Origin: SAR86 cluster bacterium
GTDB lineage: Bacteria > Pseudomonadota > Gammaproteobacteria > Magnimaribacterales > Magnimaribacteraceae
Length of the DNA stretch: 64,000 nucleotides
Direction: 5' to 3'
Assembly: GCA_023703575.1 (NCBI GenBank)
Contig: CP097969.1
Span: 1,211,517-1,275,516, forward strand
Shown: piece by piece, positions 1 through 64,000 of the stretch
Position numbering within the stretch: position 1 is the first letter of the stretch
Layout: the number at the start of each line of letters is the position of its first letter
Made by a program: the position numbers and the translations under genes
The notes under the pieces: generated by a model
Database searches by the model: none
What the model saw: the letters and a program-made list of their open reading frames with translations, nothing else
Told to the model about the DNA's origin: nothing

Positions 1-600
1 TTTTTCACGTCTTGAAGTAGGATGGATTAAACAATACCCATTGTCTTGATTTAAAAAAGGAAAACTATCAGACAATATTTTATATTCTTTTTCTAAAGGG
101 ACTGGATCGAGCATTAAATCCTCGTTGAAGACCTTTAATCCTAAGCTTTTTAATGCTGAGAGATTTCTCTGAACAATATGATTCTCTAAAGCTTCAGGAA
201 AAATTGTGGAAAAAGATTTTATCCATAGTTGTTTTCTTCTTTTTTTATCATCTACCGCCGCTTTCATTGCTTTGCCTATAGACCAACTAATAGGAACTAC
301 TCTCCATTGCGTAGTTAAAAAGAAAGCATATTTATATTTTTTTGATCTAACTTTAGCCCACAACTTGATCTCTTTCTTTATTCTAGTAAATAAATTCTCT
401 TCAGAGGAATTATCTATTTCTATAATTTCCGCAATATTTGTTTCTTGTTCTAAAATAGAGCCCGTACCCTTATACACAAGAAGATCTATTTCGCCATCAG
501 GATCATTGAGCATGATGTTATCAATCATGGGTTTAGTAAGCAGAACATCGCCATGAAATCGTAGTATTACAATTAAATACTTATTAGACATATCAGACAT
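1..600 (-). CDS. LPS heptosyltransferase-like glycosyltransferase (family GT9), 3' part outside window
   Basis: The first 200 codons read leftward from ATG at 600 without a stop to the window edge. The N-terminus (YLIVILRFHGDVLLTKPMI) matches the nucleotide-sugar glycosyltransferase opening of the RfaF/RfaQ heptosyltransferases, which add heptose to the lipopolysaccharide inner core at the inner face of the cytoplasmic membrane. An IHPTSR segment near residue 194 fits the donor-binding half of the RfaQ (heptosyltransferase III) branch. A second ATG lies three codons in. The gene is divergent from rpsT, with only 63 bp between. The acceptor sugar cannot be told from half a protein. Confidence 0.72.
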   Translation of the reverse strand, partial: MSDMSNKYLIVILRFHGDVLLTKPMIDNIMLNDPDGEIDLLVYKGTGSILEQETNIAEIIEIDNSSEENLFTRIKKEIKLWAKVRSKKYKYAFFLTTQWRVVPISWSIGKAMKAAVDDKKRRKQLWIKSFSTIFPEALENHIVQRNLSALKSLGLKVFNEDLMLDPVPLEKEYKILSDSFPFLNQDNGYCLIHPTSRREK

Positions 601-606
601 TGTTAC

Positions 607-635
607 TTGACACTTTGCTCTTCAGAATGCATTAT
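607..635 (+). promoter_or_regulatory. Sigma-70 promoter of rpsT
   Basis: TTGACA at 607-612, a 17-bp spacer and CATTAT at 630-635, followed by the GC-rich discriminator GCGCGCC. Transcription would start near 642, giving a leader of about 22 nt before the rpsT ATG at 664. The consensus -35 plus GC discriminator is the arrangement of growth-rate-controlled ribosomal promoters. Confidence 0.75.
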
Positions 636-663
636 GCGCGCCTCTCAGTGATATACAAGATTT

Positions 664-920
664 ATGGCAAATATTAAATCAGCAATAAAAAGAGCAAGGC
701 AAAATGTAAAAAGAAATGCTCTTAAAAGCTCTCAAAGAGCATCTACCAGAACAGCTGTTAAGTCTGTTCTGAGCGCTATTGAAGCAAACGATAAAGAAAT
801 GGCAAAAAGTGCATTGGCAGGAGCAGAAAAGACACTTGATTCAATGGCTGGTAAAAAAGTGATCACAAAAAACAAAGCCTCTAGGACTAAATCTAGATTA
901 TCAAAAAAAGTTAAGGCCCT

Positions 921-924
<4 letters not shown>
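664..924 (+). CDS. rpsT: 30S ribosomal protein S20
   Basis: 86 residues, the usual length, very rich in Lys/Arg/Ala (MANIKSAIKRARQNVKRNAL). S20 is a primary 16S rRNA binder that folds as a three-helix bundle at the bottom of the small subunit. It is transcribed alone from the promoter at 607-635. No strong Shine-Dalgarno precedes the ATG; the short leader is AT-rich. Its TAA stop lies inside TTAA at 921-924, where the complementary strand supplies the stop of proB, so the two genes overlap by 4 bp tail to tail. Confidence 0.96.
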
Positions 925-3060
<2,136 letters not shown>

Positions 3061-3080
3061 TTAAAAGGTACTTTAATAAG

Positions 3081-3338
3081 TTAGACAGGATCTACATTTA
3101 CAAACTGCTTCAACTTAGGACCTTTTTTGACAAAAGAGACTCTGCCATCGATCTTCGAAAAAAGAGTATGGTCTTTGCCACAACCAACATTTTTTCCAGG
3201 GTGAAATTTTGTACCTCTTTGTCTGACTATAATTGAACCAGCAGTAATTAATTCACCGCCATAGCTCTTAATTCCAAGTCTCTTAGACTGGGAATCTCTT
3301 CCGTTTCTACTGCTTCCGCCAGCTTTCTTATGTGCCAT
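3081..3338 (-). CDS. rpmA: 50S ribosomal protein L27
   Basis: 85 residues starting [16 protein letters not shown], the mature bacterial L27 N-terminus that reaches toward the peptidyl-transferase centre and P-site tRNA. It lacks the cleavable extension found in Firmicutes. Second gene of the rplU-rpmA-obgE-proB operon, 13 nt after rplU; 41 nt separate it from obgE. Confidence 0.97.
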
Positions 3339-3351
3339 CTTACTCTCTCAA

Positions 3352-3663
3352 TTATGAACTAATAGACTCTATATGAATTTCACTAAAATTTTGTCTATGA
3401 CCATAGGTTCTTCTATAGTTTTGCCTTCTTTTCATCTTAAAAACACGAATTTTGTCATGTTTACCGTTGTAAACTAATTTAGCAGTTACTTTCGCATTAT
3501 CAACATACGGATTACCAATCTTAGATTCACTTCCATCTGAAATCATGAGGACTTTGTCAAATTCAATAGTCGAACCTTCTTCAGCAGATAAAAGCTCTAC
3601 TTTAAGGCTTTCGCCCTCTGAAACTGTGTGTTGCTTCCCTCCGCATTCTATTACGGCAAACAT
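3352..3663 (-). CDS. rplU: 50S ribosomal protein L21
   Basis: 103 residues, exactly the E. coli length, with the usual start MFAVIECGGKQ and the basic C-terminal stretch MKRRQNYRRTYGHRQNF. L21 binds 23S rRNA and contacts L20. First gene of a leftward operon driven by the promoter at 3696-3724. AGGAG sits a few bases before the ATG. Confidence 0.97.
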   Translation of the reverse strand: MFAVIECGGKQHTVSEGESLKVELLSAEEGSTIEFDKVLMISDGSESKIGNPYVDNAKVTAKLVYNGKHDKIRVFKMKRRQNYRRTYGHRQNFSEIHIESISS

Positions 3664-3695
3664 ATGTATCTCCTAAGAGGAATAAAAGGATGTGC

Positions 3696-3724
3696 ACTAT
3701 ACGAAAAAGATGAAGTATTCGCAA
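3696..3724 (-). promoter_or_regulatory. Sigma-70 promoter of rplU-rpmA-obgE-proB
   Basis: Read on the minus strand: TTGCGA (3719-3724), a 17-bp spacer, TATAGT (3696-3701), then GCACATCC. It leaves about 25 nt of leader before rplU. The divergent ispB promoter must overlap this region; a TATAAT at 3725-3730 on the plus strand is a possible -10 for it but lacks a good -35. Confidence 0.65.
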
Positions 3725-3769
3725 TATAATTCCTCGAATAACCTTACTTAATTTAAAATACGCAGACTA

Positions 3770-4735
3770 ATGGAATTGTTATATAAAAAGATAATATTTG
3801 ATGAATTAGAGCAATTAGAAATTACTCTAAGTGAATCTATAAACTCTGATATTAAATTAGCTACAGAGGTTTCTGGCCATATAGTTAACTCTGGAGGAAA
3901 AAGAATAAGACCTGCAATATGTATATTAGTTGCCAAAACCTTAGGATATTCTGAATCGGATCTGATTCAGCTTGCAAGCTCCATTGAACTTCTTCACACA
4001 GCCACCCTTATACATGATGATGTGGTCGATGAAAGCCTTATTAGAAGAGGTAAAGAGAGTATTCAGGCTAAATGGGATGATGCTCACGGAGTATTAGTTG
4101 GAGACTTTGTATATTCCAAAGCTTTTCAATTGATGGCAAATTTTGATAATCCCAAAATTATAAGAGAATTGGCTAATGCTACTAACAAAATTTCAGAAGG
4201 TGAAGTTTTACAACTCTCAATGAAAAAGAAATCCAATCTTTCAGAAGAAGATTATTTCAATATTATTGACAGAAAGACGGCAGAACTATTTAAGGTATCT
4301 GCAGTGACTGCAGGTATTTTATGTAAATGCACAAAACCGGAGATTGATAGTCTAAATAATTTTGCTACTTCATTGGGTTTAGCCTTTCAAATACAGGATG
4401 ATATTCTGGATTATTTTGGACAAGAAAATCTGACTGGAAAAAAAGTCGGAAAAGATTATGAAGAAGGAAAATTTACTCTACCTATTATTTTGTCTCTCAA
4501 GACTATGAATCAAACAAATAAAACTAAATTATTATCACTCTTTGAAACCAGAAAGATTAAGGACTTTGCTGAGGTACTTGCTCTAATGAAGAGTGAAAAG
4601 ATTCTTGAGCAACTGCAAACTATTTTCACTCGTTATTCTAATGAATGTATAAATGAGTTAAAAAAATTACCTCACAATCAATACAGAGATGCTCTTGAAA
4701 ATATAGTTAGAAATCTTAGCTCTAGATTAACTTAA
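3770..4735 (+). CDS. ispB: Octaprenyl-type polyprenyl diphosphate synthase
   Basis: 321 residues, all-alpha trans-prenyltransferase fold. The first Asp-rich motif is HDDVVDE near residue 83 and the second QDDILDY near 210; both bind the Mg2+-diphosphate. The enzyme extends farnesyl diphosphate with IPP to make the ubiquinone side chain. Divergent location next to rplU-rpmA is the standard gammaproteobacterial setting for ispB, which argues against a short-chain (ispA) role. Chain length cannot be read from sequence alone. Confidence 0.92.
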   Translation: MELLYKKIIFDELEQLEITLSESINSDIKLATEVSGHIVNSGGKRIRPAICILVAKTLGYSESDLIQLASSIELLHTATLIHDDVVDESLIRRGKESIQAKWDDAHGVLVGDFVYSKAFQLMANFDNPKIIRELANATNKISEGEVLQLSMKKKSNLSEEDYFNIIDRKTAELFKVSAVTAGILCKCTKPEIDSLNNFATSLGLAFQIQDDILDYFGQENLTGKKVGKDYEEGKFTLPIILSLKTMNQTNKTKLLSLFETRKIKDFAEVLALMKSEKILEQLQTIFTRYSNECINELKKLPHNQYRDALENIVRNLSSRLT

Positions 4736-4785
4736 TTTTATGTTGTCAATTTTAATGTATCATTAATCTATTACTTGGGAGATAA

Positions 4786-5307
4786 ATGTCTTTTTCACCT
4801 AAAAATAGTTATAACAAGGAAGAAATACTTGATTGCGCACAAGGCAACTTATTTGGAGAGGAAAATGGTCGCCTACCTACCCCAAATATGCTCATGTTTG
4901 ATCGTATCACTGAGATTAATGTTGACGGTGGTAAATTTTCAAAAGGCCAAATCATTGCAGAGCTAGATATACATCCAGATTTGTGGTTTTTTGATTGTCA
5001 TTTCAAAGGTGATCCTGTGATGCCTGGTTGTTTAGGATTAGATGCAATGTGGCAACTGGTCGGATTTTATTTATGTTGGATGGATAATCCAGGTAGAGGC
5101 AGGGCATTAGGCGCTTCTGAAGTTAAGTTTTTTGGACAAGTTCTTCCCTCAGCCAAACTTGTAACGCTTAAAATAGATATGAAAAGAATTCTAAATCTTG
5201 ATTTAACAGTAGGAATCGGTGAAGGGTCTATGCTTGTAGATGGTAGAGAGATTTATAGTGCCAAGGGTCTAAAAGTTGGTCTTTTCCAAGATACATCGAG
5301 TTTTTAA
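4786..5307 (+). CDS. fabA: 3-hydroxydecanoyl-ACP dehydratase/isomerase
   Basis: 173 residues (E. coli 171). The active-site segment [20 protein letters not shown] gives catalytic His72 and Asp86, 14 residues apart as in E. coli His70/Asp84. FabA makes trans-2-decenoyl-ACP and isomerises it to cis-3, the branch point for anaerobic-type unsaturated fatty acid synthesis. GGGAG lies just before the ATG. fabB starts at the very next base after the stop, so the two steps are made together. Confidence 0.97.
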
Positions 5308-6522
5308 ATGCGTGAAGTAGTAATAACAGGAATAGGTATTATATCCAGCTTAGGAAATAATATTTCTGAAGTAACAAATTCTCTGAGAAATTTAAAATCA
5401 GGTATCTCAGAAAATATTATCAATAAGGAGCTTGGTCTAAGAAGCCATGTATCAGGGTCTATTCTAAACTTAGAACCAAAAGACCTAATAGATAGAAAAC
5501 TATATAGATTCATGGGGGACGCTGCAGCATATGCATACTTGAGCACAGAAGAAGCCATAAAGGATGCATCTTTAAACGTTTCTGAATTATCTAATGAAAA
5601 GACTGGTTTAATTATGGGCTCGGGAGGAGCTTCTACAGAGGATCAAATAGATTCTGCTGATATCCTTAGATCAAAAGGTTTAAAAAGAATAGGTCCATAC
5701 CGAGTTACCAAAGCTATGGGTAGTACAGTTTCAGCTTGTCTTGCGACCTCCTTCGGTATCAAAGGCATTAATTATTCTATTTCATCTGCTTGTGCTACCA
5801 GTGCTCACTGCATTGGATCAGGAATGGAGCAAATTCAATTAGGTAAACAAGATATTGTGATTGCTGGAGGCGGCGAAGCTGAACATTGGGGTATGACAAG
5901 TTTGTTTGATGCAATGGGAGCATTATCTACCAAGTATAATGAGGAACCTGAAAAGGCCTCTAGGGCTTATGATAAAGATAGAGATGGATTTGTAATCGCT
6001 GGAGGAGCAGGATCGATGATCCTAGAAGAAAAGCAACATGCAATTGAAAGAGGAGCAAAAATATATGCTCAACTAACTGGGTATGCTGCAACATCAGATG
6101 GACTAGATATGGTTAGTCCTTCTGGAGAGGGTGGAGAGAGATGTATGCAAATTGCCTGGGAAATGAGTGGCAATAAAAATATAGACTATATCAATGCACA
6201 TGGCACAAGTACTCCGGCCGGAGATATCATAGAGTTAAATGCAATTAAAAATGTTTTTGGAGATAAGATTCCTTGGATAAGTTCTACAAAGTCTCTTTCA
6301 GGTCACTCATTAGGTGCTGCAGGTGTTCAAGAAGCCATATATGGCTTAATTATGATGGATGAAGGTTTTATAGCTGGTTCAGCAAATATTGAAAACCTTG
6401 ACGAGGGCGCTGAAACTTTTCCAATAGTAAGTGAGAATGTCTCGACAGAATTACAAAGTTTTTTGAGCAATAGTTTTGGATTTGGTGGAACTAATGCAAG
6501 TCTAATATTCGAAAAAATTTAG
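5308..6522 (+). CDS. fabB: 3-oxoacyl-ACP synthase I (KAS I)
   Basis: 404 residues, thiolase fold. The catalytic triad is visible at Cys162 (SSACATS), His298 ([11 protein letters not shown]) and His333 (GHSLGAAG), essentially the E. coli FabB numbering. It elongates the cis-3-decenoyl-ACP made by FabA. Immediate adjacency to fabA (no spacer) and the FabB residue spacing separate it from FabF. Its TAG stop overlaps the ssb stop by 4 bp on the opposite strand. Confidence 0.96.
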
Positions 6523-6959
6523 AATGGAATATCATCATCCGTAATTCCACTATCAGGCAAATTTTGAGAACTCATATCTTGATTAATATCATCATAGGAA
6601 GAACTATCTGACGAAGAACTTCCCCTACTGTCCAAAAATTGCATATCCCTACCTACAACCTCTGTAGTGTATCTTGTCTGACCATCCTGTTCCCATTTAC
6701 GAGTTTGAAGTTGCCCTTCTATGTAAACCTTAGATCCTTTTTTTAGATATTCTCCAGCAATTTCTGCCAGCCTTCTCCAAAGCACTACTCTATGCCATTC
6801 AGTTTTTTCTTGATCTGAACCTGTATCTTTATCTTTCCAAGATTCTGATGTAGCCAAACTTAATGTCGTCACAGCAGCCCCTCCAGCTGTGTACTTTACT
6901 TCAGGATCTTGTCCTAAGTTACCTACTAAAATAACTTTATTGATTCCACTTCTAGCCAT
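6519..6959 (-). CDS. ssb: Single-stranded DNA-binding protein
   Basis: 146 residues. An OB-fold (about 1-110, starting [20 protein letters not shown]) is followed by a short Ser/Asp-rich linker and the canonical acidic tip DDDIPF, which recruits replication and repair partners. The linker is shorter than in E. coli SSB (178 residues). It is divergent from uvrA, as in many gammaproteobacteria. No LexA-type CTG-N10-CAG box is visible in the 85-bp spacer. Confidence 0.97.
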
Positions 6960-7044
6960 ATATATATATTTAATTTTAGTTAATATTTCTAACTCCGATT
7001 ATAATAACTTTTCTAAACATAAGTTCCAAAACATTATTTTTTTA

Positions 7045-9879
7045 ATGAAAGACATCAAAGTAAGGGGTGCAAGACAACACAACCTAAAGAATATAGATAT
7101 AGACATACCCAGAGATAAACTTGTTGTCATTACTGGATTGTCAGGATCAGGTAAATCTAGTTTAGCATTTGATACACTTTATGCAGAGGGACAAAGAAGA
7201 TACGTAGAATCTTTGTCGGCATATGCAAGACAGTTTCTATCTATGATGGAAAAACCAGATGTAGACCATATAGAAGGTCTATCTCCTGCTATTTCAATTG
7301 AGCAAAAGACTACTTCTCATAATCCTAGATCGACCGTTGGAACCGTCACAGAAATTTATGATTATTTGAGACTTCTATTTGCCAGAGCAGGTACACCAAT
7401 GTGTCCTGATCATAATGTCTCGTTAGAAGGTCAAACTTCCAATCAAATCTGCGACAAGATCTTAGAACTGCCAAAAGATACTAAACTTATGATACTAGCT
7501 CCTCTTATCAAAGAACAGAAAGGAGAACACTTACACATTTTTGAAGAACTCAAAATGCAAGGTTACGTAAGGATGAGAGTAAATGGAATTACTGTTGATG
7601 TAGAAGATAATCCCAAATTAAATAAAAATAAAAAGCATTCTATAGAAGCAGTTATTGATAGATTAGTTCTACCAAAAGAAAATGATGAAAACTTTCAGTT
7701 GAGGCTTGCTGAATCAGTAGAAAATGCGCTTAATTTAGGTGATGGAAATCTAATTGTTTACTTGATGGATTCAAATGAAGACATTACTTATAGTTCAAAA
7801 ATGGCCTGTCCAGTCTGTGGTTATAGTATTCCCGAATTAGAACCTAGACTTTTTACTTTCAATAATCCCGCAGGTGCGTGCCCGGATTGTGAAGGATTAG
7901 GTGTTAAACAATATGTTGATGTTTCGAAAGTAATTCATGAACCGACTGCTAGTTTAAGCGAGGGAGCAATAGTTGGTTGGGATGTCAGCCATAGATATCA
8001 CTATCATTTGATAAAATGTTTATCCAAAGAGTATGATTTTTCATTAGAAACTCCTTATCAAGATCTTGGAAGTGATATACAAGATCTCCTTCTAAACGGA
8101 AGTAAAGGTAATCCTGTAAATTTCAGTTGGAGAAATAAGAGAGGTAGTCTTGTTGAGAGAATTTTCCCATTTGAAGGAATACTTAATAATATTGAAAGGC
8201 GTTACAAAGAAACAGAGTCTAGCTGGAGTAGAGATAATTTATCAAAACTTATATCTCTTTCAACTTGTAAAAGTTGTGATGGTACAAGATTAAGAAAAGA
8301 GGCTAGAAATGTTTTTGTTGAAGAAGTAAACCTTCCTCAAATCACTTCGTATACTATTGATCAAGCGTTTAAATTCTTTTCTAAGTTAAATTTAAAGGGT
8401 TCAAAAAAGGAAATCGCAGATAGAATAATCAAAGAGGTTAACGAAAGATTGGAGTTCTTGATTGATGTTGGTCTCAATTACTTAACTCTAGATAGAAGTG
8501 CTGAAAGTTTGAGCGGAGGAGAAGCACAAAGGATAAGACTTGCAAGCCAAATAGGTGCAGGTTTAGTCGGAGTGACATATATCTTAGACGAACCGTCTAT
8601 TGGTCTTCACCAGAGAGATAACGAAAAACTTTTAAAGACACTTAAAAAACTGAGAGACCTCGGAAATACAGTCATAGTTGTAGAGCATGACAATGAAACC
8701 ATGTACGCCTCTGATCATGTAGTTGATATAGGTCCGGGTGCAGGTGTTCATGGCGGAAGAATATGTGCTGAGGGTACCGCCCTAGAAATTTCTAAGTCAA
8801 AAGACTCTATTACGGGTCAATTTTTATCTGGAACTAGAAAAATTGAGATACCAAAGAAAAGAAAGAAACCTGACACTAAGCGAATTGTAAAACTATCAGG
8901 TGCAGATGGTCATAATCTCAAATCGGTTAACTTAGATCTTCCTTTGGATTTATTCGTTTGCATTACGGGAGTCTCAGGTTCTGGAAAATCCACGCTTATA
9001 AATCAAACTTTGCTACCTGCTATTTCAAATGAAATATCAAAGGCTGAAAAAAAGGATACCAAACCATTTAAAAAACTTTCAGGAATAAATGACATAGATA
9101 AAATAATAGAGATAAGCCAAAGCCCCATAGGTCGAACACCTAGATCAAATCCGGCTACATATACAGGTCTTTTCACTCCTTTGAGAGAGCTTTTTGCAGG
9201 AACGCAAGAAGCAAGATCTAGAGGTTATAAAATAGGACGATTTAGTTTTAATGTTAAAGGCGGTAGATGTGAAGCTTGTCAGGGAGATGGTGTCATAAAG
9301 GTAGAGATGCATTTCCTACCAGATGTTTATGTTAAGTGTGATGTGTGTAATGGACAAAGATATAATAGGGAAACTCTAGATATTAAGTATAAAGGGAAAA
9401 ATATCTATGAAGTCTTAGATATGACTGTTGAGGATTCTCTAGAGTTCTTTGATTCTATTCCAGCTATCAAAAGGAAATTAGAAACATTAATGGATGTTGG
9501 ACTGGGCTACGTAAAATTAGGCCAACAAGCTACGACTCTTTCTGGAGGTGAAGCTCAGAGAGTTAAACTTGCAAAAGAACTCTCAAAAAGTGCGTTAAAT
9601 CATACCCTGTACATACTTGATGAACCTACTACAGGGCTTCATATGCACGATGTCCAACTTCTATTAAAAGTTCTTAAAAGACTCAGGGATAATGGAAATA
9701 CAGTGGTTGTAATAGAACACAATATGGATGTTATAAAAACAAGTGACTGGGTTGTAGATCTAGGTCCAGAAGGAGGCTCAAACGGAGGGGAAATTATTAC
9801 CGTTGGTTCTCCTGAGGAGATAATGAAAATAAAAGCCTCTCACACTGGAAAGCACCTTAAAAAAGAACTTTTATCTTAA
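7045..9879 (+). CDS. uvrA: Excinuclease ABC subunit A
   Basis: 944 residues (E. coli 940). ATG at 7045 is chosen because [18 protein letters not shown] is the family N-terminus; a longer in-frame reading back to 6889 would run into ssb. Two ABC ATPase halves have Walker A motifs GLSGSGKS (31-38) and GVSGSGKS (642-649), signatures LSGGEAQR, and CxxC zinc-finger pairs (CPVCG, CPDC, CEAC, CDVC). UvrA scans DNA for lesions with UvrB in nucleotide-excision repair. Its stop overlaps that of rplQ by 4 bp. Confidence 0.97.
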
Positions 9880-10280
9880 ACTGTTTCCTCAGTTAAAGAC
9901 TCAATTTCGTCAGAATCTGTAATATCTTCTTGTACAAATTCTATTTGAGCAGCTGGGGCTTTATCTCCTGGTCTGAAACCTCTTTTAATAACTCTTAGAT
10001 AGCCTCCTGGTCGATCTTTATAGCGTGGGCCAAGCTCATCAAATAGCTTTGCTACTGCCTCTTTAGATTGCAGTCTTGAGAAAGCAAGCCTTTGATTTGC
10101 AACTGTGTTCTCTTTAGCAAGAGTTACCAACGGTTCTAGAAAACCTCTTATTTCTTTGGCTTTTGCTAAGGTAGTCTTAACAGACTCGTGCTCGATAATA
10201 GAAATGGCCAACCCTTTCTTTAGGGAAGCTCTTTGAGCGCTATTTCTATTTAGCTTTCTTCCAGTTTTCCTATGTCTCAT
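9876..10280 (-). CDS. rplQ: 50S ribosomal protein L17
   Basis: 134 residues starting [20 protein letters not shown], the L17 signature. An acidic tail of about ten residues after the conserved core makes it slightly longer than E. coli L17 (127). Last gene of the alpha operon, 8 nt after rpoA. Its TAA stop is the complement of the uvrA stop (TTAA at 9876-9879). Confidence 0.96.
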
Positions 10281-10288
10281 TTTTTCTT

Positions 10289-11269
10289 TTAATTATTTTC
10301 TGGTGGCCAGTTGTCTAGAATTAAACCTAACGAAAGACCTCTGGACAAGAGAACTTCTTTAATTTCATTTAAGGATTTCTTTCCTAAGTTTGGAGTTCTC
10401 AAAAGATCAGATTCCATTCTGGTAACTAAATCACCTATGTAATGTATATTCTCAGCTTTTAAGCAATTTGCGGACCTAACTGTGAGTTCTAGTTCGTCTA
10501 CAGGTCTTAACATGATTGGATCTATCTTTGCTTCCTCTTTTTCTTCAATAACCTCTTCTAATCTTCCAAGTTCAGCAAAAGCGGATAGTTGATGTTGAAG
10601 AATGGTTGCCGATATTCTTAAAATCTCTTCAGCTTCTAAAGTTCCATCTGTATCAATATCTACTGTAAGTCTATCTAGATTAGTTCTTTGCTCAACCCTG
10701 GCATTATCTACTTGGTATGTCACTCTTTTGATAGGTGAGTAAGTTGCATCTAATCTTAGAAGTCCAGTCTCTTGGCCTTCGTCTTCGTCAAGAGGTCTAA
10801 CAGGTACAAAGCCTCTGCCTCTTGTTACTTTCATTGTCATATTTATAGAGCCTTCTTCATTTAAAGTAGCAATATGATGATCTGGATTGATAACTTCTAC
10901 TCCTGTTGAAAGCTCTATATCGGCCGCAGTTACGACTCCACTTCCGGACTTTGATATAGTAAGTTCAGCATCTTCTACTTCAGTTAGTCTCACTGACAGC
11001 TCTTTCAGGTTTAATAAGATATCGATCACATCTTCTTGCACACCCTCTATAGTGCTATATTCATGAAGCACACCATCAATTTTAACCTCTGATACAGCCG
11101 TACCAGGCATAGAGGATAATATAATTCTTCTAAGAGCATTCCCTAAAGTATGTCCAAAACCTTGTTCAAGAGGTTCAAGTACTATCTTAGATCTTGTAGG
11201 ACCTGATTCTTCAACTACTATTTCAGTTGGTGTTAAAAAATCTTTAATAATATCGTAATTATCTGTCAT
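10289..11269 (-). CDS. rpoA: RNA polymerase alpha subunit
   Basis: 326 residues (E. coli 329). The N-terminal assembly domain (about 1-235, [19 protein letters not shown]) dimerises and nucleates beta/beta'. The C-terminal domain (about 250-320, [18 protein letters not shown]) contacts UP elements and activators. An acidic linker ([11 protein letters not shown]) joins them. Follows rpsD by 13 nt in the alpha operon. Confidence 0.98.
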
Positions 11270-11282
11270 TTCTTTTCCTCTT

Positions 11283-11906
11283 TTATTTTGAATAAAGCTC
11301 TACAATTAAATTTTCATTAATGTCGGTATCAAGTGAAGATCTTTCGGGAATATTTTTATATGTCCCAGAATAATTAGATGTATTGACATCTACCCAATCA
11401 CAATCTTCTCTATTTTTGGCAATCTCTATGGCCTGTTGGACTCTAGTTTGGCCTTTTGCACGCTCTGTAAGTGAAATCACATCACCCGGTGCAATCATAT
11501 AACTAGGTATGTTCACCTTTTTATCATTGACCAAGATTGCTTTGTGACTTACGAGTTGTCTTGCCTCAGATCTGGTAGAAGCAAAGCCCATACGATAAAC
11601 TACATTATCCAATCTGCTTTCAAGGATTTGTAGTAGATTATCACCTGTGACTCCTTTCATTCTAGCTGCATGCTTATAGTAAGTCTTGAATTGTTTTTCC
11701 ATTACACCGTATATCCTTCGAACTTTCTGTTTCTCTCGAAGTTGAACTCCGTAGTCTGAAATCCTTGGGCGTCTAGTTCTTCCATGCTGACCAGGTACGG
11801 TCTCAGATTTACATTTTGAATCATGAGATCTTATACCGCTCTTTAAAAGGAGGTCTCTTCCTTCTCTTCTGGATAATTTACATTTAGGTCCTATATATCT
11901 TGCCAT
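11283..11906 (-). CDS. rpsD: 30S ribosomal protein S4
   Basis: 207 residues from ATG at 11906 ([20 protein letters not shown]). This ATG overlaps the rpsK stop as TAATG, so an in-frame ATG ten codons upstream is rejected. It contains the S4 RNA-binding fold ([20 protein letters not shown]). S4 nucleates 16S 5'-domain assembly and in enterobacteria represses the alpha operon; no such leader structure was identified here. Confidence 0.96.
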
Positions 11907-12280
11907 TAGACTCGCCTCCTTTTGGGTGGTCTGCAACCATTGTGTGGTATGGGAGTAACATCAGTTATCTTGGTTATCTTAAATCCCTTTGAATTTAAAC
12001 CTCGTATAGCAGACTCTCTACCTGAGCCGGGACCTCTAACTTGTATTTCCAGGCTCTCGATACCAACCATTTTTACCTTATCTCCTACTGCTTCCGCAGC
12101 TCGTTGAGCAGCAAAAGGAGTGCTTTTTCTGGAACCCCTAAACCCTTGAGCGCCTGAACTGGACTGAGCAATTGCATTACCTTGCTTATCTGTAATACTG
12201 ATTAGAGTATTGTTAAAAGAGGCATGGATGTGCGCAATACCTTCACTTACTCTTTTTTTAGTTGTCTTTTTTGTTACCAT
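11906..12280 (-). CDS. rpsK: 30S ribosomal protein S11
   Basis: 124 residues with the conserved core [19 protein letters not shown] and the C-terminal [14 protein letters not shown]. Lines the mRNA exit/platform region with S7 and S18. It starts 4 nt after rpsM and overlaps rpsD by one base. Confidence 0.97.
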
Positions 12281-12284
12281 ATTT

Positions 12285-12641
12285 TTATCTTCTTATTGGA
12301 CGTTTAGGTCCTTTTCTTGTCCTTGCATTATTTTTTGTTTTTTGACCTCTTACAGGAAGATGCCTTCTATGTCTGATACCTCTATTTGTACCTAAATCTT
12401 GTAATCTTTTAATATTAGTTGCTACTTCTCTTCTTAGATCCCCTTCAACTAAAAATTTTCCTACTTCAGCTCTTATAAGCTCTAATTGGTCTTCAGATAA
12501 ATCCGAGATCTTAGTGGATGGGTCTATACCTATGGCACCACAAATATCTTGTGCCCTAGTTTTACCTATTCCATAAACATAAGTTAATGAAATCTCCGCA
12601 TGTTTATTATCTGGAATATTTACACCTGCTACACGAGCCAT
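12285..12641 (-). CDS. rpsM: 30S ribosomal protein S13
   Basis: 118 residues ([19 protein letters not shown]), with the helix-hairpin-like core and a basic tail ([17 protein letters not shown]). It sits in the head of the 30S subunit and forms bridge B1 with L5/L31. Follows rpmJ by 11 nt, the usual alpha-operon start. Confidence 0.97.
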
Positions 12642-12652
12642 TACTTTCTCCT

Positions 12653-12769
12653 TTAACCTTGTCTTTGTTTATGTCTAGGTTCTGTTGAACAAATAACAAA
12701 AAGTGTTCCTTTTCTTTTCACAATTTTGCAATCTCTGCATATCTTTTTAACCGAAGCTCTTACTTTCAT
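12653..12769 (-). CDS. rpmJ: 50S ribosomal protein L36 (zinc-ribbon form)
   Basis: A 38-codon gene between secY and rps[21 protein letters not shown], ending in [10 protein letters not shown]. The CxxC pair plus a later Cys and His keep the zinc-binding C+ form of L36. Position directly after secY (3 nt) and before rpsM is the standard one. The gene is short but the match over its whole length is unmistakable. Confidence 0.95.
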
Positions 12770-12772
12770 TTT

Positions 12773-14107
12773 TTACCTACCACCTAAGGGATTTCCACCA
12801 TATCCTTTTAAATTTGCTTTCTTGAGAAGTGATTCATATTGATGCGACATAAGATGTGATTGAACTTGAGCCATAAAATCCATTACAACGACTACAGCAA
12901 TTAGCAGTGATGTACCTCCTAAATAAAAAGGTACATTTGCAGAAACTATTAAGAACTGAGGCATAAGACATACCAAAATTAAGTAGCCCGAACCCCAGAC
13001 AGTAAGTCGAGTCATAACACCATCAATGTAATCAGCTGTTTGATCTCCTGGTCTTATTCCAGGCATATAAGCTCCAGAGCGCCTTAAGTTCTCTGAAATT
13101 TCTTTTGGATCAAACTGAAGAGCAGTGTAGAAAAAACAAAAGAAAGCTATCAAAACTGAAAATAGAATGACATACAAAGGTTGTCCGGGACCTAAAGCCA
13201 ATGCAATTTCTTGCAACCACTCAAACCCGTCCCCTTGACCAAACCAAGTAGAGGCAGATGCAGGGAAGAGTAGCAAACTGCTTGCAAAAATAGCAGGTAT
13301 AACTCCTGCCTGATTAATTTTCATGGGCAAATAAGATGCTTGCCCTTGGACCATTTTTCTTCCTTGCTGTCGTTTGGCATAATTGACAGTAATTCTTCTT
13401 TGTCCTCTTTCTATCCAGACAATAAAAGCAATAGCCGCAATAGCAACTAAAGCGATTGAAAGAAGCATGATTAAATTTATATCGCCCTGCCTTGCACCTT
13501 CAAATGCTTGTCCTACCGCTCTTGGGAGACCTGCAACAATACTTGAAAATATTATGATAGAAATTCCATTACCTATTCCTTTTTCAGTTACTAGTTCACC
13601 AAGCCACATTAAAAAAACAGTTCCTGAAACTAAAGAAGTTACTGCGATGATTTGGAACATCAAGCCTGGCTCTAATGCGAGCCCTTGATTCTGTAAACCT
13701 AGCGCCAAACCACTTGCTTGTATTAGTGCCAAGAAAACAGTTCCATATCTGACATAAGATGTTCTTAATCTTCTTCCCTCTTCACCTTCTTCTCTGAATC
13801 TTTTTTTCAATGAAGGTGTAGTACCTTCAAGTAAACTCATGATTATTGAAGCAGTAATATAAGGCATTATATTTAATGCCATGATGCTCATTCTTTCTAA
13901 AGCGCCTCCTGAGAACATATTGAATAGATCTAATAGAGTTCCTTGATTTTGCTGGAAGATGTTAGCTAACTTATCAGGATCTATACCTGGGATAGGAATA
14001 TGTGTTCCTATTCTATAAATGATTACAGCCATAAAAACAAAACGAAGTCTTTTCCACAACTCGGAAAGACCTTTATTTTGTCCTATAGCTGAAGGATTGA
14101 CTGACAT
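12773..14107 (-). CDS. secY: Preprotein translocase subunit SecY
   Basis: 444 residues (E. coli 443), ten membrane segments alternating with basic cytoplasmic loops. The N-terminal part carries [13 protein letters not shown] and the plug-like stretch [18 protein letters not shown]. The last loop keeps [14 protein letters not shown]. It forms the inner-membrane channel with SecE (37239-37595) for SecA-driven or co-translational export. It sits at the end of the spc operon, one nucleotide after rplO. Confidence 0.97.
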
Positions 14108-14108
14108 A

Positions 14109-14543
14109 TTAAACCTCTACAGAGCCTCCTGCTTCTTCAATTAATTTCTTAACTGAAGCTGTAGTATGTATACCCTTAAGATTCATTTTTGTGGACGAAT
14201 CGGTGTCCATAAATACTTTTACTTTTTTGGTTGAATTTCTTATTAAGTCTGCCTCGATTAAGGTTTCTATACTTACTTCCAATATGCCAGAAGAAACTAG
14301 AGTACTTAAACGAAGTTGCTCGGTATTTCTATTCTTTCTAGATGTAAAACCAAACTTAGGAACCCTTTTTTGAAGCGGCATTTGACCACCTTCAAAGCCA
14401 ATTCTCACTCTTCCACCTGAACGAGATTTAAGTCCCTTGTGACCCTTGCCACTTGTTTTACCGAAACCACTTCCGAGACCTCTACCAATACGTTTTCTAT
14501 CCTTTACTCTTTTCGGATTTGGTTTTAATTCATTGAGTTTCAT
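14109..14543 (-). CDS. rplO: 50S ribosomal protein L15
   Basis: 144 residues as in E. coli. It has the Gly/Arg-rich N-terminal extension ([20 protein letters not shown]) that threads into 23S rRNA, and a globular C-terminal half. Lies between rpmD and secY in the spc operon. Confidence 0.97.
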
Positions 14544-14553
14544 TTCTCTACCT

Positions 14554-14733
14554 TTAATTAACTTCTAGTAAATGAATAGCTTTATTGATCATTCCTCTGT
14601 TTTCAGGAGTATCTTGGACAGACACAACTTGCCCTAACTTAGACAAACCTAACCCTCTGACAGATTGTTTCTGATAATCTTTAGACCCTATAAGGCTCTT
14701 TTTAAGTTTAACTGTTATATCTTTATCAACCAT
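14554..14733 (-). CDS. rpmD: 50S ribosomal protein L30
   Basis: A 59-codon gene between rpsE and rplO: MVDKDITVKLKKSLIGSKDY, later GLGLSKLGQVVSVQDTPENR and a short LLEVN end. This is the complete small L30 of bacteria (E. coli 59 residues). It starts 2 nt after rpsE; 10 nt separate it from rplO. Confidence 0.95.
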   Translation of the reverse strand: MVDKDITVKLKKSLIGSKDYQKQSVRGLGLSKLGQVVSVQDTPENRGMINKAIHLLEVN

Positions 14734-14735
14734 TT

Positions 14736-15230
14736 CTAACCTCTACCTAATCTTTTTGCAACTCTTGCAGGAGATTCCATCTCCCTTAAAGCCTTAAGCG
14801 TTGCTCTTACAACATTAACGGGAGTAGTAGAGCCATAACACTTTGCCAAGACATCTTTTACACCTGCTAATTCAAGAACAGCTCTCATTGCACCACCAGC
14901 TATAATTCCTGTCCCAGGAGCAGCAGGCTTCATATAAACAACGGAGGCGCCGAATTTAGTTTTTATTGGATACTGGATAGTGTCACCTTTCAACTCAATA
15001 CTGACCATGTTTCTTCTAGCATGATCTAAGGCTTTCTGAATAGCTATAGGTACTTCTCTTGCCTTTCCTCTCCCAAAACCAATTTTTCCATTTCCATCAC
15101 CAACAACCGTTACTGCAGTAAATCCAAAAATTCGGCCTCCTTTGACAACCTTAGCCACTCTATTGACTTGGACTAATTTTTCTTCTAAAACTTCTGAACC
15201 AAGATTTTCTGTTACAGCAGTATTTTCCAT
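14736..15230 (-). CDS. rpsE: 30S ribosomal protein S5
   Basis: 164 residues (E. coli 167). A double-stranded-RNA-binding-like N-terminal domain ([20 protein letters not shown]) is followed by the S5 C-terminal domain ([20 protein letters not shown]). S5 shapes the mRNA entry and decoding fidelity. The loop with VVKGGRIF matches the wild type; no spectinomycin-type change stands out. Confidence 0.97.
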
Positions 15231-15238
15231 ATTCTTTC

Positions 15239-15589
15239 CTAAAATGAGAGACCAGCTTCGCGAGCCGATTCAGCTAGAGCTTTAACACGACCATGATATT
15301 TATAACCTGATCTATCAAAAGCTACTTTGTTAACACCTTTTTCTAATGCCCTTTCTGCGATTAATTTACCTACTTTAGTAGCAGCTTCTATTTTCCCATT
15401 GTTTCCGGCTTTTAAAGAAGCTTCAGTTGTAGAAGCGCTGACAATTACCTTTGATCCATCAAAGTTAAAGATTTGAGCATAAATATGCGTGTTAGATCTA
15501 AAAATAGTTAGCCTATTATTCTCAGAGAGTTCAATTTTAGATCTACTCTTTTTAGCTCTTTTGAGCCTTTTTATATTCTTTATAGCCAT
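15239..15589 (-). CDS. rplR: 50S ribosomal protein L18
   Basis: 116 residues (E. coli 117), ending in the typical [20 protein letters not shown]18 binds 5S rRNA with L5 and L25. It follows rplF by 6 nt. Confidence 0.97.
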
Positions 15590-15595
15590 CTTTTA

Positions 15596-16129
15596 TTATG
15601 CTTTCTTAGATTCTTTTCTTATTATTCTTTCATCGGAATACTTAACACCTTTACCTTTGTATGGTTCTGGTGGTCTATAATCTCTAATCTCTGCAGCGAC
15701 CTGTCCAACAAGTTGCTTATCCATAGATTTGAGAATAATTTCTGTATTACTTGGGAGTTCTGCTGTCACTCCTTCCGGCAAGTCATGTTTTATTGGATGA
15801 GAGAAACCCAAGCTCAAATTTATAGAATTGCCTTCAAGAGCCGCTCTGTAACCTACTCCATTTATTTCTAATTTTTTTTCAAACCCTGTATCCACTCCTT
15901 CCATACAGTTAGCAGTTAAGGCCCTCATGGTTCCAGTAATAGCAAGAGATTCTTTTGTCTCCTTATTTGGACTAAAACTAATACTGCCTTCATCTTTATT
16001 AATATCCACATCTTCATGAATTTCTAAAGATAAATTTCCTAATTTTCCTGTAAAAGTAATTACACCTTGATTATTTTCAAGAGTAACTCCTTCAGGTATT
16101 TCTAGAGCTTTTAAGGATGTTCTGGCCAT
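15596..16129 (-). CDS. rplF: 50S ribosomal protein L6
   Basis: 177 residues, two tandem L6 folds, with the C-terminal signature PEPYKGKGVKYSDE. L6 lies near the sarcin-ricin loop and the factor-binding site. It sits 13 nt after rpsH. Confidence 0.97.
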   Translation of the reverse strand: MARTSLKALEIPEGVTLENNQGVITFTGKLGNLSLEIHEDVDINKDEGSISFSPNKETKESLAITGTMRALTANCMEGVDTGFEKKLEINGVGYRAALEGNSINLSLGFSHPIKHDLPEGVTAELPSNTEIILKSMDKQLVGQVAAEIRDYRPPEPYKGKGVKYSDERIIRKESKKA

Positions 16130-16142
16130 AATTTTATAATTT

Positions 16143-16535
16143 TTAAAAAACTGAACAAATTAGTTCCCCACCAACCTTTTCTTCTCGAGCTTGTTGATCG
16201 GTCATTAGTCCTTTATTTGTTGAAACAATTGCTATTCCGAGACCGCCATTTATCTCAGGTAGATCTTTGTAATTGGAATATTGTCTTAATCCTGGTTTAC
16301 TTATCCTTTTCAGCTGCTTTATAACAGGAGCGCCTTCAAAATATTTAAGTTTAATCTCTATTTCTGGTTTAGAACCTTCAGAAGTAGAGTAAGAATGGAT
16401 ATATCCTTCTTGTTTAAGCATTGATAAAAGTGCAATCTTCTTAGAAGAGGATGGGACTTTCACAAACTCTTTATTCCTAGCTTGTGCATTATTTATGCTT
16501 GAGAATAGGTTCGCGATTGGATCTTGTATACTCAT
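16143..16535 (-). CDS. rpsH: 30S ribosomal protein S8
   Basis: 130 residues, the E. coli length, with the C-terminal core GLGIAIVSTNKGLMTDQQAR. S8 binds helix 21 of 16S rRNA. In E. coli it also represses the spc operon by binding the rplE start region; this was not tested for here. Confidence 0.97.
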   Translation of the reverse strand: MSIQDPIANLFSSINNAQARNKEFVKVPSSSKKIALLSMLKQEGYIHSYSTSEGSKPEIEIKLKYFEGAPVIKQLKRISKPGLRQYSNYKDLPEINGGLGIAIVSTNKGLMTDQQAREEKVGGELICSVF

Positions 16536-16539
16536 CTTT

Positions 16540-16845
16540 TTACCAACTTGATTTAACTAATCCTGGAATATCTCCTTTCATAGCCAGTTCTCTTAATTTA
16601 TTACGTGCAAGGCCAAACTTTCTATACACAGCATGTGGTCTCCCTGTAATAGCACATCTTCTTTGCATTCTTACAGGGCTTGCGTCCCTGGGCAGTTTTT
16701 GGAGTTTTATCTGCGCTACATCTTTCTCTTCTTGAGAAAACTTTGGGCTACGAATAATTTCTTTCAACTCTGCTCTTTTTGCAGCATACCTAAGAACTGT
16801 TTTTCTTCTTCTTTCTTCTCTTGCTTTCATTGATGCTTTAGCCAT
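16540..16845 (-). CDS. rpsN: 30S ribosomal protein S14 (zinc-free long form)
   Basis: 101 residues with the C-terminal rRNA-binding motif [20 protein letters not shown]. It has the long insert and no CxxC pair of the zinc form, so it is the C-minus paralogue typical of gammaproteobacteria. Located between rplE and rpsH. Confidence 0.97.
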
Positions 16846-16855
16846 AACTTATCCT

Positions 16856-17395
16856 TTAACTTTTAAAAGGGAACTTCATTGCTCTAAGAAGAGCCTCACC
16901 CGACTCATCATCTACTGCTGAAGTGGATATGCATATATCCATTCCTCTAATTTTGTCTACTTTGTCATAATCTATCTCCGGGAAAATAATGTGTTCTTTG
17001 ATTCCCATAGAATAATTTCCTCTTCCATCGAAAGATTTTGTTTCCAGACCTCTGAAATCTCTTTCTCTAGGAATTGCGATTCCAATCAGCCTGTCCAAAA
17101 ATTCATACATTCTGTCACCCCTTAAAGTGACCTTGCAACCGATAGGCATCCCATCTCTAATTTTGAAATTAGCTACAGATTTTCTAGCTTTCGTAACTAA
17201 TGGTTTCTGACCAGCGATTAGGGTCATGTCTTCAACTGCCCGTTCTAAAAGTTTTTTGTCATTCATAGCCTCACCGACACCCATATTGAGCGTTACTTTT
17301 GTAACTTTTGGCACAGCCATTATTGATTCAAGCCCTAATTTACCTTTGAGTTCAGAAACCACATTGGTTTTATAATGTTCTTTTAATGGCATCAT
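16856..17395 (-). CDS. rplE: 50S ribosomal protein L5
   Basis: 179 residues including two adjacent Met codons (ATGATG); AGGAG is best spaced for the first. Core motifs [14 protein letters not shown] and [20 protein letters not shown] are intact. L5 holds 5S rRNA and contacts the P-site tRNA elbow. Gap of 2 nt to rplX. Confidence 0.97.
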
Positions 17396-17397
17396 GG

Positions 17398-17709
17398 TTA
17401 TATCTCCTTACCTGAAGATTTATAAACTCTTTTTTTTGAACCATCTTCTTGAGATTGGATAAGTACCTTGTCAGCTTTTTTTGTTGACGGATTGAAAATA
17501 GATATATTTGACATATCTATTGAAGATTCCTTTTCAATAACACCACCGGCAATGCCTGCATTGGGATTTGGCTTAGTATGTCTTTTAACCATTTGGACAC
17601 CAGAAACAAAGCATCTTCCGTTAGTGAGTATCTTTGTCACCGAGCCCTGTTTACCTTTGTCCTTGCCAGCTATGACAATAACTTGATCACCTGTCTTTAT
17701 CTTATTCAT
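17398..17709 (-). CDS. rplX: 50S ribosomal protein L24
   Basis: 103 residues, starting with a KOW motif ([19 protein letters not shown]). It is an assembly initiator near the peptide exit tunnel. Third gene after rpsQ in the usual spc order; 2-nt spacers on both sides. Confidence 0.97.
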
Positions 17710-17711
17710 AA

Positions 17712-18080
17712 CTATAAAACCTCAGGAGCTAATGAAACTATTCTCATGAATTCTTCACTGCGTAGTTCCCTAGATACAGGTCCAAAGACCCTAGTTCCTA
17801 TTGGTTGTTTTTGGGCATTAATTAATACTGCTGCATTATCATCAAACCTAATTGCGGATCCATCTGATCTACGAAGTTTATTTTTAGTTCTTACGATTAC
17901 GGCATCTACAACTTCACCTTTTTTCACTCTTCCAGTAGGTATTGCTTCTTTGATAGTAACTTTTATAACATCACCAACTTTAGCAAATTTCTTCTTTGAT
18001 CCGCCAAGAACTCTTATACACATGAGCTTCCTGGCACCACTGTTATCCGCGACTTCTAAATAGCTTTGCTCTTGTATCAT
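17712..18080 (-). CDS. rplN: 50S ribosomal protein L14
   Basis: 122 residues (E. coli 123), with the signature [20 protein letters not shown] and the conserved [10 protein letters not shown] end. It lies at the subunit interface next to L19. First gene of the spc gene group; no separate promoter was evident in the 7-nt gap after rpsQ, so it is probably co-transcribed from S10. Confidence 0.97.
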
Positions 18081-18087
18081 TTTTAAA

Positions 18088-18348
18088 TTATATCTCTTGT
18101 GATTTCTCTTCTACTTTCAATAAATTCCAAGATTTTGTCTTGGATATTGGCCTACACTCTTGAATAGTGACAAGGTCGCCAGTATTGCAGATATTGTCTT
18201 GATCGTGTGCCTGCAACTTTGAAGATCTGCGCATAATCTTTTTATATAGGGGGTGCCTGACCTTTCTTTCAACAAGTACAGTTATGCTCTTGTCTCTAGA
18301 GGAGCTTATCACTCTACCTGTTTCTGTTCTTGTTCTTTTATCCGCCAT
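18088..18348 (-). CDS. rpsQ: 30S ribosomal protein S17
   Basis: 86 residues, OB-fold with [19 protein letters not shown] and [16 protein letters not shown]. It binds the 16S 5' domain. It overlaps the end of rpmC by 11 bp, which suggests translational coupling at the end of the S10 operon. Confidence 0.97.
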
Positions 18349-18553
18349 TATTTTCTTGTGCTTCTTGTTCTTTATTTAGAGTCTTAAGTTGAGCAATTGA
18401 TCTTCTTATCTCTCTAATTTTATGAGTTTCTTTGAGTTGTCCTGATGCATGTTTAATTTTAAGCTCTAATAATTCTTTTCTAAGCTTTCCTTCTTCATCA
18501 AGCACATCACTTGGTTTACTTCTTAATCTATCTAATAAGCTCTCCTTTGCCAT
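18338..18553 (-). CDS. rpmC: 50S ribosomal protein L29
   Basis: 71 residues, helical hairpin with [20 protein letters not shown]; slightly longer than E. coli L29 (63). It sits at the tunnel exit near the trigger factor and SRP docking site. Its ATG overlaps the rplP stop by one base, and its end overlaps rpsQ. Confidence 0.95.
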
Positions 18554-18960
18554 TAGACTCTCCTGATAAAAGTTGTTGAAATTGGCATTTTTGCAGAGGC
18601 TAATGCAAATGCTTCTTTAGCAAGCTCTTCATCTACACCTTCCATTTCATATAAAATTTTTCCTGGTTTTATAGGACACACCCAGTACTCAACATTTCCT
18701 TTGCCTTTACCTTGTCTAACTTCTAGAGGTTTTTTGGTTATAGGCTTATCAGGAAAAACTCTTATCCAAATTTTTGCACCTCTTTTAACATGACGAGTCA
18801 TTGCTCTTCTGGCAGCCTCTATCTGTCTAGAGGTTAACTGTCCTCTTTCAGTTGCTTTTAATCCAAAGGTTCCGAAGCTAAGGGTAGCACCTCTCTGAGC
18901 ATTCCCTGTATTTCTACCCTTTTGCTGTTTTCTATATTTTGTTCTTTTAGGTTGAAACAT
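18553..18960 (-). CDS. rplP: 50S ribosomal protein L16
   Basis: 135 residues (E. coli 136), with [17 protein letters not shown] and the conserved Arg-rich core [18 protein letters not shown]16 helps accommodate A-site tRNA. The RG near residue 80 that is hydroxylated in E. coli is plausibly present (VRQGKGKG region), but modification is not readable. Confidence 0.97.
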
Positions 18961-18972
18961 TAATATTACCTT

Positions 18973-19623
18973 TTAGTCAGAATCTTTATTAGAGGTATCT
19001 AGAACCTCTCCTCTGAAAACCCATGCTTTAACACCAATAACACCATAAGTAGTATTTGCTTCAGCTAATCCATAATCTACATCAGCTCTCAATGTATGAA
19101 GAGGTACTCTTCCTTCTTTTTGTATCTCTGCCCTAGCTATTTCAGCGCCACCAAGTCTTCCTGCAACTCTTATTTTGACACCTTCTGCTCCTTGTCTCAT
19201 TGCATTTTGGACTGCTCTTTTCATTGCCCTTCTAAACATTACTCGTCTTTCAAGTTGCTGTGCAACACTTTCAGCCAAAAGTTTAGCATCAAGATCTGGT
19301 TTCCTGATTTCTTGAATACTGAGAGTTACAGGAATGCCCATCCTGTTAGTTATGTCTTCTCTCATTTTATCTATATCTTCGCCTTTTTTTCCTATCACTA
19401 TGCCTGGTCTCGCAGTATGTATAAGAACTCTTGCATTATCAGCTGTTCTCTCAATATCTATTCTGCTCACGGAGGCATGAGAAAGTTTTTTAGTTAGATG
19501 CTCTCTTACTTCAATATCTTTAAGTAGATTTTGAGTATATTGAGATTTCTCTGCATACCAATTAGAAGTATGCTGAGTTGTTATTCCTAACCGAAAACCT
19601 ATTGGATGTACCTTCTGTCCCAT
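18973..19623 (-). CDS. rpsC: 30S ribosomal protein S3
   Basis: 216 residues. It has the N-terminal signature [20 protein letters not shown], a KH type-2 domain ([20 protein letters not shown]) and the C-terminal S3 domain ending near [15 protein letters not shown]. With S4/S5 it forms the mRNA-entry helicase. The basic tail is shorter than in E. coli (233). Start overlaps the rplV stop by one base. Confidence 0.97.
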
Positions 19624-19964
19624 TATTTACCTTTTTCCTCTAATGTAAGTGCTATGTTGCAGCTTCTTTTAAAAAATCTATCAGCACGTCCTCTTGCCCT
19701 GGCTCTTACCCTTTTCATGGTAAAGCTCTCATCTACAGCTATGGTGGAAACAAACAATGAGTCAATATCCAGTCCTTGGTTATGCTCTGCATTAGCGATT
19801 GCAGATTCAAGAATTTTTTTAATAATATGAGCTGATTTTTGAGGAGCAAACGAGAGAATACCAAGAGCCTCCTCAATATGTTTTCCTCTAATTTGATTGG
19901 CTACCAGTCTAGCTTTCTGGCTAGAGACTCTTGCGCTTCTTAGTTTGGCTGATGCTTGGCTCAT
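19623..19964 (-). CDS. rplV: 50S ribosomal protein L22
   Basis: 113 residues. The extended beta-hairpin lining the exit tunnel is visible as [20 protein letters not shown]. No insertion or deletion of the macrolide-resistance kind is seen in that hairpin. It starts 2 nt after rpsS. Confidence 0.97.
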
Positions 19965-19966
19965 GA

Positions 19967-20233
19967 TTACTTTCTATCTCCAGAGTGCATTTTAAATGTT
20001 CTTGTTAAGACAAATTCACCGAGTTTATGGCCAACCATGTCCTCTTGTATGAAGATAGGAACATGTTGTCTGCCATTATGCACAGCAATATTTAGGCCAA
20101 CCATATCAGGAGTTATCATTGATCTTCGAGACCAAGTTTTAATGGGCTTTTTGTCATTAGTTGCCACAGCTCGGTCTACTTTTTTAAGTAGATGTAAATC
20201 AACAAATGGTCCTTTCTTCAGTGATCTTGGCAT
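19967..20233 (-). CDS. rpsS: 30S ribosomal protein S19
   Basis: 88 residues (E. coli 92): [20 protein letters not shown], and [19 protein letters not shown] near the end. It binds the 30S head with S13. Gap of 4 nt after rplB. Confidence 0.97.
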
Positions 20234-20237
20234 AATT

Positions 20238-21068
20238 CTAGTTTCTTCTTCTTACAATCATTCGATTGCTTGATTTATTTTTCTTACGTGTTTTGTATCC
20301 CTTTGTAGGTACACCCCATGGAGTAACTGGATGTCTTCCTCCCGAAGTCTTACCTTCTCCACCACCATGTGGATGATCAACCGGGTTCATAGCGACACCT
20401 CTAACTGTAGGACGAATCCCTAACCATCTTTTTGCGCCTGCTTTGCCTACTGAACGAAGTGAATGTTCAGAGTTAGATACACTACCTATAGTGGCCCTAC
20501 ATTCAGATAAAACTCTTCTAACTTCACCGCTTCTGAGCCTTAAAGTTACATATCTTCCTTCTATAGCTAATATCTGTGCAGATGTGCCGGCACTTCTTGC
20601 CATCTGTGCACCTTTTCCAGGAAATAACTCAATGCCATGAACTACAGTACCAAGAGGCATATCTTTAAGAGACATACAATTTCCTAAGGAAATAGGGGAA
20701 TCTTTCCCGGATAGGAGCGTGTCACCAACTTTTAATCCATCAGGAGAGATTATGTAAGTTCTTTCTCCGTCTGCGTATAGTAGTAACGCAATGTTTGCAG
20801 ATCTATTGGGATCGTATTCAATTGTTTCTACTTTGGCCGGTACACCATCTTTTAATCTCTTGAAATCAATAATTCTATAATGTTTTTTATGCCCACCCCC
20901 ACGGTGTCTTGTAGTTATTCGACCTTGATTATTTCGGCCAGATTTTTGTTTTTTCTTTTCTAGAAGAGGAGCATAAGGATCACCTTTATGGAGGTCATCT
21001 CTTGAAACCCATGATCTAAATCTTCTTCCAGGTGAAGTAGGTTTAGACTTTTTAATTTGAGTAGCCAT
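20238..21068 (-). CDS. rplB: 50S ribosomal protein L2
   Basis: 276 residues (E. coli 273). The SH3-barrel core and the C-terminal [20 protein letters not shown] loop near the peptidyl-transferase centre, including its conserved His, are intact. L2 is needed for subunit joining. Its ATG overlaps the rplW stop by one base. Confidence 0.98.
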
Positions 21069-21358
21069 TATTCTGAAGTAACCTCTATAGATTGTCCGTC
21101 AGCTAATCTGACGTAAGCTTTTTTCCAGTCGGATTTCTTTCTAATTCTGTATCTAGACCTTTTGGTTTTTCCTTTAACTTTAACAATATTCACATCTTCA
21201 ACATTGACAGAAAAGTAACCTTCAACAGCCTTTTTTACTTGTAGTTTGGTTGCATTTATATCAACTTTAAAAGCATATTGATTTGATTCACCCATTAATA
21301 AGGAAACCTTTTCTGTTAAGTAAGGTGACTTAATGACTGAGTAAAGTTCAGTTTTCAT
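21068..21358 (-). CDS. rplW: 50S ribosomal protein L23
   Basis: 96 residues from ATG at 21358 ([20 protein letters not shown]). An in-frame start 36 codons upstream inside rplD is rejected because this ATG overlaps the rplD stop as TAATG and gives the family length. L23 docks trigger factor, SRP and SecYEG at the tunnel exit. Confidence 0.96.
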
Positions 21359-21981
21359 TATGAAAGCACCTCTGTTAACTTTTCCAATGTTGCTGATGTT
21401 ACAACCACCTTCTCGGCTTGAATCAGAGCTGATGGATCTATTGAAGTGATAGTTTGAACTTTGCATTGAGTTAAATTTTTTGAAGCTTTATTCAAATTAT
21501 CATTACTACTGGATAGAACAATTAGGGCTGTGGTCAGACCTAAATCAGCAAGTATAGTTTTAACTTGAGAGGATTTTGCCGGCTCATCTATTTTTAGGTC
21601 ATTAACCGCTATAAGTCTGTTCTCTTCGGCAAGCTTAGACCAAATAGATCTCATTGCAGACCTATACATTTTTTTATTGATCTTTTTAGGTTTGATATCA
21701 CTAAAGGTGTGGGCAAATGTCATACCACCACCCCTCCAAATTGGAGATCTTATTGTTCCGGCTCTTGCCCTTCCAGTTCCCTTTTGCTTCCAGGGCTTCT
21801 TACCTCCTCCTCTGACTGCCGATCTATTCTTTTGTCCTTTAGTTTTTTGGTGACTATTATGGATATAAGTATTGACTAGTTGATGAACAAGATCTTGATT
21901 AAATTCTTGATTGAATACACTATCAGCCAGAGAAACTTTAGAGTCTCCGGAACCATTCTGATTTAGTACTTCTAGTTCCAT
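21358..21981 (-). CDS. rplD: 50S ribosomal protein L4
   Basis: 207 residues (E. coli 201). The tunnel loop GGGKKPWKQKGTGRARAGTI is intact, with no macrolide-resistance change evident. In enterobacteria L4 also represses the S10 operon by acting on the leader RNA. A structured leader with a terminator-like hairpin does precede rpsJ here, so the same autoregulation is plausible. Confidence 0.97.
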   Translation of the reverse strand: MELEVLNQNGSGDSKVSLADSVFNQEFNQDLVHQLVNTYIHNSHQKTKGQKNRSAVRGGGKKPWKQKGTGRARAGTIRSPIWRGGGMTFAHTFSDIKPKKINKKMYRSAMRSIWSKLAEENRLIAVNDLKIDEPAKSSQVKTILADLGLTTALIVLSSSNDNLNKASKNLTQCKVQTITSIDPSALIQAEKVVVTSATLEKLTEVLS

Positions 21982-21982
21982 A

Positions 21983-22618
21983 TTATTTAACTGCAGGTTT
22001 AAGGATCACATTAGAACCTGTGGGACCTGGTATAGCTCCTTTGATGAGTAACAAATTGTTCTCCACATCAACAGAAGCAATTTTCAAATTTTGTATTGTC
22101 TTTTTTTCATCTCCCATGTGGCCGGACATTTTTTTTCCTTTCCATACTTTGCCTGGGGTTTGGCACTGTCCTATTGAGCCAGGTGCCCTATGAGAAATTG
22201 AATTTCCATGAGTAGCATCTTGCATTTTGAAATTCCATCTTTTGACGGTTCCAGCAAAACCTTTACCTTTAGACTTGCCCTGAACATCAATCTTTTGACC
22301 CTCTTCGAACATATCAATATTTAACTGACTTCCAATGTTTAAATCCTCGAGATCTTCAACATTTACTCTAAATTCCCAAAGTCCGTCCCCAGGATTTACT
22401 GATCCCTTTTTGTAATGACCTGATAGAGGTTTAGAGACATGCTTGTCTTTCTTTTGGCCTGTTGTAACTTGAATAGATGAGTAACCATCAACTTCTTCAG
22501 ATTTTATTTGAGTAATGATATTTGGATTGACACTTACTACACTCACAGCAAAAGCTTCGCCTTCAGGTGTAAAAAGCCTTGTCATACCTTGTTTTTTTCC
22601 CACTAATCCAATACTCAT
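21983..22618 (-). CDS. rplC: 50S ribosomal protein L3
   Basis: 211 residues (E. coli 209), [20 protein letters not shown] and the finger loop [20 protein letters not shown], which reaches the peptidyl-transferase centre and carries the Gln methylated by PrmB in E. coli. One-nucleotide spacers on both sides. Confidence 0.97.
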
Positions 22619-22619
22619 T

Positions 22620-22940
22620 TTACTTATTCTCGTCTAGACTAATTTGCACAACTACTCCAGCGGATAGCTCTAATTTTGTTAAAGCATCTAGTGTTTTTTC
22701 TGAAGGTTCTAGGATATCTAGGGTTCTTTTGTGTGTTCTTATTTCGTACTGATCTCTGGCGTCTTTGTCTTTGTGAGGGGATATTAGGATGGTAGTCTTA
22801 TGTTTCTTTACCGGCATTGGTATGGGACCTTTTACCTTTGCTCCAGTGCGTTTTACCGTTTCCACTATCTCTTTAGCAGAACGGTCAATAAGCTTATGAT
22901 CGAAAGCTTTTAGCCTTATTCTAATGCTTTGATTTTGCAT
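22620..22940 (-). CDS. rpsJ: 30S ribosomal protein S10 (NusE)
   Basis: 106 residues (E. coli 103), [20 protein letters not shown]. Besides its place in the 30S head it pairs with NusB and NusG in antitermination. First gene of a 28-gene run down to rplQ (S10, spc and alpha operons in canonical order), preceded by its own promoter and a structured leader of about 125 nt. Confidence 0.97.
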
Positions 22941-22973
22941 ATTTTTATTTCCAAACTCTAATATCCAGAGCGT

Positions 22974-23004
22974 AAAAAAACCCCCCTACAGTGTAGGTTG
23001 GTTT
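22974..23004 (-). terminator. Terminator-like hairpin inside the S10 leader (candidate attenuator)
   Basis: On the minus strand AAACC-AA-CCTAC-ACT-GTAGG-GG-GGTTT forms two 5-bp stems around a 2x2 internal loop, directly followed by a run of U (seven T at 22974-22980). It lies downstream of the S10 promoter and 33 nt before the rpsJ ATG. It therefore cannot merely end fusA transcription; it would also block S10 transcripts unless regulated. Confidence 0.6.
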
Positions 23005-23017
23005 ATTAAATTAATTC

Positions 23018-23049
23018 GCTTTAATCCCAGAATTTTCTGGTGTTAAAGC
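23018..23049 (-). promoter_or_regulatory. Long hairpin in the S10 leader RNA
   Basis: GCTTTAA (23049-23043) pairs with TTAAAGC (23024-23018). Inside, CCAGA pairs with TCTGG across an AAAT loop, with CA/GA opposed in the middle. It lies about 15 nt after the predicted start and 13 nt before the terminator-like hairpin. The layout recalls the HD-HE hairpins of the E. coli S10 leader, where L4 acts; correspondence is inferred from position only. Confidence 0.55.
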
Positions 23050-23071
23050 CCCTCCAACAAAACGAGCGTGA

Positions 23072-23100
23072 ATTCTAGTTTTGTGGCCCCTTTGTGTCAA
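23072..23100 (-). promoter_or_regulatory. Sigma-70 promoter of the S10-spc-alpha operons
   Basis: Minus strand TTGACA (23095-23100), a 17-bp spacer and TAGAAT (23072-23077), followed by TCACGCTCG. Consensus -35, near-consensus -10 and GC-containing discriminator. It starts only 11 bp after the U-run of the fusA terminator and drives a leader of about 125 nt ending at rpsJ. Confidence 0.8.
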
Positions 23101-23111
23101 CAAAAAAGTGT

Positions 23112-23137
23112 AAAAAACCTTTATTGAAAAGGGTTTT
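23112..23137 (-). terminator. Rho-independent terminator of the str operon (after fusA)
   Basis: Minus strand AAAACC-C-TTT, loop TCAAT, AAAGGTTTT: a hairpin with a single bulged C, running into six T. It begins 20 nt after the fusA stop and ends just before the S10 promoter, separating the two transcripts. Confidence 0.6.
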
Positions 23138-23157
23138 CTCGTTTTTGAGTTATAAAG

Positions 23158-25263
23158 CTAGTCGTTTTTGCTAATTATTGCCTCTGCTACATTTGAGGGC
23201 ACTTCAGAGTACTTCAAGGGCTCCATGGTAAATGTTGCTCTTCCTTGAGAGGCCGATCTTATGTCTGTTGCATAACCAAACATTTCTGCAAGAGGAACAT
23301 CACCAGAAACGATTTTTCCGGAAGGTCCGTCTTCCATTCCATGAATTACTCCTCTTCTGCGGCTTAAATCTCCAACTATATCGCCCATATATTCTTCTGG
23401 TGTGACAACTTCGATACTCATAATGGGTTCAAGAATAACAGGATCAGCCTTTTGAGCTCCTTCCTTCAAAGCCATAGAACCTGCGACTTTAAATGCAACT
23501 TCACTTGAATCTACATCATGAAAAGAACCGTCAAATAGAGATATTTTTACGTTTACAAGTGGATACCCTGCTATAACACCAGCTTCCATTTGTTCCTTGC
23601 AACCTTTATCAACAGCTGGAATAAATTCCCTAGGTATTGCTCCACCAACTATTTCATTCACAAATTCATAACTTTCATCAGAATCTTCATCGGGTATCAA
23701 AGGTTCTATCCTGAGATATACATGTCCATATTGACCTCTACCTCCAGACTGCCTGACGAATTTCGACTCTTGCTCGACTTGCTTTTTGATTGTTTCGCGA
23801 TAGGCAACTTGAGGTTTTCCCATATTTGCCTCAACATTGAATTCTCTTCTCATGCGATCAACCAAAACATCCAAATGAAGCTCTCCCATTCCGGATATTA
23901 TTGTTTGACCTGACTCTTCATCTGTCCTCAACCTAAAGGAGGGATCCTCCTGCGCTAACCTGCCTAAAGCTATTCCCATTTTTTCTTGATCTTCCTTAGT
24001 CTTCGGCTCAACTGCAACAGAAATTACCGGTTCAGGAAAATTCATGGATTCTAAGGTTATTTTATTCTTTTCATCGCAAAGAGTTTCACCAGTTATTGCT
24101 TCTTTTAAACCAATCACAGCACATATATCTCCCGCCCTAGCTTCGGATATCTCATCTCTTTTATTTGAGTGCATCTGTAGCATTCGACCAATTCTTTCTT
24201 TCTTGCCTTTAATAGGCAAGAAGACTGAATCTCCTGTATTGAGGACTCCAGAGTAAACCCTAACAAAGGTTAAAGATCCTACGAAAGGATCAGTAGCAAT
24301 CTTAAATGCAATACCTGCAAACGGAGCTTCGTCATCTGCCTCTCTACTTCCTTCTTCTTCGCTTTCTAAAATTCCAGAAACCGCCTTGACTTCATTAGGG
24401 GCGGGAAGGAAGTCAACAACAGCATCTAGCATTGTTTGAACGCCCTTATTCTTAAAAGCAGAACCGCAAAGACAAGGGACAATTTCATTAGCTAATGTTC
24501 GAATCCTAAGTCCCTCCTTTATATCATCTTGAGATAGTTCTCCTTCTTCAAGATACTTGTCCATAAGATCTTCATTGGCTTCAGCAGCCGATTCAATCAT
24601 TGTTTCTCTCCACTCTTCTGAGAGAGAAACTAGATCTTCTGGTATATCTTCTTCTGTGAAGGTCGTCCCCATATCATCACCATTCCAATAGATGGCTTTC
24701 ATTTTTACAAGATCAACGACGCCCTTGAATTCGTCTTCAGCCCCTATTGCAAGTTGAATTGGTACGGCATTTGCTCCTAAACGTTTCTTCATTTGATCTA
24801 TAACTTTTAGGAAATCGGCACCTGCACGGTCCATCTTGTTTATAAAGGCTATTCGGGGAACCTCATATCTATTGGCCTGTCTCCACACAGTTTCTGATTG
24901 TGGCTCAACACCAGAACTACCGCAGAAAACTACAACAGCTCCATCTAAAACTCTTAACGATCGTTCAACTTCAATAGTGAAGTCAACGTGACCAGGAGTA
25001 TCAATTATATTGAACCTGTGTTGCTTGAACTGCTTGGCTGTACCTTCCCAAAAGCAAGTTGTTGCCGCTGAAGTAATTGTAATTCCTCTTTCTTGCTCTT
25101 GTTCCATCCAATCCATCACAGCAGCACCATCATGAACTTCACCTATTTTGTGTGATATACCTGTATAAAAGAGAACTCTTTCAGTTGTAGTAGTTTTTCC
25201 TGCGTCAACGTGCGCGCAAATGCCAATATTTCTATACAGTTCTAACGGAGTAGTTCTGGCCAT
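23158..25263 (-). CDS. fusA: Elongation factor G
   Basis: 701 residues (E. coli 704). Five domains; the P-loop AHVDAGKT spans 17-24, followed by the switch DTPGHVDF and NKMD motifs. The domain IV tip that enters the A site is [11 protein letters not shown]-like. It drives translocation and, with RRF, ribosome recycling. It is third in rpsL-rpsG-fusA. The tuf gene that follows fusA in many gammaproteobacteria is absent here, and a terminator plus the S10 promoter follow instead. Confidence 0.98.
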
Positions 25264-25281
25264 AATTTTTTTAAGTAGTAA

Positions 25282-26126
<845 letters not shown>

Positions 26127-26149
26127 AATTATTTTTCTAAAGGTCGCGA

Positions 26150-26178
26150 ATTGTAAAGAGAGGCATGTTCCACGTCAA
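26150..26178 (-). promoter_or_regulatory. Sigma-70 promoter of the str operon (rpsL-rpsG-fusA)
   Basis: Minus strand TTGACG (26173-26178), a 17-bp spacer, TACAAT (26150-26155), then TCGCGACC. The -35 starts just 4 bp beyond the rpoC stop and the leader is about 17 nt, so the whole regulatory region fits into the 56-bp spacer. Confidence 0.78.
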
Positions 26179-26182
26179 CGTA

Positions 26183-29100
26183 TTAGTCAGCTTCATTGAG
26201 AGCGTCGCTTAGAGCTTTTTCAAGATCTATCTCGAATTCTTCTTCAATATTTTCAACTTCAGAGTTCAGCTTTGCTAGACCGGAACCAGCAGGAATTAAC
26301 CTTCCTACAACAACGTTCTCTTTTAGACCTCTTAAATGATCAACTCTTCCTGTAGTGGCTGCTTCTGTAAGTACTCTTGTAGTTTCTTGGAAAGATGCAG
26401 CTGAAATAAATGATTCAGTAGCAAGTGAAGCTTTTGTAATTCCAAGAAGAATTCTATCAAATTTTATTTCAGCTTTTTTTGCTTCTCTTAGCGATAAGTT
26501 AATCTCTCTTACTTTGGAAAATTCTGCTTGTTCACCAAGGATTAATTCAGAATCACCAGGATCTGTTATCACAACTTTTCTGAGCATTTGATTTAATATC
26601 ACCTCTATATGTTTATCGTTGATACTGACCCCTTGTAGTCTGTAAACTTCTTGAATACCATCTACAATGTATTCTGTGAGCTCTTCAAGCCCTCTTAAGG
26701 CTAGAATATCGTGTGGGCTCATTGCTCCGTCAGAAACTATATCTCCTTTTTCAACTCTTTCACCTTCAAAGACATTTATATGCCTCGTTTTAGGTATAAG
26801 AGTGGCGTTTTCGTTTCCATCTTCATCAGTAATGATTAATCTCTCTTTACCTTTGGTTGGTTTACCCCAAGATACGATTCCAGACTCTTGGGCTAAAATT
26901 GCCTGTTCTTTTGGCTTTCTAGCTTCAAATAGATCTGCAACTCTAGGAAGACCACCTGTGATGTCTTTTGTTTTAGTGGATGCCTGAGATATTCTTGCTA
27001 TAACTCCACCAACTTCAATATCTTGACCATCTGTAAGTTGTAAAAATGCATTGCCAGGTAAAGTATAAACAGCAGGAGCTTCAGAATCTGGGAGAGTCTT
27101 TTCTCTACCTCTACCATCAACTATGTGTATTGCAGGACGTTTATCCTGGGCTTCTCCTTTAGGTCTTTCTGTAACATCTATAATTTCAATATTACTCAAT
27201 CCAGTTACATCGTCTTGTTTTACTCTTGCAGTAATTCCATCTTCTATATCGACAAATTTTGCCTTGCCAGCGATTTCTGCAACAACAGGTCTTGTAAGCG
27301 GATCCCATTTAGCTAGCACATCGCCAGCCTCGACTTTGCTGTCAGAAGAATAATTTAATATTGTACCGTAGGGGACTTTATGACTTTCCACTACCATGCC
27401 TTTATCATCAATAACATTTATTTGGGAAGACTGAGCTAAAGTAATAAAAGTACCGTCCTTCTTCTTGACAGTTCTAGTGTTGTAGACAACTTTTCCAGGA
27501 AAATTAGTTTCAATATTGTCTTCAGCTGAAGTCCCGGAGGCTGCTCCTCCTATATGAAATGTCCTCATAGTAAGCTGAGTGCCTGGCTCTCCAATTGATT
27601 GCGCTGCAACGATTCCGACTGACTCGCCAATATCAACTTTATGACCTCTTCCAAGATCTCGTCCGTAACATTTTGCACATATACCATGAATTGTTTCGCA
27701 GTGAATAGCAGACCTTACTTTAATTTCGTAGATATTTTTTTCATCCAAGCTATCGACGATATCTTCATCAATTAAAGTTCCTTTCTTTAAAAGAACATCT
27801 TTACCATCTTGTGACATCACATCGATAGCAACAGTTCTTCCAAGTACTCTGTCCCCAAGAGGCACAAGAACTTGACCTCCGTCGATTATAGGTCTCATTA
27901 ATATACCATTCTCAGTTCCACAGTCTTCTTCACTAACAACCATATCTTGAGCTACATCAACTAAACGTCTGGTTAAATATCCAGAGTTAGCTGTTTTGAG
28001 AGCTGTATCAGCAAGACCTTTTCTAGCACCATGAGTTGAAATAAAATATTCTTGAGCAGTCAGACCTTCCCTGAAGTTAGAGGTCACAGGCGTCTCAATT
28101 ATCGATCCATCAGGTTTAGCAAGTAAACCTCTCATTCCAGCTAATTGTCTTATTTGAGCTGGTGAACCTCTAGAACCAGAGTCTGCATACATAAAGACTG
28201 AGTTAAATGAATCAGAAAGAATTTTCTCACCCTCTGAATCTTGAACTTCCTCTTGAGAAATATTGTCCATCATAGACTTAGCAATCATTTCATTTGCTCT
28301 TGTCCATATATCTATTGCTTTATTATATTTTTCGCCTTTTGTGACAAGTCCTGAAGCAAACTGCGACTCAATATCTTTAACTTCCTGTTCGGCCTCACTA
28401 ACTATTTTTTGTTTGTCGTCAGGAATAACGAAATCATCTATTCCAATAGAAGAGCCTGATTTAGTTGAAAATTCATAGCCCATGTACATCAGTCTATCAG
28501 CGAAAATAACTGTACTTTTTAAACCAGCTTTTCTATACACAAAATCGATTAATGAAGAAATTTGCTTGCTATCCAATGTTTTGTTTACAAGATCAAAGGA
28601 CATTCCCTCAGGTAGAAGTTCGTAGAGAAGAGTTCTTCCAGTAGTTGTTTCTACTATCTGAGAAGGTTCATCATCTAGTTTATTAGGTTTTAATCTAACC
28701 TTGATCTTAGCTTGAAGACCAACGGTTCCAGAATAATAAGCTCTATTTACCTCATCCGGTGAAGACATGACCCTTCCCTCGCCCAGATCATTGATCTTTT
28801 CTCTGGACATGTAATAGAGACCTAGAACTACATCTTGTGAAGGATCGATGATGGGCTTACCATTCGACGGTGAGAGTATATTATTTGTAGCCATCATCAA
28901 AGCTCTACACTCAAGCTGTGCCTCTAATGTTAAAGGTACATGAACAGCCATTTGATCTCCATCAAAGTCTGCGTTGTATGCCTTACAAACTAATGGGTGA
29001 AGTTGAATGGCCTTACCTTCTACTAGAACTGGTTCAAAAGCTTGAATACCTAATCTATGCAAAGTTGGTGCACGATTTAGCATGACGGGATGTTCTCTTA

Positions 29101-30346
29101 TAACTTCGTCTAAAATATCCCAAACTTCAGGTTCCTCTCTATCCACCATACGTTTGGCAAGTTTAATTGTATTAGCTAATTCTAATTGCTGAAGTTTCCC
29201 AAACACAAATGGCTTGAAAAGCTCAAGAGCCATTTTCTTAGGCAACCCACATTGATGTAATTTAAGGGTAGGACCTACTACTATGACTGAACGCCCTGAA
29301 TAATCCACTCTCTTGCCAAGAAGGTTTTGTCTGAACCGTCCTTGTTTACCTTTGATCATATCTGCAAGAGATTTTAAAGGTCTCTTATTAGAACCAGTTA
29401 CAGCTCTTCCTCTTCTTCCATTATCCAATAGTGCGTCGACTGACTCCTGCAACATTCTTTTTTCATTTCTTGTAATGATATCTGGAGCGTTTAGATCTAG
29501 AAGTCGCTTCAATCGATTATTTCTATTTATTACTCTTCTGTATAAATCATTTAAGTCTGATGTAGCAAATCTTCCTCCTTCTAAAGGCACTAGGGGTCTC
29601 AAATCAGGTGGCAATATGGGGAGAACTTCTAAAATCATCCACTCTGGTCTATTACCTGATTCATTGAATGATTTAAGTAATTTTAATCTCTTTGCATACT
29701 TCTTAAGCTTTGCTTCTGACTTAGTTAAAGGCATTTCCTCTTGGATATCATTGATAGAAGCCTCTAGATCCAATTCTTTCAATAAAGTTTGGATAGATTC
29801 CGCGCCCATTCCTGCTTCAAACTCATCACCCCAAGTCTCTAAAGCTTCATAGTATTCTTCATCTGTAAGAAGCTGTCCTACTTCTAAATCTGTCATTCCT
29901 GGTTCAGTTACTATGAATGATTCAAAGTATAAAACTCTCTCTAAGTCTTTTAATGTTAAATCTAATGCCAAAGCAAGCCTTGAAGGTAATGACTTTAAAA
30001 ACCATATGTGAGCTACCGGCGCGGCCAATTCTATATGACCCATTCTTTCTCTTCTTACCTTTGAAAGTGTGACCTCGACACCACATTTCTCGCACACAAC
30101 TCCTCTGTGCTTCATTCTTTTATACTTACCGCATATGCATTCGTAATCTTTGATAGGTCCAAAAATTTTGGCGCAGAATAGACCATCCCTCTCAGGCTTA
30201 AAGGTTCTATAATTAATGGTTTCTGGTTTTTTAACTTCTCCGTAAGACCAAGACCTGATTTGCTGAGGTGAAGCCAAGCCAGCTCTGATTGAATTGTATT
30301 CAACTCCGTGGCCTTGTGTTTTTAATAAATCTACTAAATCTTTCAA
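26183..30346 (-). CDS. rpoC: RNA polymerase beta' subunit
   Basis: 1387 residues (E. coli 1407). The Mg2+-binding NADFDGD motif gives Asp460, Asp462 and Asp464, identical numbering to E. coli. The N-terminal zinc ribbon ([20 protein letters not shown], near 70-90) and the second zinc site ([10 protein letters not shown] near 890) are present, as are the bridge-helix and trigger-loop regions. It lies 9 nt after rpoB. Confidence 0.98.
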
Positions 30347-30355
30347 GTTATTCTC

Positions 30356-33300
30356 CTAGTCAATCTGTTCTAAATCAATATCAATTCCTAAAGATCTAAT
30401 CTCTTTAGTAAGAACATTAAATGATTCAGGAACACCTGTTTCCATTTCAAAATTTCCGTCAACTAAATTCTTGTAGACTTTAGTTCTACCCGCAACATCG
30501 TCTGATTTAACAGTTAGCATTTCTTGTAGCGTGTGAGCAGCTCCGTAAGCCTCGAGAGCCCAAACTTCCATTTCACCGAACCTCTGCCCACCAAACTGAG
30601 CCTTTCCTCCAAGAGGTTGCTGAGTAACAAGACTGTAACTACCTGTAGATCGTGCGTGCATTTTGTCTTCAATTAAATGATTTAATTTAAGGATATACAT
30701 GTAACCTACAGTAGTTTTTCTATCAAACTTCTCACCAGTTCTTCCGTCATAAAGTTGTGTTTGTCCGCTAGAAGGTAAGCCGGCGAGCTCAAGCATAGAT
30801 TTTACTTCTGATTCTTTAGCCCCATCAAATACTGGAGTGGCCATTGGCACGCCCTCTCTGAGATTTTCTGCTAAATCTAATATTTCCTTATCTTTTAATG
30901 AGCTAAGATCTTGAGACCCATCTTTTTCATAAATCTCTGAAAGAAGTCCTCTAATCTCATTAGCTTTCACTTCAGAGTCGATCATCTCTCCAATCTTGGT
31001 TCCTAATTCTTTTGCGGCCCATCCCAAGTGAGTTTCTAAAACTTGACCTACATTCATTCTAGATGGGACTCCTAGTGGATTGAGAACAATATCTACTGGC
31101 TGTCCATTTTCATCAAAAGGCATATCTTCCTCAGGCATAATTACAGAAATAACACCTTTATTTCCGTGTCTTCCAGCGAGCTTATCTCCTGGCTGAATTC
31201 TTCTCTTGATAGCCAAATAAACTTTAACTATTTTTAGAACACCAGGTGCTAAATCATCGCCATCTGTGACTTTGGATTTTCTTTTTCCAAATGCTATGTC
31301 CAAATCTTCTTTATACTCTTTTAGGCTCTTAGCAATATTTTCAATTTGTTTATTTGCATTTTCATTTTCAAGTCTAACCTTGAACCAATCATCTTGAGAT
31401 ATTTCTTCTAGATCAGAAATTTTAATTGTTGAGCCTTTTTTTAATCCTTTGCCTGATGCTACTTTTTTTCCAACTAAAATAGACTCTAGGCGAGAGAATG
31501 CTGCTTGTTCAAGAATTTTTAATTCATCATCTATATCTTTTTGAATTTCAGCTAATTGTGATTCTTCGATAGATTCTGCTCGGCCGTCTTTTTCTATTCC
31601 ATCCCTCGTAAATACATGTACATCTATAACAGTACCATCTGCGCCTGAGGAAACTCTCAAGGAACTATCCTTTACATCAGAAGCTTTCTCACCAAAAATT
31701 GCTCTAAGCAGTTTTTCTTCTGGGCTTAATTGTGTTTCACCTTTTGGAGTTACTTTACCGACTAAAATATCACCTGACTTAACCTCGGCTCCAATATGTA
31801 CAATTCCAAATTCATCTAACTTTGAAAGGGCGCTATCTCCAACATTAGGTATATCAGCTGAAATTTCTTCAGGTCCTAATTTGGTATCTCTAGCCACACA
31901 AGTTAATTCTTGTATGTGAATGCTGGTAAATTTATCGTCTCTGACAAGCTTATCTGAAATAAGAATTGAGTCTTCAAAGTTGTAACCATGCCAAGGCATA
32001 AAAGCAATCCTTACATTCTGACCTAATGATAATTCTCCTAGATCAATCGAAGGGCCATCAGCCAAGATATCATTCTTATTAATTTTATCTCCCAATGAAA
32101 CAATCGGTCTCTGATTTATACAAGTATTTTGGTTAGAACGTGTGTATTTGATTAAGTTATATATATCAACTCCAGAATCACCAGCTTGGATTTCTTTTTC
32201 ATTAACTCTTACCACAATTCTACTTGCGTCTATACTTTCTATTGTTCCTCCTCTTGCTGCCGTAACACATGAACCAGAGTCTCTAGCAACTAATCTTTCA
32301 ACACCTGTACCAACTAGAGGCTTCTCTGCTTGTAAAGTAGGTACTGCCTGTCTCATCATATTAGAACCCATTAATGCCCTATTAGCGTCGTCATGCTCTA
32401 AGAAGGGAATTAGGGAAGCAGCAACTGAGAAAGCTTGTTGAGGGGACACATCCATATAATCCACTCGTTCAGGAGGCATGAAAGAGAATTCATTTTTATA
32501 TCTAACAGGAACCAGTTCTTCTGTAAATTTATTGGAAGAATCCAATAAAGCGCTTGCTTGTGCTATTACGTAATCTCCTTCCTCTATTGCTGAAAGATAA
32601 TGGAAACTATCAAGGACTTTTCCATTCTCAGCCTTTCTGAAAGGACTTTCTAAGAACCCATACTCGTTGGTTCTTGCATACGCAGCTAAAGAATTTATCA
32701 AGCCTATATTAGGGCCTTCAGGTGTCTCTATAGGACAAACCCTGCCGTAGTGAGTTGGATGAACATCTCTAACTTCAAATCCTGCTCTTTCTCGTGTAAG
32801 GCCACCTGGACCTAATGCGGAAACTCTTCTTTTGTGTGTTACTTCAGACAAAGGATTATTTTGATCCATAAATTGAGATAATTGACTTGACCCAAAAAAC
32901 TCTTTGACAGCTGCAGATACAGGCTTAGCATTTATTAAATCTTGTGGTCCTAAATCATCAGCTTCAGCAGTTGCCAACCTCTCTCTTACAGCTCTTTCTA
33001 CTCTCACAAGTCCTATTCTGTATTGATTTGAAACCATTTCACCTACGGATCTAATTCTTCTATTTCCCAGATGATCGATATCATCAACATTTCCTTGTCC
33101 ATTTCTGATCGATACCAAGGTCTTTAAAGTATTTAAAATATCTTCATCACTTAAAATACTACTACCTTCTAGATCCTCAATTCCTAACCTTTTATTGAAT
33201 TTCATTCTTCCAACGGCAGATAGATCATATCTTTCAGCATTAAAAAATAGGTTATTGAATAAGGTAGTTGCAGCTTCCTTAGTTGGAGGCTCCCCTGGTC

Positions 33301-34420
33301 TCATCATCCTATAAATTTCCACCAAAGCTTCAATTTCATTAGTTGTTGAATCAGCTCTTAGGGTGTCAGCAATATAGGGTCCTGATTCAATATCATTGAT
33401 ATATAAAGTCTCGAGTTCAGGCAGATTTAATTCATCAAGAACAGGCATGGTGTCTTCATCAATAACCGTATTAGCTTCAATAATGATTTCACCTGTGGAC
33501 TTATCCAAGATATCTTTAGCAATAACTTGCCCAAATAGTGCCTCTTTAGGCATATCAAGGTGTTTTATTTTTGCACTCTCAATTTTTCTTATGTGCCTTG
33601 CGCTAATCCTATCTCCCTTTTTGACGATTAGTTCACCTTTTGACTCGATTTCTACAGGAGAAACTCTTCCCATAAGTCTTCTAGGTATGACCTGTAATTG
33701 GAAAATATCATTCTTTTTATTTTTATAAATTTCCGTCTCATAAAACCTTTCAAGAATCTCTTGATTAGTAAGTTTTAGGGCCTTTAAAAGAATCGTAGCT
33801 AATAACTTTCTTCGCCTATCTATTCGAACGTATACTAAATCTTTGGCATCAAACTCAAAATCTAACCATGAGCCCCTGTAAGGAATGACTCTAGCACCAT
33901 ACAAAACTTTTCCAGATGAGTGACCTTTTCCTTTATCATGATCAAAAAATAAACCGGGAGATCTATGAAGCTGAGAAACAACAACTCTTTCTGTTCCGTT
34001 AATTATGAAAGTTCCATGATCGGTCATAAGAGGAACAGTTCCCATATAAACACTTTGGGACTTTCCTTCCTTAAGCTTTCCTGAGTCTTTATCTATAAAA
34101 AAGAGATCACAGTTAATATGCAAAGAAATTTCATAAGTTATTCCTTTAAGCTTGCATTCTCTTTCATTAAAAATAGGTTCACCTAAAGTGTAACCAGAGT
34201 ACTCCATCCTTGCGAAGCCATTATGGCTCTCGATAGGAAAGATTGAATTAAGGACTTGTTCCAGACCAGCATTCAATCTTTTTTCATTGTCTACGTATCT
34301 TTGTAAAAAAGCGTCATAAGACTGGATTTGAGTTGCAAGTAGATTTGGAAGCTCCATAACACTAGAGATTTTTTCAAAACTCCTTCTAACTCTTTTTTTC
34401 TCAGTATATGAAAAACTCAT
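30356..34420 (-). CDS. rpoB: RNA polymerase beta subunit
   Basis: 1354 residues (E. coli 1342). The rifampicin pocket reads [20 protein letters not shown] and [10 protein letters not shown], with the sensitive-type Asp, His and Ser. The C-terminal clamp connector [18 protein letters not shown] is present. Expressed behind rplJ-rplL; no attenuator hairpin is evident in the 42-bp rplL-rpoB gap, unlike E. coli. Confidence 0.98.
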
Positions 34421-34462
34421 AAAGACCTCTTTTTTAATTTGTTTTAATTTTTAGAAAGTTTG

Positions 34463-34852
34463 TTATTTTAATTCAACAGTTGCACCAGCATCTTGTAATG
34501 CTTTTGCATGCTCGTCAGCTTCAGCTTTATTTACACCTTCTTTTATAACTGAAGGAGCTTCATCGACCATAGCTTTTGCATCTTTAAGACCTAAACCAGT
34601 AATAGCTCTAACTGCTTTTATTACATCTACTTTCTTATCGCCAACTTCGGATAGGTGAATATCAACTGGAGCATCATCTGCTTCCGCTTCTCCACCTGCA
34701 TCACCTCCAGCTGCCGCTGCTGGAGCTGCCGCTGCTACAGGAGCTGCTGCAGATACCCCAAATTTCTCTTCCATTGCTTCTATAAGATCAACAATGTCTA
34801 TGACGCTCATTTCGGCTATAGCGTCTAATATCTCTTCTTTACTTAGTGCCAT
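34463..34852 (-). CDS. rplL: 50S ribosomal protein L7/L12
   Basis: 129 residues. The N-terminal dimerisation helix region is joined by a long Ala/Gly-rich hinge ([20 protein letters not shown]) to the factor-binding C-terminal domain ([20 protein letters not shown]). The hinge is several residues longer than in E. coli (121 residues). It forms the GTPase-stimulating stalk with L10. Confidence 0.97.
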
Positions 34853-34882
34853 TTTTATTCTCCAAATGTTAGTTAATTAAGG

Positions 34883-35410
34883 TTATGCCGATTCTTTTTG
34901 TTCTTTCACTGCTTGTAAGGTTCTGACAAGTTTAGAAGGTACTTGATTAAGAATATTTACGAATTGATTAATAGGTGCATTTAATAGACCTGCTAATTGG
35001 CTTAGAGCCTGTTCTCTAGAAGGCATATTCGCTAATGCAGAGAGCTTTGAAAGCTCTAATAAAGAATCCCCTAGGGAAATTCCTTTTACTGCAAATTTAC
35101 TATTGATCTTTGTGAAGTCATTAACTAGTTTAGCTGCACTTGTTGGATCCTCTAGTGAGAAAGCCAACATAGTTGGGCCTACTAACAAGTCTTCAAAACA
35201 AGAATATTTTGTATCAATTAAAGCTCTTTTTGCAAGAGTATTTCGAATAATCTTCAGATGAACTGAGTTCTCTCGAGCATCTTTTCTAAGTTTAGTTAAC
35301 TCAGTAACGGATGCACCATGATAATCTGCAGCTACAGCTGAAGTTGCCGTATTAGCTATATCTTTCAGCTCGTCGACAGCAACTTTCTTGTCATCAATGC
35401 GCATTGGCAT
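34883..35410 (-). CDS. rplJ: 50S ribosomal protein L10
   Basis: 175 residues from ATG at 35410 (MPMRIDDKKVAVDELKDIAN), which matches the E. coli N-terminus and follows GGAGG. A longer in-frame reading to 35473 would translate the L10-leader RNA and is rejected. An alternative start is the Met two codons on. L10 anchors the L7/L12 dimers and represses its own operon by binding the leader at 35474-35541. Confidence 0.95.
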   Translation of the reverse strand: MPMRIDDKKVAVDELKDIANTATSAVAADYHGASVTELTKLRKDARENSVHLKIIRNTLAKRALIDTKYSCFEDLLVGPTMLAFSLEDPTSAAKLVNDFTKINSKFAVKGISLGDSLLELSKLSALANMPSREQALSQLAGLLNAPINQFVNILNQVPSKLVRTLQAVKEQKESA

Positions 35411-35473
35411 CTTCCTATCCTCCAAATACCAATAACTGGTATTATCTTTTTGGCTATGACTGCAAGCAGTCAA

Positions 35474-35541
35474 TTACCATCTGCGTAGGTCAAAATAATT
35501 AAGCAAGGAACCTTTCCTCGCACCTACGGTCTTCGATGGGC
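35474..35541 (-). ncRNA. L10(L12)4-binding leader of rplJ-rplL-rpoBC
   Basis: On the minus strand CCATC...GATGG encloses CGTAGGT...ACCTACG. Within these, GCGAGGAA pairs with TTCCTTGC (one G-U) and is followed by TTAAT, the bulged kink-turn-type element. This is the conserved L10 leader architecture, recognisable by its ACCGTAGGTGCGAG and CCTACGCAGATGGT strands. It supports autogenous repression by L10(L7/L12)4 and lies 63 nt before the rplJ start. Confidence 0.85.
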
Positions 35542-35586
35542 GAATAATCGCACCATACTGAAGAAACCTTTTATCTTTTATAATCT

Positions 35587-36273
35587 TTAAAAGACTAAAG
35601 AAGATAAATCAATTTCAACTCCAGCTCCCATAGTGGAAGAGAGAGTTGCTTTTTTAATAAAAACACCTTTAGCTGAAGGGGGCTTATTCCTCTTCAAATC
35701 ATCTAAAAGCGTTTCTAAGTTCTGTTTAATCTGTTCAGGTGTGTAGCTAATATCCCCGATTCTTCCATGAATAATTGCACCTTTATCAGTTCTATATCTA
35801 ATTTGTCCTGCTTTCGCATTTTTCACTGCAGAGGCTACATCTTTTGTGACTGTGCCTGTTTTAGGATTGGGCATAGTTCCTTTTGGGCCCAAAACCTTTC
35901 CTAGAGGACTAACAATTTTCATAGTATCTGGTGTAGCTATGATGACATCATATTCAACTTCACCTTTTTTAATTTCTTCTGCGAGGTCTTCCATACCGAC
36001 GGTATCAGCACCGGCTTCTTTTGCGGCAGAAGCTTGATCGCCTTCTACAAAAACAGCTACTCTACAAGGCTTTCCTGAACCTGCTGGCAAAGTTGTAGCG
36101 CCTCTAACATTTTGATCTGACTTAGTAGGATCGACACCCAAATTAATGGCTACATCAATTGATTCGTTGAAATTAACTTTTGGAGAGGCTTGAATGAATT
36201 CCATTGCCTCTGAGACATTATATTTTTTTTCTTCTAAAGAGTTGATGTATTGTTTTCTTTTACTCTGAGTCAT
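35587..36273 (-). CDS. rplA: 50S ribosomal protein L1
   Basis: 228 residues (E. coli 234), with the conserved stretch [20 protein letters not shown]1 forms the mobile E-site stalk; in E. coli it represses rplK-rplA by binding the mRNA. It starts 1 nt after the rplK stop. The 176-nt gap before rplJ holds the L10 leader. Confidence 0.97.
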
Positions 36274-36274
36274 T

Positions 36275-36703
36275 TTAACCTTCTACTTCTATGCCAGCGC
36301 TTCTGGCGCTCCCAGATAATGTTCTTACAGCGGCATCCATATCAGCAGCAGTAAGATCTGGATCTTTTATTTTTGCAATTTCTTCTAATTGCGCTCTTGT
36401 TACCTTTCCAACTTTTACACTATTTGGAGTTCCGCTTCCTGATTTAATACCTGCAGCTTTTTTGATAAGTACTGATGCTGGTGTAGTCTTGATAATAAAG
36501 TCGAAACTCTTATCTTCATAAACTGTTATAACTACAGGGCAAGGTAATCCTTGTTCTAAATCTTTAGTTCTTGCATTAAATGCATTGCAGAAATCCATAA
36601 GAGGTAGACCATGTTGGCCTAATGCAGGACCGACAGGTGGACTTGGTGAAGCTTGACCAGCGGGGACTTGGAGTTTTACATACGTTTCTATTTCTTTTGC
36701 CAT
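36275..36703 (-). CDS. rplK: 50S ribosomal protein L11
   Basis: 142 residues, as in E. coli. The Pro-rich N-terminal domain [20 protein letters not shown] binds the GTPase centre, is needed for RelA activation and is the thiostrepton site. Its ATG overlaps the nusG stop by one base, so nusG-rplK-rplA form one transcript. Confidence 0.97.
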
Positions 36704-37236
36704 TATCCTTTCTCAATTTGATTGAATTGCAATTCAACAGGTGTTGATCGACCAAAAATCAATACAGCGACTCTAACCTTACTTTTTTCGTAATTAACTT
36801 CTTCAACAACTCCACTGAAGTCATTAAAAGGTCCATCGACTACTCTTACCATTTCACCCGGTTCGAAAGAAACTTTCGGTTTGGTGATGTCTGATCCCTG
36901 TTCAAGTTGTTGAATAATTCCTTGCGCTTCGACATTTGAAAGTGGAGATGGTTTATCTTTCGTACCTCCTATGAATCCCATGACACGTGGAGTATCTTTG
37001 ACGAGGTGCCAGCTATCATCGTTTAGTTCCATATTTACCAAAACGTAACCAGGGAAAAATTTCCTTTGAGTTTTCCTCTCTTGACCACCTTTCATTTCAA
37101 CGACTTCTTCAGATGGGACCATTATCTCTCCAAATAAATCATCCATTCCCAGTCTTTCAATTCTCTCAATTAAAGCTTCTCTCACTTTAGTCTCATATCC
37201 AGAATAAGCATGTATTACGTACCACTGTTTTTCCAT
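36703..37236 (-). CDS. nusG: Transcription termination/antitermination factor NusG
   Basis: 177 residues (E. coli 181) from ATG at 37236 ([20 protein letters not shown]). An upstream in-frame ATG lies inside secE and is rejected. NGN domain 1-115, KOW domain about 125-177 ([20 protein letters not shown]). It couples RNA polymerase to Rho and to S10 on the ribosome. Two nucleotides after secE. Confidence 0.96.
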
Positions 37237-37238
37237 GT

Positions 37239-37595
37239 TTATCCTAATAAAGCTGCTGTTGCCCAACCAAACAAGGAATCAAGTCCCCAGAGGATAAGAG
37301 CTGCTATTGTTATTGCCACCAAGACAATGAGAGTAGTTTGAGTTGTTTCAGTCCTGGTGGGCCAAACTACTCTTCGAATCTCAGTTCTTGAATCTATTAC
37401 TGTTTTAAGGGCCTCTTTACCTTCTTGAGTTGTAGTTAAAATAAAGAGACCTAAACTAGATATAACTATCACTCCTATTACCCTGTAAAGAAGTGGTTCT
37501 TGAAAATAATAAGAATTACCGTATATGGCTAGACCCACAACAGCGAGGCCAACAATCCAACGGATATAATTTTGCATTCTAATACTATTTCCCAT
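37239..37595 (-). CDS. secE: Preprotein translocase subunit SecE
   Basis: 118 residues with three membrane segments (about 8-26, 34-53 and 84-115) and the conserved cytoplasmic amphipathic stretch [20 protein letters not shown] before the last. The three-helix form is the gammaproteobacterial type. Start may be at 37595 ([10 protein letters not shown]) or six codons later at 37577; neither has a clear Shine-Dalgarno. It clamps the two halves of SecY. Confidence 0.93.
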
Positions 37596-37622
37596 TTTAT
37601 AAGGCTAAGCTCTTTGGCTGAG

Positions 37623-37698
37623 TGGCAGGCCAGGAGGGAATCGAACCCCCAACCTACGGTTTTGGAGACCGTCGCTCTGCCAATTGAGCTACTGGCCT
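37623..37698 (-). tRNA. tRNA-Trp (CCA)
   Basis: A 76-nt cloverleaf on the minus strand: acceptor AGGCCAG/CTGGCCT, D-arm AGCTCAATTGGCAGAGC, anticodon loop CTCCAAA, T-arm GGGGGTTCGATTCCCTC, and encoded 3' CCA. It begins one base after the tuf stop codon and ends 27 bp before secE, so it must be cut out of a tuf-secE transcript. Confidence 0.97.
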
Positions 37699-37699
37699 A

Positions 37700-38884
37700 C
37701 TAATCAATTATTTTAGTAACTACTCCAGAACCAACTGTTCTTCCACCTTCTCTTATTGCGAAGTTCATTCCATCTTCCATTGCAATTGGAGAAATTAGTT
37801 CTACAGTCATATCTATATTGTCACCAGGCATGACCATCTCGACACCTTCTGGGAGCTCTACAGCTCCTGTTACGTCAGTAGTTCTTACATAGAATTGTGG
37901 TCTATATCCTTTGAAGAAAGGTGTGTGTCGTCCTCCTTCTTCTTTAGATAAAACATAAACAGTAGCTTCAAACTTAGTGTGAGGATTAATAGCTCCCGGC
38001 TTAGTGAGAACCTGTCCTCTTTCAACAGCATCTCTCTCAGTTCCTCTTAAAAGGATACCGACATTTTCTCCTGCCTTACCTTCGTCTAAGAGCTTTCTGA
38101 ACATTTCAACGCCTGTACAAACAGTCTTTTGAGTATCACGTATACCAACGATTTCTATCTCTTCGTTTACTTTAATTTCACCTCTTTCTATTCTGCCTGT
38201 TACAACTGTTCCACGACCTTGTATTGTGAATATATCTTCAATAGGCATTAAAAAAGGTTTATCAGTGTCTCTAACAGGCTCAGGGACAAAATCATCCAAT
38301 GCTTGAACTAGCTCTTGTATTTTTGCAGCATATTCTGCATCTCCTTCAAGGGCTTTCAATGCAGATCCTACAATTACAGGAGTATCATCGCCGGGGAAGT
38401 CATACTCTGTTAATAGTTCTCTTACTTCCATTTCAACTAATTCGATTAATTCAGCATCATCGACCATATCAGCTTTGTTTAAAAATACTACTATATGAGG
38501 CACTCCGACCTGTCTAGCTAAAAGTATGTGCTCCCTAGTTTGAGGCATGGGACCGTCTGCAGCATTCACTACTAGTATTGCACCATCCATTTGAGCGGCA
38601 CCTGTGATCATGTTTTTGATATAGTCGGCGTGACCAGGGCAGTCTACGTGAGCATAATGTCTTGATTCAGAATCATATTCAACATGAGAGGTAGATATAG
38701 TAATACCACGTTCTTTTTCTTCTGGTGCATTATCAATACCATCAAAGGCAATTGCTTCTCCACCTAGAGCTTCAGCTTGAACTTTCGTTATTGCAGCAGT
38801 TAAAGTTGTTTTACCATGATCAACGTGTCCAATTGTACCCACATTGACATGGGGTTTGGTTCTTTCAAATTTTTCTTTAGCCAT
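37700..38884 (-). CDS. tuf: Elongation factor Tu
   Basis: 394 residues as in E. coli. P-loop GHVDHGKT spans 19-26; DCPGHADY and NKADMVDD follow; domains 2 and 3 are complete (ends [11 protein letters not shown]). It brings aminoacyl-tRNA to the A site. It sits between tRNA-Thr(GGT) and tRNA-Trp upstream of secE, the tufB position. It is the only tuf in the window. The leader of 31 nt to the tRNA-Thr end suggests co-transcription and processing. Confidence 0.98.
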
Positions 38885-38915
38885 TTTTTTTCCCTAAAAT
38901 TAAATTACTATTACC

Positions 38916-38991
<76 letters not shown>

Positions 38992-39108
38992 AAAAACTAT
39001 ATTTTTGCTGCTTTTTTGGAGTGTAGAGTATTTTTTCTGATAAACAGAGAACAGAAAAGTCTATAAAATTTAACGAAATAAAAACTACAACCCAAAGCTC
39101 GGAGCGCT

Positions 39109-39137
39109 TTTATAGTATTTTTAGGCCTCTAATGCAA
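39109..39137 (-). promoter_or_regulatory. Sigma-70 promoter for tRNA-Thr(GGT)-tuf-tRNA-Trp-secE
   Basis: Minus strand TTGCAT (39132-39137), a 17-bp spacer, TATAAA (39109-39114), then AGCGCTCCGAGC. The GC-rich discriminator is typical of stringently controlled stable-RNA promoters. It gives a leader of about 110 nt before tRNA-Thr, in which no gene or further tRNA is seen. Confidence 0.7.
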
Positions 39138-39169
39138 GTATTTTCGCATCTTTTGGAGAGATTTTTTAG

Positions 39170-39254
<85 letters not shown>

Positions 39255-39282
39255 TATAAATTAGGTCAAAAAACAGCGCGCA

Positions 39283-39311
39283 ATTCTGTAACTGCAAGCT
39301 TACTATGTCAA
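39283..39311 (-). promoter_or_regulatory. Sigma-70 promoter of tRNA-Tyr
   Basis: Minus strand TTGACA (39306-39311), a 17-bp spacer, CAGAAT (39283-39288), then TGCGCGCTG. Consensus -35 and strongly GC-rich discriminator. Start would be near 39276, about 22 nt before the mature tRNA. Confidence 0.72.
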
Positions 39312-39345
39312 CTTAAATTACTTAAATTTCCAAAATTTTTAGGTT

Positions 39346-40149
39346 ATGAACAACAATTACATTCCTCTAAATATAGATTCGTTAAAAGGTTTCCTAGATA
39401 AAGATCTATTAGATTCAAATATAGAAATATTTATATCTCAATCTACAGGGTCCACTAATGAAGATGCAAAGAATTTCTTGTCAGAGCAATCATCTCTTTT
39501 ATCAGTCCATACGTCCGAGCAACAAGTTGCTGGAAAAGGCAGAAATGGTAAGAAATGGATTAGCCCAAAAGGAAAAAACATATACCTTTCTATCGGATGG
39601 CTATCTGGCCTAAAGTATTCGCAGCTTGATGGACTAAGTCTAGCTATTGGAACTATTCTTGCATCTAGCCTAAATAAATTTACTCAAAACCATATTGGAA
39701 TTAAGTGGCCAAATGACTTGTTGATTGAAAAAAAGAAGATCTCAGGAATCTTGATCGAAACTATTGATTTGAATAATCAAGTAGGAGTCATAATAGGTAT
39801 AGGCATAAATGTACATATGTCTGAGGAAGAAGGTAAAGAGATTGATCAGTCGTGGATTTCTTTAGATGAAGTGACTAACTCGAGAAATAATAGAAATGAG
39901 ATTATAGGGGATATTGTTAATAAGATATTTCAACTCACTTCTGTATATACCAGGGAAGGTTTTATGCCCTATAAATCAGACTATGAATCATTCGATATGC
40001 TTATAGGGAAAAAATGTAGCGTAAACATTGAAGGTATTGATAAAACTGTAGATGTCCTAGGTGTAAACAACAAAGGAGAAATGCTAGTTAAAGAAGGTTC
40101 ACAATATCTTACTCTTCGTTATGGCGAAGTTTCAATAAGAGAACTATAA
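39346..40149 (+). CDS. birA: Biotin-[acetyl-CoA-carboxylase] ligase, catalytic type
   Basis: 267 residues. The ligase core has the biotinyl-AMP loop as GKGRNGKKW (about 64-72), KWPNDLL (about 120) and KKISGILIE, then a small C-terminal SH3-like domain. It joins biotin to the biotin carboxyl carrier protein. The N-terminal winged helix of E. coli BirA (321 residues) is absent, so it should not repress a bio operon. It neighbours the tRNA/tuf cluster as birA does in E. coli. Confidence 0.93.
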   Translation: MNNNYIPLNIDSLKGFLDKDLLDSNIEIFISQSTGSTNEDAKNFLSEQSSLLSVHTSEQQVAGKGRNGKKWISPKGKNIYLSIGWLSGLKYSQLDGLSLAIGTILASSLNKFTQNHIGIKWPNDLLIEKKKISGILIETIDLNNQVGVIIGIGINVHMSEEEGKEIDQSWISLDEVTNSRNNRNEIIGDIVNKIFQLTSVYTREGFMPYKSDYESFDMLIGKKCSVNIEGIDKTVDVLGVNNKGEMLVKEGSQYLTLRYGEVSIREL

Positions 40150-40150
40150 T
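40145..40150 (+). promoter_or_regulatory. Probable -10 element for tRNA-Thr(TGT)
   Basis: A perfect TATAAT overlaps the end of birA and is followed by GCTCACCGCG. The tRNA begins at 40160, so the 5' leader would be only a few bases. The -35 position (TGGCGA at 40122-40127, 17-bp spacer) is poor. Confidence 0.45.
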
Positions 40151-40159
40151 GCTCACCGC

Positions 40160-40235
40160 GCTGGCGTAGCTCAGTTGGTAGAGCAGCTGATTTGTAATCA
40201 GCAGGTCGTAGGTTCAAATCCTATCGCCAGCTCCA
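40160..40235 (+). tRNA. tRNA-Thr (TGT)
   Basis: 76 nt with encoded CCA: acceptor GCTGGCG/CGCCAGC, anticodon stem GCTGA/TCAGC with loop TTTGTAA, T-arm GTAGGTTCAAATCCTAT. It corresponds to thrU of enterobacteria but lies on the strand opposite to the tRNA-Tyr/tRNA-Thr/tuf genes. It starts 10 bp after the birA stop. Confidence 0.97.
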
Positions 40236-40257
40236 TATGTGATGGATAAAAGTTATT

Positions 40258-40635
40258 TTATTCTTCAATTAGGTTTTCTGCTTGAAGCAGAACTTCTTCG
40301 GGAAGACTGAAACTTTCTCTTTTTATATTCCAACTTTCAAATATTTGGTTAGTCATTAATTGAGAGTAAAGATGGGGAAAAGGACTCTTTCTTTTTCCTT
40401 CATTAGGAAGAGGAGATTCATAGATTAATTGAGTTTCATCTATCTTATCTAAATTTAATTGTAAGAGTTGAAGAGAGTCTGATTCCTTGAAGAAAAAAGC
40501 CAATGTGACAGCTAATTGAGCAGCAGTTGATAAATGGATGAATCCATCTTGCTTATCTAAAGCCGTAGTAATTTGACCGGATTCCTTAGCCTCTTCCCAT
40601 TCATATTCTCTTAATATTTTGTACACATTATTCAT
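40258..40635 (-). CDS. DUF952 family protein
   Basis: 125 residues from ATG at 40635 (MNNVYKILREYEWEEAKESG). It has the DUF952 signature: an YKI start, DGFIHLSTAAQL, and FPHLYSQL. Function is unknown; the family is small, cytosolic and scattered in bacteria. An in-frame ATG at 40692 would add 19 residues not expected in the family. It converges on tRNA-Thr(TGT) with 22 bp between and lies 83 bp after the M28-like gene, so it may or may not belong to that leftward unit. Confidence 0.75.
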   Translation of the reverse strand: MNNVYKILREYEWEEAKESGQITTALDKQDGFIHLSTAAQLAVTLAFFFKESDSLQLLQLNLDKIDETQLIYESPLPNEGKRKSPFPHLYSQLMTNQIFESWNIKRESFSLPEEVLLQAENLIEE

Positions 40636-40718
40636 GAAATCTATCTCAAATCTAATACCATAAATCTCGCTTTCAATAAGCGAAAAGCTCAAAAAAGCGA
40701 ATGAATAATAAAGGTTTC

Positions 40719-41981
40719 TTAATCAGTAGCATTAGCCATATTTATAATCATATTCGTCATAAAGGAATTAAGTTTGATCAACTTTTCCATATCTATAGAG
40801 TCTGGCCATGTATCATCTGGATGATGAAAAAGAGGATTGCTTCCGAGTAATGAAATAAATTGGCCACCTCCATCATAAATATTTCTTGCTTCTCCGAGTG
40901 GCCTAGATGATACAGGCCAAGATATAATTTCATCTAAGTCTAAAGCCTTAAGTTGCTCCAAGCCTTTTTCCATATATTCTTTTGTAGAGGCTTGCCATAA
41001 TACCTGACCTTCTTTGGCAGCAAAATTAGCTCCCAGATGAACCCATGAAAAAGCATCTTTAACTAATGACGAATTTTTTTCTAAAAAATGATCCAATCCC
41101 AGATGACTTAATTCATGCCCAGTATTTGCAGTAAATATTACATTGCGGTTGGGCTGATTTTTGGATAGATATCTCATTGCATTTAACCAAATAGTTATTC
41201 CACCTCCTCTTTCTGAAGTACAAGTCCACCAGCCACTCTTCGGTGTCATGACAACTAAGGGGCTAAGCAATTGATCTTTTCCTTCTATCTTAGTTTGAAC
41301 ATTTATGGCATCAGAATTTTCATCAATTAATTCAACAGATACGCTTATCTGTTCATCTGCTTTTAATCCCATGAGCCACTCTCCCTCTTGCGTCGCTACC
41401 TGTAGGATAGGTGGTCCATATGGTTTTCTATAAGATTCAGCATTTAGGACAGCAAGTCCTGGAATGTTAGGAAAAACATCTGCAATAGCCACAATTGCAG
41501 GATGTTTATTTTTCTCTCTCGCTTCATTTAGTTTTATAGACGACTCGTCGTTAGTTGAAGAGCCATATTTAGTTATTGCAATTACATCATCCGTATTTAA
41601 AGATCCATGCGGGCCTTTAATTCCATTCGAGGAAGTGCTTCCACCGTCAAACATGGGCAATCCAATTGCAGTATGAGTGCCATTTGTAACCTCGCATTTA
41701 CCAGGAGTTCGCTTAATAAAATTAAAGGTATCTACTTCTGCAGTAAGGCCACATTTATTTATCTCATCCGCTAACCAATAAGCAGTTTCATTATCACCTT
41801 TAGTGCCTGTTCTATGAAGCTTAATGGAATCCCACTTTATGAGATCCTCCTCTATATTTTTTTTTATATTACTCAATTTAAATTTAATTTCTTTGGAGCC
41901 TAAATCAAGGATCAATCCTACAGATAAAAAAGATAAAAATTTTAAGAAACTTCTTTTGGTTAAAAGAAGATTATTCTTCAT
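40719..41981 (-). CDS. Secreted M28 (Zn aminopeptidase)-like protein with degenerate metal site
   Basis: 420 residues. The N-terminus TKRSFLKF followed by a hydrophobic stretch resembles a twin-arginine signal with Lys-Arg in place of Arg-Arg. The middle and C-terminal parts resemble M28 peptidases: NRNVIFTANTGHELSHLGLD stands where families have the EE(x)GLLGS element, and NPLFHHPDDTWPDSID matches the late His region. The usual HxD and DD(N) ligand segments appear replaced by PKSGWW and ERGGG. Catalysis by the normal two-zinc site is therefore doubtful. Its start overlaps the MarR gene by 11 bp. Confidence 0.55.
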   Translation of the reverse strand: MKNNLLLTKRSFLKFLSFLSVGLILDLGSKEIKFKLSNIKKNIEEDLIKWDSIKLHRTGTKGDNETAYWLADEINKCGLTAEVDTFNFIKRTPGKCEVTNGTHTAIGLPMFDGGSTSSNGIKGPHGSLNTDDVIAITKYGSSTNDESSIKLNEAREKNKHPAIVAIADVFPNIPGLAVLNAESYRKPYGPPILQVATQEGEWLMGLKADEQISVSVELIDENSDAINVQTKIEGKDQLLSPLVVMTPKSGWWTCTSERGGGITIWLNAMRYLSKNQPNRNVIFTANTGHELSHLGLDHFLEKNSSLVKDAFSWVHLGANFAAKEGQVLWQASTKEYMEKGLEQLKALDLDEIISWPVSSRPLGEARNIYDGGGQFISLLGSNPLFHHPDDTWPDSIDMEKLIKLNSFMTNMIINMANATD

Positions 41982-42474
41982 TCAGATATTCTTCTGGCTC
42001 TTCATTTAAGCCGCCGTAATCTAAAATCGGTGCTGCGTCTATTTCTTCTGCATCTATAAATCTTGCTACCCTTTGTAAGCAGGATACGATCATGCTTTGC
42101 TCCCAGTCATTTAAGCTGGAAAATTGTTCTTTGAATTTATCTTGTAAAACATCTGGTGATGATTCAAGTATCTCCAGTCCTTCTTCTGTGATGTTCAAAT
42201 ATTGAATCCTTTTATCATTTATACCCTTCTCTCTTGTAATTAGATCTCTGGATAAAAGTTTATTGATGACCGTTGCAATGGTTGTATGTCTCAAAGTTGT
42301 TATGTATGAAATATTACTTGGTGTGGTGTGTTTCTTACTAGCAATGATCTGCAGAACAATGTGTTGCGTTGGGGTAAGCTGAGATTTTTTTGCTAAAGAC
42401 AATGAATTTATTTCAGTAGCCCTCATTACCCGCCTAATTGCGACTAGCGCTTCTTCTAGATGATTATCTTCCAT
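41971..42474 (-). CDS. MarR-family regulator, EctR/CosR-like
   Basis: 167 residues. A winged-helix MarR core (LTPTQHIVLQIIASKKHTTP, then INKLLSRDLITREKGINDKR) is followed by a C-terminal LNDWEQSMIVSCLQRVARFI and an acidic DAEEIDAAPIL segment. As recalled from the families, this C-terminus is typical of EctR/CosR-type MarR repressors, which control compatible-solute genes in halophilic and marine gammaproteobacteria. The gene overlaps the BCCT transporter upstream and the M28-like gene downstream by 11 bp each, so all three are translationally coupled. Assignment to the CosR branch is inference. Confidence 0.75.
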   Translation of the reverse strand: MEDNHLEEALVAIRRVMRATEINSLSLAKKSQLTPTQHIVLQIIASKKHTTPSNISYITTLRHTTIATVINKLLSRDLITREKGINDKRIQYLNITEEGLEILESSPDVLQDKFKEQFSSLNDWEQSMIVSCLQRVARFIDAEEIDAAPILDYGGLNEEPEEYLNEE

Positions 42475-44053
42475 GCAAATCTTCCATTTTTTTTGAATCG
42501 TATACTTCTATATAGACTCCTCGCAACAAACTCAATGTTGAAGCTATCAATATAAATACAAATGGCAATGCCATTGATATTGCACCCGACTGAATTGCTG
42601 ATAAAGCATAAGAACCTCCTCCAACCAATAACACTATCGCTATTAAGCCCTGAATTATTGCCCAGATTACTCTTTGTTTACTTGAATTATTATCTTGCCC
42701 TCCGGAAGTTATCGTATCAATGACCAAAGAGCCTGAATCAGATGAGGTCACAAAAAAGAGAACCAACATAAAGAGAGCAAATAAGCTTGTGAACGTGGGT
42801 AAGAATAAATTATCTAACATGTAAAAAAGTACGAGGGAAATATCGCTTACGGGCTCACTTAACCTACCTATTCCTTCTTCAAATTGAAAAATTGCTGCTC
42901 CACCAAATGAAGAAAACCAAATTAAATTGAATATTAGAGGTACAAACATGACTACAGTTAAAAATTCCCTAATCGTTCTTCCTTTAGAAATACGAGCAAT
43001 AAACATTCCTACAAAAGGAGACCAAGATATCCACCATGCCCAATAAAATATTGTCCAATCTTGATACCAATCTCTATCTTCAGGTCTATCCCAATTGCTA
43101 AGAAATACTATATCCTGAAAATATGCCATTAAATTTACTCCGTAAGAAGAGATTATTTGATAGGTTGGTCCTGCAAGAACTACAAAAAGTAGTAACAGTA
43201 TAGCCAAGGCTATATTTAAATTGCTTAAAATACGCACCCCTTTATCAAGGCCTCTATAAACAGAAAAAATTACTACTGAGGAAATAAAAATAATGACCAA
43301 AGATTGACTGACTAAATTATTAGGTAAATTGAATAAATAAAATAAACCTGAAGATGCTTGCTGTGCACCCAATCCTAGGGAAGTAGCTAAACCAAATAAA
43401 GTAGCCAAAACAGCTATTATGTCAATAAAGTCTCCTTGCCATCCCCAAATTTTATTACCAAGAAGGGGGAAAAATATTGAACGAATAGTTAAAGGTAATT
43501 TCCAGTTATAACAAAAGAACGCAAGTGACAGTCCTATGATTGCATAAACAGACCAACCATTTATTCCCCAGTGAAAAATTGTTGCGCTAAAAGCTAATCT
43601 CCGCGCTTCTTCAGTATCTGGAGTAATATTTAATGGCGTTCCAAAGACTCCAGTGTAGTAAGAAAGAGGTTCAGCAGCTCCATAAAAAGTCATTCCTATA
43701 CCCACACCCGCCGCGAATAACATGCAAATCCATGATAAAAAACTAAATTCTGGAGATGTATCTTTTCCACCGAGTTTAATCTTTCCGAAAGGGGATACAA
43801 TTAAAAAGAAAATTATGAAGGTAAAAGACAACATTGAAACTGTAAATAAAGTATCAAACTGACTGACAACAAATTGTCTGCTATTTGAAAGAAAGGTATT
43901 TGAAGCTTCTGGGAAAATTAATACCAAACAAGAAAAAAGAATTGCCAACCCAGAGCTGATTAAGAAAACAGGAAAATTGACATCTAAACCTAAAAATTTT
44001 TTCTTCTTAGGTCCTATTATAGAAGTTGAGGCATTATTTAAATTTTGATTCAT
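42464..44053 (-). CDS. BCCT-family betaine/choline/carnitine-type transporter
   Basis: 529 residues, twelve predicted membrane helices. It carries the BCCT signature around WTIFYWAWWISWSPFVGMF with following ISKGRTIREF, plus the Gly-rich GLATSLGLGAQQASSG helix. Family members import betaine, choline, carnitine, ectoine or DMSP with Na+ or H+. The Trp-rich substrate box (WAWWISW) is present; the substrate cannot be fixed from sequence. It follows the TPR-sulfotransferase by 8 bp and overlaps the MarR regulator, pointing to osmotic control. Confidence 0.92.
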   Translation of the reverse strand: MNQNLNNASTSIIGPKKKKFLGLDVNFPVFLISSGLAILFSCLVLIFPEASNTFLSNSRQFVVSQFDTLFTVSMLSFTFIIFFLIVSPFGKIKLGGKDTSPEFSFLSWICMLFAAGVGIGMTFYGAAEPLSYYTGVFGTPLNITPDTEEARRLAFSATIFHWGINGWSVYAIIGLSLAFFCYNWKLPLTIRSIFFPLLGNKIWGWQGDFIDIIAVLATLFGLATSLGLGAQQASSGLFYLFNLPNNLVSQSLVIIFISSVVIFSVYRGLDKGVRILSNLNIALAILLLLFVVLAGPTYQIISSYGVNLMAYFQDIVFLSNWDRPEDRDWYQDWTIFYWAWWISWSPFVGMFIARISKGRTIREFLTVVMFVPLIFNLIWFSSFGGAAIFQFEEGIGRLSEPVSDISLVLFYMLDNLFLPTFTSLFALFMLVLFFVTSSDSGSLVIDTITSGGQDNNSSKQRVIWAIIQGLIAIVLLVGGGSYALSAIQSGAISMALPFVFILIASTLSLLRGVYIEVYDSKKMEDLHGR

Positions 44054-44061
44054 ATAATCCT

Positions 44062-46092
44062 CTATTGAGTGATATGTGCAATATCTTCTGACTTAAGAAG
44101 ATCTTGATCTAGAGTTTTAACTAGTGGCTTTAAATATTTAGCATAAGGCTTCCATCTACCCATACCTTCTTTGTTTACAGGTTTTCTGACTTGCTCGGAA
44201 CTAGCAGTCCTTACTGATCTCTCAGTTTCATAAAAGGAAATACATTCCTCTTCAAAAGGTAACTCAAGAAATTCAAGGATGTTGGAAACTTGTCCCTCAA
44301 GATCTTCTACTACATCTTCATTATTTACTCTCAGTATCTTGCCCGGAAGAACAGAATCCCAATGATTCATAAGTTTGATATAACTATTATAGTAGCTTCC
44401 AGCTTCCTCAAGTCCGTATGTAAACTCTTGTCCCTGTGCAAAAAGTTGTTTAAACATACTGAAACAACAGTCGAGAGGATATCTTCTTGCATCAATAATT
44501 TTTGCATTTGGCATGATCAAATGAATTAATCCAATGTGCCTGAAATTATTGGGCATTTTATCTGTAAAAAAAGGAGCATCTTTTCTGTGCATCCTTGTAT
44601 CTTCAATGAAGTTTCTACCTAATTCTTTTCTTTGATTAAGATTAAGGGATTTCATACTTTTTGGATAATTGCCAAATTTTCCATAAATATCATCACCTCT
44701 TAGACTTTGTGCAATTGAGAGGATATTTGGAAGTTCCAATGTACCATCTATCATCGAGTGTGATGCTAAGATCTGCTCTATCAAGGTGGATCCCGCTCTA
44801 GGCAAACCTAGTATAAATATCGGATCTTTAGTTTGATATCCTCCGTCGCCTAAATCTTTGAAAAAGGAATCATCACATACATCTATTTGAGCATTTAATT
44901 CATTGTCCATTCTTTCAATAGAATATTGACTTTGATCTCTCTTAATTTGATTGCCTCTTACTAAATGATGAAAGGCTTCCTCAAATTCACCATTTACTTC
45001 GCATCCTTGAGCTAGAGCGAAATGAAAATAAGCTTTATCTCTCAATGATAAATCTACTCTCATAACTTGACTCCTCATTTCGTCTAATTCTTTTTTAGTG
45101 AATGCATAAGTCTTTAGATTCGATAAGGAAAAATATGCTTCACCATGATCTGGTTTAACTTTATAGGAAGACTTGTAACTTTTAATTGCTTGCTCAGTCC
45201 TACCCAGTGTTTTTTCAGCATGCCCTCTGGAAGTCAAAACACTAAAGTTAAAAGGGTTTTTATCTAATATATCATTTAGCAAGCTAATAGCTTCTTCGTG
45301 GCCACCATTTTGCATTATTTCACTAGCCTTTTGTGCTTGATAATTTAAATTATCAGGATATTGATCACATAAAATATCGACCTGTTCTATGGTTTTAGAA
45401 AACTTTTGTTTTTTTCTTAGGATGCCAGCATATTTAAGCCTTAAATCGCCATCATCTGGTTTAAATTCAACAGCCTTCTCAAGCAAGAATTCAGCATCAT
45501 CAAAATAACCTAGTCTATTAGCTATTTCAGCAAGCAAAGACATTGCATAAGTATGAGTTGGATTTTGTTTAAGGAAAGCTCTGCATTTTGTTTCAGCTAA
45601 CCCTAATCTTCCTTCATTAAGAATCTGGTCTATATATAAGAGTGGACCTGGTAAAGATTTTAATTTTTCTATCTGGCTAGAAGCGTGATCAGCTGCTGGT
45701 TGATTATTATTTTTTAGGAAGTATTGATAAAGAAAATTCCATGAAGCAAGTAGTGCAGGATTGAGCTCACATGCCTGCCTGTAGTGGTTAACCGCCTTCT
45801 CTTCATTGCCCATGTCTCTATAAAGATGGGCAAGTTCTTGATAAGCGCGGCCCATATCGGGAGCATTAACTAGCAGTTGCTCAATATATTTTTTTGATTC
45901 CTCAAATTTTCTTAAATATCTTGCTGAAACACTTGCGAGATACAAGCAATCAATATTTTTGGGATGTTCTTTAAGTACTATAGATAATAAATTATAAGCA
46001 TCCTGAAAACGGCTTTCTTTAACTGCCTGAGTTGCATCGTTCAAATCAATTGCAAAAGAAGTATCGTCAGTACTGAATTTATGTTCATCCAT
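44062..46092 (-). CDS. TPR-repeat protein with C-terminal sulfotransferase domain
   Basis: 676 residues. About 10-400 is a row of TPR helices (NPALLASWNFLYQYFLKNN, KPDHGEAYFSLSNL). About 425-670 is a Sulfotransfer_3-type domain. Its 5'-phosphosulfate loop is LGLPRAGSTLIEQILASHS; the 3'-phosphate region contains FTDKMPNNFRHIGL and ARRYPLDCCFSMF. It would move sulfate from PAPS to an unknown acceptor. There is no signal peptide. It heads the set with the BCCT transporter, MarR regulator and M28-like protein. No Shine-Dalgarno is seen before its ATG. Confidence 0.85.
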   Translation of the reverse strand: MDEHKFSTDDTSFAIDLNDATQAVKESRFQDAYNLLSIVLKEHPKNIDCLYLASVSARYLRKFEESKKYIEQLLVNAPDMGRAYQELAHLYRDMGNEEKAVNHYRQACELNPALLASWNFLYQYFLKNNNQPAADHASSQIEKLKSLPGPLLYIDQILNEGRLGLAETKCRAFLKQNPTHTYAMSLLAEIANRLGYFDDAEFLLEKAVEFKPDDGDLRLKYAGILRKKQKFSKTIEQVDILCDQYPDNLNYQAQKASEIMQNGGHEEAISLLNDILDKNPFNFSVLTSRGHAEKTLGRTEQAIKSYKSSYKVKPDHGEAYFSLSNLKTYAFTKKELDEMRSQVMRVDLSLRDKAYFHFALAQGCEVNGEFEEAFHHLVRGNQIKRDQSQYSIERMDNELNAQIDVCDDSFFKDLGDGGYQTKDPIFILGLPRAGSTLIEQILASHSMIDGTLELPNILSIAQSLRGDDIYGKFGNYPKSMKSLNLNQRKELGRNFIEDTRMHRKDAPFFTDKMPNNFRHIGLIHLIMPNAKIIDARRYPLDCCFSMFKQLFAQGQEFTYGLEEAGSYYNSYIKLMNHWDSVLPGKILRVNNEDVVEDLEGQVSNILEFLELPFEEECISFYETERSVRTASSEQVRKPVNKEGMGRWKPYAKYLKPLVKTLDQDLLKSEDIAHITQ

Positions 46093-46134
46093 ATTTTTTT
46101 ATGATTTCAAATTCCATTATTTTAATTTGATTAA

Positions 46135-46163
46135 GAAACAAAAAGGGAGCATTTGCTCCCTTT
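46135..46163 (-). terminator. Rho-independent terminator of the TonB-receptor gene
   Basis: Minus strand GGGAGCA-AA-TGCTCCC, a perfect 7-bp stem with a very short loop, followed by TTTTTGTTT. It begins 20 nt after the receptor stop codon and isolates it from the sulfotransferase gene. It is the clearest terminator in the window. Confidence 0.88.
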
Positions 46164-46183
46164 CATTATAGGTATATAAGATA

Positions 46184-48781
46184 CTAATAATTAAGCTTAA
46201 ATCTTAAACCAACCGTCATAGGCCTAATAACTGCTACTCTTTGTCTATCAAAAACATAATTATTGCTTATTTCAGCTCTTTCATCAGAGATATTATCAAC
46301 ATAAATCTCAGCTACCCAAGAATCATTACTGATACCTGCCCTTAGGTTTGCATAACTATAACTATCCTGTTTAGCTTTGTTGGGTTCAATAATATCTGAA
46401 TAACTTTTGTCAGAGGCAACAACTTGACCTTGTATGTGACCCTGCATGCCCGAAGACATTCCCCACTCGTATCTTGCTGCAACATTGGCTTGAATACCTG
46501 GAGCAAAAGCTAATTCTTCTCCAGCCTTAACATCACTAGTTGTCAATGATTTCTTTATTTCAGTATCTAAGAACGAGAAAGCTCCTGAGATTATGAGTCC
46601 ATCTGTGTTTGTATAATAAAGAAAGTCTCCCTCCAAACCGGTAATATCGGCATCTGCAGCATTATCTGAAAAGAATAAATTTGCAATACTGGGATCGAAA
46701 ATTGTCGTTTGAAGTCCAGAAATATCCACCATAAATACACTTCCATTAAATCTTAATCGACCATCTTGTAAAACTGTCTTCCAACCAAATTCGTAATTTG
46801 TAACTTCATCTGAATCAGTTACTGGTCTAACAGTGTATGACCCATCTGGTGTTGATTGTCCTGCTGGTCGATTTAATAAGCCTGGTCTAAAACCTTCTGA
46901 CCACGTCACATAGTACATTACATCATTAGAAACATTCCAAGAGAGTGTAGCCTTACCTATAACCCCATCAGACTCGGCCTTATCAGGATAATTCAATTCA
47001 TCAATAAATGGATTACCTGTAACAACCCCCGGCTCATTAAATGCTGCAGATAAATTAGTGCCAAACCTTTGTTGGTCACCTCCGCCAAATCCGGTACTGA
47101 ATGATGAATTTGCACTTCCTTCCAAATCAACCTCTATATCATACCAACGAGCTCCAAGAGTAAGCTCAATAGAATCAGATAGATCAATGGCCAGTTCACC
47201 AAAGACACCCTTTTGTTTATCAGTTCTCTTTATATCATTAATAAACATAACGGGCGGCATATAAGGTCCTCTTCCGGAGTGCCAACCAGCAGCTGCGTAT
47301 TGTTTTGACTTGAGGGCTCCCTTTGATAAAAGAGCTTGATAACCATAGACCGATGTATCGGTAAGGGCATAGTTCACTCCCCAACCTATATCACTCTCGA
47401 CTGCACCAGGATAAGTGAACATGTTATGTTCTAGCAATTCAAGATCGCTCATGAATGCACCAGCAGTTAAACTCATATTATCGCTTATAGGCGCGTTTAT
47501 TCTTACTTCATGAGTTTGCACCTCTGTATCTGTTACAGAATCCACAAACATATCTGGTGCTGGGCAAGATCCAGTAGGCACATTTCCGGGAGCATATGTA
47601 GTATAAGTAACATAGTAATCACAAATGTAATAAGGAAGATATTGGCCTACAAAAAGATAATCAGTGTAGTCAATTATTTGATCTGAGTGACGATCTGTGT
47701 AAGCTCCAGCATAGACAACTTCAAGATCGCCAATAGAACCCTCGATTGTCAAGCTGGTATTGTCATATTTATCTTCAAGATGATCATCGTGATATCTTTG
47801 AATCTCAAGATCTCCTAAAGTTGGATCAGTAAAAAACACTCCATCGGATTCAATTGATTGATGAGAACGCGAAACAAGAGCATCCCAATTCTCATTTAAC
47901 TCTTGAGCAAAGCTTAATCTAAAACCTTCATACTCAACATCATTAATATCCTCTTCAACTATTGCATTAGCTTTGGCAAAAGTTACACCAGATAAATCAT
48001 CTCCAGCTTGAAAACCGTTTCTAGCAGCAGAAACCGGCAATCCATTACTCCTTACAGTCCCTGATGCCCTAAAACGAGCGGATTCACTTGCATCAATAGA
48101 GCCTGCTACTTGATCAATATAACCACCTCTTCTGTCTCTATATGCAACTAATCTTGCAGCAGAGGTTTCTCCAATCGGCATATTAGTAACGAATTCAAGT
48201 TTTCCTCCATTAGCGCCCTCTGACATATACCTAGATTCAACTTCAATATTTGTTTCACTTACACCTATCACGGGCTTATTTGTAATCATTCTAACTACGC
48301 CAGCTTGTGAGCTAGCGCCAAAAAGTGTTCCTTGAGGTCCTTTTAAGACTTCTATGCGGCTGATGTCTGCTGCATAAACATCCAGATTTCTACCTGGTTG
48401 GGCTAAGGGTTGCTCATCAAGATAAAATGATACATTTGGGGCCAAACCACCAACACCTGCTGTTGTGAGATTAGGGGTTGTTGAGGCCAGACCTCTGATA
48501 TAAATAGTACTTGTTCCTGGACCAGCTCCACCTGCTGTAACGCTAGGAAGCTGGAGTAAGTAATCTTCAAAAACATTTACGCCCAGTTCTTCAAGAGAGC
48601 TCTCTCGTAGAGCTGAAACAGACAAAGGTACGTCTTGTAAACTTTCTGCTTTTTTCCTTGCAGTAACAACAATTTCTTCCAGAGCATCTTGAGCCAAAAC
48701 ATAGCCACCGAATGCAGATGCGTTTAACAAAATAAGAGTTGAAAGATAAAAGCTTAACTTTTCACGAATTTTCCCGAACAT
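46184..48781 (-). CDS. TonB-dependent outer-membrane receptor
   Basis: 865 residues from ATG at 48781, preceded by GGGGAGA at good spacing; an ATG five codons upstream overlaps that site. It has a signal peptide ending near LAQ, then the TonB box EEIVVTAR, a plug domain (about 50-165, RIEVLKGPQGTLFGASSQAG), and a 22-strand-type barrel ending in an aromatic-rich strand (MTVGLRFKLNY). The substrate is unknown; plug and barrel resemble the broad class used for siderophores, vitamins or plant-type phenolics and terpenoids in marine bacteria. Single transcription unit with its own terminator. Confidence 0.93.
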   Translation of the reverse strand: MFGKIREKLSFYLSTLILLNASAFGGYVLAQDALEEIVVTARKKAESLQDVPLSVSALRESSLEELGVNVFEDYLLQLPSVTAGGAGPGTSTIYIRGLASTTPNLTTAGVGGLAPNVSFYLDEQPLAQPGRNLDVYAADISRIEVLKGPQGTLFGASSQAGVVRMITNKPVIGVSETNIEVESRYMSEGANGGKLEFVTNMPIGETSAARLVAYRDRRGGYIDQVAGSIDASESARFRASGTVRSNGLPVSAARNGFQAGDDLSGVTFAKANAIVEEDINDVEYEGFRLSFAQELNENWDALVSRSHQSIESDGVFFTDPTLGDLEIQRYHDDHLEDKYDNTSLTIEGSIGDLEVVYAGAYTDRHSDQIIDYTDYLFVGQYLPYYICDYYVTYTTYAPGNVPTGSCPAPDMFVDSVTDTEVQTHEVRINAPISDNMSLTAGAFMSDLELLEHNMFTYPGAVESDIGWGVNYALTDTSVYGYQALLSKGALKSKQYAAAGWHSGRGPYMPPVMFINDIKRTDKQKGVFGELAIDLSDSIELTLGARWYDIEVDLEGSANSSFSTGFGGGDQQRFGTNLSAAFNEPGVVTGNPFIDELNYPDKAESDGVIGKATLSWNVSNDVMYYVTWSEGFRPGLLNRPAGQSTPDGSYTVRPVTDSDEVTNYEFGWKTVLQDGRLRFNGSVFMVDISGLQTTIFDPSIANLFFSDNAADADITGLEGDFLYYTNTDGLIISGAFSFLDTEIKKSLTTSDVKAGEELAFAPGIQANVAARYEWGMSSGMQGHIQGQVVASDKSYSDIIEPNKAKQDSYSYANLRAGISNDSWVAEIYVDNISDERAEISNNYVFDRQRVAVIRPMTVGLRFKLNY

Positions 48782-48794
48782 TGTAGGTCTCCCC

Positions 48795-48814
48795 ATTAAG
48801 CAAACATGCTTAAT
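48795..48814. repeat. Perfect inverted repeat just upstream of the TonB-receptor start
   Basis: ATTAAGC (48795-48801), AAACAT, GCTTAAT (48808-48814). It lies 14-33 bp before the chosen start codon and next to the Shine-Dalgarno. It could be an operator or an mRNA hairpin limiting ribosome access. Confidence 0.5.
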
Positions 48815-48938
48815 TAATTTAGATTACTACGTAAAGTGTAGTATAAGGCAAAATATAATCAAGTGATGGATTGGTGCTTCTTTTTAAATGTCAACCTTTT
48901 CGTTTATTTTCCTTAATGATGGCCATTTGTAACCTTAA

Positions 48939-49076
48939 TCACTGATAGATTAGGAAAAGTAGCAGCGGAAGAATAAAAACTGCACCCAGAATTGTGATAA
49001 TTTTACTCGGCTTCAACGCCACTATAAGGCAGATAAGAAATATAAAAATAGCAGCAATGAAAGATGAAATTTCCAT
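48939..49076 (-). CDS. Small two-helix membrane protein (45 residues)
   Basis: Starts MEISSFIAAIFIFLICLIVA, has a short polar turn (LKPSK), then a second hydrophobic helix and ends LLFLIYQ. An AAGGA-type site lies 8 nt before the ATG, and the ATG is 2 nt after the stop of the VOC gene, so it looks translationally coupled as the last gene of that operon. No family is recognised. Length and amino-acid pattern favour a real gene, but it is below the size where coding can be certain. Confidence 0.6.
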   Translation of the reverse strand: MEISSFIAAIFIFLICLIVALKPSKIITILGAVFILPLLLFLIYQ

Positions 49077-49078
49077 GG

Positions 49079-49999
49079 TTATTCCTTTTCTATAAGCCTA
49101 GTGAGTAAATTACCCTTCATGCATGAATCAATATAAGCCATTTTTTTATCATCAGAAACTTTGAGTATTTGCGTACCTTTAATTTTGAGTAAATCCATTT
49201 CTGTTTTCAGATCAGAAACCTTAAATATCATTTCTGCCACGCCATCACCTCGTTGTGCTAATGAATTTCCATAAATGCTGTCTTTTTCGGCCTGTATCAA
49301 TTCAAAAACTATATCACTTACATAGAATTCTTGAGAGGTTATTTTCCATTCTTTTCTGGCCTTCTTTTCTTCAATTTTCTTAAAACCTAGTTTCGAGTAA
49401 TAACCAGAAGCAGAATCCAAATCATTAACACATATTCCTAGTCCTAAAAATTTCCATTTATTCACTAGAGGATGCGATTCATTATTTTTTCGCCAAGATT
49501 TTTCCCAATTATCTGCCGGTGGTCTCAAAGAAATCATTAAATCTCCATGTAATCTAGTATCTATGTAGTTTTCTACAGTTTTGCCATTTGTTGTAACGTT
49601 AAAAACGAGATCACAACCTCGATCTAAAAAGAATTGAGTATCTCTTTCAATGTCTGCCGTATTAAAAGCTATGTGATTAATTCCATCACCTTTCGTCTCA
49701 AGATATCTGCTAATGAACATGCCGGGTCCGGGTCGCATGGGATAAACTTCAAGCTGACAATTTCCAATTTGTGATTGACCATCTTTGAAGTTATGCGCTC
49801 CCCCAGTTACGAATCTATGAGTGACAGGTTCACCGTCCAGCTCTTTAAAAAAAGTTATTTCTCCTTCGCCTTCTATATATGGCAATAGAGGTTGAGGTCC
49901 TACGCTAACTCCAAGTCCGATAGACTGATAATAGCTCAATATTTCATCTCGATCTGTGACCATCATTCCAAGATGATTAAACTCCCAATTATGCATCAT
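49079..49999 (-). CDS. Two-module VOC (glyoxalase/extradiol-dioxygenase fold) protein
   Basis: 306 residues, two tandem VOC modules (about 5-165 and 180-304). Module 1 keeps candidate metal ligands His9 (NHLGMMV), Glu84 (QLEVYP) and His109 (GINHIAF), but the last position reads LMISLRPP without Glu. Module 2 has lost the first His (FLGLGICV) and second His (AEMIF). Only module 1 could therefore bind metal, and incompletely. The start overlaps the SDR stop (ATGATG/TGA). The reaction is unknown; the neighbours suggest a step on an acyl-CoA or small oxygenated substrate. Confidence 0.75.
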   Translation of the reverse strand: MMHNWEFNHLGMMVTDRDEILSYYQSIGLGVSVGPQPLLPYIEGEGEITFFKELDGEPVTHRFVTGGAHNFKDGQSQIGNCQLEVYPMRPGPGMFISRYLETKGDGINHIAFNTADIERDTQFFLDRGCDLVFNVTTNGKTVENYIDTRLHGDLMISLRPPADNWEKSWRKNNESHPLVNKWKFLGLGICVNDLDSASGYYSKLGFKKIEEKKARKEWKITSQEFYVSDIVFELIQAEKDSIYGNSLAQRGDGVAEMIFKVSDLKTEMDLLKIKGTQILKVSDDKKMAYIDSCMKGNLLTRLIEKE

Positions 50000-50826
50000 G
50001 CCATGTATCCACCATCGACATTTAAGATAGTGCCATTCACATAACTAGACGCATCAGATGCGAGAAAAACAGCCGCATTCGCCATTTCATTAAAGGTAGC
50101 AACACGTCCTAAAGGAATATTTTCCGGTCCATTAGACCATGCTTCAAATTTCTCTTTTTCAGTTATTTCTTTTTTTACTTCTTCATTGTTTGTAGTTTTA
50201 TTTTCTCTATTTTCTTGGCCTGGAAATTCTTCCCACTCGACTAAAGAGGGTGCAATGGCATTTACTCTTATGTTATGAGGTCCAAGATATCTTGCATACT
50301 GTCTTGTCATCATTGCTATACCTGATTTAACTATTGCATAATTTCCCATAGCTTTATCAGCATGAGCCTTAAGTCCGCCTCTCGAAGTCAAGTTTATTAT
50401 GCTTCCACTTTTTTGCTTCTTCATTATTGGAGCTACTTCCTGAATAGTGAGCCAGTAACCCTTCAAATTCACACTACTAAGCATATCCCAACTTTCTTCA
50501 TCTAAATCCACAACAGATTTCATGTGATACATGACAGCTACATTCATCAAAATATCGATACCTCCAAATTCCTGCATAACCTGATCAACCATGTTTTTTA
50601 CATCAGGCTGAGAAGAAATATCTGTCTTGATGCAGATAGACTGCCTGTTCATAGCTTTAATTTCTTTACAAACTGAATCAAGCTGACCAGATTCGATGTT
50701 TAGATCTGTGACAGCAACATCGGCCCCTGCTTCAGCTAGTCCAAGGGCAAAACCCTTCCCCATATTTCTTCTTGCACCTATGACTAAAGCCTTTTTACCT
50801 TTTAATGAAAATTCTGATAGAGACAT
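49996..50826 (-). CDS. Short-chain dehydrogenase/reductase
   Basis: 276 residues, Rossmann fold. The cofactor loop is VIGARRNMGKG (15-25, Asn where Gly is usual), the Asp after the second strand (TDLN) favours NAD(H), and NVAVMY fills the NNAG position. The Ser (NLTSRGG) and YAIVK catalytic motifs are present, and the C-terminus DGGYMA is typical. A polar insertion rich in Glu/Asn/Lys (about 205-225) lies in the substrate loop. Located between the acyl-CoA ligase (28 bp) and the VOC gene (overlap). The substrate is unknown. Confidence 0.9.
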   Translation of the reverse strand: MSLSEFSLKGKKALVIGARRNMGKGFALGLAEAGADVAVTDLNIESGQLDSVCKEIKAMNRQSICIKTDISSQPDVKNMVDQVMQEFGGIDILMNVAVMYHMKSVVDLDEESWDMLSSVNLKGYWLTIQEVAPIMKKQKSGSIINLTSRGGLKAHADKAMGNYAIVKSGIAMMTRQYARYLGPHNIRVNAIAPSLVEWEEFPGQENRENKTTNNEEVKKEITEKEKFEAWSNGPENIPLGRVATFNEMANAAVFLASDASSYVNGTILNVDGGYMA

Positions 50827-50854
50827 AAAATAATTAAATTTCTATATGTTGATA

Positions 50855-52399
50855 CTAAGAAATAGCTGGAGCATCTGTCCCAAGAAGATCATCTCTTAAG
50901 TTTCTTTTTAAGACTTTACCAGTAGCATTTCGGGGTAAAGCATCTATAAATTTCACTGAATTTGGAACTTTAAACTTTGCGAGGTTTTTTAGGCAATGTT
51001 CTATGATGTCTTTTTCTTCTAGTGTTTGTTCTGATTTGAGGCTGATAAACGCTATACCTGTCTCACCCCATCTATTGTCTGGTACACCAATAATTGCTGC
51101 CTCAGCAATTTCAGGTAGTTGGTAAAGAACATTTTCAACTTCAGCTGGATAAACATTTTCTCCTCCGGATATATACATATCTTTCCAACGATCTACGATA
51201 TATATAAATCCTTCCTCATCGAATCTTGCAGCATCACCAGTTTTCAGCCAATCGCCTTCGAAAGAATTCAGTGTTGCTTCTTCATTATTCCAGTAACCTG
51301 GTGTGATATTTGGACCTCTTATATAAAGCTCCCCTACCTCTCCCCAAGGAAGCTCCTGTCCTTCATCGTCAACTACTTTGACTTCTGTATGCAAAAGTGG
51401 CTTTCCTGCTGAGCCTAACTTTCTTTCAGCATCTTCAGCGGGAAGTCCTATACCTCCAGGACTTGTCTCAGTCATACCCCAGCCCTGAATCATAGAAACG
51501 CCTCTATCTGACCAGGTTCTGAGTATTGCCTCAGCGCATGGAGCACCACCTACTCCTGCAACTTTCAGACTTGATAAATCAGTGCTATCAAAATCAGGAT
51601 GATTCATCATGAATTGATAAGGGGCTGGAACTGCAAAAAAATGAGATACCTGAAATTCGGGATTTCCAAGAATTGATAATGCTAAGCCAGGATCAAAATC
51701 TCTTATAAGAATTAATTCCCCACCTGCATGCAAAACAGGATTTGCATAACAGTTCATACCGCCGGTATGAAAAAGAGGTAAAACTACTAGCTGAACAGTA
51801 TCTGAAGATACAAATGCAGGTGAGGCAAGATTGATTACATTATAAAGTTGCATTTGATGATTTATCATCGCCCCTTTTGGGTGACCAGTTGTACCAGATG
51901 TATACATAATCATTATCAAATCTTCTTGTGTAATTTCCGGTTGATCATAATCAAAACTGGAGTCCTTTAGAGTAATTTCATACTGACTATTTAAATCCTC
52001 TTTATCAATCTCTAAATGACTAGATATATTGCAATCTTTTACTAATTCGTTTGAGATATCGGAAAAAGATTCATCATAGATAAGAACTTTAGGCGAGCTG
52101 TCATTAAGAATATATTCCAGTTCGGGCTTTGTTAATCTCCAGTTTAAGGGAAGTTCTATAGCTCCTATCTTTGCACAGGCAAATTCTAATTCAAAAAATT
52201 CTGCACAATTCTGAGATAAAATTGCAATCCTATCTCCCTTTTTTACTCCCACACTTTGCAACCAATTTGCCAGAAGACATGCCCTATCATCAAGCTCTTT
52301 GTAAGTTAAAGTTTGTTTTGAGCTCAGGTCACGAATCGCTATCTTTGTTGGTCTTACGTAAGCGTGGTAAGCAGACCAATCATAATGTTTGACAGACAT
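50855..52399 (-). CDS. Acyl/aryl-CoA ligase (ANL superfamily)
   Basis: 514 residues. The AMP-binding loop is MYTSGTTGHPKGAM; GWGMTETS and WLKTGDAARFDEEGFIYIVD follow, then the hinge RWKDMYISGGENVYPAEVE and the C-terminal catalytic Lys in PRNATGKVLKRNL. It activates a carboxylic acid as acyl-AMP, then CoA thioester. Resemblance is to medium/long-chain or cyclic-acid ligases. First enzyme of the ligase-SDR-VOC operon. Acid specificity is not readable. Confidence 0.92.
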   Translation of the reverse strand: MSVKHYDWSAYHAYVRPTKIAIRDLSSKQTLTYKELDDRACLLANWLQSVGVKKGDRIAILSQNCAEFFELEFACAKIGAIELPLNWRLTKPELEYILNDSSPKVLIYDESFSDISNELVKDCNISSHLEIDKEDLNSQYEITLKDSSFDYDQPEITQEDLIMIMYTSGTTGHPKGAMINHQMQLYNVINLASPAFVSSDTVQLVVLPLFHTGGMNCYANPVLHAGGELILIRDFDPGLALSILGNPEFQVSHFFAVPAPYQFMMNHPDFDSTDLSSLKVAGVGGAPCAEAILRTWSDRGVSMIQGWGMTETSPGGIGLPAEDAERKLGSAGKPLLHTEVKVVDDEGQELPWGEVGELYIRGPNITPGYWNNEEATLNSFEGDWLKTGDAARFDEEGFIYIVDRWKDMYISGGENVYPAEVENVLYQLPEIAEAAIIGVPDNRWGETGIAFISLKSEQTLEEKDIIEHCLKNLAKFKVPNSVKFIDALPRNATGKVLKRNLRDDLLGTDAPAIS

Positions 52400-52411
52400 A
52401 AATTTCCCCAG

Positions 52412-52570
52412 TTATAAAAAAACAACCATGAATAAGTAGAATACTATTACTGCTCCCCAAATATTTAATAAGAAACCAATTCTTCTTCCAACTTGTTCTC
52501 CTTTCGAATATTGCCAAAGAAAGAATAGAAGACTTATAAATACTAGAGAAATAATAATTCCAATATGCAT
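52412..52570 (-). CDS. Small two-helix membrane protein (52 residues)
   Basis: Starts MHIGIIISLVFISLLFFLWQ, then a basic turn (KGEQVGRRIG), and a second helix NIWGAVIVFYLFMVVFL to the stop. Basic residues between two hydrophobic helices suggest a hairpin in the inner membrane. Its stop is 12 bp before the ligase start. A 65-codon reading frame on the same strand overlaps it but has no family-like or membrane pattern. There is no good Shine-Dalgarno, so the start is tentative. No family is recognised. Confidence 0.5.
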   Translation of the reverse strand: MHIGIIISLVFISLLFFLWQYSKGEQVGRRIGFLLNIWGAVIVFYLFMVVFL

Positions 52571-52699
52571 AGCGCAACTTTAATAGCTAAGTTATTAGCA
52601 AGCAACCCAGTCCTAATACAAAAATCACTCTCATGAGACTTAATGATTTAAAATACTTAAGTAGGCTTTCAGCAAAATATTTAAAAAATAATCCATCCA

Positions 52700-54637
52700 T
52701 TGAATAAATCATATAAACAAATCCCTAAAGCACTTAGAGGAATTGTCAAGAAATCTAATAAATCGAGAGGATTTTATGTTGAAGATTCAAAATATGATTC
52801 CCAATTTAAACTTGGAAAGAAAGAACTCTTTAAAGCAATGCCTGGAGACTTAGTTCAATTTTCTCTTACTCAAAAAGGTTGGGCAAAAATAGATGAAGTT
52901 ATTACAGAAAATACAAGTGAATTTATTGGGAAGATATTTAGAAGGGGCAAAAGGTTATACACAAGTCCCATGGGTTACGAAAATGATTTAAGGGTTTTAA
53001 TCAAAGAGCCTCATCCAAAATCGATAAAAGATGGTGGCATCGGTAAATTTTTAATGCATAAACAACCTAGTCAGGAAGCCCTACCTGAAGCAAATCTTAT
53101 TTCTTTATTCGATTTAGATAATGAATTTAGTTTGGCATATGAGGTGGCTGTCACTAATCATAATCTTAAACGTGAGTGGCCTAAGGCAGTAATTAATGAA
53201 TCAAGAAAGTTAAAAGATAAGAATTTTGATATTGAATCCGTAAAAGATCTCAGAAGTAAAACTTTTGTAACTATAGATGGAAAAAGCGCAAAAGACTTTG
53301 ATGATGCTGTGCTTGGAGAGCAGGATGAACATGGAGATCTTAATTTATACGTAGCAATAGCCGATGTTGCACGTTATGTAGATCAAGGAAGTCATCTAGA
53401 TAATGAAGCTTTTGATAGAGGAACCTCAGTTTATTTTTCGCAAAGAGTAATTCCTATGTTGCCAGAGGAATTAAGTAATGACTTGTGTTCATTAAAGCCT
53501 GATGAGGATAGATTCTGTATAGTTTGTAAAACTACTGTCACTAAAGATGGAAATCTCACAGATACTTCTTTCTTTGAAGCAATAATCAATTCTAAATCTA
53601 GATTGACTTACCCTGCAGTTACGCGGGAAATTGAGAAAAAACAGTTTAAAAAGCCCTATGCAGATTCTTTAAGAGTTCTATTAAGAATTTATAGAAGATT
53701 AAAGAAAAATAGAGTTGAAAGGGGTTCTTTAGAGCTCGAGGTACCAACATACATCCCCAAGGTAGAGAATCAAAAAATTGTAAAATTTATTGATTCCCCA
53801 AGAGAGATTTCTCATATGATGATAGAAGAATTCATGTTAGCTGCAAATATATCAGCTGCTCAATTATGTTTGAAACATAAAATGCCTTCTGTTTTCAGAG
53901 TTCACCCAAAGCCAGATATATTAAAAATTAAAACTCTTGAAAAGTTTTTAAGGAGTAGAAAGATTAATGCTTCTTTAGATGATGGTAGCGACATAAAAAA
54001 ATTAACATCTCTTACTGAAATAGCTAAGGATAGAAAAGATAAGAGCATCATTCACTCGCAAATTTTATATTCCATGAGCTTAGCTACTTACGAGACTGAT
54101 GTTGCGATCCACTTTGCCCTTAATTACTCTCACTATTCTCATTTCACTTCTCCAATAAGAAGGTATCCTGATTTACTTGTTCATAGAGCAATAAAATCTC
54201 TAATAAAATCTAATAATGGAAATATTACAATAGCTGAAAATCCCATAAAGACTAAACCTGTTTATAGCCACGACCAGTTAATAGAGTTGGCAAAAATTTG
54301 TTCTATAAAGGAAAGAGTTGCTGAACAAGCTGAAAGAGAAGCCCTTAATCACCTGAAGTGTGCTTTTGCTTCTGAGCATATTGGAAATACTTTTAATGGT
54401 CAGATAATTGGTGTTACTAATTTTGGTCTATTTATTCATTTAAAAGAGATAAATATTGAAGGTCTCTGCCATATAAAGTATTTACCGCGCAATGAGTATT
54501 ATGTATTCGATGAAGATAGTAAAATGTTACAGAGCAATAGCTCAAGACACTCATACTCTCTTGGAGACGAGGTTAAAGCAACGATTGAAAAAGTGGAAGT
54601 CTTCTCTCAGAAAATAGATCTTAGATTAGTTAAATGA
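52700..54637 (+). CDS. rnr: Exoribonuclease, RNase R/RNase II family
   Basis: 645 residues. The start is a TTG at 52700 without a clear Shine-Dalgarno; the first internal ATG (residue 46) would cut into the cold-shock fold. Order: one or two CSD-like OB folds (1-150), the RNB domain with Asp193, Asp199, Asp201 and Asp202 (DGKSAKDFDDA), and a C-terminal S1 domain (about 560-645). It degrades RNA 3' to 5'. It lacks the N-terminal helix-turn-helix and Lys-rich tail of E. coli RNase R (813). Its partner rlmB follows with a 4-bp overlap, as in E. coli. Confidence 0.9.
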   Translation: MNKSYKQIPKALRGIVKKSNKSRGFYVEDSKYDSQFKLGKKELFKAMPGDLVQFSLTQKGWAKIDEVITENTSEFIGKIFRRGKRLYTSPMGYENDLRVLIKEPHPKSIKDGGIGKFLMHKQPSQEALPEANLISLFDLDNEFSLAYEVAVTNHNLKREWPKAVINESRKLKDKNFDIESVKDLRSKTFVTIDGKSAKDFDDAVLGEQDEHGDLNLYVAIADVARYVDQGSHLDNEAFDRGTSVYFSQRVIPMLPEELSNDLCSLKPDEDRFCIVCKTTVTKDGNLTDTSFFEAIINSKSRLTYPAVTREIEKKQFKKPYADSLRVLLRIYRRLKKNRVERGSLELEVPTYIPKVENQKIVKFIDSPREISHMMIEEFMLAANISAAQLCLKHKMPSVFRVHPKPDILKIKTLEKFLRSRKINASLDDGSDIKKLTSLTEIAKDRKDKSIIHSQILYSMSLATYETDVAIHFALNYSHYSHFTSPIRRYPDLLVHRAIKSLIKSNNGNITIAENPIKTKPVYSHDQLIELAKICSIKERVAEQAEREALNHLKCAFASEHIGNTFNGQIIGVTNFGLFIHLKEINIEGLCHIKYLPRNEYYVFDEDSKMLQSNSSRHSYSLGDEVKATIEKVEVFSQKIDLRLVK

Positions 54638-55383
54638 GTTCAAATTCAGATCAAGAATTGGTGTGTGGCTTAAATGCTGTCAACCAAATAATCAGCTCGA
54701 GACCTAAATCGGTTAAATCTCTACATGTTTGCGAAGCGCTAAATAAAAGGATCGAATCTATTGTTGATGAAGCTGAAAAATATAAAATAAAAATCAATAA
54801 AGAAGATCCTGAATTTTTTGAAAAAAAATTTAAAGATATTAATCATCAAAGTGTTGCAGTGGCATGCAATAAGAGATCAGAAGAATCTGAAGTGTTTATC
54901 CAATCAATAATAGAAAGACCTAATCTTACATTTCTTATTTTAGATGGTCTCCTGGATCCTCATAATGTCGGAGCATGTTTAAGAAGCGCGGCTGCTGCAG
55001 ATGTCGATGCAGTAATAGTCCCAAAAGATCGATCTTGTCATCTCACCCCTACAGTTAGAAAAATATCCTGCGGAGCTTCAGAACTTATTCCATTTGTTAT
55101 TGTGACTAACATAGTGAGGACAATTAATTATCTTCAAGAGATGGGCGTAGCAGTATATGGAAGTGATCTGAAAGCCTCATTGGGTCATAACGAAATTGAT
55201 TACCCCGAGAGAATGGCGTTGATAATTGGATCTGAAAATAAAGGTATTAGAAGGCTAACTAGAGAAAATTGTGATGAGCTCATAAAGATAAAGATGTCGG
55301 AAAAAATGGATAGTTTAAATGCATCAGTGAGTGCCGGGATAATGCTGTTTGAGATCAGAAAACAAAATAATTCTTTTAATTAA
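54634..55383 (+). CDS. rlmB: 23S rRNA (Gm2251) 2'-O-methyltransferase
   Basis: 249 residues, SPOUT fold. The N-terminal L30e-like substrate domain (1-85) is followed by motif 1 LDGLLDPHNVGACLRSAAA, motif 2 IIGSENKGIRRLTRENCD, and motif 3 DSLNASVSAGIMLFEI. It methylates G2251 in the P-loop of 23S rRNA using SAM bound in the trefoil knot. Coupled to rnr by ATGA overlap. Confidence 0.94.
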   Translation: MSSNSDQELVCGLNAVNQIISSRPKSVKSLHVCEALNKRIESIVDEAEKYKIKINKEDPEFFEKKFKDINHQSVAVACNKRSEESEVFIQSIIERPNLTFLILDGLLDPHNVGACLRSAAAADVDAVIVPKDRSCHLTPTVRKISCGASELIPFVIVTNIVRTINYLQEMGVAVYGSDLKASLGHNEIDYPERMALIIGSENKGIRRLTRENCDELIKIKMSEKMDSLNASVSAGIMLFEIRKQNNSFN

Positions 55384-55405
55384 ACTTTATCTATAGAATA
55401 ACAAA

Positions 55406-56326
55406 ATGCTCACTCAAAGAACCCTGCAAAATCCCATTAAGGCATTTGGTGTAGGTTTACACACAGGAAATCCAATTATATTAAAGATTCTTCCTGCACC
55501 TACGGACACAGGGATTATTTTTAAAAGGGTTGATTTAGATCCTGTTGTTGAAATAAAGGCTTCAGCAGAGAATGTTGGCGATACTTCATTATCGACTTGC
55601 CTAACTTCTGGCGAGACAAGAATATCAACCATTGAACATCTCATGTCTGCTATAGCAGGACTAGGTATTGATAATGCATATGTAGAAGTAAATGGACCTG
55701 AAATTCCTATAATGGATGGAAGCGCTGCACCGTTTGTATTCTTATTGGAATCTGCTGGTTTACTTGAACAAGACCAAATAAAAAAATTCATAAGGATAAA
55801 AGATACAGTGAAAGTATCCCATGATGATGCTTGGGCTCAAGTATCACCTTTTGATGGATTCAAAGTTGATTTTACAATGTTATATGACCACCCAGTTCAC
55901 AAGAATCATGCGACGAAAGCCTCAGTTAACTTTAATAGCACTTCATTTGTCAGAGAAGTAAGCAGAGCTAGGACTTTTGGATTTATGAGTGAGCTAGAAA
56001 CTTTAAATGAAAATAATCTTGCCTTAGGAGCAAGTGTTAAAAACACAATCGCCATAGGTGATGAATGCATATTAAATGAAGATGGTTTGCGAGTTGAGAA
56101 CGAAATGATCAAGCATAAAATCCTTGATGCAATTGGGGATTTATACTTACTCGGTCATAATTTGGTAGGCTCTTTCGAAGGCTATAAGTCAGGTCACAAA
56201 GTAAATAATGCACTCCTAAGAGAACTTATTGCTAGACCAGATACGTGGGAAGTTAAAACTTATGATGATCCAGTGAATTCTCCCATCAAATACCTCGAAC
56301 CCATCATTGATCCTAGTTCGGGATAA
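55406..56326 (+). CDS. lpxC: UDP-3-O-acyl-N-acetylglucosamine deacetylase
   Basis: 306 residues (E. coli 305). Zinc ligands His78 (IEHLMSA), His237 and Asp241 (HKILDAIGD) and the catalytic His264 (SGHKVNNAL) match E. coli His79, His238, Asp242 and His265. It is the committed step of lipid A synthesis, so a normal LPS outer membrane is expected. It stands next to secA as in Pseudomonas, but rnr-rlmB replace the mur/fts genes that usually come before it. Confidence 0.97.
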
Positions 56327-56379
56327 TTTTTTATCTGATATTCGTTAGCAACTGTTAGAATTGAGCCTGACAAATTTTT

Positions 56380-59061
56380 ATGGGTTTATTAGATAAAATA
56401 TTCGGTTCAAAAAACCAGAAAGTATTAAAAAAAATTCAACCTTTGGTGAATTCTATCAATTCCCTTGAGGAAGAGCTTTCAAAGCTCACCAACGAAGATC
56501 TTAAGAAAAAGAGAGAAAATTTTATTGACCGCCACAAGAATGGAGAATCTTTAGATGATCTACTCCCAGAAGCTTTTGCTGTCGTCAGAGAAGTAAGTAC
56601 AAGACAGCTTGGGTTAAGGCACTATGATTGCCAGCTCATAGGTGGAATAGCTCTCCACAATTGTCAAATTGCTGAAATGGCTACTGGAGAAGGTAAAACA
56701 CTTGTAGCTACGTTGCCTTCTTACCTCAATTCAATAACAGAAAGAAAAGTTGTTTTAGTTACAGTGAATGATTACTTGGCAAAAAGAGATGCAAAATGGA
56801 TGAGTCCTATATATGAAAATCTAGGTATGTCCGTATCTTTTATCATTCCTGGACAGCAACTTGAAGAAAGAAAAGCTGCTTATGAAGCTGATGTTATTTA
56901 TGCAACTAATAATGAGCTTGGGTTTGATTTTCTTAGAAATAATATGGTTGTAAATACAAATGATAGGATGATGAATGACTATTATTTTGCAATCATTGAT
57001 GAAGTGGATTCTATTCTTATAGATGAAGCAAGGACTCCTCTTGTTATTTCTGGACCAGCAGAAAATACAGCTCAGATCTACCAAAAAATTAGCAAATTTA
57101 TTCCTAGATTAGAAGAACAAACTCTTATGGAGGCAGATGATAAGGATGACCAACATAAAAATAAGGAAGATGCGGGTCATTTTGTTATAGATGAGAAGTC
57201 AAAGCAGGTTGAGCTTACCGATTTCGGGCATGATTTCATCGAGCAGCTATTAAAAGATGATAATCTTCTTGAAGAAGATCAAAGTCTTTACTCTTCGGGA
57301 AATTTAAGACTTCTTCACTATATTCAATCCTCATTAAGAGCTCACTTTCTTTTCAATAAAGATGTTGACTATATGGTCCAAAATAACCAAGTAGTATTAA
57401 TTGATGAAAACACGGGCAGAGCCATGCCGGGAAGAAGATTGGCTGATGGTTTACACCAAGCAATAGAGCAAAAAGAAAATGTACCCATACAAATGGAAAG
57501 TCAGACTCTGGCATCTTGTACTTTCCAAAATTATTTCAGGCAATATGAAAAATTATCTGGGATGACCGGCACAGCAAGCACAGAAGCTGAGGAATTTGCT
57601 GAAATCTATGGTCTCAATGTTCTGGAAGTTCCAACAAATGAACCTATGGTACGTGATGATAAGAATGATCTTGTATATTTAACCCAAGCTGAAAAATATA
57701 AAGCTGTAATAAATGAAATTAAAGACTATAAAAATAAAGGTAATCCTATTCTCGTTGGTACAGCATCTTTAGAAAGCTCAGAGCTTTTATCTAGCCTTTT
57801 AAAAAAGGAGAATATCGAACACCAAGTTCTCAATGCAAAAAATCATGCAAAAGAAGCTGAGATAATTTCACAAGCTGGTAAACCAGGCGTCATTACTATA
57901 GCTACCAATATGGCAGGCAGGGGAACAGATATAGTTTTGGGCGGAAATTGGGAAGCAGAGCTTGAAAAACATAAGGATGATTCAAAAAAAGAAGAATTGG
58001 AATCTAAATGGAAAATTTTAAATTCAGAGGTTATTAATTCTGGAGGTTTACACGTCATTGGGACTGAAAGAAATGAATCTAGAAGAATGGATAATCAACT
58101 TAGAGGACGTTCAGGAAGACAAGGTGATCCTGGTTCTTCTAGGTTCTACATTTCTCTTGAAGATAATCTGATGAGAATATTTGCATCCGATCAATTCAAA
58201 AATATTATGCAAAGAGTAGGTTTGGAAGAAGGAGAATCTATCGAACATAGGATGTTGAGCGGGGCAATAGAGAGAGCGCAGAAAAGAGTTGAAGGAAGAA
58301 ATTTCGATATTAGAAAAATGCTACTTGAATATGATGATATGGCAAACGAGCAAAGACAAATTATCTATTCACAAAGAAATAATATTCTTGAGGCTGACGT
58401 CATAACTGAACTGCTTGATTCCATGAGAGAAACCATAATTTCAGATGAATTAGATTCTGTTTCTCTTGGAGATTTAGAACCTCATGAATGGAATACTGAT
58501 GTGTTGGAAAGTTCTTTATCAAATATATTTGGACTGCAGATCCCGGTCAAGGAATGGATTGCTTCAGAGAATAATATTACGCGAGAAGATGTAGAGCAAA
58601 AGATACTCATGTCTGCTAATCGTGCTTATATTGAAAAGTGCAATAACATAGGCCCAGTTATGAGAGATTTTGAGAAGCAAATACTTCTTCAAATCATTGA
58701 TAATGCTTGGAAAGATCATCTAGCAGAGGTAGATGCATTAAGACAAGGTATTGGCCTAAGAAGTTATGCAAGTAAAAATCCTAAACTTGAATTTAGAAGA
58801 GAATCCTTTGAGTTATTTGAAAGCCTTTTAAATAAGATAAGATTAGAGGGCATAAGATTCTTATCTAGAGTGGAAATTGAATTAGAAGATTCTGGAGATT
58901 TGAACCTTCCTAAACAAAACCAAGCTCAGAATCTAGACCATCCAAGGCCTGAATCTGCATTGACTCCAGCCAGGCAAGAAGCAAGTACTAAAGAACAGGG
59001 CAACAGAAGACTGAGAAGAGCAGAAGCAAAAATGGCTAGGAAAAATGCCAGAAAAAAATGA
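56380..59061 (+). CDS. secA: Preprotein translocase ATPase SecA
   Basis: 893 residues. Walker A MATGEGKTL lies near 101-109; the DEVDSILIDEARTPL segment, the GTASLESSE second ATPase lobe, and the helical scaffold/wing (NAWKDHLAEVDALRQGIGLR) are all present. SecA pushes preproteins through SecYEG. The C-terminus is a basic tail (RRLRRAEAKMARKNARKK) with no Cys; the usual zinc SEC-C motif (CxCxSGKKYKxCHG) that binds SecB is absent. The stop overlaps the argJ ATG (ATGA). Confidence 0.97.
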   Translation: MGLLDKIFGSKNQKVLKKIQPLVNSINSLEEELSKLTNEDLKKKRENFIDRHKNGESLDDLLPEAFAVVREVSTRQLGLRHYDCQLIGGIALHNCQIAEMATGEGKTLVATLPSYLNSITERKVVLVTVNDYLAKRDAKWMSPIYENLGMSVSFIIPGQQLEERKAAYEADVIYATNNELGFDFLRNNMVVNTNDRMMNDYYFAIIDEVDSILIDEARTPLVISGPAENTAQIYQKISKFIPRLEEQTLMEADDKDDQHKNKEDAGHFVIDEKSKQVELTDFGHDFIEQLLKDDNLLEEDQSLYSSGNLRLLHYIQSSLRAHFLFNKDVDYMVQNNQVVLIDENTGRAMPGRRLADGLHQAIEQKENVPIQMESQTLASCTFQNYFRQYEKLSGMTGTASTEAEEFAEIYGLNVLEVPTNEPMVRDDKNDLVYLTQAEKYKAVINEIKDYKNKGNPILVGTASLESSELLSSLLKKENIEHQVLNAKNHAKEAEIISQAGKPGVITIATNMAGRGTDIVLGGNWEAELEKHKDDSKKEELESKWKILNSEVINSGGLHVIGTERNESRRMDNQLRGRSGRQGDPGSSRFYISLEDNLMRIFASDQFKNIMQRVGLEEGESIEHRMLSGAIERAQKRVEGRNFDIRKMLLEYDDMANEQRQIIYSQRNNILEADVITELLDSMRETIISDELDSVSLGDLEPHEWNTDVLESSLSNIFGLQIPVKEWIASENNITREDVEQKILMSANRAYIEKCNNIGPVMRDFEKQILLQIIDNAWKDHLAEVDALRQGIGLRSYASKNPKLEFRRESFELFESLLNKIRLEGIRFLSRVEIELEDSGDLNLPKQNQAQNLDHPRPESALTPARQEASTKEQGNRRLRRAEAKMARKNARKK

Positions 59062-60260
59062 TGCCAAAAAGAATACATAAGATTCAAGGCATAAGTCTTG
59101 GCACAGCTTCAAGTAACACACGATATGGGAAAAAAGAAGATAGTCTGCTTGTTACTCTTCCTCAAGAATCAATACTTAGCGGAAAATTTACCACCAATAA
59201 ACTAAAAGCTGCGCCAGTAAAATTAGCTATTGAACATTTATCTAATTCTAAAAAAGCCAAAAAGATCTTATTGATTAATGCTGGAAATGCAAACGCCGCT
59301 ACAGGGCCCAAAGGTTTGAAGGATGTAAGAAAATACTGTAAAGAAATTGCGCTAGATTTTAAAACCAGTCAAGAGAATGTTATACCCTTTTCAACTGGTG
59401 TTATCGGTGAGCCTTTAGCTACAGAAAATTATCTAAGCGCCTTTAGAGAAGCATCAAAAAGTTTAAGTGAGAATAAATGGAAAAAAGCTGCTGAGGCTAT
59501 TTTAACTACTGACACAAAGCCGAAGATAATTTCTAAAGAAGTCAAAGTTGGTAAGATCTCTTATTTTGTAACTGGATTTGCAAAAGGTTCAGGAATGATC
59601 AGACCCGACTTTGCAACATTGCTGAGTTTTGTATTCATAGATGCAAAATTAAGTCAAAAATCTCTTAACAATATCCATTCCAATGCTCTCAAAGTTAGTT
59701 TTGAAGCTATAACTGTTGACGGAGACACTTCTCCCAATGATTCTTCTTTATTAGTTGCTAATGGTAATAAAGAAAAATCTATAAAAGTTGGTTCTGTTGA
59801 AGAAAAGCGACTTTCTAATGCAATTACAGAAATCTTTAAGGATCTAGCCGAACTACTCGTAGAAGATGCAGAAGGCGCTACAAAAAAAATTAAAATCAAA
59901 ATAGGTAAAGCTAAAAATACTGAACAAGCTAAATCTGTAGCGTTCACAATAGCTGAATCACCTTTAGTTAAGACGGCCATGTTTGGAAGTGATGCTAATT
60001 GGGGAAGAATACTTTCCGCAATAGGTAGAAACAAAGATATAGATAGAATCGATAAAGTTAAAATTCAATTAAATGGACAGCCACTTGTCAAACAAGGCTA
60101 TAAAGATGCTAAATACTCAGAAAAACATGCATCAAAGGAAATGAAAAAAAAGGAAATTCTAATCGAAGTAAGTCTTGGATTGGGTAAAAAAGACTTTGAG
60201 GTAATGACTTCCGATCTCTCTGAAGATTATGTTCTGATCAATAGCGATTACAGAAGTTAA
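59058..60260 (+). CDS. argJ: Glutamate N-acetyltransferase / ornithine acetyltransferase
   Basis: 400 residues. The self-cleavage site and Thr nucleophile are visible in KGSGMIRPDFATLLSF; FTTNKLKAAPV near the N-terminus and FGSDANWGRILSAIG are also characteristic. It recycles acetyl from N-acetylornithine to glutamate in arginine synthesis; whether it also uses acetyl-CoA is not readable. Two adjacent ATG codons (59058, 59061) are possible starts. The secA-argJ order is known in Pseudomonas. Its stop overlaps the yacG stop by 4 bp. Confidence 0.95.
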   Translation: MMPKRIHKIQGISLGTASSNTRYGKKEDSLLVTLPQESILSGKFTTNKLKAAPVKLAIEHLSNSKKAKKILLINAGNANAATGPKGLKDVRKYCKEIALDFKTSQENVIPFSTGVIGEPLATENYLSAFREASKSLSENKWKKAAEAILTTDTKPKIISKEVKVGKISYFVTGFAKGSGMIRPDFATLLSFVFIDAKLSQKSLNNIHSNALKVSFEAITVDGDTSPNDSSLLVANGNKEKSIKVGSVEEKRLSNAITEIFKDLAELLVEDAEGATKKIKIKIGKAKNTEQAKSVAFTIAESPLVKTAMFGSDANWGRILSAIGRNKDIDRIDKVKIQLNGQPLVKQGYKDAKYSEKHASKEMKKKEILIEVSLGLGKKDFEVMTSDLSEDYVLINSDYRS

Positions 60261-60439
60261 TGGCGCGTTTCAAAATCCTCTTCTGGGTCAAAAACTTTTT
60301 CTCCTGCTATCTTCCTGTCTTCACTTGCCCAAGCTCCTAAATCGAGAAGTTGGCAGCGCCGGCTGCAAAAAGGTCTATGCTCATTTTTTTCAGAATATTC
60401 TGCTTGTTGTCCACATTCTGGACATTTGACATATTTCAT
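60257..60439 (-). CDS. yacG: DNA gyrase inhibitor YacG (zinc finger)
   Basis: 60 residues. The four zinc Cys are 6, 9, 25 and 29 (KCPECG, FCSRRC), followed by LLDLGAWA and an acidic end, as in E. coli YacG (65). It binds GyrB and blocks gyrase DNA binding. It overlaps the coaE stop by 4 bp, the usual coaE-yacG pair. Confidence 0.95.
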   Translation of the reverse strand: MKYVKCPECGQQAEYSEKNEHRPFCSRRCQLLDLGAWASEDRKIAGEKVFDPEEDFETRH

Positions 60440-61023
60440 AGTTCAGCAATAAATTGTTGATGAAGTTTTTTCACGGCTAATTGCAGAGTCTCAAAAGTAC
60501 TGTCATTGACAATAACTTCGTCAGCTTGCTCCAATCTCTTTTGTCGAGAAATCTGAGCATTAATTATGGATTGAACTTGCTCTTCAGATACGCCATCTCG
60601 TTTCAAAGTTCTCTTTACTTGAGTTTCGACAGGAACATCAACCACTAAAACTTTATCACAAAAATCTTTTTGGTTTGTTTCTAGTAAAAGTGGTGAAACT
60701 AGAACTGTATAAGGACTTGTTGAAGCTTTAAGTTCATCTTGAATTTGTCTTGCTATGGCTGGATGTAATAAAGATTCAAGCCAATCCTTCTCTTCATCAG
60801 AATTAAAGATTATTTCTCTCAATTTTGCTCGATCTAATTCGCCTGATTCTTTCAGGATAACTTGACCAAAGCGTTCAGATATTTTTGCCAAGCATGGCTT
60901 GCCTTTTTCGACTACTACTCTTGAAGCTAAATCAGCATCTACTATAACTATCCCAAGCTTTTCAAAGCAATCTGAAACTGCTGTCTTACCGCTTCCTATT
61001 CCACCAGTTAAACCAATTATCAT
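60436..61023 (-). CDS. coaE: Dephospho-CoA kinase
   Basis: 195 residues. P-loop GLTGGIGSGKT spans 4-14, the lid and CoA-site elements include DADLASRVVV and LLHPAIARQI, and the protein ends in the usual short helix. It phosphorylates the 3'-OH of dephospho-CoA, the last step of CoA synthesis. The prepilin peptidase gene often found upstream is absent; an alpha/beta hydrolase lies there instead, 30 bp away. Confidence 0.96.
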   Translation of the reverse strand: MIIGLTGGIGSGKTAVSDCFEKLGIVIVDADLASRVVVEKGKPCLAKISERFGQVILKESGELDRAKLREIIFNSDEEKDWLESLLHPAIARQIQDELKASTSPYTVLVSPLLLETNQKDFCDKVLVVDVPVETQVKRTLKRDGVSEEQVQSIINAQISRQKRLEQADEVIVNDSTFETLQLAVKKLHQQFIAEL

Positions 61024-61053
61024 GTGATTGATATTATCAAAAGGTATTCTAAA

Positions 61054-61893
61054 TTACTCTGAATTTAAGGTCTTTTGTAGAAATGAAATAGCTGCGTTAG
61101 CAAAAATATCATTTCTATCTCCAGCTATCATGTGGGCAGCACGATCTATCTCAATGAATTCAGCATGTTTAATAGTTTCCAAGAAATCATCGACCTCGTC
61201 CTGGGTGACAACATTACTTAAAGCTCCCCGAATGAGTAAAGTAGGAATGTTGACTGATTCAGCATAAATTTTCTGTCTTAATTTATAATCACTTCTGTTA
61301 CTTGTTCTAGATTCTATGAATCTGGGATCCCAGTGCCAATAATATCTTCCATCTTCCTTCAATCTTAAGTTCTTTTTTAATCCCGATACATCTTTTGGTT
61401 TTTCCCGATGTGGAAGATAGGAAGCTATTGAATCAGATGCTTCTTCTAAAGAACTAAAACCTTTAGAACCTGAACTCATAAATTTAAGAATTTCGTTCGA
61501 TCCTTCTTCATTTGGATAAATACCTATGTCAACCATCACTAGTGCATTACATAGGTCACTACAGTCTCTATCACCTGCAGTGCATAAAGAAACCATCCCG
61601 CCAAGAGATGCACCTATCAAGGAAGCAGATTTGCCTAATTGATTAATAATATTTTTCAGATCTTCTTTATAGTTCTCAATTGCATAATCTCCATCTTCGC
61701 TCCAGTCACTATCTCCATGACCTCTTAAGTCAATAGCTACAGCATAGAATCCTGCTTGAGATAATTTCTCAGCAGTACCTCCCCAGGCGTGTCTAGTTTG
61801 ACCGCCTCCATGGAGCAAAATTACAAGAGGATCGTCAGGATTACCTAGGGCAGTTGCTTGAATATTTAGGCCCGAACTAACTTTAAATTTCAT
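61054..61893 (-). CDS. Alpha/beta hydrolase
   Basis: 279 residues from ATG at 61893 (MKFKVSSGLNIQATALG); an in-frame ATG at 61932 would add 13 residues, and neither start has a clear Shine-Dalgarno. The oxyanion loop is LLHGGGQTRHAWGG, the nucleophile elbow GASLGGM, the acid lies after strand 7 and His in RAAHMIAGDRND. Resembles esterases and C-C hydrolases of the epoxide-hydrolase-like group. The substrate is unknown. Divergent from the Nramp-like transporter. Confidence 0.85.
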   Translation of the reverse strand: MKFKVSSGLNIQATALGNPDDPLVILLHGGGQTRHAWGGTAEKLSQAGFYAVAIDLRGHGDSDWSEDGDYAIENYKEDLKNIINQLGKSASLIGASLGGMVSLCTAGDRDCSDLCNALVMVDIGIYPNEEGSNEILKFMSSGSKGFSSLEEASDSIASYLPHREKPKDVSGLKKNLRLKEDGRYYWHWDPRFIESRTSNRSDYKLRQKIYAESVNIPTLLIRGALSNVVTQDEVDDFLETIKHAEFIEIDRAAHMIAGDRNDIFANAAISFLQKTLNSE

Positions 61894-61957
61894 TAGTGTT
61901 AATTTTCTGAAAGAATTAAGGAATTGTTCCATATTTAGTGAGAAAATCTATACAAGA

Positions 61958-63292
61958 ATGCAAGAAGCACCAAAAACCTTTTTAGAAAGATTGAAATTTA
62001 TTGGCCCAAGTGTGGTTGTTACTGGAAGTGTTGTAGGCAGTGGATCGATAGTAATGACGCCTTTATTGGGCGCAGCCGCAGGTTTCATGCTTTTGTGGTG
62101 GTTGCTGTTAAGCATGTGGAGTAAACCAATCATCCAAGCTGAGATAGCCCGATATATAGTTGTTTCGAAAAAAACATTTTTAGAAGCTTTTGCCGATATG
62201 CCAGGCTTCAAAACAACCATCCAAGGAAAAACTACGTCTTGGTTAGTTTGGTTCATGTTTATCGGAGTCATACCTTCAATTGCGGGTATGGGTGGATTAG
62301 CAGGAGCTGTAGCTGAGGCTGGCAATACAATGTTCCCACTTCTAACTGTAGAAATATGGGTTGTAATCTCTTGTTTAGTTACTTGGATGTTGCTCTATTT
62401 CGGATCTTATAAGAGCTTAGAGAAGACCTTGCTTGTAATGGTATTGTTCTTCTCTTTTATGACGATGATTATCGCAATTGCAATGCAATCTACTGATTAT
62501 CAAGTTAGTGTTGCACAAGTCTCATCAGGTCTTAGCTTTTCTTTTCCATCAGGTTACTTACCACTAGCTCTGGCTGTTTTTGGTTTTACCGGAATAAGCT
62601 ATGGAGAAATAATGGCGTATACGTATTGGTGTTTAGAAAAAGGATATGCAGAAAATAGTGGAAATAATGTTGAGGAAACTAAACATTGGATAAAAACTAT
62701 GCAGACTGATGTTTGGGTGACAGTCTTTTTTATTACTCTTGGAACACTGCCCTTTTTCTTTTTAGGAGCAGGTGTTCTTTACAATGTCCCTGAATTACAA
62801 CAAGCTTTAGCGACAAGCTCTTTTTGGGATATAGATGTTATAAGTTCACTTCAAAATATGTTCTCTCTGGTGTTGGGCGGTTGGGCTAAATGGCTTTTTA
62901 TCATTCTGGCATTTTTTGTTTTATTCTCTACTCTACTATCAGGAACTGCTGCATTCACAAGAACCATATCTGACTATTTAATTTCTATGGGTCTAGTAAA
63001 AGAGCAAGCAAATACAAGAAAAAAGTTAATCAAGCTGATAGCTTTCCTTATCCCATTTCTATCAGGTTTATTCTATTTTGTTTTACCAAATCCCTTCACC
63101 TTACTTCTCATAGCAGGCATATGGGCCGCCATGGGGTTACCTATAGTTAATATAGGTGCGCTCTATTTAGTCAATAAGCTTGAGCCAGAGTTACAACCCA
63201 AAATTACAACTAAATTTATTTTATGGGCAAGTTTAGTATTACAATTGAGTATGGCAGTTTTAATCATAGATGACATACTTTTAGCGTTCTAA
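61958..63292 (+). CDS. Nramp/SLC11-related membrane transporter lacking the metal motif
   Basis: 444 residues, about eleven membrane helices with an Nramp-like N-terminus (FLERLKFIGPSVVVTGSVVG). Where metal-transporting Nramp proteins have DPGN in helix 1, this one reads VVGSGSIVM; in helix 6 the usual MPH motif is replaced by SYGEIMAYTYWC. It therefore belongs to the broader fold but probably does not carry Mn2+/Fe2+ in the standard way. It is followed 9 bp later by the aminotransferase, so its substrate may be an organic compound. Function unknown. Confidence 0.75.
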   Translation: MQEAPKTFLERLKFIGPSVVVTGSVVGSGSIVMTPLLGAAAGFMLLWWLLLSMWSKPIIQAEIARYIVVSKKTFLEAFADMPGFKTTIQGKTTSWLVWFMFIGVIPSIAGMGGLAGAVAEAGNTMFPLLTVEIWVVISCLVTWMLLYFGSYKSLEKTLLVMVLFFSFMTMIIAIAMQSTDYQVSVAQVSSGLSFSFPSGYLPLALAVFGFTGISYGEIMAYTYWCLEKGYAENSGNNVEETKHWIKTMQTDVWVTVFFITLGTLPFFFLGAGVLYNVPELQQALATSSFWDIDVISSLQNMFSLVLGGWAKWLFIILAFFVLFSTLLSGTAAFTRTISDYLISMGLVKEQANTRKKLIKLIAFLIPFLSGLFYFVLPNPFTLLLIAGIWAAMGLPIVNIGALYLVNKLEPELQPKITTKFILWASLVLQLSMAVLIIDDILLAF

Positions 63293-63301
63293 GGTGAATT
63301 A

Positions 63302-64000
63302 ATGGAACAAATAAAATGGCCTTTTCTCAAGCAGACGTGGGGAATAGAATTTGAAAGTTCTAAGGGAGCTTACTTATATACTAAAGACGGAAGAAAAATT
63401 CTGGATGCAGCCGGCGGTGCGATAGTCAATAATATTGGATATGGAAGGGAAGAAGTCGCTGAGGCTATTTCCAGAGCGGTAATAAATAATTCATACATAC
63501 TCCCTCCCTTTCTTACCCCTGAAAGAGAAGCTTTATTAGACGAATTGAGGAATCACTGGCTTCCATCTCATTTAACTAGAATACATCTCTCATCTGGTGG
63601 ATCAGAAGCAAACGAATCAGCTGTCAAGCTAGCAATTCAATATCAAGCGAGTAGAGGAAAGCCCGAAAAGAATATCATTCTTACCAGAAGTCTTTCCTAT
63701 CATGGCACTACATTAAATATGTCAGGTATTTCAGGTCATGAAGCTCGAAAAAGAGGACTGGAAAGTTATGTTCCATCACCAACCACAATAGAGACACCTT
63801 ACCCACTTAGATGTCCTTTAGGTAGTTTTCATCCTGACTCAAAAGATTATTATTTAGATAATCTGAGAGATACGATCAAAAGATTAGATCCAAGAAATAT
63901 AGCTGCCCTTTTAATGGAACCTATAAATGGATCTAGCGGCGGAGCAATTACTCCTCCAGAAGGATATTGGGAAGAAGCAGAGAAAATACTTAAGGAAAAT
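63302..64000 (+). CDS. Class III (PLP) aminotransferase, 3' part outside window
   Basis: 233 codons open to the window edge, from ATG at 63302 with AGGTGA 5 nt upstream. Class III features visible: DAAGGAIVNNIGYGREEV near the N-terminus, the phosphate-loop SSGGSEANESAVKLA, SYHGTT, and ALLMEPINGSSGG. The PLP Lys lies beyond the edge. The family moves amino groups from omega-amino acids or amines to keto acids. Probably co-transcribed with the transporter before it, suggesting uptake and use of an amine or amino acid. Confidence 0.88.
   Translation, partial: MEQIKWPFLKQTWGIEFESSKGAYLYTKDGRKILDAAGGAIVNNIGYGREEVAEAISRAVINNSYILPPFLTPEREALLDELRNHWLPSHLTRIHLSSGGSEANESAVKLAIQYQASRGKPEKNIILTRSLSYHGTTLNMSGISGHEARKRGLESYVPSPTTIETPYPLRCPLGSFHPDSKDYYLDNLRDTIKRLDPRNIAALLMEPINGSSGGAITPPEGYWEEAEKILKEN

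Follow-up and report, generated by a model that had tools for sequence, protein, structure and literature searches.

Two short hydrophobic proteins at the ends of an acyl-CoA ligase operon in a variable genomic slot of SAR86 bacteria

An operon of enzyme genes in a SAR86 marine bacterium begins and ends with genes for very short hydrophobic proteins, which we call smA and smB. Both are almost certainly real proteins. They form unequal brackets, with no single fixed pathway between them: smA is found in five genera of its SAR86 family and lies directly upstream of the operon's acyl-CoA ligase wherever that ligase is present in the family, while smB was found in one genus. The sequence analyzed was a window of 64,000 nucleotides, by which we mean the whole stretch of DNA, and all coordinates refer to it.

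The operon comprises five tightly packed frames that run leftward on the minus strand. The first, smA (52412..52570, 52 residues), is followed after 12 nt by the ligase (50855..52399, 514 aa), and after a further 28 nt by a short-chain dehydrogenase/reductase (SDR; 49996..50826, 276 aa). The SDR overlaps by 4 nt with the gene for a two-module VOC (glyoxalase-fold) protein (49079..49999, 306 aa), and smB (48939..49076, 45 residues) starts 2 nt after the VOC stop. This is the arrangement, spacing and strand given in the first-pass annotation, both for the three enzymes and for the two small proteins at the ends of the block. By eye, in an upstream alignment of 28 loci, we recognized a candidate promoter on the minus strand (52577..52605), with TTGCTT at 52605-52600, a 17-nt spacer and TAAAGT at 52582-52577. 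Because this candidate lies very near the start of smA, the message may be nearly leaderless.

By its domains, the ligase belongs to the ANL acyl-CoA ligase superfamily (Pfam AMP-binding, 5.1e-96, 322 bits against a cut-off of 29.9; AMP-binding_C, 1.3e-20, 74.5 bits against 24.5), and CoA ligase activity is predicted. The SDR passes the Pfam cut-off for adh_short_C2 (9.3e-56, 189.5 bits against 27). Both halves of the VOC protein match glyoxalase models (Pfam Glyoxalase_4 and Glyoxalase). Its residues H9, E84 and H109 are invariant in 14 sequences, and its candidate metal ligands sit in module 1. Among the 50 matches listed for the VOC model, the best folds were the two-module enzymes 4-hydroxyphenylpyruvate dioxygenase and hydroxymandelate synthase, with TM-scores of 0.52-0.63, but sequence identity to these enzymes is only 11-16%. 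Despite the match in fold, we rejected 4-hydroxyphenylpyruvate dioxygenase as the identity of the protein, given 35.5 bits to the NCBIfam equivalog against a cut-off of 277; methylmalonyl-CoA epimerase was rejected likewise (51.7 bits against 114.95). We suppose that the operon serves the activation of an organic acid, in which the ligase would form the CoA thioester and the SDR and VOC enzymes would act next; both this order of reactions and the class of substrate are tentative. Downstream of the ligase, gene content varies among genomes of the family. The blocks of relatives often gain a GST and a linalool-dehydratase-like enzyme, both of which are absent from the block of this genome, and our literature search found no report linking SAR86 with linalool dehydratase.

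Matches to smA were found in 29 of the 35 genomes of the family, and matches to smB in 14 of the 35; neither is therefore unique to this genome, and the listed matches contain no internal stop. The median dN/dS of smA is 0.044 (20 of the 30 smA loci), so that it is as constrained as the ligase (0.039, where enzyme values use the full-length frames of the smA set only). For smB the median is 0.169, based on 12 of the 14 loci after exclusion of G026, in which smB is frameshifted, and of G020. The value near 1 that would be expected of non-functional frames was thus not seen for either gene. As controls, we considered the other frames of the same DNA, and these gave dN/dS values of 0.73-3.6, except for one antisense frame for each gene (0.16 for smA and 0.31 for smB) whose third positions coincide with those of the true frame. 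An alignment of 19 of the 30 smA loci contains 14 invariant residues; W19, G24, E25 and W38 are invariant positions of smA, and the corresponding smB alignment covers 12 of the 14 loci.

In an AlphaFold2 model of smA (mean pLDDT 77.9, pTM 0.44), helices occupy residues 2-22 and 27-51, while the hydrophobic stretches of smB were taken from a hydropathy scan. Each protein would thus have two hydrophobic helices with a short basic loop between them, and is probably located in the inner membrane, the loop facing the cytoplasm. For neither protein was a significant match found in Pfam, NCBIfam or PHROGs (E 0.001) or in PADLOC (E 0.01). The best of the weak matches of smA were to MtrG (0.017, and 0.0019 for one other member, with smA itself below the MtrG cut-off) and to a PHROG (0.09). 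Profiles of smA and smB had no match among PDB sequences at E 10, and comparison of the two profiles found no kinship between them. A search of 168 genomes from other families did not find smA. Pattern searches of viral contigs gave 71 and 600 stretches, none of which encoded a relative.

The expected synteny of smA with the ligase was borne out: smA immediately precedes the ligase gene in all 27 ligase-bearing genomes of the family, and the spacing, measured in 13 loci, is 10-76 nt. There are two kinds of break in this association. Two family genomes, G004 and G026, have smA without the ligase, and in 29 genomes of two sister families the ligase is present and smA was not detected. In G004, the interval between rnr and the tRNA holds only smA and a 22-codon frame. 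Judging by its sequence, this smA still looks constrained, with no sign of decay; it is 84-86% identical to its relatives in the genus and shows 7-10 replacement changes, compared to 3.5-10 between pairs of those relatives. The ligase may have been lost from G004 and G026 recently. As for smB, it stays in G020 and G034 where the SDR and VOC genes are missing from the locus, and we suppose that it was a later addition at the level of the genus. The idea that the two small proteins are a matched pair dedicated to one pathway is therefore not supported, since they differ in range, the genes between them change, and each persists without its supposed enzyme partners.

The likeliest single role that we can name for smA is as a dock for the ligase, a reading that we hold tentatively. 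Here, smA would be a partner on the membrane side: its loop would keep a ligase that is otherwise soluble attached to the inner membrane, the place at which a hydrophobic acid would arrive. Three observations argue for docking: smA keeps its place ahead of the ligase in every one of the 27 genomes, in contrast to the changing set of genes that follow, it is as constrained as the ligase, and the other seven AMP-binding ligases of this genome have no adjoining hydrophobic frame of less than 100 aa. The persistence of smA in G004 and G026, and the sister-family ligases that lack a detected smA, argue against it. It is just as likely that smA is an independent inner-membrane microprotein, e.g., a regulator or stabilizer of a larger membrane complex, behind which the enzymes were added so as to share its promoter. 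The same breaks that weaken docking favor such independence, particularly the retention of smA nearly alone in the slot of G004. However, no family genome has the ligase without smA, smA is absent from the genomes of other families searched, and the two exceptional genomes may have lost the ligase only recently.

Known systems allow comparisons with smA and with the ligase. AcrZ of E. coli is a small membrane protein that binds the larger AcrB (PMC7267776). Similarly, smA is short, predicted to be in the membrane and under selection, and a larger partner may exist; unlike AcrZ as described there, smA has two helices and no sequence match, and any partner is hypothetical. For the ligase, a useful comparison is FadD13 (PDB 3r44), a peripheral-membrane acyl-CoA synthetase of the same superfamily (330 bits), which is described as acting partly membrane-bound by means of an arginine patch (PMC8253482). 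At the eight positions aligned to the FadD13 arginines, the SAR86 ligase has no arginine, and neither do the 27 family orthologues and 13 others, although scattered lysines are present. The missing patch does not discriminate between readings, because these 13 loci, which were read in sister families with ligase and without smA, lack it likewise. A more specific version of docking, in which smA is a dedicated integral-membrane dock that replaces a FadD13-type patch so that hydrophobic acids are trapped at the inner membrane, with smB doing the same for the VOC step, strikes us as unlikely. Our literature search found no small membrane protein in an operon with an acyl-CoA synthetase.

Two other lines of reasoning were considered and set aside. 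An acidic ligase might seem suited to meet the basic loop of smA; however, a similar acidity is seen in five of the genome's seven other ligases. An 87-aa hydrophobic protein of one sister genus might seem to be convergent support, but it is directly upstream of the ligase in only 5 of 20 loci and beside other genes in the remaining 15, and profile comparison gave no relationship to smA.

The first-pass annotation also raised the possibility that the small proteins assist the uptake of a hydrophobic acid, perhaps the ligand of an adjacent TonB-dependent receptor. Such a receptor (46184..48796, minus strand; Pfam Plug and TonB_dep_Rec_b-barrel) is indeed the downstream neighbor, and it follows smB in 12 of the 14 genomes of the smB genus. 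In other genera, the six genomes in which the end of the operon is visible (G001, G005, G007, G008, G013 and G014) have no receptor next to it. That smA, and with it smB, helps such an acid to cross or leave the inner membrane and reach the adjoining ligase is rather improbable, as smA is present in those six genomes and a 52-aa hairpin would seem too small for a channel except as an oligomer. We regard it as very improbable that smA is a translated leader peptide regulating the operon: its first position, just downstream of the candidate promoter, suits such a role, but its 52 residues, low dN/dS and invariant residues point to a working protein. Finally, AT-rich DNA often contains short hydrophobic frames, and many unsupported frames of similar length occur here, but conservation over genomes, dN/dS values well below those of sense-shifted frames and the frame controls rule out that smA and smB are open by chance.

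The whole block is held in a slot of 12,464 bases (40236..52699), bounded by tRNA-Thr(UGU) (40160..40235, plus strand; anticodon tgt, found with ARAGORN) and by a frame on the plus strand (52700..54637) that we take to be rnr (RNase R), with homologous frames beside smA in 30 loci. Across 19 genomes the slot measures between 88 and 18,439 bases, with smA as the fixed first gene on the rnr side. The slot is variable in content and lies beside a tRNA gene, a criterion used for genomic islands. In four relatives (G009, G024, G028 and G030), copies of the 3' half of the tRNA, 46-58 nt long, occur inside the slot; in this genome, no tRNA fragment was found there at E 0.001. Pfam scans of slot proteins, which covered part of the slot genes, found no recombinase. 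Flexible genomic islands anchored at tRNA genes are described in Methylophilaceae, one of them an additive island in which the final 20 bases of a tRNA gene recur as repeats, as are tycheposons, which feature a tyrosine recombinase within the element (PMC10872708). The SAR86 slot resembles these in being variable and bounded by a tRNA, and in the tRNA 3' copies of the four relatives. Possible differences are the lack of a recombinase among the proteins scanned and of a tRNA fragment in this genome.

Bacteria of the SAR86 cluster rank among the most abundant of the surface ocean, with the first isolate reported in 2024 (PMC11582366). Two selected microproteins that lie outside the family libraries searched, and that are located at acid-activation genes, offer a handle on how streamlined cells deal with hydrophobic substrates. 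The slot between tRNA-Thr and rnr illustrates the gain and loss of such operons. Docking, if true, would be a simple means of placing a metabolic enzyme at the membrane.

The first-pass annotation described a leftward operon of three enzymes with a small membrane protein at each end, and this is confirmed by the coordinates of the genes and by Pfam matches for the middle three. In the frame listing of the window, the five-gene run begins with smA (52 residues) at position 52570 and ends with smB (45 residues) at 48939; the first two intergenic gaps are 12 and 28 nt, the third pair of genes overlaps by 4 nt, and the last gap is 2 nt. The middle genes encode an AMP-binding ligase, a short-chain dehydrogenase (SDR) and a VOC protein that is matched in both halves; smA and smB matched nothing in Pfam, nor any model in the libraries searched. 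Reading by eye, we noted a possible promoter near the smA start (52577-52605), such that the message may be almost leaderless in the window's genus; in genus g2, AAGGAG, which resembles a ribosome site, precedes a TTG start.

The proposal that the two flanking frames encode proteins holds up in both conservation and dN/dS, and both frames are genes. smA is present in 29 of the 35 genomes of the window's SAR86 family and in none of the 168 genomes searched from other families of the order; its profile found 28 loci among genome contigs, 22 titled SAR86 and 6 titled Gammaproteobacteria. Four of the six family genomes without smA (G012, G015, G018 and G027) also lack a match (E 1e-30) to rnr, its divergent neighbour, so the region is probably unassembled there; the other two (G009 and G016) have rnr. 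smB occurs in 14 of the 35 genomes, every one in the window's genus, where it is found in 14/14 genomes whose contig extends beyond the VOC position; the contigs of G019, G031 and G033, also of this genus, stop short of that point. A one-base frameshift within a T run of smB in G026 may be an assembly error. Median dN/dS is 0.044 for smA (20 loci) and 0.169 for smB (12 loci), compared to 0.039 for the ligase (17 loci), 0.055 for the SDR (15) and 0.105 for the VOC protein (13), and, among neighbours, 0.048 for a TonB receptor (8) and 0.122 for rnr (18). Control frames of smA and smB gave 0.73 to 2.64 when shifted on the sense strand and 0.16 to 3.63 when antisense; the lowest antisense values (0.16 for smA, 0.31 for smB) are expected, because third positions there coincide with those of the true frame.

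An AlphaFold2 model of smA (19 sequences, mean pLDDT 77.9) has helices at residues 2-22 and 27-51. Its only charged residues are K23, E25, R29 and R30, and those of smB are E2, K22 and K25; given the positive-inside rule, the loops of both proteins would therefore be cytoplasmic. In module 1 of the VOC protein, H9, E84 and H109, putative metal ligands by analogy with the VOC family, are invariant across 14 sequences, among which module 2 is more divergent. The best structure matches of the VOC model (mean pLDDT 78.2, some segments below 50) are hydroxymandelate synthase and HPPD, and the protein scores far under the HPPD and methylmalonyl-CoA epimerase family cut-offs.

The idea that the small proteins bracket the enzymes stands only in part. 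Both are present at the ends, but the arrangement is in part a chance outcome of island shuffling: smA has a wide distribution and a constant place at the rnr edge, and smB is confined to one genus. smA adjoins divergent rnr in the 30 loci examined (29 genomes), and on its other side 27 genomes have the ligase, which in G001 is broken into two frames. In G026, the SDR directly follows smA; the ligase-to-SDR stretch is missing and both start codons lie in matching sequence (TTTATGTCT), the expected trace of a deletion between short repeats. In G004, only a 22-codon frame separates smA from the tRNA. Many relatives carry, between ligase and SDR, a glutathione transferase followed by a linalool dehydratase/isomerase-domain protein (PF18566, 8.8e-12; 553 residues at L067 6338-7999), both absent from the window's genome, G022 and G024. 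Other genera have either luciferase-like and GNAT proteins or one whose NIPSNAP match is weak and lies under the Pfam cut-off. In G021 (L083 4146-6332), ligase and glutathione transferase form a single 728-residue frame, a hint of either a functional link or a lost stop. On G014 contig 14 the smA-ligase region is present twice, in inverted orientation, together with a broken rnr (L085 and L086), which looks like an assembly or amplification artefact.

At the far edge of this slot lies a tRNA-Thr(UGU) gene, adjoining a gene that is presumably biotin-ligase-like. Among the 19 family genomes with both edges on one contig, the tRNA-to-rnr distance ranges from 88 (G016) to 18,439 bases (G030), being 352 in G004 and 12,464 in the window; smA is found in 17 of the 19, and is missing from G009 and G016. 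Inside the slot of G024, G028, G030 and G009, stretches of 46-58 nt duplicate the tRNA 3' half, twice in G009, which suggests insertion at the tRNA end. These copies are at L233 335-383, L235 1543-1591 (the G030 locus), L229 2622-2679, and L237 1861-1909 and 2627-2672. The window has no tRNA-Thr copy besides the intact tRNA. A shared end motif flanks three of the copies; with as many as 2 mismatches allowed, only 4 of the 202 order genomes have it, at a single place in each (G021, G024, G028 and G030). The tRNA copies and this rare motif together suggest that small cassettes insert at tRNA-Thr(UGU). The G030 cassette, from tRNA fragment to tRNA-Thr, encodes a 1299-residue DEAD-box helicase that also matches zinc-ribbon and DUF559 (L235 2258-6157, minus strand) and may be a defence gene in view of its PADLOC matches to DpdF (1.4e-78) and PsyrT (2e-60). 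The remaining slot genes of the window (40258-44053) encode a DUF952 protein, a protein weakly matching peptidase M28, a BCCT transporter and a MarR-like regulator. The slot resembles the tRNA-anchored variable islands already described from aquatic bacteria (PMC10872708).

At E 1e-130, 56 of the 202 order genomes have the ligase. All 27 ligase-bearing family genomes have smA, which was detected in none of the 29 ligase-bearing genomes of two other families and is also absent from the 13 of those ligase loci that we inspected. An 87-residue hydrophobic protein family (L176 7507-7770 and loci L209-L228), has matches in 54 of the 202 genomes (E 0.01, many weak). Of the 20 loci inspected, 5 have it immediately upstream of the ligase, and in the remainder it adjoins other genes.

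Tentatively, smA might hold the ligase at the inner membrane. The top PDB sequence matches of the ligase are fatty-acyl/feruloyl-CoA synthetase and FadD13, and in FadD13 an arginine-rich patch mediates membrane binding (PMC8253482). Unlike in FadD13, none of the eight aligned patch positions checked is occupied by arginine in 27 orthologues of this ligase from the family and 13 from elsewhere, with lysines at some. To judge from this alignment, with the patch missing, docking could fall to smA; however, this is no proof of it, because orthologues without smA likewise lack the patch. It is just as conceivable that smA has a role independent of the ligase. In ligase-less G004, smA differs from three genus relatives by 7, 9 and 10 replacement changes, the relatives' own pairs differing by 3.5, 9.5 and 10, and it has no sign of decay. 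Given the patch result and this undecayed smA, we therefore weight docking and an independent role equally.

The genome containing the window is one contig of 1,591,815 bases, and the G+C content of the window is 36.7%; the SAR86 isolate HIMB1674 has 1.6 Mb and 36.4% G+C (PMC11582366). That source also reports beta-oxidation genes in high copy numbers, widespread aromatic and steroid catabolism, and glutathione transferases hypothesised to act with hydrophobic compounds in SAR86; neither 'acyl-CoA' nor 'hypothetical' (at word start) appears in its main text. A putative hydrophobic-acid operon would fit this catabolic setting of SAR86.
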